The notes beneath the pieces were generated by a model. That model was not told where the DNA came from. It ran no database searches and was given only the letters and a program-made list of their open reading frames with translations. Made by a program: the position numbers and the translations under genes. From assembly GCA_034670405.1 (NCBI GenBank), contig JAXDDX010000072.1, forward strand, positions 806,001-870,000: a stretch of 64,000 nucleotides of DNA. The letters are read 5' to 3'. This document shows positions 1 through 64,000 of this stretch, one piece after another. Numbering within the stretch: position 1 is the stretch's first letter; each line of letters opens with the position of its first letter. The DNA is from Hoplostethus atlanticus (lineage: Eukaryota > Chordata > Actinopteri > Trachichthyiformes > Trachichthyidae).

Positions 1-3000
1 TGTTCCGCAAACAAGGTGGCAAAAAGCTGGATTTACCCTAAATAAACCAATATACCAATTCAAATACTGAATGGAGCATGATACAACTTCCCTACAATAA
101 GTCACCTTAACTTGGACACTAAAGCTTAAGTGCCACCCTTGCTGACTGAGCATATTCCCAATGTGAATATATGACTGTGAAGCAGGGTGTCGTTGGAAAA
201 GAGCAGAGTTGAGGTCAGTTGACTGGATAAATAAAGGTTCAAATAAAAAGTGACATAATAGGCTGGCTTACCTTGGCTGTAGGTTCCTCTCCGGGACCCG
301 GGGGATCCTAAACGAGAATGCATGGGTTAGCCATACAAATAAACACCAAGATCCTCTGAGCTTTAAATCACAGCTGATTCCAGCCTTTGACATTAGGGAT
401 CCCTGAGGATCTATTTCTAAGGGAAAGAGTTCGGGGTGGGTTTCCACTTATATGCTGTTTTTCTTTTCTTTTGGGGTTCCCCCGTTCGGCCCAGTCACCT
501 CGACAACTGTTATTTCACTTTATGTGTGTGGCTCTTTTTCTTCTCCATGGTGATTCAAGGAATGTCTCAAATCATCCGCAGGTTTTTATTACAATCTTGA
601 TGAATTAAAGGAAAAATCCACCCTCAGATACTTACACTGTTGGAAATCAGCAATCTGTGACGTTCACTGCATTCCAGCAGTTTTAACCTTTTAGCCTCGT
701 TTCATTTTACTGTCATATTAAGAGCAGAGTTGGGTGGTAACCCGTTAAACCCGTTGTTTTCCCTTAATATCAGATTGAAGTTGCATTATCCAAAACTATA
801 CGAAATGGTAAAAAAGTTGACTTTCTCTTTCATTGATTTTGTCCGGTAAAAAGACGAGTAGATTGGACATAAATGCTTTTTGGTTTCCTGATCAGTCACA
901 GGAGGGAAATTGCTTATCCTGATGAGCTTTTGAAGGTGAGAGAATGAGCAATATAATGGAGTACTGACGTTACTTTTGAAATCACTTATGAGTAATATAT
1001 TACTTTTTGGAGTTGAACCCAACACTGAGCAAGAGAAAAAGCCAAACTCACTCACCCACTCATCAGTTGATAAAAGAGAGCGAAAGAGAGCGATGAAGAG
1101 GCAAAGCGAAAGAGAGCAGGGGGAAGACTTGACAAGAAAAATGTTCCTTTGGTATCTTTCTCCGGAGGGCCGGCCATTCATCATCCCGTCAGGCGGGTCG
1201 GAGTGGTGCGGCGGCTCGGCTAACCACAATGGATGTTATTCCAGGCATTGCCCACGGCCCCTGACAGGCCCTCCAGTGTTTCGCCCTGCCAGGGCTTGCA
1301 TGAAAAAGTGATGGTGAGTAAAAAAATAAATTAAAAAAAAGAGGGAAAACCGTCCCCAGTCTGTGATCACGGCGGCCTGTTGAGTGATATTTTTGGCATT
1401 TTTCAGGGTGTGGTAAAGCCATGGAAATGGACTGTGAATGACCTGGATGCTCTCAGCGAGGTGTGATGCTGAAGCAAAGCCGTTTTATATCGAGCGCATC
1501 CAGGCAGGTTGTCCTGAGGGAGAGGTTTGTATCCTGTCACTCCTCACACTTTCATCACTCTTTGGTTACGGCTACACTTACGGCACCACATCATTTCAAG
1601 TGCAAGTAGATTATAAGTCCATTACAAACTTTTCTTACGATGTAATCATCAGAAAAGACATTAAATTTAATATCATATCATTAACTATGCAGTTGCCCCA
1701 TGAAATACTCAACCCCTTCACTTTTGCAGTGTTTATCATGTCACGCTCTGGTTACGATAATTATCATGCACTGACATAGTATTTATAAAGCACATATGAT
1801 GCCCAATAACACCCTATGAGCACTACTTTAAGTAAAGGGTTGTAAATGTCTTCTTAAATTGTAACAGAAATGTCAAGAAACTCCTGCCAACTCTTCAAGT
1901 ACAATTATTGCTGCAAAGAAAACAGAAAATACACATTATTCTGGTTGTAGTTGAGCAGTGGCTGTTTTAGGTGCACGTCATTATCTAAAGGCTAAAATAA
2001 TACCTGTCAAAAAAGACCCTTTCTAACAAGCAGCCCGCTAATCAAATTTAGACATTCTTATGCTACTCTGATAGGCAACTCCAAGTCATTTTCCACCAAA
2101 TGACGCTCATTAGGGTTGGCTTTCGCGAAGCAAACGTGAGAGTGTCCTCCAGCGGTCTCTACTTTGGGAATGAGGCCGAAAAAGAGCCGACCACACTAAA
2201 GGCCAACACTCAATAAAAACTAACCACAAGTGTTGAATGGGCAAGAGAATGCACTCGTTGTCGTGTGTATTCCTAAATCAGGACCCATGAAAATGTGGGA
2301 AAAACTCACTAACTGACCTGTAACAAAATGACCTGTAATAACTATCACTAACAGCTTTGGGAAAGCGCAGAAGCCACCGTGGAAGCCATGCAGCCTGTCT
2401 ACACACATTTGTTATGAACCAGTTTGAGCTCTGCCTGAGCTCTCTCTGTGCCATTAATGTACACATCATTTGTTAGAAATGTTGGTGATCGCGCTATTAT
2501 TTGGGGTTTAAGGCGGCAATCCTCAAAATCTTTTTTGTTATTTTTATTATATTTATTATTTCCCAATTTCTCTAAAAACATATGAAATTCCTTTATTTCA
2601 GTTTCATTTTGATTGAATAAGGATTGCATGGTAAAACCCACAAAATTTCTATAATTGCACAAGGGGTTTCTTCTTTCAAGCATGACTGTATATGGCCAAA
2701 GATGTATAAATTGGCTGACATAGTAATCTCAATCTCACAAAAGGTTGAAGATACATCACCTGTACTGGCGATTAATTCCTTGGCCCGGCTGCAGAGAAAC
2801 AAAAGAACCACACCAGTTAGACAGACATCAAAACCGCTGCCTTCAGAATCACACACTAGGGATCAACAGGCTTTTCATGGAAAAGGAATTTCATTGTTAT
2901 CCAATAGCGGAACATAAAGGCCATTGGCGTTCCAGCAAGTGACTATTTGGTGAAATATGTGACGTTGTAGCAGCGATAGGAAAATGTGATGGCGGTGTGG

Positions 3001-6000
3001 CTCACTTCTCCAGGCTGGGGGAGCGAGTGAGGAGGTTGGCCGAGGACGCCGCCTTCTTGTCCAGGCGCTTCCTGTTCCTGTCCGGGATGTCCTTCCCCAG
3101 CTTCTCGCTGTTCCTGCGAACCCTGGAAGACCAGCAGACACGGATTCAACTTCGGCTGCAAGCAGTGAACACCCACTGCATGCACACACACACACACACA
3201 CACACTAAATCCCACACATATATCAATGCGTTTAGGCAAGATCTGCATGCATGCGAATACACCCATAACCGCAAAGGTGAATGGATGGGTCTTACGGTAA
3301 ATGTGGGAAAATGTGCACATTTACAATTTTCCACCAACTCTGCGGTAAATGTGCACATTTACCAGCGGGGCAAATAAAATCTGGTAAATATGTACATTTC
3401 CCAGTTAGTGAGAGTGGAAAATGTTAGTCACAGTAGCAAGAGGCTCTCTCACAGTCCCGCCACTACGCTTTGTTTGGGCACCACGTTGCCAAAATGCTGA
3501 GATCTGTAGGGTGCGGGAGATTAATTCATATTTTAGTCTATTTTTAGCCTACACGACTCATTTCCTTCCATGTGTAAAAAGATGTGGATGCCAAAACAGG
3601 CTTGCCTCTAAATTAAATAAAGAATCTAGTGTAACATAAGGCCAATAATCTGTTAATAAGGCTCTACTACAACAGATACTTTTATTATGTAGCCACACAT
3701 TTGTCTTACTATTTCCATGGACTACATTCATTCCCTAATGCCCTGACTCTAACCTAAACCTAATTCCAATCTTAACCCTAAACTAACTTTAACTTTAACC
3801 CTTACCTTAACGTAAACCTACTCCTGATGCTAAACCTCCTTACCCTACACTAACCCCTTAAAGAAGTGAAGACCAGCCAAAATGTCAACCCTCCTATCAT
3901 CAGCCTCTGATGTGGGATGTGAAATTCATCTGCCAACCCCACCCCTCCCTTCTCGTCCTCCCATCCTTCATCTGTTCCAAGTGTACTTCATGATAATGCA
4001 CCTTGTACGTATCAACCACATTAAAGAGAATTTTACCTGATTTTCCATCTTGATAAAGTACTAAATGTTATGGTCTATGGTGCACACTGAGGTACAAGTC
4101 TCCCAGTACCACCGGTTTCCATGGAGGGGCATGAAAGAGCCGAGCTGAGAGACTAAGAGCATATGTTATCAATTGACAGCAGCCCTCTGACAAGCCACAA
4201 CAAGGAAGTAGAAAAGAGAACACAACAAGCACATATGCAAGTAAACAATAGCCACGGCGTTGTGGTATTTTAACAATTACTTCCTAATAGCTGCATGCAG
4301 TGTGGATAAACCCATTTGAGGACACGCAGTTCAAAGAGAACAGATCGCCGCATGACATCTGTGATTCAAAAGAGGAAGAAGATGTTAAAGGGCTGGTCAA
4401 CAGGTTAAAGTAGAATTTGGAAACATTACAGCTTGTGTCTCTGCAAAACCCAGATCCTTGGTGGCGTCGTGTCAACAATGCACATCTGCAGTGTCTCACA
4501 AAACTTAAAATCAGTTTCATTTTTTATGGCTTGTTTCAACAGAGAGGACCACTGTGGAGCTCATGTCGATGGATATTAACTTTCGTGTATGCAGCTTGGA
4601 CAGATCTGCCATTTTTAAACCTTTTTTTATCCTTGAATGCTACATAAAAGAGGCGCTGACATGGCAGCGCGCTCTACACTCATGTAACCCCCCCACCCCA
4701 CCCCCAAGCTTATCCGACCATTCAGTGCTATTGTATACATACTGTACGCGGTGCTGTGTTCAATTGCCCTCACATCACATTTTCCACTGGGCTCAAATCT
4801 GTGTGTGTGTTGCTGATCTTGGATCTGTCACTCAGCGTGGACGAGCGCTGCCGCTATGTTACACTAAGGCCTTATGTTTCCCATCCCACACATCATCCAG
4901 CCCCCTGTTCAAACACATGGAAAAGAACGCACATGGAGGCTGGAGCGAACATGAAGACAGAACATGTCATCCCCCTTGGGTTTCCTGCTGTAACACAGCG
5001 TAATCACAACCTGGCAACCTGAATCGGATTGCGTAATAGGGCTCCACGACTGGGGTTTGCAGTTACACAAGTCAGGATCAGGAAGAAGTTGATTTGTCCT
5101 TAAAAGCCATGCAGTCAGTTGCAAGACAGAAGGCAAGGGTGTTGATGAAGACATGGGTGATGAGTGGGAAGATGGCGGGGTCACGCACAGTGGTTTCTTC
5201 TCTCCTTCCTGGATGGTGGACAGGGGTCCCGGACGGGGACTGGGACTCTGCTCTTTACTGGGGGCCGGGGAGACCGAGGCAGAGCCCCGCTCCTCCGGAG
5301 AGCTGTTGGTGTCCTGGAAGTCCTCCCTCTGGAGGCTTCTAAGGGTGGTGGGCTGGATGGGCTCTTCCACCGATGACGTCCAGCTCAGCTCCTTGTCCTG
5401 CTCGTCTTCTTCCTGCTCCTCATCCTCCTCTTCCAGCCCCGGGACGCGGTGGAGCTTAGCCCGGGAGCCCTCGACCACAGGCTCCCCGTCAAGGAGGGCG
5501 TCCTCGAGCTGCAGGCTCTGGACCGCCCTGGTGAGAGCCAGAGGGACCCTGTCCGGTACGACATCCTGCCCCAGTACAGTGGGCTCTGTCTGGGTTGACC
5601 TGTCCAGTGTTGGGGGTCTGGACCTGGGCTCCAGGGACACTGGGTGCCCTATGTGGCCATTCTCATTGGTCACAAAGCTGTTTGACGCTTGGCTAGAGAT
5701 AGTTAAAGGGTTGAGAACAGGGGAGGGTCATGGAAATCATACAGACATTATATAAACACAACCAGACTAACATGCTACTAACATAACTAATTCACTGACC
5801 CTGTGAGCTTCAAATAATGAGCCAGTAGGTGACAAAGACAATGGGAGATAAAGAATTATGGGTATACATCAACTACAATGAAACAATAACGATAGGCAAG
5901 CCCCTCTACCGCCCTGTCCGTCTAAGCCCTGTCCTTTGGCTTGGTGTGTTGGTCCAGTACCTGGTGGCAGGGTGGCGAAGTCCATCGGGGGCCGAGCTGA

Positions 6001-7544
6001 AGGACGGTTTCCGGCTGCTGGTGCACCAATCCGAACAGCTGACCTGGTTCAGCACCCGCGCAGCACCCGGGTTCACTGGGAGGGAGGACAGTTTGGACAC
6101 TGGTTAGAGTGTTAAGGTATTGGTACAGATGATTTTGTTCCATTGTAGTCGGTCGGTGAGGTCGGTGAGGTCATCATAAGGCAAACAACACATTTTCACA
6201 TTTTCAGAAAAGTGCTAAGCGGTTAAGCATAGAGTCTGCTGGAAGAAAAAACAGACTTTTGTCTTCACCTGACAAGCCTGGCAAGTTTGTCCATTACTTA
6301 GCCTTTACACAATATATAATATAGCATGACATGTCTTGGCAAGTTTGTTCATTATCTACATTACATCAAGATTACATCAAGATTGGTAATGCTTTTCAAC
6401 TCTGCTCATATTTTCCACCATCCTTGCAACAGGAGCAGGAGGGCACGGATCTCTTCCGATCGTCTGGTCGGTCAATCGCAACTATGGTACCATATGACAT
6501 TCCAGCTTTACGCCTCGTGGCGAAGGGCGAAGATCACCCACCTGCAATGAGCTGCTGTTTGAGCAATGGGAGGAGCTGATCTTGGAGGCGGAGCCTGCGC
6601 AGGGCGTCGGCCAGTGATGACTTCAGAAGCGTGATCTCGTCTTCCTGCGCTTGCAGACGCACCTCCATCATGGACACCCGGTCCGGGAACTCGGTGCTGC
6701 TGTCTGCCGACACGTCATCTAAATAATCAATATAATAATCAGACAAAACATCAAAGAAATCAACTAAACAAATGCCCCATAAAGTATTCAACTGCCTTCA
6801 TTTTTTTGTGTTTATTATGACATTAGTCCAAGCAAAATAGGCCAGACATAAGCCAGATCATTCAGATTTGTGTAAAAACATCGGTTGGGTTATTCCTGGA
6901 CATATTCATAATTGGAGCCATGGCAAAAATGTTAGCGACATTTTTCTTTCTTGTATTATTTTCCTCCATATCGGCTGAACTGACCATCATAGCACGGACC
7001 CATGTTTTAAAGACGAGCGCTAAGGAAAACATCATAAACTGTTGAGCTCTTCAGGCAGCAAAGAGTTCAATGGCACTGCGTGAAGAAATACAATTTTAAG
7101 CTCACTTGGGGAAGGAAGTTGCACAATAAATATTGAAATGCCAGATAGTCATACATGATTCTGACATGTCTCCATCGTAGTTGCATGAGCATGAGTTGGT
7201 GTTTAAGAACATTATCAAGTGTATTTCTTTGTTTCCGTCTTGGCATGAAATATGACCAACATTGGATGACACCAAGGAACAACTCGCCCAACGGTAATCC
7301 ATCCTCGAAAACTCTTTCCATTTTTCTGCTCGATGTGTTTTCTGTTTTCATTCAGGAAGCCAATTTTATTCGCTTCCACCCCAGCTGATGGAAACACACC
7401 TAATTCATTTCAAGAGTTTGCTTCAAATTTGCTTGACAGGTGGATGGAAACGTACCCGGAGTCAGAAATAACAACAGACGTAATGGACCTGCATGCATGC
7501 TTAAGGGTTCCTGTATTGTATTGCTCTTCCATTACTGTCATTAC

Positions 7545-7575
<31 letters not shown>

Positions 7576-7765
7576 TTACATGCTGCTGTCCATTTTGAGA
7601 GGGAATTACAGATGTTTAGCTCATTGTGCTCAGACAGAGGAGTGTCCAAGGCCTCAAAGACCCCATTGTGTGTGGAGTGTAGCCATGGTTCTGGTGTGTG
7701 TGTGCGTGTGTGTGTGTGTGTGTGTGGGACATTGCTGGTTCTGGTCCAAACACTGTTCGTGCAAA

Positions 7766-7800
<35 letters not shown>

Positions 7801-10800
7801 AAAGCTGGGTGGTATCGGATGAATCCTCATGTTTGTGTCACGGGAATGACTCCCTCTGGTCTTGTGTCACTGGATGGAACAGAGCTGTTGCATGGCGAGC
7901 ATCAAGAGGGTACTTTCACGCTCTCGAGTCACCGAGTTTTGTTTTTTTCTCAACCGATAGTTTTCACGGTGGCTCAACCACTGCATTCTCGCTCGGCCGT
8001 TTACAGTGTTATTTTTGCATAGCAGTCCAACAAAGCTCAACAGTTAAGTGCCCAAGGAAGTTCGAAGGAAATGATTTGCCCGCTCCAAAGTAAGTAGGTG
8101 AGAGGTCTTCGGTCACCACAGCTCTCTGCAGAAACCCTTTAAGCCTCATCAACTCTATTTCAGCGACGTGTAAAAGCCTATATCCACAGCCTGGAATTAA
8201 CCGGTGCTAGTAAAGGTGCTCCAAATGAATGTCACTGGCACTTTAGAGACATGGTTTGAGCTGGGAGGGAAAAATCCACCCTAAAACACTAACATTTTGT
8301 TGTTTGGTGGTGTATTTTTATTATTCCTGTGGATAACTGGCCAAACGTAGACGACGTGACGTCACACTGAGATATTTCCAGCAGCTACAATGGAGTTTGA
8401 TAGCAGAAAATGTTTCATGGATCTAAAACGTCAACGGTAAACGTCAGGTTTTGGTGTCAGCCCCTCAGAATGAAAGAGCAAGAGATACTGACAGTAGCCT
8501 CAATAGACCAGAATGCAATGCAGCCAATCATAGACGCACGCTAATGTTCACAAACTAGTTGGCCTAGCTAGTTAACAGGTGAGATGAAACAAAATCTACC
8601 CTCTCTTAGCAAAGTGATATCACCCTACTTTTGACTGAAAGCAACAAGTTCACAAAAAAGCAAGCACGAATGAGTCCTTGTGTGGCTGGCTAGTAAAGGG
8701 TTAAAGGAAATTAGGTTTGCAACTATGAGTCATCTTCTGTGAATCATGAAGAAAAAAAGATAAGATGTGAACTTGGATATCAGCCTACAAGGCCTGAGAA
8801 AGGGGTAGGAGGAGGAGACAGAGAAGGAGGAGAAGGAGGGGCTGTACTTCTCAAGCGATACTTAAGTGATACTTGAGAAGTTCATGGTGGCATGTGCATT
8901 GCGGCAACTTTTTCAAGATGATAACACGTGAAAAGCTCATTTATGTACAGTCTTTGCCTGTTCTCAAACTTTTGTCCCTGCTGCCCCACCGTACACCCTC
9001 CACTGACCGCGAGCCAATCAAATCAGTGTGAAACAATGTGTGGGGAGGGGAGTACTTCAAAATGCTCCCTTAGAAGTTGAATTCTGCTGCACGTCATCGT
9101 GAACTACAAACTTTCTATGGAGAGTTTTAGTGTCCCCTCTGCGTAGCAAAGATAACCAGAGCATGGACAATAGCTACAGGTTGCTACATGTAAATGTAGC
9201 AGCGCCAATCCAAACGTATTGATGTCAGCCAATAAAAACCTCTCAGCAGGAGGATGGCTTTGATTCGGGAGTCAAAGCGAGGATGAGGATGGAGGGTAGG
9301 AAGAGGGAGTGTCAGACTATGAATCAAACAAACGATTATCTTTGGCGTTTTTTCAAGAACTCGAACCCTCTCTGGAAGCAACTTTGACCTGGTAGCTGGT
9401 ATCCGGATAGCACTGTGTCAACATCAGCAAGAAGCCACTGCATTTGCCAACATGGTGACGTAAACACACCCAGAGGCCTACAGTCGATGTTAAGGCATGT
9501 TTGGGATGTGATTCACGGTGGCTTGCGGCTGTCGGCCTTTTTATGAATTTGAGTTGATTCTTTTTTGCCTTTGTGATCAAAGTGAGAGCAACATGTTATG
9601 TGGATGTTTCTCCTGAGTTGAATTTGAGAAACAAGAGAAAATGCCTCTAGTGACTAGTCTCATGTTAGTGTTGACATAAAAGGGATATATATATAAGATC
9701 TCTTCTTGGATTTTGCTTTCCTATGGGTGAGTCTGACTGTTACCCGCAATGGTCCTCTCTCTCAGCTGGACCTTAAGTGTGGTATGGAGCCATTCACAAT
9801 ACCATGAAGCCTGTTTTCACTGCCGATTTCTGATCAAACATGATGTCTCCCAGGCTACATTCACACTGCAGCTGAAATCGCGGTTCAAAATCACATCCTG
9901 AGGCGTAGGTCCTATGTGCAACTGGCATTTCAATCAAATCAGAATTTGTCAGCATTGCAATGACAACAAGCAAATCTTACGTCATTCATTTGAGACAACT
10001 GTCGACAAAGTGACACGACCATGGAAAGACTTTGGTGAGACGCCTCAATTTAGTCAAGACTTGAAACCACATACTGTAACCAAAACCTTTGTTACTATGC
10101 TATGTGTCTTTTCGACATTGCAGCCAGTTCTTATTGGTATGGGATATGAGTTAGACCCTCGAGTTGGTATGGACAGTCAAACAAAAAAATTAGATATGAG
10201 CAGCAATTCAGAATTGAGCATGAAGGCCTGAACGTAGCCTCAGAGTGATTCAATTTGAAAAAGTGAAATCCGCTGTGACCAGATTTGCTTAGTGTCTTCT
10301 GCACCATTTTACACTTCATCCCTGAACGTTGCATAGAAACCTCTGGCCAGTGGCCAGTGCAGGGGAAGGAAGTGTTTCACAAAGTGATAGAAACAGCTCA
10401 CTGGGAATTTCCAGCGAGACCACATGCTATCTTTGCAGAACAAAATGTGGCCTGGTTGGGCAGGAAGTTGGAGCTGCAAAAAAAGAATTCATGAAGCAGT
10501 TGGTTCTCTATCTGCTCACGTGTCCCTGTGGATTGCTATGCAGATTACGCACGCATGCATGCAAGCGCCCAACGAATGCATGTGGACGCAGAACATGCAC
10601 ATGCATACGTACACATGCAAACACACACAAAACCTTGTATCTCCAAAGTGTCAACTTTCCAGGAACACATATGAGACCTATTTAATGCTTGCAATCCAAG
10701 TTTAGACCAATTTAACAACCAAAATAAACAAACAGGAAAAACCAGCCTATTTCCTACATAGAGGTGGCAGCAATTCCAACAGTTTTAGAGAAGCCCGCCA

Positions 10801-13763
10801 AAAGCTTAGAAGGTGGTGCAACCCTAAATGACAAGGGGCAGACTCAGGATAAAGGATAAAGCAGGATCAGGATGTAGTTGGAGGTACTGATGGCATAGGG
10901 AGGTCAGGACTACCAGGTACCTCACTGCCTCACTTGGCTCATTCAAAACGGTTCCAGTGTATGAAATGAAAGTGTGGGGAGGAAGAAACTCGGCTGGAGG
11001 AAGTTGTGGGTATGGAGGAAAACCAAATAAGATTCATTAGATGTGCAAGCGATCTCTCCGAAATCAGCGTCAACGGGTAGGGGGAGGACCCTTCCTGTAC
11101 CATACTCATATTTTGTCAGGATGCAAAAGAACGGTACACCCAGTGACATAGCCAAGTGCTGAAGTCTCTAGCAGCAGCAATTGAAAGCAAGCGGGTAGAA
11201 ATTCATTCATCAACTGAGAGGGGGGAAATGGTACGGCTGGTTTTGTCCGTGACGAAGAAAAGACTAAGAGTTTCTGAGCAGGCATATTGTAGGCCAGGTA
11301 AGAGTGGGAAGAGATTGACAAATGACAGTAGACGTGGGGTTGATAATCCCACAGGAAATAGTGAGCACTAACTTAAGGCCAGACTTGGTGCTGTTGTCAC
11401 AGACGCAGCAGATAGTGTATTTTATTGAGTTTAGAGTGCCCATGGGAGGACGCAGCAGATGAGGCTTATGGGGCATAGGAAAATGGTTAGATATACTGAG
11501 TTGGTTGAGGTTGGATGCCAGAAAAGATGGTGAAAGGAATAAGTCAATTTAATACTTTTGAAGGCCTTAAATTTTGATATTTTAAGACCTTTTCAGACTT
11601 TTTAAGGACCTGCAGGCACACACACACACACACAGAGGAATGGAATCCACCAAGCTGTTATGTCTTGGGGATTATGGGGGAAGATACAAACCCCCCCTAG
11701 ATCACGGGATCTTCGAGAAAGGCTTCCATCCAAACACGTGCAACTAAGCCTTCCTCGTCCGTGCAGACTCGAAGAGAAAGTTTAGTCTCGGGCTGCAGCT
11801 TAATAGCCGCACTAAAACCCTCCTCACTAAACACAACCTGATGATAAACAATTAAAACATTCCAGTCCTCCGTTGTTTTTGCGAGGCTGCCACCGAAACA
11901 TGGGTGGAAAAGGCTGAGAAAAGCAGAACCACATGCTAAAAAGCTTGTTCCCGCTAATGGGCGTTGTGGGCCTCCTGCCTCCTTTTTGTGATGGGAAAAG
12001 GAGCCTTCATCAGTCAGTGAGTTGCATCAAAGGCCCACCGTCCTTAGTAAATAAACAAGTTTCCCGTCTGAGAAACCCGACAACACTCAGTTCGGGTCAA
12101 GTCTCAGACAGTGATGGATGAACACGTTAACGTTAAAGCCTTATTGTTGTCCGTCTTCCCCCAGAAACTTTGTTCTCGCTCTTTGATTTGGCTTTTGTGG
12201 GGCTGCGGACGTTGAGTGTTTTGAATTTTTCTTGGGGTAGGGAATTGTCGAGGGTTAGACCAATATGGGTTTTTCGATAGTTATTTATTGAAACTGCGGA
12301 TAGCCGATATTTTGTGCCAATACTATGCTTCTTTTTGACTCTTTTCATGCCAACACAATTATTCAGAATTTCACCCCAGAACTTTATTGTTGTCAGGTTG
12401 GAAAAGCCTCTGAAACAGCATTTAGACCATCATGGGACAGGTCAATATCCAATGTTTCATAAAAGGCCAATATCGGCCCCATATATCGGTCTAACCTTCG
12501 TCTTAACTGCTGGGAAGTTGTCATGCATGCGTCTGATATCACTACTGTAGCCTGGAGGGGTCTGAGGCTTGACTCTAGCCAACTGGCTCCAGTGAAATGG
12601 GCCATTTACGCCTTTGCAGCTGATAAGATAAACACACGACGTCACACGTTTACCCTCCAACCACCACACACGTCAGTGCATGCTAGCCTGATGAAGGACA
12701 GGAAACACCCGGCGACTGGCCAAAAAAGAGGAACATCCACCACTGCTACAGGGGATAAATTGAGGAAGCTAGGTAACTAGCGGCGTATACAAAACTAGAT
12801 GCAGTGTGTCAGTCTCAGCTAGGGTTAGAGCGATATATGGGTTTGCAAATATATAGCGCCGATATTGGTCTTTTATTAATGATAATGATATGATGGATAT
12901 GATGCAGTTTGATTGATTACATATTTATTGTAGAATTGATCAATACTATACTGGTTGTCTATGGGAAGACCTTCATCTGAACTGATTCTAATGAGACACT
13001 TATTATTATTAACATTGGTTTCAATGGAGATTTTTTGTGTCCCATCATCTAAATGTTGTTTCATTTTCTTTTTCACCCTGACAAGAATACAATTCTTCAT
13101 TCATTACATTGTTGTGTGAAATGTGCTATATAATGACATTATATTTCATTTGAAATTGAAAGTTATTGAGCGCATAATATTGGCTATTAGCTAAAAATAT
13201 CAGTATCGGCCTTCAAAAACCCATATCGGCTGAGGCCTACCGTACACATTCACCACAATAGCGGAGAATAAATGTACCGTATAGAGGAAAGGCCAGGGAG
13301 GAAGCTGGGCAACTAGCGGCGCATACCAAAATGACGTGGATGGGTCTCAGCTGTGTTATCGGCTTAGTTCCATACCGCTGATTTCGTACGGGAGGAAACA
13401 TGCTTCGGCTGCGAAGCATATTACAGATGCGTAGCTGAAAAATGAACTGGGTGAAAATTAGGGTTAGACCGATATATCAGCTTGCCGATATTTGCCTTTT
13501 ATTACATATCAGATATCAGTCAGTCAGAGATAGAACTTAATAGGTGTGGGGGGTCATATGAAGAGCTGCTACCCTAAAAGCTGGAGTTTTAGTGTCCCAT
13601 GATGGTACTTGTAATTTGGGGGCATGAAAATGGCCTAATTTCAAGTTCCTAATTCTTGAGTGTTATATATTGGCTATCGGCAGTTTCAATACAAAAATAT
13701 CGGTATCACCCTTTAAATACTCATATCAGTTGAACCCTAGTGGAAATGAAAAACTAAAGGGAT

Positions 13764-13812
<49 letters not shown>

Positions 13813-13865
13813 TAAACATGCAATCAATCAAACTTCAGCACATCCATCATATCAAAGGCACAAAG

Positions 13866-13897
<32 letters not shown>

Positions 13898-16800
13898 GTG
13901 TACAAGGTCCATTAATAATCACCTCCTACCTAGGGCAGAGTCAGTGTGTATGACTTGACAGCTGGCTAAACACATAAGCCCAAACTCGGCCTTCTGGTGG
14001 CTTAGTGTAGCATGCCATGATGTCCTGGGTTTGAACCCCGGCCTGGGACCTTTGTCGTATGCCCCCCCCCCACCCCCCCTCCTGTCTCTCTCTGTCAACC
14101 GTCCAATAAAGACACAAAAAAAAACGGAAGCGTAATCCGCAAGTTGACACGATGTCACCTTTGGCATAAAACAAAGATCATACATGCGTGTGTGTGTGTT
14201 TGTGTCTAACCAGTTAAACGGCTATATGTGGCCGATATTAGATATTACATATGATGCAGTCCGATTGATTACTTACTAAAAATGTTTTGACATAAATTTT
14301 GACGAAAATAAACACCACTATTGGTCTTCATAAACCCATATCGGTCAAACGCGACTGCAACCAACCTTAGGATTGCCACTGCCACTACCAGTTAAACCAG
14401 GCCATAAAATACTCCCTTCATCTAGCCCATCTATAAAATCAACCTACTAAGTACAGGGATTCTGGGGAGCGACTCGGTGCCAAAAACAGATCTGGTGAAG
14501 CTCTTTTAAAGCGACGGTGGGTGTGGTGGCACCAAACTGGCAGTCACGCCCTCACCATAAAAGACAGAGTGAGACAATTAGCCCTGTAGAAAGATAACGT
14601 GTGCCTAGCTAGAGCAGGCCGATGCAGGGCTTAGTGACAGTATTGCATTTCAGGGCACATGTTGACCACAGTATCAAGTTGCTATGGACACCAATATTCC
14701 AGTTCAGGTCCACCAATATTCCACGAGGTACCAATTAGCGAGTGGTATTCTTCAAGGGCCGCTTTTTAGTGGATGTTTGGTATTTATATGTGTGAACAGG
14801 AGGTGCAGATGGAGGAAGGCTGCCCGGGGGTGGAAGGAAAGATGGACAGTTAATATGTTGTTCTTTTCACCAGTAACTGCTGCATTTGGTGTGTCGGCCT
14901 AAAAAAGGAAAAATCCACGCTGAAACACTTTTAGCGCTGTAAAAAGACTGCTGCTGGTGATCTACCTTGCATTCCTCGGTCCATTTTGGTGTTTGGTGGT
15001 GTGTTGGGACCAATTTGTCCACCGACAGTAGCCAGGATAGACCAGAATGCAATGCAGTGGCCATGATAGACCAGAATGCAATGCAGCCACCGCTTGCACC
15101 TTTGGGGATCTGTCTGACTGAAAAATTCACTATACTATCGCTATCGCTCTCTCACCTACAAGTATACAGCACAGAGAACACCTACAAGTATACAGCCCCC
15201 CCCACCACTTCTCTGGAGGTTGACAAAAGGCATTCTGGGAAATGTAGGAAATCACTACGTGAAACAGAAGTAGACGAGACAGGTTGAGGGAAAGCGGGTA
15301 CACCAAAAAAGACTTGACTTTACTTGAGACTTGAGACTGCTGGAATGATGAAGTGTATCCGACAGGGGATTTTTCCTTTAAGCCCTGTGCAAGTTTTGAT
15401 CTTGTACAGAAGCAAAAGAAAAAAAACACTTTCATCAAAGCACACACACACAGAAAAATACACACATTTACGCAAATTACAATTCGAGTAATATGGGTTT
15501 TTGAAGGTGCTGATACCTGATTTTTTTCTCCAATGTTTTTTATGTCAGAAAACGATCTCTATTTCTAATAATAACAACATCTATTTCTAATAATATCTAT
15601 ATGTATAATATAAAATATACAAATCAAACAAACTGCATCATATCCATCGTATCAGAGGTGGACGACACTGACCGGACCAGATCCCGACACTGACCTGGGA
15701 CACACACAAACAGATACAAGAAAACTACTTTTCCCTTTCTGCTTTGAGTGTCTGGTTTTCCTGTTTTCATTTTTCGGTAACAAGCCAAGGCTGCGGGTGA
15801 GTCACGATTGTTTGGCAACCAGTCAGGGTAAGCTGGAATCCGATCCGCACCGTATTCGCAGCAACCGGCAAAGCTGGTATCCTGCAGTAGGTAATCTTCA
15901 AATCCTACTCTTTCGCTGTAAATATTCATCCTCCCTCAGTTCACTAACTTAGATGATCTGGAAACGATCATTCCCCACACTGAAGCACATCTATTAATAT
16001 ATTGACTAGAGTTAGACTGATATATGGGGCCGATATCGTCCCTTTATCAAAACTAGATATCACCCAGTCAGTGTCGTCCACCTCTCATATGATGGATATG
16101 ATGCAGTTTGAGTGATTACATATTTATACTAGTTGTCTATGGGAAAACTTAAACCTGAACTGATTCTAATGAGACCTTCTGATTGGATAATTGATGCTTT
16201 ATAGCCGTTATAAAACAGAGAGTGACAGGAAAACAGATGGGCGGGAAAGTAACACAGGGCTGATAAAGGTTGTCAGGCTGCACTGTCAACCCTGTTATGT
16301 TGCAGTTACATGGTATTAATCTGAGTTTTTGTGTCTCATGATGATCTAAATCCTGTATCAGAAGAAGTTATCTGGGAAACACTGACTTTTTGAGCATGAA
16401 AACAGTTAAAATGAATATTATTACAAAATATTAGTGATTAGGAGCTTCAACCCAAAAATATTGGTATCAACGTTGGCCTTGAAAAACCCATCTGTCTGAT
16501 CAAAACACTGACATTGGTTAATAGACAAAACCAAGTGAGCCATGAAGGTACAAAGGGATGAATGGCAGTGACTAATAAGATGACATACCAAGACAACCAT
16601 GGCAAATTAGAATTCTGCGGCTCAGGTTACGGCGAAAAAATGAATCGGTTTGATTCACCAAAAGCTGGGAAATTGCAAATAATACAATCGAGCACTAGTA
16701 TCGAAATGAGAAACCACAAGTATGCAATGATCCCAAAAGAGAAAGGAGGGGAATTTGATCCCAAAGCTGGGCAAACATTCTCTCTATTTAATTTTCACTT

Positions 16801-19800
16801 TGCTGAAAGGCTCAGGGTCATTCCAGGTCTTGTGGGCGGGTGGCTGCCTGCACTCTTGGACTGAACAAACTGACTCTTTTGTTAAGTCTCCTTGCACAGT
16901 TACGGTCTTTCTTGTCCAACTGGTAGACATACGAGTTTACAAAACCTATTCATTCGCTTTGATTTGAGCTAGGAGTAGATTGGAAGCAGCAGATATTATT
17001 AGCACAGGCCAAGTTCCCATTTACCTAAATGTGTTTCCAATCTATGATATTGCTTTATTTCCATCTGTTCCGATCTTGTGGCAATATCTCAAAGTTCTCA
17101 GTAGATTACCAATAAAGATTTAACACCATTTTAAAACAGTTATGGGCGATGTACATTTTACAGTTAGTAGTTAACAGTTAACATTAACACTAGTATGCTT
17201 CTGCACAATCGACTCCATTTAACCGGTAATACCCCTTGTAGTTTGTTTGGTTGACAAAGCAACTTTTAACAAGTCCTTGCAACTTCTTAACGAGTTGTTG
17301 GAGTTAGCTAGCTATAGCCAAGGGCTTCACAACGGGTTGAATGAGTTGAACGCTTCCAGGTCAGAGCAATGGTAAATGTTCCAATCTTTCCACTTCGTCC
17401 GACATGACATGAATGCAGAAGAAACATCCGTCCGTTCTCTGGGGGTTGTCAAAGGGCATTCTGGGAAATGTAGGAAATCACTAACTGAAGTAGACAAGGC
17501 AGGTTATGGGTAAAAAGGTAAATTACAAAACTTCATCACAAAATAACTCCTTGAATGGGCAAGAGGTGAAAGGACACAAGGAACATCATTGTCGTTGCTA
17601 TGCAACAAAAAATGGACAGGAGAAAGTATGTTGGATAGTTGACAGTAGAGAGAGACAGAAGAGATTGGGGAAGAGAGAGGAGGGATGACATGCAACAAAA
17701 GGCCCCAAGCCGGATTGGAACTCAAGACATTATGACATGCGCATTAGCCAAATGAAGAAGAAGAAGAGGATGAGAGCATATTCTGAAACAGAGGATGTGG
17801 GCATACGACATCCTGCTAGGAAGAACAGAGCACTGAGTTTTAGCATTTTGTTTCAGGGTTATTTTTGCATTGACGTAATGCACGCTTAAGTTGAGACATG
17901 GAGCTCAGGGTCCAAAACACTCAGGCACACCTGAGGATACCAGGACACTTTTCAGGATACCATAATTGGTTCAGGTGTGCCTGAGTTGAGCTGGAGCTAA
18001 AACCTGCAGGACAAGGGGCATTTGAGGACTGTGTTGGGCACCACTGCTATACATATATACACTATATATATAAAAAATCAGACATCGTCCCATCAGTGTC
18101 GTCCACCTCTGACATGATGGATATGATCCAGTTTGATTGATTACATATTTATTATAGAATTGATCAATACTACACTGGTGGTCTATGGGAAGCCCTTAAC
18201 CTGAATTGAATAATGAGACACTTTGATCAGATTCCACACTACATCATTATTATGGTTTTCAACAAGCGTTTTAGTGTCCCATGGGCTAAATGCTAAAGGT
18301 TTCATGGGCTTTTACACTCTTTCCACCTCTCGGGGAAACACTAAATACTTTTTTGGCACGCAAATGGTTAAAGTTAAAGATACTGAAAATCAGCACAAAT
18401 TATCGTCTATCTGCAGTCTCAATACAAAATATCGCCATCAGCTTTCAAAAACCCACATCAACCAAACTAATCTCATACTACATCTGTTCGCAGCAGCAGA
18501 TGTTTGACAAACACATGCAGCCTATTCCACTGTGTCCACCCACTCTCTTTTTTTCTCCATGCCTCAGAGTGGCTGCATAATGCACTAAACCACCTACAGA
18601 CAGCGTTCCTCCCAAAGCATGACGCAGACTGGTTCTCGATCTCCACTTTGATTTTGACGCCTCGCCACCCCACGACATCCTGTACACCTCTGCAGAGGTG
18701 GATGAAGTCCCGTCTACATCGTTTGTCTTCCCCTGCTGCAGGAGAATATGGTTGCAGAACCTGCAGGGCTTTCTGCACCTGACGTGCAAGAATCATACAG
18801 GGAGAAATCCATTGGAAAAGAGGCTACCAATAGATACCAATTCCAAAACCGACAGCAGCCTCAATAGACCAGAATGCAATGCAGCCACAAGACATGTTGC
18901 GTTTTTAGTAACTGCTGCAATCAGAGACGTCTAACCCACAGCTGAATGATCACACTTTCAAGCTATTTACATGCACCTTTGACTGAAAGCAACAAGTTCA
19001 CGTCCCTTATCTGCAGGTCAAAAGGCATTCTGGGAAATGTAGGACTTCATTAAATGAAGTGGAATTAGACGAAGCAGGCGGGGGGAAAGTGGATACACCA
19101 AAAGGTACTTCTGGAATGCATTGAACATCACAGATTGATGATATCTAGCAACACAAGAGGATCTGAGGATGAAGGGGATGTGATTTCAGACCTAGATAAG
19201 ACCCTGCAAGTAAAGAACCAAGTTGAACCAATCATTTTATGATCAGGGAGAGAAAGCAGGGAAGCTACTTGCATGGCGCATCAAACAACAACACACAGAG
19301 CAAGCTATTACCTCTATTGAAGATGCAAATGGAAATGTGACAGTAGACCCAGTGGAGATAAATGAAAAATTCCAGTCAAATTATACAGCTCAGAATGCTC
19401 AGAACACTGGTCAGCTTTACCCATAATTGGCAGAATAAACATATTGAAAATGAATATCTGATCTAAATTCTTATATCTATTTCAGAATATTCCTTTACCA
19501 CCTCCAAAATGTTTTTTTAATGAAATTAAGAAACGCTTCACCAATTTCAGTTGGAATAATCGACGCGCTAGACTCCGTCTCTCATTGCTGTACTTACCAA
19601 ATGATAGAGGAGGACTTCAATGTCCAAATTTACATTGGTATTACTGGGCCTCCCAACTACGAACTATCATGTTTTACTTTTCATCTCATGGCCATCCCCC
19701 CTGGGTAGACCTAGAATCCTGTGAAATAAGTTCAAATTTACCTTTGAATCTACACTTATATTCTCCAAAACTCAAAGATCTTAGGAAGTCCACTTCTAAT

Positions 19801-21726
19801 CCTATAGTTTTGAACATGATTAATATATGGCATGAAACTCAATGATATCTAGGTATTTCCCAGTCACTGTCTTGTTTCAGTCCTATTTGGAGCAATACTA
19901 ACTTTACACCTGGAAGATCTGATGCAGGTTTTAAAATGTGGGCCAATTTGGGGGTTAAGAAAGTAAAAGACTTATACTTGGATGGAAAACGTATGTCCTT
20001 GGAGGAACTATCTATTAAACATGGGATCCCCAGAAAACATTTCTTCAAATATTTACAATTAAGAAGCTTTATATGTAAATCTCAAAATCATTAAATTAAT
20101 ATACCACCTCTTTCTGCCTTGGAAAAGGAAGTAACTAAGGATTGTTACAATAGGGGATTGTATGGTTTATTGGTATTGGGCTCACAAAACTCCTCAGATT
20201 CTAGAATGGAGGCTTGGAGGGAGCATATGATGAGGATATACCTGTGGAGGGAGGCATGTAAGGAGGCTCAGACCCAAACAATAAATAAATACAATTATTG
20301 CAATATAAATGGCTGATGAGAATATACATTACTCCAGCCAAACTACATATATTCAATGACAACATTCCTGATAAATGTACCAAGTGTAATGAATTTAAAG
20401 GCACATTCTTTCATTGTGTATGGGAGTGCAAGAAGATTGTAGAATTCTGGAAAGAGGTGAACCATATGAAATCCTCAATATTAAGCTTCCTTTTGAGCCA
20501 ACTATATTTATCCTGCAGTTGTATCCTCACAATATCCGTTTGAAGAAGAAGGACTATGTTTTCATAGACATGTTTCTACAAGCAAAGTGCCTTATAGCTC
20601 TTTACTGGAAGAAAGTAAATAGACCGAGGTTAAGTAAGTGGTTAAAGGAGATGGCATTAAATATGACAATGGAGAGGATAACGTACATTGTAAGAGGTAA
20701 ACAAAAGGCATTTGAAGAAGCTTGGAGTCCTTTTATTCATTTTCTTAAACATGGTGATGTCGGTAACTTGATAGAACAGGAAGATGATACTGATGAGTGA
20801 CAAGTAACACTCAGGTCATTGGTGTAGGAGATATGTTGTTGAGAAGCCCCGCTTTTTTCTTTTTTGTATATGTTGTAGTCTGTTTTGTTCTGTCTGTGAA
20901 CTATATTGGTTGTAACGGTTTCATTTTTGTGATGTGTTTGTGGTGGGGGGGGGTGTTGGTTTCTCTGTTGTGTTTTAAGGAAGATAGAGGGTTAAAATAA
21001 TGTTGTGCGATTAATACTGTATCATTATCAAACAGGAGAAAGAAATAAAGACATTGTGGAAAAAAAAAGATGAGACCCTGCAGGCCACAAGACTCAAATC
21101 TAATTTCTGGCCCAAGTCCAAGCTACACCTTTTCATTACTAATAGCAATAAAGCACTGCTTCATTTAGATCTTCCAGTGGACGGAGATTAAAAGCCGGAC
21201 TACGCAGTAGGCATGCTAAACACACGAATTAGAGTGATAAACAGCTAAAAATAACCGCCCCAAAAGCCTGGGGAGATTGCAGACCCGCGGGCTAACGCAG
21301 CGTTGGCAGCAGGTCAACAAAGTGCCACGGATTTGATTGTCACGTCTGGCCGAAGCAGGGAGGAATATTATGCAAGATGACGCTTGCTCTGCATGCAGAT
21401 AACAAGAGCGTGAGGTATTCTGTTGACTGCCCGGTGCAAACACAAATCTCTGCTGCAGGATGATCTCACTGTGTCAAAGTGAAGAGCGCTGAGGTTGCAG
21501 AGCGACTTAGTTAATGACCAGAGCCTGTTCATCTTTCGGGATCTAAAGCAAAGCCCATAATAATGTTGTTTTTCATCCCTCCCGGATTTATATGTTTACT
21601 GTCAATTGAGAAATTCAAATGGATCTTTATGCAACATGGCGTTCTGATCAGGAAGGAGGAGGAGGAGTTTGCAGCTCTAGATGATTCAATAAGCTATTAG
21701 CCTCATTACCAAGAAAACATGTTAGC

Positions 21727-21796
<70 letters not shown>

Positions 21797-24187
21797 ATCC
21801 TTCCTGATGCAACCATAAGTAGCAGGCCTATTCTGCTGAATAGAGGCACTATTGCACCATTATTGAGAAACACACTGAAATAGCTGGCATCTGCTGACAT
21901 ATGTTCCTGGCGTTTTCAAGTCAGTTTCTCATCTAACAAGTTGGCATACTTCCCAGCATGCATTGCGCTTGAGTAAACTGTCCAGAAACCCTCCTTCTTC
22001 TTGTTAGCAAGGAAACTTTTAAGTTGAAGTGCCTTCATCATTTTTTGCAGTGCGTGTACCTAAAGCAACAATGGGTTGTTCAAATTATTTGACACATGAT
22101 GTGCTGCAGCTGGTCAGCTGACAATGACACAGAGGCAGAAGTAGGAGCATAACAAGGCTGCTTCACAACTAAGACAGAGCCGCAGCAACCACAGGGGACA
22201 GGAAGCAACGGGGGGGTTTATGGGAAATGTGGTCTTAATTTTGAGCGCTAACACTACTGGTGTGAGATAGAGGCTACCATGGTCTTCTCCACCATGGTCT
22301 CATTTGTTTATGGTAATTATACCAAGGTACGACAGTTCATTTGATTGTGATATATTGATGTTTGAAAATGCGACATGGAGCACCTTTAAATTTGATCATG
22401 TTCATGAAAAAATAATAATAATCCAAGTATTCAGTGTTTCCCCCAGAAATGTATTCATCAGGGTTAAAATTCATGCACACTTATGTGGAATCTGATCAAA
22501 ATGTAGAATCAGTTCAGGTTACGTTCCATGTAGTATTGATCAATTCTACAATAAATATGTAATAAATCAAAGTCCTATCCATTAATCAGAGGTGGACTAC
22601 ATTGACCGGACCAGATGAGACTTTTAATAAAAAGGTCAATATCAGCCCTATATATCTGTCTAACCACTACAAGCAAACCCAATTTCCTCCAGCTGGAGGC
22701 AGAGCAGCCTGTCCACAGATGCTGGCGGACGTCTCCATGCAATATTTACTGTTCCCCAGTGCCTTGCCGGTCCACCATTTTACAAGACAAGTAAACACAA
22801 CATCAGCACATAAGGTGGGACAGCGGGGCCTACAGATGTGAGACAATAGCAGCATTGTGCGGCATTATAGTTCCCGTTTAACAATTTTCATTGTATGGGT
22901 GGAGCAGGTGGAGCCCAAGCTATTGTTTTTTTGTAATCATTTATATGATTAAGATGCCAAAGACTCTAATTCTTCCCCTAGATTTGGGAGTCAGTCAAGC
23001 GCTTGTGCATGATTTCTTATAATTTTAAGAATTAAAAACGGCACAAAATGTTATTCCATATGTCTGCATATTTAAACGGACAGCATGCTTTTTCTTTTGA
23101 TGTCCTGACAACACTGCAGGTGGTCTGTCTGTCAGTCTGACTGCAGACCTCTGACAGGGTGGTGAAGACTTCATGCCTGAAAAAACACAGCCGGGACTTC
23201 ATGGCCATGCTTATGAATGCAAAAAAAAAAAAAAAAATGTTTTATCCAAATTGAATGTTTCTTAAAATTTCAAAAGTCAAACTGTGTGTGTGTGTGTGTG
23301 TGTGTGACAGCTGGCCGTCCATCAACCTCCAATCTGAAGCGTAGTAATCTGTTCACACCAATCACAACAGACGCATTGTAACCTCCAGCATTACAGACGC
23401 ATGATGTTAAGACTTTCTGTTCACGCGTCACGCCCAACACTCCACATATAACATGTCCACATTATGTGCTGAAATCAAAACTAACTGCAAAAAAATGAGT
23501 AGCAATTGCTATTTAACAACACTTAAGGATATGCGGTAATTACATGTTCCATAAACTTAAAGAGATACACTAGTGGTACTGTCATTTTTACGCTGATACA
23601 CCCACACAGCTTGCAACGATGCATGACGTTCTGTCCATCCGTTTGAAACTTAAAATGCCCTTGCTTCATACATACATTGCATTCTACATACTCTGTAGAG
23701 CGTGGCTTAACACCTCTTACGAACGGTTACTGTCCACTCCTCAATTCGGCATAGTCCCAATACTCCAAGCAGCGCTATTTTCAATAAAACATCCACCTTT
23801 TTGAAGCGGTTCGCCTGTTATTCCCACCGTCTTCTTGAACCAAAATACACCGTGTTGTTTGGTAAAGACCAGTGGGAACCAACTGGAAAAGTTGACATTT
23901 TAGTTAAATTAAGGGTCGCTTAGTGAAACACATTGACGCCGAATTGACAAGGAGATTATGCCGATTTGTTAAATGTCTTAAATCATGTTGTCCGACGTGT
24001 GTACGTTTGCCCACAAACAAGGCAACATTAAACTACCAGATTTTAAATAGACTTTAGCCTGGCGAAACAACGACACACATCGTTCCCACACAGACAACTA
24101 TTTCCTAGAGTATTAAAATGTCGTGGCAGGTTAAAGAATCTAAATTAAAAAGTTGTGCTCACCCAAGCTATTCGTGGAGGAATCCAT
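1..24187 (-). CDS. eml3: eml3, 5' part (echinoderm microtubule-associated protein-like 3)
   Basis: EML proteins bind microtubules; EML3 is a spindle-associated member. Seven coding exons join in frame (24163-24187, 6542-6718, 5961-6075, 5189-5692, 3006-3122, 2760-2788, 272-307; 1003 nt, about 334 residues), all with AG acceptors and GT donors and matching phases. The start MDSSTNSLDDVSADSSTEF is laid out like the EML family N-terminus, followed by a coiled coil (EVRLQAQEDEITLLKSSLAD, then ALRRLRLQ) that in family members mediates trimerisation. EML3-type marks follow: STQTEP (human RGTQTE), RRNSEK...KKAASSANLL (human RRNSS...KAISSANLL) and SPGSRRGTYSQ (human GPGSRRSNYN). The HELP motif and WD40 propellers must lie left of base 1. 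The fish linker has an acidic tract (EEEDEEQEEDEQDKE) that I do not recall in the human protein. Divergent from ecsit. EML3 rather than EML1/2/4 rests on the STQTE and SSANLL blocks. Confidence 0.88.
272..307 (-). CDS. eml3: eml3 exon 7 (36 bp), last in window
   Basis: Acceptor CTCGTTTAG and donor GTAAGCC. Encodes SPGSRRGTYSQ, the counterpart of GPGSRRSNYN just before the HELP domain in human EML3. The next exon lies off the left edge. Confidence 0.8.
308..2759. other. eml3 intron 6
   Basis: No coding segment recognised. A family-B MITE end (AAAGGAAAAATCCACCCT) lies at 605-640; the rest is AT-rich unique-looking sequence. ORFs here have no family resemblance. Confidence 0.6.
2760..2788 (-). 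CDS. eml3: eml3 micro-exon 6 (29 bp)
   Basis: Acceptor TTTCTCTGCAG and donor GTGATG bound 29 bp encoding RAKELIAST. It is exactly the length class (2 mod 3) needed to join exon 5 (phase 2) to exon 7 (phase 1) and falls where human EML3 has the SRGGKDPLSS segment. Confidence 0.7.
3006..3122 (-). CDS. eml3: eml3 exon 5, KAASSANLL block
   Basis: Acceptor GTCTTCCAG, donor GTGAGC. The third frame gives VRRNSEKLGKDIPDRNRKR then LDKKAASSANLLTRSPSLE, matching the human EML3 stretch before the HELP domain. The two longer ORFs over this DNA are the wrong frames. Confidence 0.88.
3123..5188. other. eml3 intron 4
   Basis: Holds a (CA)n run at 3183-3205, a short tandem tetrad of GTGCACATTTAC-like units at 3300-3400, and a degenerate CCTAA-rich stretch at 3740-3860. 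No exon recognised. Confidence 0.6.
3740..3860. repeat. Degenerate CCTAA-like tract
   Basis: Irregular TAACCCTAA/CTAACCTAAACC units, resembling interstitial telomere-like sequence but too imperfect to be a true (TTAGGG)n block. Confidence 0.5.
5189..5692 (-). CDS. eml3: eml3 exon 4, STQTE and acidic linker
   Basis: Acceptor TATCTCTAG; donor GTGCGT at 5188, chosen because it leaves phase 2 as exon 5 requires. Encodes STQTEP near its start, then an acidic tract of about 15 residues, then a Ser/Pro/Glu-rich linker. The donor is weak, so the 3' end is less certain than the body. Confidence 0.8.
5961..6075 (-). CDS. eml3: eml3 exon 3
   Basis: Acceptor CCTCCCTCCCAG, donor GTACTG; phase 1 in, phase 2 out. 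Encodes a Ser/Pro-rich low-complexity piece (NPGAARVLNQVSCSDW...PDGLRHPAT) between the coiled coil and the STQTE segment. Phase agreement with both neighbours is the main support. Confidence 0.75.
6542..6718 (-). CDS. eml3: eml3 exon 2, coiled coil
   Basis: Acceptor TTATTTAG, donor GTGGGT. Encodes DVSADSSTEFPDRVSMMEVR and the leucine heptads through QDQLLPLLKQQLIA, the N-terminal coiled coil of EML proteins. Confidence 0.92.
7543..7800. repeat. TG/GA microsatellite cluster
   Basis: Three (TG)n runs at about 7543-7564, 7697-7728 and 7768-7789, the last passing into (GA)n. The Val/Cys-rich ORFs here are translations of the repeat. Confidence 0.95.
8259..8760 (+). mobile_element. MITE family B copy
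   Basis: Begins GGGAAAAATCCACCCT and contains the family landmarks: TCAGCCCCTCAGAATGAAAG, CAATAGACCAGAATGCAATG and TTTGACTGAAAGCAACAAG. Right end eroded. Confidence 0.65.
9856..10232 (+). mobile_element. MITE family C copy (TTCACACTGCAG end)
   Basis: Starts at ACATTCACACTGCAGC and ends near AGCAGCAATTCAGAATTGAG. Aligns in the same orientation over its length with 43275-43602, whose right end reads CTGCAGTGTGAAC, the inverted partner of the left end here. Diverged but collinear. Confidence 0.6.
12253..12497 (-). mobile_element. MITE family A copy, internally deleted
   Basis: Opens AGGGTTAGACCAATATGGGT and closes CCCCATATATCGGTCTAACC, the inverted termini of family A; contains the AAGCCTCTGAAACAGCATTT core in reverse orientation. 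Confidence 0.75.
12820..13240 (+). mobile_element. MITE family A copy
   Basis: TAGGGTTAGAGCGATATATG at the left, TTCAAAAACCCATATCGGC at the right, with the internal TTGATTACATATTTATTGTA and GTTGTCTATGGGAAGACC landmarks. Confidence 0.8.
13459..13740 (+). mobile_element. MITE family A copy with likely target duplication
   Basis: Runs from TAGGGTTAGACCGATATAT to TTGAACCCTA. Flanked by GTGAAAAT and GTGGAAAT, 7 of 8 bases alike, as expected of a hAT-type 8-bp duplication. Confidence 0.8.
13768..13809. repeat. (GA)n microsatellite
   Basis: About 42 bp of perfect AG dinucleotides next to the MITE end. Confidence 0.97.
13866..13894. repeat. (CA)n microsatellite
   Basis: About 29 bp of perfect CA dinucleotides. 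Confidence 0.97.
13990..14125 (+). mobile_element. tRNA-derived SINE
   Basis: Has a box A-like TGGCTTAGTGT and a box B-like GGTTTGAACCCC, then GGCCTGGGACCTTTGTCG, a C/T-rich stretch, CAATAAAGACAC and a short A tail. The GGCCTGGGACCTTT tail recurs inverted at 44.9 and 55.2 kb. Confidence 0.7.
14218..14348 (+). mobile_element. MITE family A fragment
   Basis: GGCTATATGTGGCCGATATT to AAACCCATATCGGTCAAAC with the GATGCAGTCCGATTGATTAC core; middle deleted. Confidence 0.6.
14897..15382 (+). mobile_element. MITE family B, full-length copy
   Basis: Inverted ends AAAGGAAAAATCCACGCT and GGGGATTTTTCCTTT. Inside, GATAGACCAGAATGCAATGC occurs twice in tandem, followed by AAGGCATTCTGGGAAATGTA. No coding capacity; length near 490 bp. 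This is the best reference copy of the family in the window. Confidence 0.75.
15484..15665 (-). mobile_element. MITE family A fragment
   Basis: Reverse orientation: ATGGGTTTTTGAAGGTGCTG at the left and CATATCCATCGTATCAGAGG at the right. Confidence 0.6.
16010..16500 (+). mobile_element. MITE family A, near full-length
   Basis: Starts AGAGTTAGACTGATATATGG, contains CAGTCAGTGTCGTCCACCTC, GATATGATGCAGTTTGAG and GTTGTCTATGGGAAAAC, and ends CCTTGAAAAACCCATC. About 490 bp, close to the 39848 copy in length. Confidence 0.75.
17435..17520 (+). mobile_element. MITE family B fragment
   Basis: AAGGGCATTCTGGGAAATGT through CACTAACTGAAGTAGACAAG, the 3' part of family B. Confidence 0.55.
17668..17762 (-). 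mobile_element. tRNA-derived SINE fragment
   Basis: On the minus strand, GAGTTCCAATCCGGCTTGGG is a box B followed by the GGGGCCTTTTGTTGCATGTC tail, matching the SINE at 13990. Confidence 0.5.
18060..18465 (+). mobile_element. MITE family A copy
   Basis: TCAGTGTCGTCCACCTCTGA, ATGGATATGATCCAGTTTGA and the GCTTTCAAAAACCCACATCA right end; left terminus eroded by a TATA repeat. Confidence 0.65.
18785..19110 (+). mobile_element. MITE family B copy
   Basis: AGCCTCAATAGACCAGAATG, TTTGACTGAAAGCAACAAG and AAGGCATTCTGGGAAATGTA in family order; abuts the L1-like element. Confidence 0.6.
19190..21066 (+). mobile_element. L1-like LINE, internally deleted and truncated
   Basis: Frames in order show L1-type ORF2 features. 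At 19223-19426 lies KAGKLLAWRIKQQ and the DANGNVTVDPVEINEKF segment that normally sits between endonuclease and reverse transcriptase. Sequence then jumps to the C-terminal part (GGLQCPNLHWYYWASQLR at about 19605, NPIVLNMINIW at 19800). The 3' piece at 20414-20800 has KDYVFIDMFLQAKCLIALYW and MERITYIVRGKQKAFEEAW. The reverse transcriptase catalytic region is missing and stops interrupt the reading, so it is dead. It ends AATAAAGACATTGTGG plus an A-run. It sits inside eml3 intron 1. Confidence 0.8.
21731..21793. repeat. (GA)n microsatellite, 63 bp
   Basis: Perfect GA dinucleotides; the Ser/Leu repeat ORF on the minus strand is its translation. Confidence 0.98.
22430..22660 (-). mobile_element. 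MITE family A copy, reverse
   Basis: AGTGTTTCCCCCAGAAATG, CTACAATAAATATGTAAT and TCAATATCAGCCCTATATAT mark the family in reverse orientation, ending in TCTGTCTAACC. Confidence 0.65.
23283..23306. repeat. (TG)n microsatellite
   Basis: About 24 bp of perfect TG dinucleotides. Confidence 0.95.
23620..24130. repeat. Diverged duplicated block, copy 1
   Basis: Collinear with 25545-26030: shared stretches include CACTCNTCAATTCGG, CGCCTGTTATT/TGCCTGTTATT, CCAAAATACACC, GTGTGTANGTTTG, ATTACCAGATTTT-like and ATNAAAATGTCNTGG. Identity looks moderate. It lies just inside eml3 intron 1, while copy 2 ends about 50 bp before the ecsit start codon. I recognise no protein family in it. Confidence 0.6.
24163..24187 (-). 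CDS. eml3: eml3 coding exon 1 (25 bp)
   Basis: ATG at 24187 opens MDSSTNSL and one base of the next codon; the donor is GTGAGC right after. The leftover G joins AT of exon 2 to give the DD of the EML N-terminus (human EML4 has SLDDSIS at this place). Too short for ORF finders, but phase and family match agree. Confidence 0.8.
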
Positions 24188-24374
24188 AGTCCGACGCTTA
24201 GAAGTTGTGTAAAGTTTCTCTACAGGTAAAGTCTGGATTGAGGTGCGTTTTCCATGCTGAGAGATGAGTGTCAGAAGCGGTCAGAAGTCACACTTGGGAA
24301 ATGCGTCGAGCTGCTACAGCCGGTAACTTGAAGTCCGGAAATACTGCCGTTTTTCCTTCAAAATATCTTCATTC

Positions 24375-24406
<32 letters not shown>

Positions 24407-24954
24407 AGGAAAGCCAGAGATCTTTTTTGAAATCTGTCCACAGTATGAAAAATAAACAACGTATTACATAGGTAGATAGAATGAATAACAGCATAACAAA
24501 TGTATTGAAAATGAACTGATATACCACCATGTACAGTAACACTGTACCATAGAGCTGTCTTTCGAAAGTTGTCACCGGAAGTATATTATTTTGGCGAGCT
24601 TGACACTGGTCACAGAAAGGCACCGCGCAGAGTTTATTAAGTCTCTAAATTTCTCCAAATATAATTTCTTCCCTTCCATGAATCTTTACAAAGAGTGTCT
24701 ATATGTACTGTAACTGCAAATGGTGTAGAAATTGCTAAATTAAATTTGCAATGCAACGTCTCTAAGTGGTTACACCCGCTGTCAAATAAAAGTCATTTCA
24801 GATTGTATTTATTTTGGAAAGCGTTTCCCGCCACCACGCGGCAGGGTTACGTAGTGCGCGTGCTCTTATGCTGCCCTAAAGTGCTGTTGGAAACATTGTA
24901 TTGTTACTTAATTTGTCATTTGTATTGTTGTATGTTTCCATTTTCACTTCTCGT

Positions 24955-25190
24955 CGGGCCGATATTGGCTTTTTATTGAAAATCGCATGTCAGCCACTCA
25001 GTGTTCCCCACCTCCCATATGGTGGATATGCTGTAGTTTGTTTGATTACCTATTTATTATGCAATTGAACAATACGACACTGGTTTCAGGGCAGAATTTT
25101 AGTGTACCATGGTAAAAGTTTTAGTGTCCCATGGTCTAAACGGTTTAAATGCTGTTTAGACACCAAAACTGCTTTTGCGACAGGGTCAAT
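24955..25190 (+). mobile_element. MITE family A fragment
   Basis: GGGCCGATATTGGCTTTTTA, CATATGGTGGATATGCTG and TTTTAGTGTCCCATGGTCTA in family order. Confidence 0.6.
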
Positions 25191-25544
25191 TTTGCTATAA
25201 TGACTTCCAAAAGCACGTAAATGTACGTCAAGTCGTATTTATGTCGCAGTTTTATGAAAATGAAGGCGGAAAGAAAATCCCGCTCATGTTTCTGTTATGT
25301 GGGGGAAGGTGAATGATGTAGAACCAGAACGGTCTACCGGCTTTTCAACATGGAAGCGCCCGTGGAGAGAGATTTCTGAAGGAGACTCGTTCAATCTTAC
25401 ATTCTCCATATTACTGTGGGTATTTAGTAATGGTTATATACATAAGTTAGTCTATTATGTGTACAAATCGGTCAACGTTTGTATTATATATCACTTTTCA
25501 ATTATTCTTAGATGTCTTTGCTTGGCGTTGCATTCTTGGTCGTA

Positions 25545-26030
25545 TGGGTAGAACGTGATGCCAAACTCCATTCAAAGATGTGGCAGTTTAAAGTCTGGTT
25601 GCTTAGCGGTGAAGGTACATGCCTGGTAGACCATGCCTTAAGACTTTTAAGAAAAAACAGAGCCACTCTTCAATTCGGAATACACCACGTTCGTCAAAAA
25701 CACTGCTTATTTCAATAACATTAAAGCTTTTGTTATTGGTTTGCCTGTTATTTCCATAATCATCTTCCTCCAAAATACACCTAGGCGGGCGGTGACACTT
25801 GTACAAGTTGGAAAAAAAACCTTGCTCTGCTTGGTGGGTTATCCATATACCGAATACATCTCAATGCCCTAAATATCCGTAAAAAGTATTTAACTTCTTA
25901 TTATGAGGTGTGTATGTTTGTCAATAAGCAAGAGAGCATAAAATTACCAGATTTTTGTATGAAGTCCGTTGAGGTGTTCTCTCCATACAAGAGGCTAGAT
26001 CCCACCTGCATTGAAATGTCATGGTCATTT
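25545..26030. repeat. Diverged duplicated block, copy 2
   Basis: Partner of 23620-24130 in the same orientation. Ends right before the ecsit first exon, so part of it may be transcribed as 5' UTR. Confidence 0.6.
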
Positions 26031-26077
26031 CACCTCTTCAATTATATTCCCCTGAAGGTCAGTGTGATGGGTCTACC

Positions 26078-26221
26078 ATGAATTGTGCTCGCTGCCTGTT
26101 GCGGCTGCAGAGTCTCGGGCTCCTGGCCTCCTCAGCCAGGTCGGTCACCCAGCATGCTGCCCTGCTCCAGCCAGCCCCAGCCTCGGTCTCATCAAAGGCT
26201 CTAATGCTGTACAACACCCAG
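26078..26221 (+). CDS. ecsit: ecsit exon 1, mitochondrial presequence
   Basis: ATG in CTACCATGA at 26078 chosen over the in-frame GTG/ATG further up because it leads straight into the Arg/Leu/Ser-rich presequence. Ends ...MLYNTQ, donor GTAAAC, phase 0. Confidence 0.8.
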
Positions 26222-29102
26222 GTAAACTAAACATGTGACCTTGCGTATGGAGGCTAAATAAAACTTCAACTTCACAATCTAAATATATCTTTGCTCTCAG
26301 TGCTGCAAGTGTTACTTTTCCTCTTTCCTGTTGTTCACAGCTACACCATGTAACTAAAAAAAAACCCATTGTCACCCGTAGGTGCTGAGGCGTTTTCATC
26401 GCAGCCTGGGGTGCGCCAAGGGGCAGCCTGTGCCCGCAGGACTTTGCCGAGGAGGGTGGCAGGAAAAAGGACAAGTCGCTGGTCCCCCACGACGACCTCT
26501 TTGAGCGAGTGGCAAAGGAAGCCAAAACCAAGGCCACGTTTAACAGGGCAGTGGACGTCTTCATCAAGAGGGACATAAGACGGCGGGGTCACGTGGAATT
26601 CATTTATGCCGCCCTGAAGAAGATGCCAGAGTTTGGCGTGGAGCAAGACCTCACCGTCTATAACAAACTGCTGGACGTTTTCCCCAAAGAGGTTTTCGTG
26701 CCCAGGAACTTTATCCAGCGCATGTTCAACCACTACCCTCGCCAGCAGGAGTGCGGAGTGCAAATACTGGAGCAGATGGAGAACTACGGTGTGTGTCTTT
26801 TACGGCGTTCCCGTCATTCCCGAATCTGGAGAGGCGTATTCCAGACAGGGAACGTCAGGGAATTTGCTAAGTTCTCAGGGGATATCAGGGAATTTTACAC
26901 ATGGGTCACTAGGCTGCAAGGGCGCTGTATGAATGGGGGGGGGGGGCAAGGTGAACTTTTGTCAGGGGGGCCAAGTTTCCTAGCAGCTCCCCTGCTTGAT
27001 AGGAATCTATTGTCACGTTTCACACATTCATTGCGTTAACTGGTGGTTTGCAATGCAAAAGTCATGGAAAAGTCTTGAAATTTTACATCAGCCACAAAGC
27101 CTCTGAAGTACCATTTACACCATGGGACACTAATACTTTCCACTGAAACCAATGTTGTATTGGTCAGTTGTCCAATAAATAGGTAATCAAACAAACTGCA
27201 GCATATCCATCATATGAGAGGTGGCGAACACTGAATGTCTGACATTCGATTTTCAATAAAATGGCAATATTGGCCCTGCGCTTTGAGCTGAGCGGGGACG
27301 GTCATGCTACGTACAAATAATCGCACATACTTTTACTATTTTCTCTATTCATGTTCACGTGTGCTCGAACCAGGTATAATGCCCAACGTGGAAACGAAGG
27401 TCCTCCTGGTCCAGGTCTTTGGGAAGAAGAGCCACCCCATGAGGAAGTACCAACGCCTCATGTACTGGTTCCCCAAGTTCAAGCACATCAACCCCTTCCC
27501 CGTCCCCCAGCATCTGCCCGAGGACCCGGTGGACCTGGCTCGATTCAGCCTTACCCGCATCGGCGACGACCTGGATGCCAAAGTCACAGTCTACCAGGTA
27601 TAACAAGGCTTTGTGCGCTTGAAAAAGCACGGTATCTCATATATATGGCGGTATATTTAAGCTACACATGCGTCGCCCCCAGTGGTAGCTGTGGTCCGCG
27701 GTGGCCGAGACAGCGCCAACGGTGTGGCACCGGGTGTCGTTCCCGTCATGGCCTTGATGACGACGATGGCGCCCGAGTTGGCAACGGGATCGACAAACTA
27801 AATCCAGATATTCACCAAGCATTCTTACTGTGTTTATTCCGCCTAACCGCATGGGAAGGAGATCCCTCTCTGTGTGGTCCTTCCCAAGGTTCCTTCCATT
27901 TTTCTCTCTAATGAGGTTTTCAGGGGAGGTTTTTTCCTTGTTCTCACTGAGGGTCTGAGGTTGGAGGGTGTCTTTTTCATTTATTGTTTCATAATGTGGC
28001 TTTTTCCTCCTCTTCCTTTCTAGATGCCCTATACAGACATCACAGAAACCGGCGAAGAGATTACACTTCCACATATCGTAGGTATGGAAACAAATTTTTG
28101 CGCTTCACAGGGTTTCCACTGGTCACGGAATTCCTGGACTATCACGCAATATAGTTGATCAATTCTCTTAGGAGGTTAGGAAATTTTACATAGAGTTTCA
28201 TGTTTTGCCATGAAAATGGTCAAATATAAAGACACTAAATATCGGCACAAAATATCGGCCACTTCAGTCTAAACATATCGGTGTCAGCCTTCAAAAGTCC
28301 ATATCAGTCGAACCCTAGTGGAAACCAGACTGTTCACCCCTTTAGAAAAACATTAACAAACCAGGAAAGAAGAACATTTTTAGGTCATGGAAGTACAACT
28401 GACTTTGTTATGGAAAGTCATGGAAAAGTCATGACGGTTTTATATCAGGGCACCAGTAGGAACCCTGTTCTTAATAATTTCCATACACTTTTCAGTAATT
28501 TCCTTTCTGTTCTTCCCCTCCCGCCTCGGTCCCAGGTATCCAAAGCCCCGACCAGATAGAGCTGCTAGCCAAGCATAACCCCAGCAGGCCGGTGTTTGTG
28601 GAGGGACCTTTCCCTCTCTGGCTGAGGAAGACTTGTATCTACTACTACATCCTCAGAGCCGACCCGACGCCTTCCAACGAGCAGGTGGGGGGGAAAAAAA
28701 CTGTATTCAATTTCTGAGCGTTGGTTATGTCTTTTTAAAAGGAAAAAAATCACGTCCAAAACATCAACGGTAAACGTCAGGTTTTGCAGTCAGCCCCTCA
28801 GAATCAAAGAGCAAGGGCTTCTTTCTAGACCGACGATCAACAATCATACACGGAGAAATCCATCGGAGAAGAAGAAGAGACACCAATTTCTCCACCGACA
28901 GCAGCCAAGATAGACCAGAATGCAATGCAGTAGCCAAGATAGACCAGAATGCAATACAGCAATCTGTTTGCATTCTCCATCTACACGTATAACTTTATTT
29001 AGTTTTTTGGATATGCAAAGCTATTTTGTTTATATAAGGATAATATTTTGGGTTATTTTAATTTAAATTCACCTAAAGCAACATAATAAGTTAAAAAGAT
29101 TA

Positions 29103-29142
<40 letters not shown>

Positions 29143-32100
29143 AATAATAAATTAGGTTGTTCTCATGTGAAGAAGAGATTTTTAACATGTAAGCATTTCC
29201 AAATTATACTTTTTAAATTATATTTTTGAATGCTTTACTTTTGGGTTACAGTTTTACAGTTTGGGTTAGGTTGGGTTCGACTCTCCTCCTATAAAAGTGT
29301 GAGGGGTGAATACAATGACATGCTTTTAAAACAAAGCAAAACCATCTGTCACTGCGATGCGTGAATTATCCACTTTTCCTGTTTCCTCTCAAAAACCTCT
29401 CAAAAGTCGGGGCCCAACGGTCAGTCAGGTTGTCCTGTGTGAACGGGTTCAAGAGTTCCGCTGACTCCAGACCAGCTGGAGCCCAACAAGCTGTTTTCCA
29501 ACATGTCTGATTTGGTCGGCCCTGTCTAGCCAGGCTTGTGTAGCGCGAAGCGGTCCAAGACTCACCACAACTGAAATCTGAGCGTGACCTTGGCAACAGC
29601 CAATGAGGTTGAGCTCAGGAGGAAGAAAAAGAGAATGAACTGAATGAGTCTTTTAAACAACACCCGCTACTGTTTGGCTACAGTATAGATTCCCAGATCC
29701 ACTTGCTTCACTCTTGATAAATTATTAAGCAATTTTATTTGGAGGATTTATTTTATATAATTGTATTTCCAGTGAACTGTTCTGGACAAAATGGTTTTAA
29801 ATGACAAAACTGTGTCGTGTGCGACCCCTCATGTCATCTTTGTCCTGTCAGCTGGTGTGAACAGCTTCCCAAGCATCCACTCAAGACCAGTCATTCAGTC
29901 TGGTGGTCTGGTAGTCTGACCTAGGTTCATGTATTTGTGTTTGCGGTTTCCCACCAGGTAGAGGAGCCCTATGACCCAGAGAGGTGTTTCGACTACCCTC
30001 TCCAGTTAACCCTGGACTTGGACCGTGACCTGGGGGATGACGAGAGCTTCGACGTGGATGATTGTAAGATATTGAATTTAGTTTTCTGGTCGTTCTTTAT
30101 CTTGGATAGTCAATTTTTGTTGGTATTAGGTTTGGACTGATATATACATAAAAAAAAAATATCAGCCAGTCAGTGTTGTCCACCTCTAATATTATGGATA
30201 TGATGCAGTTTAATGATTACATATTTATTGTAGAATTGATATTTAATATCGACACAAAAATGCAGCCATTGGTAGCTTAAATGCAAAAATATAGGTATTG
30301 GTAGCCCACAGCTCACCATTATTAGATCTTTTGCCTCTCTCGTCCCTTTGGTATCCTTTGGTTTAAAGCATCACAGACCACCCGGGTTGGTAAACATGAG
30401 TGTGCTGTGTGCACTTTACTGACGACAACTTAGATCAGGGCTACTCAACTTTACATAGCTCAAGGGCCACACAGCAAGATACAGCTGTGTCAAAGGGCCG
30501 CAACGCAAATTTTTTGGTCATAAAGCTATTTTGTAGTGTTATTTCAAGCCACATGGATATCAAATGATTAAATGACAATAAGTAGGCTTTATTCATTAAA
30601 TGTAAAAGTGTTAGATTGCTGTTGCAATAAATCACAAGAATGTTTAATAAAATAAATATAGGCATACTAAATTGAAATCAGGTCTGAGTATATCAAATTA
30701 TTCCCAGATGGATACGTAATTCCAAGTCACCGTGATAGCTATCATGGTGATGTGAATGTTTGCCCGTTTTGGTTCTGCTATTGTTCTCTGGCAAAGAAGG
30801 CACATTGGTTTGTTATTTACCTCAACAAAAGCGAATTCTTCCTCCCATGTTTTTTGAAATACCCTGTGTTCATCAGAAATGTTACGTTTTGCCGGTTTTG
30901 CCATGACTTGAGAGTAGGCTAGGCTAGACTTCCTGCACAGTTCGGGCTTTCACATGATCCATGCAAAGCGTCGGCGTCAACACCAGGTTGAGCGCGACCC
31001 CTTCACGTGGTCAGCGCCAGGAGAATTACATTACATTCATTCAGTGGCGGCTGGTGCATGTTTCTCCAGGGGGGGCTATACCAAAAATCAAACAAACATG
31101 TACTAAGGTATCATCAGTGTATTTAAATAAATGAAAAGGCCTTTATTTGTATTTGCTGAGCTGAATGAACATTTGTTGTAATGAAACGTGCTTAAGGTAA
31201 GTTAAGGTACTTCAATTAGTACAAATTCTTCATAATAATTATCTTTTATACTACAATATGTAATGGTGAAAGACTAAAATAAGCGAAAAGTGCCTCGATA
31301 AGTGCAACAGAAATCTGACAACACAAAACCCCTGAGACAATGGCAGAAAATTATGAACACAATAAGACCTAATAGAAAATAACATTTAAGAAAAAAATTA
31401 ATTAATATGGTATTACATTTGAAATACCCAGTGCCATCAAAAAGCTGAGTGAACTGGCTCAAAGCCATATGACTTTGCCAACTTTTTGTACATAAATTTT
31501 GCCATTCTCTCGAGAGATGCAGATTTCTCAATGACTCTATGGCACCACAGAACTTATTATTAGACAGGATGTGCCTGTTTTTGTCAACCTCTTCATTATG
31601 CTTACAGATCCCTGTCCTGTAGCCTTCATCAAGCTGAGCAGCTATGTTTACTTTCCCAAACATTTGCTTTTGCTTTTTCTGATATGTGGTTTAAATCATT
31701 CAAACCTGTCTGAATCCATGCTGGGTCTGAGACCTGTCGTTTGAAAAAGGATGCAGGGAAAGCAAAATAAAGCATTGGTGTCACTACATACAGTTAGCCA
31801 AGCCTTCCTACTAAACCAGCTCCTTGAAAACGACCGAGTATATTGTCTCATTCTGGCGCATTTTATGTCAGATGTACCACGAGCCACTCGCTCTCTGCTG
31901 CCAACCAGTGGTTGGTGGTGTGTAAATCAGCAGCATTCAGATAAATGCTGTTTGTACATGCGCAGTTCGTTGGTGGGGCGCAGGAAAGCTGCACCCCACC
32001 AAGCTTCTATCTCTTGTATTGAGAGGAGCGAACTGCGCATGTACAATTTATAACGAGAGTCAATGGGCAAAGATTTTTGCGCCCCAGGCCGGAAATACGT

Positions 32101-34196
32101 GACCTAGCAGTAACTTTAGACAACGTAGAACAATTTTAATCTACATTTTATTGCAGATTATACATTCTACTCACTAACTATATCATATTTACCTCGCTCA
32201 TTTAAAAAAAATAAATAAATAAATAAAAGTAATTCTTAAAGTCTTATTCAATGAAGTCTAGGATGTGGGGAGTGGTGGGGCGGCGCCCTAGCGCCCTCTA
32301 TTGGCCAGCCGCCACTGCATTCATTACTTAAACACTGTCGAGTTTTTAAAATTACAGCATTCAGGAAAGAATAGAGTGGAGTTCAATTTCGGACTACAGC
32401 CCGCATCAGCCGTAGCTAACCACACCGCCAATGATCATACTAGCACAGCCATAGAAGTGAATATAGACTGGCTGCATAAAGTCCTGTACTAAGCTGTCAA
32501 CCAACCTGGTAGTCCCGTCTGTAAACCAACATCATTCCATGCCAGACTTTTTAGTCAGATCATGGTATGATTTAAGCGTCATGTTGTATAACTCTTATTT
32601 CGCGGTTATGATATCAAACTGTGCTGTGATTGGTTTGGCGTCGCAGAGATCAGCCTCGCGAATGTCAAAGTTGATTATAGTTGAACTTTGAGCGCAGCGT
32701 CAGAGGCTCTGCCAGCGTCTGTGGCCAGGTGCACAACGCCGAGGGCGGCAGCGACGCTTGCCAAATAGGAAATCAATGGCAGTGCCAGCGCCGAGCGTTT
32801 TTGTCGCTGATCATGTGTTGTTTTATCTTCTTTGTTGATCCCACGATTGCTAAATAAGCACAGTATGCACGATCGCCATCTTGTGGTCATTAAGAATTTA
32901 GTTTAGAAATGGTTTGTGTTCATTGAAATGAGAATATTATATTTTTATTGGCAGTTGCTATGACAATAAAAATTCAACCAAGGGCCGCAATAATATTAAC
33001 CTCGGGCCGCGTGTTGAGTAGCGCGGACTTAGAGGATTTCTAGGTATTGAAGGTCAAGTCATTTGGAAGCAGTTACCTCTCGCTGCCATTTGGAGCCGCC
33101 AACATTCAAAGTTGCCTTATGCAGCTTTAAAACATTTGAAACATCCTCCACAAATGCAGGCACTTCCTGGGCCAGTCATAAGATGCATCATCATCACATC
33201 AAGATTGGGCCGGTAGTGTATCAGTTATGGCCAGGGTCAGACATTAACAGGGGCTTGGGGCAGAAGTGCCCTTGAAAGTTCATGAAGTTAAAAATGAGGG
33301 TGCAAAAAAAATGCCACCGATAATTAGGAGCACCGTTTTTGCATTTCAGCAATGAGCCTATGATGATTCTATTCAGTACATTCTTGGAGAGAAAAATTAA
33401 GGTTTTTGATCAGAAAACAACTTAGTACGCAGCCTGAAGCAGTAGAAACTGCTGACCCCACACATTGCACCGTGTCAACAAAAAATAAAACTGCTAAATA
33501 ACTCAACAACTCCTGTTCTGTAAGGCCTGCCACCAGTTTCCAGCAGTGGGAAAGTTAAAACAAATCTTAGTGGTACAAATTGAGTGTTTATTTGCCATTA
33601 TGCATTTCTAATGTATTATTTAATAGTTCAGTAAAATTGCCCGAGACTAAAACACTCTCAAAAAATGCCCTCTGAAAACGTTTGACCTTTAATTGGTGCA
33701 ACCCCACTGGGCCTACTCAGCCCCCACTCAGTGTAATTTTTTCAAATGTGGAACACAGTGCGAAGATGCATCATCCTTCCAAGTTTTGACCCAATTTCAT
33801 TGCATGGGGGACAATAAAAGTACTTGAGTCAAGCAGAAAAAGTCCTATGTATGGTGTTGTAGTGGGTCGCTGATGAAGGTTTTTGTGTCTTTCTCTCCAG
33901 TGGATGAAGGTCCAGTCTTCGCCATGTGTATGACTAGCCAGGGAGACCAGGCCACCCTCAACCAGTGGATTTCGGGCCTCCAGCAGAACAACCCCATCCT
34001 GGGCCGGGTCCCGACCCTCTTCCGGCTGGATGCCGGCCCTCGGGAGCTGCAGGGGGTGGCGGACCCAAACCCGGGCCACAGCTACCAGCCCGACCCGGAG
34101 ACTGACACCCAGGCCAGGGATGAACCACTGCCTGAGCCGGAGCCGGATATTATTGTGGAACAAGAGCCACAGCGAAGCCACAGGATGAAGCAGTAG
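26078..34196 (+). CDS. ecsit: ecsit, complete (mitochondrial complex I assembly / Toll pathway adaptor)
   Basis: ECSIT works in mitochondria in the complex I assembly complex (with NDUFAF1, ACAD9, TMEM126B) and is reported as a TRAF6-linked adaptor in Toll/IL-1 and a SMAD partner in BMP signalling. Exons 26078-26221, 26440-26788, 27374-27597, 28024-28081, 28536-28684, 29958-30063 and 33901-34196 join in phase to 1326 nt, 441 residues (human about 430). The N-terminus ([14 protein letters not shown]...) is Arg/Ser/Ala-rich and lacks acids, as for a mitochondrial presequence. Family blocks: [89 protein letters not shown] and [10 protein letters not shown]. The C-terminus is Pro/Glu-rich. Intron 6 is inflated by a nested hAT pair. 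Confidence 0.95.
26440..26788 (+). CDS. ecsit: ecsit exon 2, N-terminal conserved domain
   Basis: Acceptor GTGCCCGCAG gives phase 0 and opens [20 protein letters not shown]. An upstream acceptor at 26381 would add [12 protein letters not shown], reminiscent of the RGLHCS stretch in mammals, but then the frame breaks by one base. Donor GTGTGT. Confidence 0.85.
27070..27275 (-). mobile_element. MITE family A fragment in ecsit intron 2
   Basis: Reverse orientation: ACCATGGGACACTAATACTT, CAAACAAACTGCAGCATATC, AAAATGGCAATATTGGCCCT. Confidence 0.65.
27374..27597 (+). CDS. ecsit: ecsit exon 3
   Basis: Acceptor CTCGAACCAG, donor GTATAA. Encodes [19 protein letters not shown] through [10 protein letters not shown], strongly family-like. 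Confidence 0.95.
27770..27970 (+). repeat. Common fish dispersed repeat fragment
   Basis: The stretch CTTCCCAAGGTTCCTTCCAT followed by TTTTCCTTGTTCTCACTGAG recurs in my memory of many teleost introns; family name not certain. Lies in ecsit intron 3. Confidence 0.4.
28024..28081 (+). CDS. ecsit: ecsit exon 4 (58 bp)
   Basis: Acceptor CTTCCTTTCTAG, donor GTATGG. Encodes [24 protein letters not shown] is conserved with mammals. Confidence 0.92.
28150..28320 (+). mobile_element. MITE family A 3' half
   Basis: CATGAAAATGGTCAAATATA, ATATCGGCACAAAATATCGG and the right terminus CATATCAGTCGAACCCTA. Confidence 0.7.
28536..28684 (+). CDS. ecsit: ecsit exon 5
   Basis: Acceptor CGGTCCCAG, donor GTGGGG. 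Encodes [20 protein letters not shown] then [20 protein letters not shown], the most conserved part of the C-terminal domain. Confidence 0.95.
28736..28975 (+). mobile_element. MITE family B copy
   Basis: AAAAGGAAAAAAATCACGTC, then GTCAGCCCCTCAGAATCAAA and two tandem AAGATAGACCAGAATGCAAT units, as in the 14897 copy. In ecsit intron 5. Confidence 0.65.
29106..29140. repeat. (TTA)n microsatellite
   Basis: About 35 bp of TTA units. Confidence 0.95.
29958..30063 (+). CDS. ecsit: ecsit exon 6
   Basis: Acceptor TTTCCCACCAG, donor GTAAGA. Encodes [20 protein letters not shown] and an acidic end; human ECSIT has VEETPEEWNLYYPMQLDLE here. Confidence 0.93.
30128..30312 (+). mobile_element. MITE family A fragment
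   Basis: TAGGTTTGGACTGATATATA, CAGTCAGTGTTGTCCACCTC and GGATATGATGCAGTTTAATG in ecsit intron 6. Confidence 0.65.
31034..31041. repeat. 8-bp target site duplication, left
   Basis: CATTCATT; matching copy at 32318-32325 and a single unoccupied copy at 36445-36452 in the sister element. Confidence 0.93.
31042..32317 (-). mobile_element. Nested hAT-type element with ZMYM/TTF-like relic
   Basis: Ends CAGTGGCGGCTGG and CCAGCCGCCACTG are perfect inverses, flanked on both sides by CATTCATT. Minus-strand ORF 31696-31887 encodes [20 protein letters not shown] and CFPCILFQ, the TTF-type zinc finger start of ZMYM1-like hAT transposases; 31274-31663 continues with [20 protein letters not shown]. The catalytic domain is absent (1276 bp in all), so it needed a helper. 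Confidence 0.9.
31952..32046. repeat. Perfect 18-bp inverted repeat in the nested hAT
   Basis: TTGTACATGCGCAGTTCG and CGAACTGCGCATGTACAA face each other across 59 bp, with a second inner pair TGGTGGGG/CCCCACCA. Could fold as a two-step hairpin. Confidence 0.85.
33027..33900. other. Distal part of ecsit intron 6
   Basis: No repeat or exon recognised apart from low-complexity A/T tracts. Confidence 0.5.
33901..34196 (+). CDS. ecsit: ecsit exon 7, terminal
   Basis: Acceptor TTTCTCTCCAG. Encodes [31 protein letters not shown] and a Pro/Glu-rich tail to TAG at 34194. Confidence 0.95.
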
Positions 34197-34800
34197 AGCA
34201 TAGATAGTAGTGTAAATCCTCCTGTCAAGTGGTTGTCATCACATATGCAGACGTTTCCCGATTTCTTCGTTCATGCATGGGTGGTGGGGTTGGGGTGATG
34301 GACTGAATCCACATTGTATTCGTCAAATCGGCCACCCCTAACAGACCGTGACTATAGCTGGGTTTCCATCCAAGTTTTTTTTTGCAAGTGATGATATATC
34401 ATACAAATGAATGGAAATGGTAAAACTCAATGACATTTTATATCACAAAAGGCTTTTACTCTCACTTGATGCAGAAAATGTTTTAGTCGCTAAAGAAATT
34501 AGGCACATTTCCCAGTTTTCATGACGGAATCTCCATCATATCAAGGTGGATGACATGACTGATATTTCACTGTTCACTGTTGGATGGAAACACAGCTTGT
34601 AACTGAATATGGTTTATGTGGAGGATCTGTTGCTAGAATTCAACTAGAATTATTTTCGTTATTTACATATATTTGTAATATATTGACACTCTTGCCGAGC
34701 ACAAGGTTCATTATCTTGCTCAAGGACACTTGAACAGGACAAATGGCTGTTGCTGGGTTCGTCTACTTAGAGCGATAGGAATAAAGGAGAGAAAGCCAGC
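34197..34800 (+). other. ecsit: ecsit 3' UTR
   Basis: First AATAAA after the stop is at 34780-34785, placing a likely cleavage site near 34,800. It contains the MITE at 34366-34602. Confidence 0.5.
34366..34602. mobile_element. MITE family D (GGGTTTCCATCCAA ends)
   Basis: AGCTGGGTTTCCATCCAAG at the left and TTGGATGGAAACACAGCT at the right are inverted ends of a 237-bp non-coding element in the ecsit 3' UTR. A looser relative may end at about 7456 (GGTGGATGGAAACG). Confidence 0.7.
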
Positions 34801-35651
34801 GGAGGTGTATGAATGCTGTCTATAATATATATGTAATTGGACCAAATGAAAGGCACGGTGTGTCAAACGGTCTCAAATCATCACAATAAATAATCCCTAT
34901 CTCATCTGTTGACTGAGCTCTTTTGTGTTCATAACAGCCAATGAAAGGACGGTGGTTAGATATGTTTATATCATTGACATTTCAATGAAAAGAAACTACA
35001 GAGTGATTCTACTGAATTAACAGATAGTCAGAACAATGGCGTTTAGAGACTGTCCCTTTGCTTTCCATAAGGATGCATTACTTTAGATATGGTGGTGGCA
35101 GCATCAACTGTTACTTTTGGCTGTTACAGTTGTGAGAACTCTAAACAGCTCCTAAAATTTGGTCTGATCATCTAAGTCATATCTAAAAACAATGTGATTT
35201 AACAAATAACACACAAAAATGTATTTTATTGAATGTATTGTTGAAACGTTAACAGCGCGTATCAGAAAAAGTATGTGAACCATGAGATTCAGTAACGGGT
35301 GGAACCTCCTTTAGCCACAATAACCTCAACCAAACGTTTCCTGTAGTTGCTGATCAGACCTGCACAACAATACCTGCACAACAATTCATGTCTTTCTCAT
35401 ACTATAGTCTAATTAATGTGTTGAAACTGTGGGCAGCATTATGTTTATATAACCCCACAATTGTTCAGTCATGTTTATTACTTCTATTGCTTCAAATATT
35501 TTTTCATACTTATTTTTATATTATATTATTATTTATATTATTGGTTGTGTGCTTGTATTCTATTTTATTTTCCCTGCTGAATCCTATTACCTTTGCTGCT
35601 ACAACAATCTAATTTCCCCACTGGATCAATAGTTCATCTTATCTTAAATAA

Positions 35652-35833
35652 GGTGCTCTGCGTCTGTCCATGTTGCATGCGATTGGCCATTTGTTACAAA
35701 CCCCGCCCCCTTTTATGTGACGCTAGATATCAATTTGCTCTGCCGATTTTCCAATCCAGCTATGAGCGTGCACACATAAAAGGGGCGGGGGTTAATAGCC
35801 AATCGCATGCAACATGATCAGAACCAGAGCACC
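35652..35833. mobile_element. Foldback element, 182 bp
   Basis: GGTGCTCTG and CAGAGCACC form perfect ends. Long inner arms pair CATGTTGCATGCGATTGGCC with its inverse GGCTAATCGCATGCAACATG-like partner, and AAACCCCGCCCCCTTTTATG with CATAAAAGGGGCGGGGGTT. Each arm thus carries a GC-box-like CCCCGCCCC. It touches the target duplication of the hAT that follows. Confidence 0.8.
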
Positions 35834-35841
35834 GTATAGAG

Positions 35842-37175
35842 CAGGGCTACTCAACTTTACATAGCTCAAGGGCCACACAGCAAGATACAGCTGTGTCAAA
35901 GGGCCGCAACGCAAATTTTTTGGTCATATAAAGCTATTTTGTAGTGTTATTTCAAGCCACATGGATATCAAATGATTAAATGACAATAAGTAGGCTTTAT
36001 TCATTAAATGTAAAAGTGTTAGATTGCTGTTGCAATAAATCACAAGAATGTTTAATAAAATAAATATAGGCATACTAAATTGAAATCAGGTCTGAGTATA
36101 TCAAATTATTCCCCAGATGGATACGTAATTCCAAGTCAATGTGATAGCTATCATGGTGATGTGAACGTTTGCCCGTTTTGGTCCTGCTATTGTTCTCTGG
36201 CAAAGAAGGCACATTGGTTTGTTATTTACCTCAACAAAAGCGAATTCTTCCTCCCATGTTTTTTGAAATACCCTGTGTTCATCAGAAATGTTACGTTTTG
36301 CCGGTTTTGCCATGACTTGAGAGTAGGCTAGGCTAGACTTCCTGCACAGTTCGGGGCTTTCACATGATCCATGCAAAGCGTCAGGCGTCAACACCAGGTT
36401 GAGCGCGACCCCTTCACGTGGTCAGCGCCAGGAGAATTACATTACATTCATTACTTTCACACTGTCGAGTTTTTAAAATGACAGCATTCAGGAAAGAATA
36501 GAGTGGAGTTCAATTTCGGACTACAGCCCGCATCAGCCGTAGCTAACCACATCTCCAATGATCATACTAGCACAGCCATAGAAGTGAATATAGACTGGCT
36601 ACACATACGAACCTGTACTAAGCTGTCAACCAACCTGGCAGTCTCATCTGTAAACCGACATCATTCCATGCCACAGACTTTTTAGTCAGATCGTGGTATG
36701 ATTTAAGCGTCATGTTGTATAACTCGGGATGCTCCGACACACATAAAACAAGTTTCTCCACCATTGTTTGTTTTTTTATTTCGCGGTTATGATATCAAAC
36801 TGTGCTGTGATTGGTTTGGCGTCGCAGAGATCAGCCTCGCGAATGTCAAAGTTGATTATTGTTGAACTTTGAGCGCAGCGTCAGAGGCTCTGCCAGCGTC
36901 TGTCGAGGGCACGCGAGGGCGCAGCGACGCTTGCCAAATAGGAGATCAATGGCAGTGCCAGCGCCGAGCGTTTTTGTCGCTGATCATGTGTTGTTTTATC
37001 TTCTTTGTTGATCCCACGATTGCTAAATAAGCACAGTATGCACGTTTGCCATCTTGTGGTCATTAAGAATTTAGTTTAGAAATGGTTTGTGTTCATTGAA
37101 ATGAGAATATTATATTTTTATTGGCAGTTGCTATGACAATAACATTTCAACCAAGGGCCGCAAGGCCGCGTGTTG
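35842..37175 (-). mobile_element. hAT-type element with BED-finger relic, copy 2 (uninterrupted)
   Basis: Same ends as copy 1, flanked by GTATAGAG and GTATACAG (7/8), so an independent insertion. Minus-strand 36101-36394 repeats the [20 protein letters not shown] peptide with few changes. A single CATTCATT at 36445-36452 is the empty counterpart of the nested hAT site. Small indels separate the copies (for example about 50 bp around 36,730-36,780 absent from copy 1). Confidence 0.88.
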
Positions 37176-39847
37176 AGTAGCGCGGGTATACAGTGCTGCA
37201 AGGATGACGTATTTTTGTAGGCCAACCCGGACGTTAGCATCGCCCTGGTTCCCTCGACAAAAAGGCCAATGGGATTGTTCCATTGGATTTTGGATTATTG
37301 CAGAAAATAAGCTCTGTGGCAAACAAATGTTTATGATACTTACACGTTTTGCTCAGCAAGATAATCTTCACAAATTAACACCACTTTTATGATTTTTGAA
37401 GCATAAATGCAATTACCAGAAGTATTTACTGACGTATTTTATGTTGTAGAACAAAACGTGAAAATCTCTTAAGCTTGTGTTAACCACAGACCTTATTTCA
37501 GGCATCTAACCAAAAAAACATTCAAAAAACCCAGACTTCGAGACGAGGGAACCAAAAATGCTAACTCATTTCCTGGTTTTAGGACTCATTCCTGCAGCAC
37601 TCTATTTCTCTCAAGAAGAACAAACTATGAGAATGAATGAATATGAGCAATATAAAACATAACAGGGTAAAGTAACACTGTTGCTGCTGCCAAAGCTAGA
37701 GAGCATTGCTGAAGAAAAGGTAGTCAGTAGTATAAATGCATAAATACACTTTTCACTGCCACAGTATCGCATCATCACTTGGATTAACCTTTAGAGTCCA
37801 TTTCCTCTATGACATTTGTACAATTCTGTAAGCATTGCCACTTTCATTTCACTGCACATCCTGTATGTGTATGTGACGAATAAAGTTCTTGAATCTTGAA
37901 TCGTGATTTGTAGTCAGAGATATTTCCATTGCTATTCATTTCCCTGCAACCCCAGCAGTGTAGGACTTGGCAGCAAGTCAGAACAAAGCGTAAAAACAGA
38001 GTTCCAGTTCTCTCATTCTTTTTGATCATTTTTTGTGTGATGAATAGAACTGATGCACTCCACTTGCATCTTTTCTCAGGTGGAGGCCCATAACGAGGAG
38101 GAAACCGTACCTGTAGTGCTTGAAGGGGTAAATGCATCCTTTTGTAGCTGTCACAGCGGAGATGGTGAGTGTGACACAGGCTATGGCGGTCCATGTAATT
38201 ATTCCTAGTGCTATGTCTCCACAGTTGTAGAATAGTGGTGGTCTGGAGAGGCCTTCAAGTAATCGCCTGCCTTGCTCTGATGCCTATTGTTTCATGGGAA
38301 GATGTAAATCCTGCACACTACCCTGTCATTTAAAATCTCACATTCAGGGGTCCCTTGCAAGTTTATTGATTTGAGGAAAAATAAGAGATTTGAAAATGAT
38401 TTTTTATTCAAATATAGCACCCAAATTCATTGATCATCCTTAAGTCAACACTTCACATCCTGAGGAAAACCCTGTGATGGATTTTGTGTTATGTGTTGCT
38501 ATAGCAGCCATTTGAAAATGAATGATTTCACCAGGATTTCTTCAGAACAGGAGTAAAAAAAAACCAAGGCCTCTGTGATGCCTAATTGTGACAGCTATGT
38601 CTTGTCCCCGAAACTGTGCCGATTTTGAGTCCTTGAATTTCACCCAACATAACCTTGAACTTCCTGGAAAAGTCCTTGAATTTGAAGTGCGGAAACGTTG
38701 TGCATTGTATTGTCAGACACTGTAAGGGCCGTTTCTAAAAGGAGCTTTGAACTGGACTGCCCTCTTGGTACTTTGGACCTCAACAATGATTCTGTCACCG
38801 ATGGAGTATCATATAGAATAGACACTTTAAGAGAAACACTTGCATGACCTGGAGTGGGAAAAGAGACAATATAACCAAACCACTCAAAAGGTATAAAAGG
38901 TTTATTAGTACTGAAAAGGCATTTGAACATTCCCTTTTAACTGGTAAACAAGTCATCAAGTCAGAATTACATTCTCATAAGTTAAAATAGCTTGGTCGGG
39001 TTCAGATGTTTGCATTTCGTTGTGGCTGTGCAGGCATGTTTTTTCTTCTAATAATGCATTTTACACTTTTAATACATCGGACTTCCAAAGCTTTGTGCTC
39101 AATGGGACGTTATTTCAGCATACTGGTGATGAAAATCATATGGGGAAAAAATGGGAATGCATTCCAGACATCTTCTGTAATATACAACTGCTCGTCCATT
39201 TACTACTCATGCAAGAAAGCCTTTGGATCTTTAATACTCACAAATGAGATACATCTCTAACATGGAGCTACCTAAGGATATCAATAATGCGCCATGATCA
39301 ATAATCAGTCGTATAATAACGGATTCAATAAATAATAAATAACGTTACATTTCCATTGGAAGATTGTTTAAAAAAAAAAAAAGAAAAGAGAAGAATAGTC
39401 AAATAGTAAGATTTGGCATCTCATAACCACTTGTATGTATATTGTGTGTCGTATTTACAGTGCAGAAGATTCAGTTAATGTTCAACGTCGCACGGCAAAG
39501 CGGACATGAAATGCAGGAGGATTTGTACATGAGTTCAGAAAGTTGCCGTAAAAAAGTTAGCGGAGTACAAAAAAAAGAGGAAAACCTAAAGGTTCAGTGT
39601 TTGCAGTACAGCGTGGTGCGTCGAAGGCTACGGAAACACAGTGGAAAACATTTTCTCATCATGACTCTCGGGCGCATACAAGAAGACCCCCATGCAAAGA
39701 TCCACTGACAGGGGAGCAAAATGGTCTCGGACCTGAATACCAGCCTTTTCGTTGTGCAGTAAAAACTTTATACAAAACTGAAAACTGGCTCTTACAAATA
39801 AACTACAATATAAAGACTTATTGTGCGGTGTGTGTGTAGAAGACAGG
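37176..39847. other. Spacer between ecsit and spindoc
   Basis: No gene recognised. An exon-like segment with good splice signals on the plus strand lies at 38080-38164. If spindoc uses the minus-strand AATAAA at 38906-38901, its 3' UTR reaches into this stretch. Confidence 0.5.
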
Positions 39848-40351
39848 GTTTGACCGACACATTGGTTTGCTGATATATATCGGGCTGATATTGGGGTTTT
39901 ATTAAATATCGGATTTTGGCAAGTCATGTCCACCTCCGATATGATGGAGGTTCCTCCCTAACCACAGCTACAGACAAACAACCTGACATGACTTTTTATG
40001 CACATTTTACTAATTCATCATTCATTATTTAATTCAATTTTTTTTTCAATTTAAAAAATAAATAAATAAATTCTTCATTTAAAAGCAGTAATGTATCCCA
40101 GAGTTTCCCCTATCATTGAATAAGTGGGGGATCACCCTGCCTTAAAGAGCTGCTAACCCTAAAAGAATTCCATTAGTTTGGGTTTCAGTGGAGAGTTTTA
40201 CTGTTTCAGAGGCTTTTCTACCCTGATAAGAATATAATTCTCGGGGAAAGACTGGATACTTGTTTTTTTTTGGCATGAAAAAGGTCAAATGTAATGATAT
40301 TGAATATCAGCACAAAATGTTCAAAAACCCATATCGGTCGAACCCTAGTAG
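39848..40351 (+). mobile_element. MITE family A, longest copy
   Basis: GGGTTTGACCGACACATTGG to ACCCATATCGGTCGAACCCT, about 504 bp. Carries every landmark seen in the shorter copies, including AGAGCTGCTAACCCTAAAAG and AGGCTTTTCTACCCTGATAA. Confidence 0.8.
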
Positions 40352-40517
40352 GAAATGAGGTAAAGCTTCTTTTTGGGGTGTGCATTCCCTATACAGCATT
40401 CGCTTTCAAGTTGAACAAACTGATAAAAAAAACAATAAATAAATAAGACAAATAACAAAGTGTCTGTCTTCTCTTCTGGTCTGTATTCTTCTGTTGTTGT
40501 CCGGGAGGCTGTGATGT

Positions 40518-40534
40518 CTAGTTCCTGTGTGCCT
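40518..40534 (-). CDS. spindoc: possible spindoc terminal exon
   Basis: A strong acceptor GTTTGTTTTGCAG followed by five codons and TAG in the phase left by exon 5. Only splice signal and phase support it. Confidence 0.35.
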
Positions 40535-43500
40535 CTGCAAAACAAACACTGGGTTGAAGCCGGTTTGTCAACTGGCAGTCAAAAGCAACTGTCCACAAAT
40601 TTTAAGCAAACTTTTCAAATGCTGCAAAGAATAAAATTAGATTTAGGTGCGTTTCCGTCAGTTGGATTGAAGTGAATAAATCAGCTTCCTCATTGTTAAA
40701 TTGTAAATATTGTAAAATATTCTGTAAAATATTTCTGTTGCACATTGCACATTATAATTTGCACAAATATACATGGATGGAAACCGTGAGCATAAACAGT
40801 GAAATTCACATGTGAGAACCCATCTACAACTAGTGCATTCATCAATACATAGGATAAGATGTTACTATCCCTTGTGCCATACTCCATAGAAGCCCAACTC
40901 AGATGTTATAAGAATGATACAAAAACCAGGTGGCACCATTCACTAGCTACCTACTAATACAAAGCCTATTTAGGGTAAGGGGATGGGGGGGTGCGGTTAG
41001 GGTTAACCCCGGTTGGGTACGGTCCCTGGTTCGGGAAAGCGGACAGTGTGTGTGTGTGTGTGTTCATCAGCAACAGTCCCTATGCTTGACTGAAGGGCAC
41101 TTACCTAGCTAGCAGTACAAACCGCCCTCAATGTGTAAATTCAGTCTGTACCTGTATCTGCTGGGCTAACACTACAGCTGGCCCTGCCGGCTGCAAACAG
41201 TTGCCGGGGCAACGCTCAGCTGCCAGGCCAGCCAAGCTGTGTTCCTTATGTACACAACCGTTTAACTAACATACACCACACAAGACCAAACAATTCTCAC
41301 CTTCACTCAATACAACAAAGTACTCCCTGGCTAACGTGCTTTCTTCTGATCCGTAACCACTCACTTGCTCCTTCCGCTGCCTGAGACATGTTTCCAAACT
41401 GCTATTTAAGCTCCACCCACAGATGCCCAACATCATCCTCCAGTCTCCTGCCCACTCCTAGCTGCCCCACATTAAACCTGCACGAATGCTCCCTTATCAT
41501 AACCTTTTCTCCCTTGCGTACAAATCCAATTTCTTTTTTTATCCCTATTGTCAGCTAAATAATTGACTTCTAGACACCCTGACAGTATATGTCTAAGTGT
41601 GCCTACACTGAAACACAACGGGCAGGCAGCATCCTCACCTGTCCACTGGCTAAGACTTTGTTTTGCGTCCACACTCCATAGAAATCTCTCCACCCCGGTT
41701 TTCTCTTTTCTACACTCTCCCAATTCACCCACTGCCCTTGTTTTGCCTGAGAAACTGCCCTAGCACACCTTATTGCCCCTCCCATGCTACACCTGGCCTA
41801 TGATGTCGCTATGTTTAAGTGCTACACTCCTAACCATTGCATCCTATGACTCAGTCAGAGTCATTTCCAATCTAACCATGGCGCACTTGTACTCTGGCAG
41901 GCTAGATAATGGTAATTCTAAGATGCCTTTCCCATACAAAGCCACACTGTTTAAACAGCATGGGGCTCCAAGACATTTTCTAACCAACCTTTCTAGCTTT
42001 TCTACCTTTGATAGGGGAACTTTATACACTGCCAAATGCCACATCAGCTGAGGCAACAATCCAAATTTCAGGCACCACAATTTTAATTTTCATGGAAGAG
42101 GAAAATAGGATAGACTGAATTACGGGGCTGATATTGTCCATTTAATAGAAATAAAAAATCTGGTCCAGTCAGTGTTGTCCACTGATAATGATGGATATGA
42201 TGCAGTTTGATTGATCGATCAGCCAGATGGTGGCGCTATAACAAGCAACTTTATGTTTTGGCCTAGAATCAAAAGATTTTCCCCTCAGATTCCTTGGCTC
42301 AAGACTAAAGTGTAATAGACCACAATTAGTCACAGTAACAGTAACTCTGCAGTCATACCTGCCAGGGCCCCGCCATGCTGCTGGAGCTGGCTAGTGAAGA
42401 AGCGCTCCCGCTGGGATACTTGTTCGTCCCAGGCCTCCAGGATGCACCGGCGCTCCCCGGCATCCAGGTTCAGAGTGTCCGGGTGGGCCTCATCGATGTG
42501 GGCCCTCACCCCCTCCAGGCTGTGGGAGTACTGCAGCTCGCCACACACCATGCACACCAGCAGCTGGTTCAGCGGGTCGTGGTCCATGAGGTAGCGGTTC
42601 CTCCATGCTACATCCGAGACAGGACCCTCCTCACAGTTATTATCATCATAGTCAGCGAACACGACGTCAGATTCATCTGAAAAAGACAGTGGGGGGGGGG
42701 GGGGGGGTTAATAAAGGCCACTGACATGCATAGTAGGGTTTGACCGATATGGGTGTTTGAAGGTCGATACTGATATTTTTAGATTGAGGCTGCCAATATT
42801 TTGTGCCGATATTCAATTTGACCATTTTCATGCCAAAATTTGCCCAAAAAGTTCAAGTAATTTCAGCATTGATTCACCTTCTATTGGTTCTGTAAAACTT
42901 GAGTATGGAAAGTATCCCAGGTCAGCATCTGATGAAGCGCTGTAAAAAAAAAAAATAGGGCAAAGTTACATTCACTTTTATCATATATGGAACTCCAAAG
43001 AGCAGCCAAACAAGTATCCCACCTCATTAGCTGGTCAGATTCCTCAGAGGAGTTTATCCACTGGTCAGAATCCTATAAAGATAAGACAGAGAGGGAGAGA
43101 AATGGGGGAGGGGTGGGAGAAATGAGAGATTGTAATAAACAAACAACTATACTTCACACCGGAGCTGAAAAGTGTCCAGATTGTGTTGTTTTTTTTACCT
43201 CACACGTGGAGACAGATGTGATGTTTTCTAATTAGTGTGAACAGCAAAAAGCTGCATGGAGTTGCGTTTTTTTCAGTTCCCATCTAGACCACATGGATAT
43301 GTGGTAAAAGATCCTGAGGCATGTGACCTACATGCAACTTGTATTTGACTGCTCAGATTGTAATCTGTCAGATAATGTAAAGAACCAAGCAGAAAAAAGA
43401 AGCGTTGGTACAAAAACGCCTCTTGTTATTGTTTTGTTATCGTCTGCCTACGCGTGTCTTTTTGACATGGCTGTCAGTTCATATTGGTATCAGATGGGTT

Positions 43501-46500
43501 ACATCCTAGAACGGATCCAAAACAGAACAGTCCTCCCAAAAAAATCAATAAGCAGCAATTCAGAATTGAGCAGGAAGACCTGCAGTGTGAACCTAAGAGT
43601 TGCTCATAGCTGTATTCTAAATGATGCACACTCATCAACTCACCCATCATTCACTATGAAACAGAGCCCTTACCTGTGTCTCCAGGCCCTGGGCAGGCAG
43701 GATGGGCCTCCAGTTGTTGGAGGTTCTCCTTTGGGTGAGCTCCCTGTCCCTAATGGCCTTCCTGGCTCTCTGTTCCTTCTTTTTTACCCTCCAGTACTCC
43801 CTCTTCCTCTTCAGAAACTCCTCTTCAGACTCCCCTGGGACTGGCTTTGGAGGAACCATGGTGCTTATTGGCGCCAGTTTGGCGGGAACTGTGTGCACCG
43901 GGCTCCGATGCTGAGCGCAGGGGATTTTTATGGGACTGAGGGTGGATGTGCAATTGGGACTTTGACCGAGGGGTTCGATAGGTTGCAGGTTGATGCTGGA
44001 CAGTGGGTTGTCTGGGGGCTTCAAAGTCGGGAGGGATGGGGCTGAGTCTGCATCTGTGCTTTCTGGCACTTCGAGCATCCACTTTCGAACTCTTGGCTCA
44101 TCGGAGCTTGAACCTGGCCTTGCTTGTTGCCGATTCTTGACCAATAGCCGCGTGCCATCCATCCTGTTATGCAACAGTGGGGCGACAGCATCGGCTCCTT
44201 CAGGGACAGACGTAGTACTGAAAATATGAGACGATTGTGAGGGCCCGACGTGCATTTCATTCAGTTCCCTGCTGGGCGAACAGGAGACACTGCTGATGGG
44301 CGGTTTGACCAGGAGTGTGTCAGCTGACTCTCCGGCATTAGACGTAGTAGAGCTGACAACCAGGACAGTGGGGATGCTGGTCACTGCCGTAAGAGTAGCA
44401 GTGGAAGGCTTGGGCTGGAGGGCTGGTTTTGTTGGTGGACTCAGAGCCTGCTTGACAGTGTTGATTATAACCAGAGTTGGAGCCTGAAAGATGACAATAC
44501 AGGATGAACAAATTAGTTACTCCAGTCACTCCACCAGGAAACACAATGGAAGCCAGAGATTACTGCATAACCAATGCATCTTTCCAAAACATACACCTGT
44601 GTGTTTGTCTCAAGTTTTAACGGGGCCCCTCTAAGTCACCCTCACCTCTATTTTTGCTGCTTAGGTGTCAAATGCCAGAGAGTAGTTTGTGGTGTAATGA
44701 TTGGGGTTTCAGCTGGACTGGACATTGGCCCTGCCTACAAGCTCAGTCGGGAACTCTTTGTACTTACTAGCAAGCTAACATTGATTTCCAAATGGAGTCT
44801 GCAGGCTACATGCTGCTATCTGACCAAGACATGAAAACTGTACTTTGGCACAGGGGTTTTATTTGATAGGTCACCGTGGAGAGAGACAGGAAAGACTTAG
44901 TGAAAGAGAGAGGGAGGGAGAAAGAGAGAGGTGGTGGGGGGTGAGTGACATGTGATGAAGGTCCCAGGTCAAATTAAAATCCAGGATGTCACAGATGCAT
45001 GTTATGCACCTTAGCCAACTAAGACACCAGAACACCCATGGTAAATGCTTTTAGTTGATTAATTACCCAAAGGCATGCACAGCCAAGTACTTGCACAGGT
45101 GCCGAAAGAGACGATGAAAAATTAAAAATCGAGTCTGCACATACATTTAAAAATAATTTTTCTAATTATTTTAGCTTACCAGCCCTCAGCAGCCGAGCCA
45201 AAAAGTTAATTTTGGACACTGACCCGAGTATATTCACTCACCTGGGTGTATTCTCCCTGTCTTTCTTTCTGCCTGGCCTTTGACCTGGCCCTCTGCTGCC
45301 TCTTCATCAGCTTCCAGTACTCCCTCTTCTTCTGCAGATTGCTCACACTGCTCTGCTCTGCCACGACATGCTGCTGTTGCGGTTGTGTTAATGGCGAGTT
45401 GACCTTTTGACACTGCTGTTGTGGCTGACACTGTTGCTGCTGTGGATGCTGTTGATCCAAGGGTAGGTGATGCAGCTTTGGTGGCTCTGGGGAGCAGCAG
45501 TGTTGATGGCCCATTTTTTTGGCGCGAAGCCTCTGGGCCCTACGAGGGGAAGACACTGTTGGGTCATCTGACGCGTCCAAGGAGGTGCGCAAGTATGAAG
45601 GCGGTTGAGATGAATGTTCAGTGGGGTGTAGGACAGCCTCGTCGTCGTTGTCGGAGGAGGAGGAGGGCAGAAGTGGGAGTGTGTCACTAATCTGGGGTGA
45701 GTTCTGAGGGCTTGGTGAACAAGCTGGTACCAAGGTATCAGCATCTGCCTGCCAGCTTTTAATCTGCAATGTAAGATCAGCAGCTATGGGCACCTCCTCT
45801 TCGTCTCCAATGGAGAGGTGTGGTACATCTGGCTTCGTCTGCTGCTCTGAGGCCCCCTCTGATATGCAAGCCTCCACTTCGGTTTTACAGGAAAGATGCT
45901 CCGCTTTTGCATCGGTGTGTTCACTTTTACACTCAGTCACCGTGTTGAGCGATTCCTCCAGGAGTTTTTTCATGGAGGCCACAGCTAGGAGAGTGGTAGC
46001 TTGGCTGTCTGCACTCAGAGCTGGGTCAGGCTCTGGCTGAGGCGCTGGAGGTGGTGGTGGAGAGGGGGGGGGTTTGATATCTGGACAGATGGCTTGTTCT
46101 GATTGAGAATTTAGGTCAACTGCTGGTGTAGGCGCTCTCTCTTGTTTTGTCTCATTTGCCTGTGGTGTAATAGGCACACTGCTGGTGTGAAGAGGTTGGG
46201 TATTCCCTGTATGGTTAATAACATTTCTGCATGGTATAATATTGGCTGCTGCTACTTGTTGAAGAGGTGGAAACTTTTGGATCTTCCTCCTTTGTAAGTT
46301 TGCACTGGCCCTAGCTTGTAACACACCCTGCCTTAGTCTAGCAGCACGAGCTGCTCGCTGCTCTCGTTTCTTAACCCTCCAGTACTCCCTCTTCTTCGCC
46401 ATCCTCTCCTCCTCGGTCAACTCTGGATCCAGAGAGGGTCCTGCTAGTGACGGTGCGCTACTTGAGACAGCCATTTTCATGACACAACCACCGAGGTTCA

Positions 46501-48757
46501 GCCCTGCTGTCGCTGCTCCAGAAACAGCATTTTGAAGGGTTTGAGGGTGAGTGAGTGTCAACTGACCTGGGGTTTGAACGGATAACGTGTGTGAATTAGT
46601 CACCGTTGTAGCTGTGCTATCAAGTTGAGTTTTTGGTCTGATTGACAGTAACCTTGGAGGCTTGTTTACTGACTGCCCAGCAAGTGGAAAGGAGACTTTC
46701 ACCTGAGTTGGGCGGAGTGGAGGGGGAGGCCGGTTTACCTGAATAGGGTCTCCTAACACCTCACTTTTAGCGGCATTACTTCCAAGTTTGGTGTGAGGTT
46801 GATGTTGAGGGCGTGTAACGATGTTGTTATTAGAAAGTCGATTAACTTCCTCGTCACTTTTGTTTTCTGCCGTCTTGCGGCCCGGGGGACCTTGGGGAAT
46901 GTTGATGGTCACCGTCCCGTCCTCTTTGATGAACCCTCCGATGGTCTCAGAGGCATGGGTTAGGGCGCTTCCTGTTGGCTGGGTTAGGGTGTTGCAGGCC
47001 TCCGCTCTGGCCCTTCTCATCTCCTCCAGTATGTTCTGGTAACGTTTAACTCTTCGCATCAGAGAGTCCTTCTCCTTCAATCTAGCCTTCACCTCTACGG
47101 ACAGCTTGGCTCGCTGCTCGCGCTTTTTGATGCGCCAGTACTCTCGCCTCCTGGTCGCTGTCTGCTCAAGTGTCTCACGGGGGTCAGTTTTGGGGGCATT
47201 TCTGGTACTGAAGACTGAAGCATGAGATGGGGATTTCCCCCTTGCGTGTCTTTGACTCAGGAAACTCTTCTGGGCTTCAATGAACCTCTGTCTCTGCGTT
47301 CTACACCGGGGAATCCCTCGGCCAGCATTCGAGAAATACACATAACTGGGAAGCCTTCTCATTAGTACTCCTGGCTTTTTCTCAACAATAAGATCAGGCG
47401 TGATACCTGTCTGCGTTGACTTATTCCCCTGTGGATCTTCTACTTTTATCTGGACTGCTTGCTGGTTCTGGTTAAGGTCAACTGTGGTTAGCTTAGCTGC
47501 ACCTGACTGTAAATTAGCATTCTCCTTTTTGACATCTATGCTAGTGTGTTTGTTCATGGTATATGACGTTACCATGACTCGGGCGTTCTTTAGCAAACGT
47601 CCTGCAGATGTAAATGGGGTCTTGACCCTAGGATAACACGGTCTCTGGCCTGCTCCTCTCAAATATGATGGAGATGGAAGATGCTCATTGCCCGACTGTC
47701 CCGTTCTTTGCAATGTTTTCCTCTGCAGTGTCACTTCGGTGCTCTGTGTCCTCTCTGTGCCTTTAGCTAATCGAGCTGCCAGCTTTGCTCTCTGCTCGCG
47801 CTTCTTAATCCGCCATTGCTCTCTGCGCTTGGCTGCTCTTTCCTCCTCAGACTCCACGATAGCCTGCGCATTACCAATAGCTTTAGCCCTCTGGGTGGTG
47901 ACCAAGGCACTCTTTTTTCCAATTTGAGGTGTTGTGTTTGCTGCTCTGTCCTCTACTTTGATAGGAACAGGGGCAGACAGAGAAGACACAAGCATCATGC
48001 CTGTGTTAACATTGGCGGTCAATGGTTTGGACTGAATGCATACTGGAACTTGTGCCTTACGTTGTGCTTTGGGCACTGATGCACCCTGCATAGACACACA
48101 TGGCTGAGGTGTTGCTTTAGCGGAGCTGCCATTGGTAATGGTCATTCTGCCCTGTGGCTGGTGAGGTGAAGTCCCAGAGGGTTGCACCGTCACTCTGATC
48201 AGAGGCACTGAGGAACTGGTGTTGAACAGGGTTCCACTGGGTTTGGATGAGGTAACAGATCTGTTCACAGTGCCCCCTGTTGATAGGCATTTCACTGTGG
48301 CTTTACTGACCACAGCAGCTTTGGCTGAGATGGAACTTGATGCTGGGAACTGAGGCAAGACTTTATTGAGTTTTATCGTCTGGAGCCACTTCTCCTTTTG
48401 CCTTGGACTGGCTTCACCAGAACTCCCACCCACTCCATTTCCACTCAGTGATGCAGGAGACGTATTGGCTGTTTTGTATGACTCATCATTATTCTGCAGT
48501 GGGGAGGAGGAAGCAGCCAGTGAGCTTGATGAACTGGAATTCAACACTGCAGAGGTATTCATATATTGTGTTTTTCCACCTCGACTGTCTTGTTTTGGCC
48601 TTCCCCTCCTCTCTGACAGCCGGGCCCTCTGCTCTCGTTTCTTGGTTCTCCAGTATTCTCTCTTTTGGGCAAGGGTGGCATCGTCATATTCTGAGGCAGG
48701 CCGGTAGCGCTGGGACATCGACCCACCAGTCTCTCCTTTACCTTTCATGGTTGGCAT
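40518..48757 (-). CDS. spindoc: spindoc-like gene with six YWRxKKREQRA motifs and a C-terminal zinc module
   Basis: Mammalian SPINDOC binds the histone reader Spindlin1 and weakens its chromatin binding. Exons 48757-45242, 44483-43674, 43072-43023, 42939-42878, 42676-42359 and probably 40534-40518 join in phase to 4773 nt, 1590 residues. The zinc exon (CMVCGELQYSHSLEGVRAHI then DEAHPDTLNLDAGERRCILE) matches SPINDOC CMVCG...ARSHILEQHPHTLDL...NILEAW. Upstream are six copies of a K-[KR]-E-Y-W-[RK]-x2-K-[KR]-E-Q-R-A motif, Ser/Thr/Pro-rich spacers, several IKVE/IKED sumoylation-type sites, Pro- and Gln-rich tracts. Mammalian SPINDOC is far shorter (about 380 residues) and, as I recall it, lacks the motifs. 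Order and orientation next to zfta and rtn3 support the name. Alternative: a fish-only relative. Start ATG 48757 is the first in frame after a stop; an upstream exon is possible. Confidence 0.7.
41462..42090 (-). mobile_element. LINE pol fragment in spindoc intron 5
   Basis: Two minus-strand pieces resemble the C-terminal half of a fish LINE pol: LPQLMWHLAVYKVPLSKVEK with GKGILELPLSSLPEYKCAMV (42080-41844) and DAACPLCFSVGTLRHILSGC (41640-41575), a zinc-knuckle-like CPLC. Frames are broken between them. Confidence 0.7.
42105..42215 (+). mobile_element. MITE family A fragment
   Basis: GGGGCTGATATTGTCCATTT, CAGTCAGTGTTGTCCACTGA and GATATGATGCAGTTTGATTG. Confidence 0.6.
42359..42676 (-). CDS. 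spindoc: spindoc exon 5, zinc module
   Basis: Acceptor CTTTTTCAG, donor GTATGA, phase 1 at both ends. Encodes VAWRNRYLMDHDPLNQLLVC then MVCG, with C-x2-C-x14-H-x4-H ligands and an HPDTLNL...CILEAW tail. If the donor is skipped the frame ends after MTAELLLL. Confidence 0.9.
42691..42707. repeat. G17 homopolymer
   Basis: Sits 14 bp outside the acceptor of the zinc exon; on the minus strand it is a C-run within the polypyrimidine tract. Confidence 0.95.
42733..42865 (-). mobile_element. MITE family A end fragment
   Basis: TAGGGTTTGACCGATATGGG followed by TTTGTGCCGATATTCAATTT, one terminus in reverse orientation. Confidence 0.65.
42878..42939 (-). CDS. spindoc: spindoc exon 4 (62 bp)
   Basis: Acceptor TTTTTTTACAG, donor GTGAAT. 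Encodes ASSDADLGYFPYSSFTEPIE; phases fit both neighbours. Confidence 0.7.
43023..43072 (-). CDS. spindoc: spindoc exon 3 (50 bp)
   Basis: Acceptor TTATCTTTATAG, donor GTGGGA. Encodes DSDQWINSSEESDQLM, an acidic segment. Confidence 0.7.
43275..43602 (+). mobile_element. MITE family C copy
   Basis: Collinear with 9856-10232; ends AGCAGCAATTCAGAATTGAG then CTGCAGTGTGAAC. In spindoc intron 2. Confidence 0.6.
43674..44483 (-). CDS. spindoc: spindoc exon 2, motif 6
   Basis: Acceptor CATCTTTCAG, donor GTAAGG, phase 0 in and out. Ser/Thr/Pro-rich, then KRKREYWRVKKKEQRARKAI near 43815-43755 and NNWRPILPAQGLETQ. Confidence 0.88.
44893..45045 (-). mobile_element. tRNA-derived SINE, reverse
   Basis: Minus strand reads TAGTTGGCTAAGGTGC (box A) and GACCTGGGACCTTCATCACA, then a C/T-rich tail; same family as 13990. 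In spindoc intron 1. Confidence 0.65.
45242..48757 (-). CDS. spindoc: spindoc giant exon, motifs 1-5
   Basis: 1172 codons open in one exon, donor GTGAGT. Motifs: QKREYWRTKKREQRARLSER (about 48670-48610), KRREQWRIKKREQRAKLAAR (47830-47770), RRREYWRIKKREQRAKLSVE (47155-47095), KKREYWRVKKREQRAARAAR (46400-46340) and KKREYWKLMKRQQRARSKAR (45335-45275). Motif 3 runs into a charged heptad stretch (LMRRVKRYQNILEEMRRA). The last 150 codons are Gln-rich. An in-frame TTG continues 14 codons up to 48799. Confidence 0.9.
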
Positions 48758-51700
48758 GCTATTGGACACTTGGGCAGCCCTCCAGTTCTCCCCTAACAAT
48801 ACCGGCCGGCTCTTCCCACTTTGCTTCGATTCAGTTCATCTCTTCAGTCCAGAATCCTTACTCCAAGAGTAAGTGCCATTAACTTACATGCTGTAAGCCG
48901 TCCTATGCGATGTTGCAGTAGGTGTTTTCGCTCTGCCGAGCAACTGCCAAATTTCTCAGACATCACATCAGGATGCAGGAGTCCTGAGGGAGGGACATGT
49001 TTAGTCACAGTTTTTTCATAGCACTGTAATAAACACTAAATATCTAAACAAACAATCAATATTGGGTGTGGGCCTGGTTCCTTTAAAATTATATAACATG
49101 AGAAAATTGAAGCACTTCTCTATTTTTTCCTCAGTTTCTTTGTTTATATCAATCTCTTAAGTATGCAACTAGATGTATGTTAGCATGCACATGGGGCATT
49201 GTTACTGGTAGGAAATTTGTTGTTTGGTCAATATCAAAATCCCATTTTATGTCTAATTCAATATTTGAATCATGGGGCATGTCAGGGCTGACAAAATCCC
49301 TGCATCTAATATCATTTACCATCAAAACTTCCAAACCCCGCTTATATAAATAGACTGGATTTCTGCTGACAAAGTGGAGCCAAGACTGATGACTGACAAG
49401 ATATTATTATTTAGTGAATGTGATAAATTAGTCGTAGGTCAGCAAACTATCAGCTTAGAGGAAACAGTGGTCCTGAATCCTCCCTGGTGTCAAGTCTCCC
49501 AAATACATTTCTGGTTATTGTTGCTTGATCTTTGCTCTCCATTATAATCACAAAACTAGAAAGGTCAACTTTGGACTCAGGTAAGGCCAAGGTACAGAAG
49601 TGTCATACCTTATCATACCCAATGACGCCTATGTGAATTGTGTAAAATCAGTAGAAACGCAATTCAAAAGACAATGCAAAGGGGAATAAAACGCCCATAT
49701 ATCACAATGCTTGTACACAGTGCACGATTTATATGCATGACAGATTGTAGATGCTATACCTGGCTGAATATTTAAACATGTCAATGAAATCTAAATAGTA
49801 AATACTTTAATGCCAGAGCATCTTTGGTACAAAAACCACAGCAAAAATGTGTGTATCAGGCGGCGTGCAGCACAACCAGGAAGGAAGCAGAATGACGCTG
49901 TCCCTTTAAACCTGTCCCTTTCTATCACAAATTATATCTGTCGAGAGCCATTTTCATTCTTTATTCTGTATCTATTTGATTGAGGAAAGAAAAAGCAGTC
50001 GAAACAAACCACGCTGAAGCACAGTTCAAACAGCCGTAGAAAACGGACAGAAATTTTGACGCGTTTGTGCGTAGAATCCTGCCTAAAGCGCTGTCTCTTC
50101 CAGCGGCACAATGGACAAGCTCTTCCTCCCTCTCTTGTCCACACGGACTGGCGCCTTGTCTGAGCCTGCTGCCTGTCTAAAAGAGCTGAAAAACACCCTC
50201 CCTCCCCGTATAAAGCAGCATCGGCTGAAAACGCGTGGAAGAAAAACATGCATACGCATTACCTTTTAGTTACACCTAACTTTCCGGGACAGTTTTTTTT
50301 TTTTGGAGGTGAACGTTTTGGACAGATATTGTGCCAGGACACTGCAGCTACTTTCCGCCAGCCAGCCAGCCAACCAACCGTGCTCCCGAGGCTGCCTTGA
50401 CAACGCTGAAAAGTACCAGGATGTGGGACCTGGATGCTTGCTGTGGGTGTACCCTGCATGGCGGGGACACATATAGACAGTGGATACACTACCCCCCCTT
50501 CCATTACATTATAAAAAGACATACGCAGGTGAAAACATGCGTCATTACATTAATAATGCATTAACGAGACGGTTTATGGAGCGGGTAGTCTCGCGTTGTG
50601 TTTCCAACTTGGAACGCTTGGACAAAGGTCCATTGATTTATAGGCTGTTTCCAAAGTTGGCCTCAACTGATTGTGGGGTTTTTGTGTAGAATTACCTTAA
50701 GGATGGACAGTTACGCCTGTTGTTTGAAGAGCACGCGCCGTGATCAGGTGTCAATTTTAATCAATACTTTGCTGAAAATGAAATAACTCTTTATTTATGG
50801 GCTAATTCACTTTTTCCCCCTAGACTTTATTGTCTTCTGGTCCTGTGCAGAATCGCAATGACGAGTAACAGAGGAGGTTCTGAAATAGTTAAATTTGTCC
50901 TTTTAGTAACACTTCGGCTTCCGTGCTCGCGTAAAGCATATAGTTGAACCCAGTGGTTTTGAAAGAGGAATAGGCAAAATGGGGAATAGTTAAATTTAAT
51001 TTACTATATTTTCTCCCAAATAGAGGATTTATAAGAATTATTATTGTAATCAAATGTTATTATCTCCCCGGGTAGACTTACAGTTATGTAATTCAATACT
51101 AAATAAACAACCAAGATCCTCCCATAAGGAGTCCCTGGGACGAAACCTTATCAGGTGGGGGGTCCTTGGGGCCCTAATGTGTGTGTGTGTGTTATGGATC
51201 CACCGCGTTCGGGAGTCCCTGTTTTAACCGCTGCATTGCTGAAAAAACGAAACCGCTTTGCGAGATGCTTAATTTTGTGAGAATACCAGTATTGGTATAA
51301 GTAGTAGTATCAGTATTAGCGCCTGCTGCTCCATCTGGCCCCCCGGGTGGGTGTGTGTTGTCAACGCCGCTACTGTCTCTTTAAATTTACCCAGGAGCCC
51401 CTTAAGGAGCCCCAGGGGCCCCTAGTCCGGCTCCCCACCCTGAAGACAAGCAAGAGCCTTAAAATACATTACTGGAGGCCCGCGCCGAGGCGCTTCCACA
51501 CAAACCAGGACGGAGGACGAGGCTGAATTCGCTACCGGAATACGTGATTATATGAATATATGAAAAGTTAACTTGGCTCCCGTGCGGGGCGCGTGGGGGG
51601 ACGAGGGGGACATTGTAGAGCACGGGCTCCTCAGCGATGGGCACGTTCTAGGGCGCCTGCCAGACGCGTGTCGAACGCCGCCGAGCATTGTAACATGTTA

Positions 51701-51814
51701 CTGTTGTAACGTGTTGTTGTCGGTAGTGTAACATGCCCCGCTTCGGCGCTCCGTAGAGGCGACACGGCGAAGGGAGAACACTAGCCACTAGCCACAACAC
51801 TAGCCAAGCCAGTG
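48758..51814. promoter_or_regulatory. spindoc/zfta divergent intergenic region
   Basis: About 3 kb between head-to-head start codons. GC-rich, CpG-bearing DNA at 51,350-51,800 suits a zfta CpG-island promoter, and a second GC-richer patch at about 50,000-50,450 may be the spindoc promoter/5' UTR. ORFs in it show no family resemblance. Confidence 0.5.
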
Positions 51815-57589
<5,775 letters not shown>

Positions 57590-59150
57590 AAAGGGCTTTC
57601 TCTGTTGCTCCCTCCCATGGTCCCTGCTCAGAAATGACCCCTGAACTTTGTTTCTAGAAGCTGGATCTGAGGGCATCGCTGAGGTGTAGTCCCGAAGCGA
57701 GAGGTAGCAAGTTATCCGGGTTAGAAGAAAGATACTAGGAGCACTTCAGGTGCTCTTGGAGGCCAAGAATTGTACTCGAAAGAGAGAAAGGAAATATTAG
57801 GACCACAAATGTGTTCTTAAAAAGTCCAGGGTTTGAAAGTCAAAAAGCCTTTAATTGGAGACGGGTAAGACATTAAAACATGTAATCAGGGTGTCGTCAA
57901 CTGCCCGTTGGGTTTTTATGTGCCAGAATAATATATCTGTGGTCATAATGTTTCCTTTGACAGCCGTTATGTTTCCAATCCAGGCAGGATACCCGGGGCT
58001 TGTTTCTGGCCAGGGCCAGAGTCTTACGTTCTCAGGAAGTTAGAACAAGAGGCTTCGGCAAGGCCGACGCAAGTTCGTTTTTACGTTGTCTGAAGACAAC
58101 TCCGCACTTTTTTTGTCCCAAAAAAACAACAAATGTACTAAATCCCAGCTTTCTTTGTGTACAGCTAATCGAACGAGACTGTGTTTTTTGAAGTTATTGC
58201 TTAAGACAATGAATGCCACAGTGCAGTCAGTGATTTCAACTGTCTGTAGTCTGTTATTTAATTCCTTGTTTACAACGGAGGGGGGAGGGGAAAGAGCCTC
58301 CCCCTTTATTTTCATCTATTGGAATGAGATATGTTATCTCCCTGTCAGACGGTGGTAGTGAGAACCATTCTGGCTACACTGGTTCATAACCCATTTTAGC
58401 TAAAAGCTGCACACAAAAAAGAATCTATGTAAATATGTGGAAAATTTTACTTATTTTCCCTTTTATACAAGCACTTTTTACGCGTCCTGGTTTATACAAA
58501 AAACGAGTTTGTAATTATGCCCAGTTTCTACTTCATTCAAGAAACCATGCCACGCCATCTTGCATGAAGTTTGATCTTTCACAGTTCGTTGGACTTTTTT
58601 GCATTCATCTAACCCGATACGCTTCCTCCAGCTCCACCAGTTCGCCGCCGGGCTCGTTGTAGTTTATGCAATGAGTGTCGAGAACTGAAAAAGAAGACTC
58701 GCCCCGCCGTAAAATGTCACTTCTTCACCTGGAAAACACACAACTCAGGGATATTCTCCGAAAGTCATCACTATTCATTAATAGTGTTTTTTTTTTTTTT
58801 AGTAAGATTGGATACACCCCCCCCCCCCCCCACCTCCAAAATCGCTCCGTGAAAGATTTTTGACATAGCACTTAATTATTTAAAAAATGAAGTCAATTAC
58901 AGAAAATTGTTTGTTGCAAAGAGGTATGATGCGTTTGCTTGCGTGTGTCTGTATGGTCTGTATTTGTATGAGAGGTACTCGAAGTTCCCCATTTACGCCG
59001 GTGAAGATTTAATGGTTCCTTTTTTTTTGCTCATCTTTTCTTCTTGTTTATCTTTGCCCACTCACCTCACCTTTCATCTGTACATGGCGGATACTTTGAG
59101 ATATGCATTCTGTCCTCGATGATCCTTGTAATAAATAATCAACACGAGGC
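57590..59150 (+). other. zfta: zfta 3' UTR
   Basis: Stop to the AATAAA at 59130-59135, taken as the likely polyadenylation signal. Holds a T-run at 58788-58800 and a C-run at about 58819-58831. Confidence 0.5.
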
Positions 59151-59659
59151 TGCCCGATTCTTCCTCTAAACTTAAACCAGAGAGGAGCTGTAGTGTTTCT
59201 CTTTTCTCGACCTGACTCCGCAAGGTCATCAGAGGTCAGGGTCTGGAGCTGGTAGGGATTCAGTGTCTTGCTCAAGGACACTTCAGCAGGGTGGGGGTTT
59301 GAATCCAGATCCTCTCGTCGAAGGACCGCCTCCCTCCCCCTCCTGCCCTCAATAGACTCATCTGCAGTGCTGCAGCACTTTGAAACACTTAAATAGTTCT
59401 ATATTTATGAATAACACATGCGCTCTAAGCGAGTTGTCAAGTCTGCATCAGACTTTTAATACTACATGATTGCGGCATGCCAAGGCTAAAATTGGAACGC
59501 TATAATCCTCCATCTGCAACTCTTAAGTCAAATCATCTTATTTGAAAATCTTGATGCATATTTTAAACCTCAATACTTCCATGCAAATATGACTTTCTGG
59601 TCAAGGGCCTGCAGAGCCCTTTACACAGAGAGCACTGAACACACCACCAAACCAACGAT

Positions 59660-62513
59660 CCTTTGACATGTTTTTATTAATTTCACTTTGACATCAGTAC
59701 AGGGACCACATACAGGGTTTTTTCTGTTTTCTTTTTTTTTCTTTTCTGTAACATCTTTCACAAAGCTCCAAAATATGAACTAAAGTCATCGCTACCAAAC
59801 AAGAGCTCTGATTGTTAGTGAACAAACGTCTAGATACCAGTAGAGTCAAAAGCTAAACAAAGACTTGCCAAAGACAAAAAAAAGAATGGAGAACACTCCG
59901 GCCACACTCCCCGTCCCCGAAGAATACACAGAGGAACAAACAGTAAAAGGAGAAAAGCAACATGCTGTGAGACCGGTTAAAAATGTGCATGTTGATTCAT
60001 ATTATATATTACACTCTGGAGAAATAAGCCGACTATGATGCTGTATCTTAAGAAAGATGTCTGTGATAGAGTCAGTGATCTATTTCAAACGTAAGTAGCA
60101 TAGTGTGGGTAACATGGACAAAGGGTTCACTGAAAAGGTGGTGCGCCCGTGAAAAACCCGGTTTTGCCTTCATAACACGTCACGCTTTTTGAGGTGAGGT
60201 AAACATAAGCATTGAACTCAAGGTGTGTGATTGGCAGTTTGTCCCAAGAAAACCCCAAAAAAACATCCAATAGAAACACGTGTTCCAGTAGCTCGGGGTA
60301 GGGGTTAGAGTTGTTCAATTAACACAGCAACGTAGACTTCACAGCTACAATATGCAACTTTGACGTTAAAATAACAATAAATAGGATATATTATACATGT
60401 TCAGTCCTTGTGTGTGTCTGTAACCCTGTGTGTTCTTGCCTAAATGGGCTTTTCAATGATGTTTTGGGGTGTATGCCATTTGCTGTGGGCGTGGCTATCA
60501 AGGTGAGGGCCACAGAGCAGGGACGTAATAACAACAACAGTGGAGGAAAAGCAGGGAGAAAAGAAAGAACGGCGAAGCTAAAACGTTCAAAAACACGGCA
60601 GACATCAGAGTTACCTCAGGCTAGATGCTGTTTCAAGGTAAGCCGGCTCAACGAGACGAGTGACAAGGGTTGGGGGGCGGGAACCTTGACCGACTGAGGG
60701 GACGGAGGGCAGGACTAACAATACACTTCCCGTCTGAAGGTGGAAGGTTGCATATTGTAGCTGTAACCCCCCCCCCCCCCCCACCCCACCCCACCCAGTG
60801 ATGTGACTGTCCGATAAAGACATCTGTGAGACAACTCTTGACCACAGCTGGTTAAAACGCAGTGACGCAGTGGATGGGGGGGGGACAGAACCTAACGCCA
60901 GGTTTGTCATTTAAGTTCTCTATAAATCATTTTAAACATGTGGAGATGTAGCAGAAGTGCTTAAGTAGGACTATGGTTTTTCAATCAAATTCAAAAAAAC
61001 ACCATCGTAACAATCACAAGTAATAATCATCTTATAAACAAAGTCAGGGTCAAGAATATGAAACAGCCTATGTAAAAGGGTGAGAATCTGTTTCCAGATT
61101 ACGCTATGACATGCGCTTCACGGCATTCAAATAATAATAAAAAAATTCAAAATAAAAGACCCCTATAATAAACCCTCACCGGACCACCACCGTCGTTTCC
61201 TCTGTCAGTGTTTAACCTACCCAACAAAAAGAGGCCGCTGGAGACCTTTAAGAAGCCCAGTGACACTTCACAGGGGTCTTATGATGCTGTTGTGAAGCTA
61301 GTAGGGAGTCAAAAGCAGCCATCCTATAAGTAATAATCAATAATAGGAATAATAATAATAGTTGTGATAATCAAAATTTACAAGTGAATGTGAGAATTTG
61401 TGACAGGTGCGACAAAAATGAGTTACGACTGCTTGCGAGTGGGGGAAACTTTCCTTTTGTATAAAAAGCGAGGCCGACTTGGTTCCATACAGCAGAAAGA
61501 GAGCCTGTTGCTAAGGTGTATTTACATCCAGAAATCAGTTCAAAAAAATGCATCAAACAGGGTGAACTAGACCAAATTATCACAGCTGGCTCAGGGTTCC
61601 AATCCTTTTTTTTTTTTTATTTCAACCTGCTCGTGGGTTTTGAAAACAAAACAAAACAAAAAAAAAAAGAAAAAAATTCAGTGCATTGCAGAAACTTACA
61701 TACATAGGTGCCTTTTAAAAAAGGTGAACAGAAAAAAAAATCAACTCAATAACAGGCCAATCAGTAACAGAAATCCTATTACCACCTTTTACAGATGAAT
61801 TTTTTTTCTATTCATACGACTGCTGTAGAGCGAGAGCAGGAAAAAGACTAGCCCAAAAGAAAGAAAAAAGAATAAAAAAAAAATATCACACCCAAAGGGT
61901 TACTTTTACATTTTTTTTTTTTAACCTTTTCTAGCATGTTCTGTCCATTGACGTTCAGCGAAATGTTTTGTTAAAAGTACAGACATTTGCTTCTTTTTTT
62001 TTTGTAAGACTAACAGCCATCCTTGAATGTGAAATACCACACAACCCTCCACTCCTGTCCACTGCAAAACCAGGTCATAGATTCAGTCTAGTTCACTTGA
62101 CCCTGCCTTGATTGCCCCTGCCCCCCCTCGCGGCACGCCAAAGACAAAGGGCAAAGTCGGTCACGCCGTTGCGCTTCCTCCGCTAGCACGACGTGCTTCC
62201 TGTATGCACAGGCACAGTTCTTTGCTAATGCTTGTAAGTTAAGCTGCGCAGTAGTTTTACATTGAATATTGGAGTAGCTCAGAGATTTTCTACCTAGCTG
62301 GTTCAGTGCGGTAGGGTGGTGGTGGTGGTAAAGATGGTTGGTAGATGGAGTAGGGTGGTGGAGTTAGATGGGGGAAGGGTTGGGGGGGGGGGGGGGGGGT
62401 AGGGGAGGCTTCGTGGAGAGAGAGAGAGGGAGATGTAAGGGATTTAAGATGTCAATGAAGATGATGGTGATGATGTAGAAGTTTTAGTGCTAGTGGGGGA
62501 AGGGGGGGGCTGA
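59660..62513 (-). other. rtn3: rtn3 3' UTR, about 2.85 kb
   Basis: No ORF or repeat family recognised. Carries long homopolymers (C16 at 60767-60782, G18 at 62382-62399, many T/A runs) and ends at the minus-strand AATAAA near 59,675. Confidence 0.6.
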
Positions 62514-63420
62514 TCATTCAGTTTTGCTGCGCTTCACAGCTCCGGGAAGTTTCTCTTGCAACCTGGGGGAGAAAAGCAAAACAGGTGTAAAAAAACAAAA
62601 CAACAAACATCTGTTCTCACTAATAGACTTGCAGATGTAGGCCAGGTTATTATCTAGGACGCTCTGGCACTGACGATGAGATACACTTACTTGGCCATTG
62701 TGGTGTTGACTTGAGTGCGTACGAGGTCAATGTACTGATCGACCTGGGTCTGGAGAGAGGAGAGACAAGCACTAGTCAGTGAAGAAAAAAAACAACATAT
62801 CACTAAAAAAAAGGTGAAGTGAAGCGTAAAGTGTATCTGCATCTGTATCTGCATGAAACCTGCACGAGCAAGTGTAGAAGATTTCAACTGTCGGTTTGCT
62901 AATAGCAAAAGAAACATCAGTGCAGTAACCTCATTGAATAGTGGTCAGAGAAATAACATTAGAAGTGATGGAGAGTGTATACAGCAAAGTAAAGTGCAGT
63001 AAACGTTGGTTTTAAGATTAGGCAATAACTTTTTGAAGGAAAGTGAATTGGACAATTGACCAGTCCCGCAAACCTCTTCAGTGTTTGGAGGGACCATAGG
63101 CTATGACCAGCTTCCATTTCTCATCAACGTATTAACATGATGCTGACGGCCACCAAGTCACAGGAAGGTGACTTCATATTCTTCGTGACTGGGAATGGGA
63201 CCGTGATGATAGGGATGCAAAAAGCCTTTGGTTTTCTGATAAAGACTAGTCATTCAGTGAAGTCACTCTGCTGATGGATGTGTCCTGTAAACGGCTGACG
63301 TCATTGTCGCTAGGAATTGAATTTCTCATCAGACGCATTCGTCATGACATGGGACAGAAGGTCAGACTCTCACCTTGTTCTTCTCGTAGATTGGGGGCAC
63401 GGCAAAGAGGAGGATGTTAG
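59660..63420 (-). CDS. rtn3: Reticulon, 3' exons (probably rtn3)
   Basis: Reticulons shape tubular ER by hairpin insertion of the reticulon homology domain; RTN3 is also an ER-phagy receptor. Coding exons 63420-63374, 62749-62691 and 62562-62514 encode ANILLFAVPPIYEKNK, TQVDQYIDLVRTQVNTTMAK and LQEKLPGAVKRSKTE-stop, the end of the second hydrophobic segment and the C-terminal tail of the domain. The usual ER-retrieval-like lysine tail is represented by KRSKTE. The tail resembles RTN1 (DQYLGLVRT) as well as RTN3, so RTN3 rests on synteny with zfta and spindoc. The 3' UTR runs to an AATAAA at 59678-59673. Upstream exons lie beyond 64000. Confidence 0.8.
62382..62399. repeat. G18 homopolymer in rtn3 3' UTR
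   Basis: 18 G on the plus strand, C-run in the transcript. Confidence 0.95.
62514..62562 (-). CDS. rtn3: rtn3 last coding exon
   Basis: Acceptor TTTTCTCCCCCAG. Completes AK and encodes LQEKLPGAVKRSKTE then TGA; reticulons end KIQAKLPG..KKKAE-like. Confidence 0.92.
62691..62749 (-). CDS. rtn3: rtn3 penultimate exon
   Basis: Acceptor CCTCTCTCCAG, donor GTAAGT. 59 bp, the [TA]QIDxYxxLxRT block of reticulons. Confidence 0.92.
63374..63420 (-). CDS. rtn3: rtn3 exon, end of second hydrophobic segment
   Basis: Acceptor GTGCTCTCCAG, donor GTGAGA. 47 bp; YEKNK matches reticulon VYEKY/YEKN. Confidence 0.88.
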
Positions 63421-63539
63421 CTGGAGAGCACAGAGAAAGACGTAAGGAAAACAAAACAAAACATCGGGTGTAGATTCTGCAAATAGTAACTTTATATTTT
63501 CAGATATCTAAGTAAGTATCCACTACTTCATTAGTCTGG

Positions 63540-63748
63540 CCTTTAATGGAGAGTTTTAGTGTCCCGTGATGGTCTCAATGTGGTCCCAAAGGCTTTTCTA
63601 CCCTGACAAGTATAAAACATTTGGGGAAGCACTGAATACTTGGAATATTAGATTTTTTTTTTTGCATTAAAAGATATGGAGATGTTGACTATCGGCAGCT
63701 TCAGCCCAAAAATACCTCTATCGGCCTTCAATCAGTCGATCCCTAGTT
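63540..63748 (+). mobile_element. MITE family A 3' half
   Basis: AGAGTTTTAGTGTCCCGTGA, AGGCTTTTCTACCCTGACAA and the eroded right end TCAGTCGATCCCTAG, in an rtn3 intron. Confidence 0.7.
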
Positions 63749-64000
63749 CCTAACATATCTTTATCAGCAGCTACTCTACTTGAGTCAAACGTGAAATAGA
63801 TCTGCTAAGCGTTCGGGAAAGGGACATGACAAAGCCTTTAGGTGAATCCAAGTCGATATTCTTGGACCACAGAGCAGCAGGCCATTAGACAGCGCTGTCC
63901 ATCTTGTGACGGTGCAGTATGGGAAGCCACTGACCACTCACCGGCTCACCCTTACCGGCTTTTGCCCATCTTGTCAGCCCAGTAAAAGGACACTGGTAGC
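63749..64000. other. rtn3 intron at the right edge
   Basis: No exon or repeat recognised. Confidence 0.5.

Follow-up and report, generated by a model that had tools for sequence, protein, structure and literature searches.

The locus and its predicted gene

The stretch of DNA analysed here (64,000 nucleotides from the fish Hoplostethus atlanticus, hereafter the window) harbours, on its minus strand, a predicted gene of six exons (A to F) whose product carries six copies of a short basic motif. The exons can be read in one frame of 1590 codons followed by TAG, with AG/GT borders and matching phases; splicing is thus predicted from sequence signals and frame, and exons A to E alone give 1585 codons with 0 stops. 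This is in line with the preliminary description of the DNA, which had assigned the motif-bearing exons to one protein. Exon A (45242..48757, 3516 nt or 1172 codons) is open throughout, carries copies 1 to 5 and ends at the donor CAG/GTGAGTGA in phase 0; the ATG at 48757, the first past an in-frame stop, is the putative start codon. Exon B (43674..44483, 270 codons) carries copy 6 between the acceptor TTTCAG/GCT and the donor CAG/GTAAGG, both ends being in phase 0. It is followed by exon C (43023..43072; acidic and serine-rich, DSDQWINSSEESDQLM), which has AG/GT borders and ends in phase 2, and by exon D (42878..42939), similarly bordered, which starts in phase 2 and ends in phase 1. Exon E (42359..42676) encodes a zinc finger at 42423-42608, and five further residues bring the predicted protein to its end: these (EAHRN and the stop) come from the start of a putative terminal exon F (40518..40534), in frame behind the acceptor GTTTTGCAG/AGGCAC.

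The finger in exon E matches the Spin-doc zinc finger family of Pfam (PF18658; E 2.1e-24, 85.4 bits against a curated cut-off of 27.3), so that the predicted protein closes with this domain. In all five Spin-doc fingers of the window the C, C, H and H columns are invariant, and these positions are the presumed ligands of a Cys2His2 finger; no solved relative of the finger was found in the PDB at E 0.001 or better (best values 0.018 and 0.0081). The spacers of the protein are rich in Ser (11.9 per cent), Pro (10.5), Thr (8.7) and Gln (7.6). They are probably largely disordered between the motifs, and the protein itself is probably nuclear.

The other four Spin-doc fingers lie on the plus strand in four open frames (53240-53428, 54526-54717, 56505-56693 and 57302-57490), which are taken as one ZFTA-like gene (53240..57490) divergent from the motif gene. 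ZFTA (C11orf95) has four zinc fingers (PMC8362233) of the family that is also present in the motif gene, whereas the latter has one finger and the ZFTA-like neighbour is devoid of the KREYWR motif. Across the genome, with 150 of 185 candidates scored, at least 63 PF18658 matches were obtained; the five best of those listed all lie in the window, at 84.8-102.7 bits, and the next-best among the matches listed reaches 49.6 bits. Approximately 2.5 kb past the window, a reticulon gene is found on the minus strand (C72:872507-874162). The human order, RTN3-ZFTA-SPINDOC, has the same relative orientations as the fish reticulon, ZFTA-like and motif genes. Since the motif gene stands beside the ZFTA-like and reticulon genes, divergent from the former, in agreement with this layout, it probably corresponds in position to SPINDOC.

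The proteins themselves are less alike. Human SPINDOC carries a Spin-doc finger, in keeping with the Pfam name, close to the N-terminus of a protein shorter than 400 residues; the fish protein also has one such finger, but at the C-terminus, past about 1500 residues with six motifs. The Spindlin-docking element of the human protein (C11orf84/SPINDOC) has been assigned to T255-Q283, a stem-loop in which F274-L278 forms a beta strand with Tudor 3 (PMC7878818), and to residues 251-293 (PMC8568969); a structure of the docking segment is available (PDB 7cna_B). In SPINDOC this segment is C-terminal to the finger, whereas the predicted fish protein extends only 5 residues beyond exon E. In tblastn searches, the best match of this segment in the window (18.1 bits, E 0.44) fell on the opposite strand and beyond the gene, the best match inside the gene on its own strand had E 63, and the fish genome gave 0 matches in a search run without a positive control; divergence of the fish sequence or other 3' exons could hide such a segment. 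With the finger C-terminal and the docking segment not found, the gene is referred to as the SPINDOC-position gene and not as SPINDOC.

Two further coding regions were noted in the window. An ECSIT gene lies at 26389-27600 on the plus strand, where PF06239 (ECSIT_N) matches two open frames (1.8e-51 and 6.5e-38). An acidic open frame of 272 codons at 4912-5727 on the minus strand, with no Pfam match, is perhaps an exon of another gene.

Sequence and conservation of the motif

The six copies follow the pattern [KR][KR]RE(Y/Q)W[RK]xxK[RK]xQRA, except that copy 1 starts with QK. Their cores are located, all on the minus strand, at 48623..48667 (copy 1, QKREYWRTKKREQRA), 47786..47830 (copy 2, KRREQWRIKKREQRA), 47108..47152 (copy 3, RRREYWRIKKREQRA), 46352..46396 (copy 4, KKREYWRVKKREQRA), 45287..45331 (copy 5, KKREYWKLMKRQQRA, the lowest-scoring copy) and 43764..43808 (copy 6, RKREYWRVKKKEQRA). 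The R of RE.W occupies residues 33, 312, 538, 790, 1145 and 1400 of the predicted protein, so that the copies are spaced 279, 226, 252, 355 and 255 residues apart. Of the 38 columns of the six-copy alignment, seven hold one residue throughout (R, E, W, K, Q, R and A); the W is kept in 6/6 copies and the Y in 5/6, while E and Q hold fixed places in the basic run. The six copies reported in the preliminary description, five in the 1172-codon exon and the sixth in the next, were all recovered at their places. Its further statement that a YW pair stands beside eight to ten basic residues needs small corrections: copy 2 has QW, and the 15-residue core of copy 4 contains 8 basic residues.

With a profile built from the six copies, the copies score 48-55, while the best of 1000 whole-protein shuffles reaches 19.2 and the best place in the protein that does not overlap a copy reaches 7.4. 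A profile HMM run on the six-frame translation of the window gave the six copies i-Evalues of 3.4e-16 or lower, the next sequence having E 2.3. The scores of the copies are inflated in both cases because the copies themselves define the profile. No seventh copy was found in the protein or in the window by these profile searches.

Good copies of the motif came up in this gene alone. A protein search over the 633 Mb assembly of the fish, with copy 4 as query, recovered the six copies and nothing else (6 candidates, all 6 scored, E up to 10), and REYWRxKK, searched as a DNA pattern, occurred at 4 places in the 633 Mb, all in this gene (1 for the reversed-pattern control). A looser pattern around W[RK]xxK[RK]xQRA, whose codon letters admit some other residues too, gave 25 places (control 4): 6 in this gene, 2 in a mobile-type family and 17 elsewhere, the latter without upstream resemblance as judged by eye. 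A diverged relative could escape both kinds of search. The preliminary description had been unable to place the motif in any named domain, and none was found in Pfam, NCBIfam or the sequences of the PDB: the best Pfam hit was DUF4110 (E 0.019, below cut-off, copy 6 only), and the motif profile matched no PDB chain (best E in one PDB search 0.3). Pattern searches gave 84 stretches in viral contigs and 66 in prokaryote genomes with 0 confirmed relatives in either, as is expected of a fish protein. In the literature searched, no occurrence of any of the six motif strings and no report on this fish gene were found.

Comparison of the copies with one another reveals strong conservation at the protein level. 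Over the 15-codon core, the 15 copy pairs pooled give pS 0.81 and pN 0.16 (ratio 0.20), and over a 28-codon span 0.77 of synonymous and 0.35 of non-synonymous sites differ; these figures compare copies inside one gene over few codons and are distinct from dN/dS across fishes. Amino-acid identity of the core is 75% (73/84/56% at the three codon positions), dropping to 0.26 and 0.23 over the eight-codon flanks on its two sides. In adjacent 35-codon spacer stretches it is 7-9%, with 25-28% identity at each codon position, which is near background. The copies accordingly have the look of ancient duplicates, with silent sites near saturation, that have been held by selection on the protein, since the protein core is conserved while silent sites differ and the spacers are near background. 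The motif is a genuine, selected and unnamed repeated element.

The proposal that short selected elements are set in divergent Ser/Pro/Thr-rich spacers is therefore borne out, core and spacers differing as widely as 75% and 7-9%. Against the statement that the spacers are unrelated, two pairs match weakly when composition correction is off, those after copies 1 and 2 (E 8e-4) and those after copies 4 and 5 (E 3e-5). The former match includes a shared IKVED and the latter is proline-rich, so that parts of the spacers may share an origin or merely a composition.

The shared IKVED resembles the SUMO consensus psi-K-x-E and occurs on the minus strand between copies 1 and 2 (47948..47962) and again between copies 2 and 3 (47435..47449). 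Enrichment of SUMO sites was considered and rejected (3 psi-K-x-E sites against 1.2 expected, p 0.11). Directly past copy 1, a single AT-hook-like core RGRP is found within ERRGRPKQ (48596..48607, minus strand); the AT-hook consensus is an RGRP core with basic flanks, and the fish stretch gave no Pfam match.

Predicted structure and possible functions

Two of the copies, 3 and 4, were folded with AlphaFold2. For copy 4 (alignment consisting of the other five copies), one helix is predicted from the TEEE stretch onwards, at residues 17-63 of 65, with a mean pLDDT of 82.7 and block means of 93 and 96 over the motif. Copy 3, in a longer fragment of 97 aa, is continuous with a longer predicted helix of 62 residues (17-78; block means 96-98 over residues 21-70). 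Basic stretches rich in Lys, Arg, Glu and Ala are readily predicted as helices; given this composition and the six-row alignments from one protein, the prediction carries less weight than its pLDDT. The net charge per 24 residues is +6 to +9 in all six copies. An amphipathic helix was not supported, as the hydrophobic moment of the helix did not exceed that of shuffled sequences in 6/6 copies (p 0.38-0.90). The helices hence have no clear hydrophobic face, for which reason a polyanion partner fits better than a classical amphipathic protein interface.

With its charge and predicted helix, the motif may be regarded as a basic, helix-like element compatible with contact to DNA, RNA or nucleosomes, as had been suggested initially. 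The reading that we favour, tentatively and at slightly under an even chance, is that of a long, probably disordered nuclear protein in which dispersed basic helices, together with the finger, make multivalent contact with DNA or nucleosomes; both the nucleic-acid or nucleosome binding and the multivalency are inferred. Each motif would be a short, strongly basic alpha-helical contact element, six per protein, whose helix would arise or be stabilised once it contacts DNA, or DNA together with the acidic surface of nucleosomes. The protein would clamp chromatin at several points, each of modest affinity, and the C-terminal zinc finger would add a choice of target or a partner. Regarding the last step, fusions of ZFTA to RELA, which are known from ependymoma, differ in the chromatin sites they bind when they carry one or two ZFTA fingers (PMC8362233).

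The closest parallel to such an element is the STPR of FMBP-1 and ZNF821. In FMBP-1, the STPR consists of short repeats that are flexible alone and become helix-rich on DNA; together with a hyper-basic region it serves as a nuclear-localisation signal (PMC4821344). The likeness, one of description, lies in short repeated elements, a helix and a nuclear protein; Glu-Arg salt bridges are called important for the STPR in the same source. The STPR, however, has four contiguous repeats of 23 residues, whereas the fish copies are 226-355 residues apart with an invariant W, and no tandem repeat array was found in the motif gene. As its repeats are not contiguous, the motif is not an STPR, though by analogy it may work like one. 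A second parallel, with bZIP proteins, is limited to copy 3, in which a basic stretch runs into the predicted helix and hydrophobic residues recur there at heptad-like intervals (judged by eye). A zipper-like stretch was not noticed past the other five copies, and no bZIP family of Pfam matched the protein. Furthermore, as no relative was found among solved structures, homology lends no support to DNA contact.

An objection to DNA contact comes from the aromatic residues: the invariant Trp and nearly invariant Tyr exceed the needs of a simple polyanion-binding helix and could point to a protein pocket. The main rival proposes that a single protein partner (a reader, an importin or a corepressor) docks on the six copies as peptides, with W and Y filling a pocket and the basic residues doubling as a nuclear-localisation signal. 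Dispersed copies in divergent spacers, as seen here, are typical of linear docking motifs. The fixed W (6/6), Y (5/6), E and Q agree with such a role, as does the import function of the STPR and hyper-basic region of FMBP-1 (PMC4821344). Nevertheless, a hydrophobic face above the level of shuffles is missing, six long copies are more than nuclear import would be expected to require and no PDB chain matches the profile; we consider protein docking less likely, though it is the first alternative to be borne in mind. RNA binding ranks third. Six Arg/Lys helices might bind RNA and, with the low-complexity spacers, bring about phase separation, which would suit multivalent basic elements amid spacers rich in Ser, Pro, Thr and Gln; but nothing specific to RNA was seen, Pfam revealed no RNA-binding domain, and the sole folded domain, a zinc finger, belongs to a chromatin family, making a condensate protein of this kind improbable.

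Docking to a reader such as Spindlin had also been raised in the preliminary description, and the surroundings of the gene invite the idea: the gene order suggests the SPINDOC position, and spindlin genes are present in the fish genome (13 Spin-Ssty matches on 4 contigs). SPINDOC has Spindlin, a histone reader, and PARP1 as partners (PMC8568969). The motif would then correspond, in the fish, to the segment with which SPINDOC binds Tudor 3 of Spindlin. Its predicted helix, however, bears no resemblance to the stem-loop and beta strand of the human segment, and the searches described above did not recover that segment in the gene (E 63 at best) or in the genome. With the finger moreover at the C-terminus, the idea that the motif docks to Spindlin lacks support and we regard it as highly unlikely.

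SPINDOC and ZFTA have been studied in mammals. If the fish SPINDOC-position gene encodes six basic helices without Spindlin docking, either mammalian SPINDOC or the fish gene has been reduced and re-purposed, and the job shared by the two may be chromatin contact. Besides, the short motif can be tested as a peptide, and six near-identical elements provide a natural series for multivalent binding.

A possible origin in mobile elements

Apart from its function, an origin may be considered for the motif. It might be a domesticated helix of mobile elements, derived from a basic W-R helix that fish proteins of transposon type, present in many copies, contain, and amplified within the gene; this is a claim about origin and is compatible with the functional readings. 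The degenerate pattern led to two loci of the W-R element, the family of which comprises 23 genome places (L044-L066). These proteins, present in multiple copies, carry a basic domain at the N-terminus (for example RRYRARRDADPERRQQYLNKE..SEREKRAERKKWRE), and some members lie in open frames of 390-590 residues. The long frames look like transposases; two of them, L064 and L048, matched no Pfam family above cut-off.

The W-R helix resembles the motif in being a Lys/Arg-rich stretch with W[RK], and reads WRINKRNQRA in the C42 and C276 loci; it differs in occurring as a single copy per protein, beside a second basic segment, and in being one residue shorter ahead of W. When the profiles were compared without the bait, the second half of the domain aligned W on W with a score of 16.0, which was reached by 0/100 target column shuffles and 2/100 motif shuffles. 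Its hhalign probability, however, is 11.8%; with the bait included, the comparison gave 18%, and 1.8% in global mode. For the domain as a whole, again without the bait, the probability is 2.7% (2 and 6 of 100 shuffles reached its level), and for the first half, serving as control, 2.0% (13 and 11 of 100). The one-residue shift ahead of W (by eye) and the choice of the first family member for its fit to the pattern also weigh against the derivation. The likeness is weak and suggestive, and a mobile origin is kept as a possibility and not as a result, one that we hold to be doubtful.

A broader scenario can be built on it, which we likewise offer as speculation with a low probability. KREYWRxKKREQRA would be an undescribed chromatin-contact helix, perhaps taken from a DNA-binding helix of a mobile element and multiplied to six in the fish SPINDOC-position gene as a multivalent clamp, while the mammalian gene lost it and gained Spindlin docking. 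If so, two lineages would reach chromatin differently from one locus.

Other traces of mobile sequences were observed within and outside the window. An open frame at 36107-36421 on the minus strand has no Pfam match and reads like the zinc-finger stretch of a relative of hAT-type transposases. Among the matches listed, weaker Spin-doc fingers (28-50 bits) occur at 58 genome places outside the window; several of them are part of long open frames, and several share the same score although they lie on different contigs. The Spin-doc finger may thus also be carried by mobile elements.
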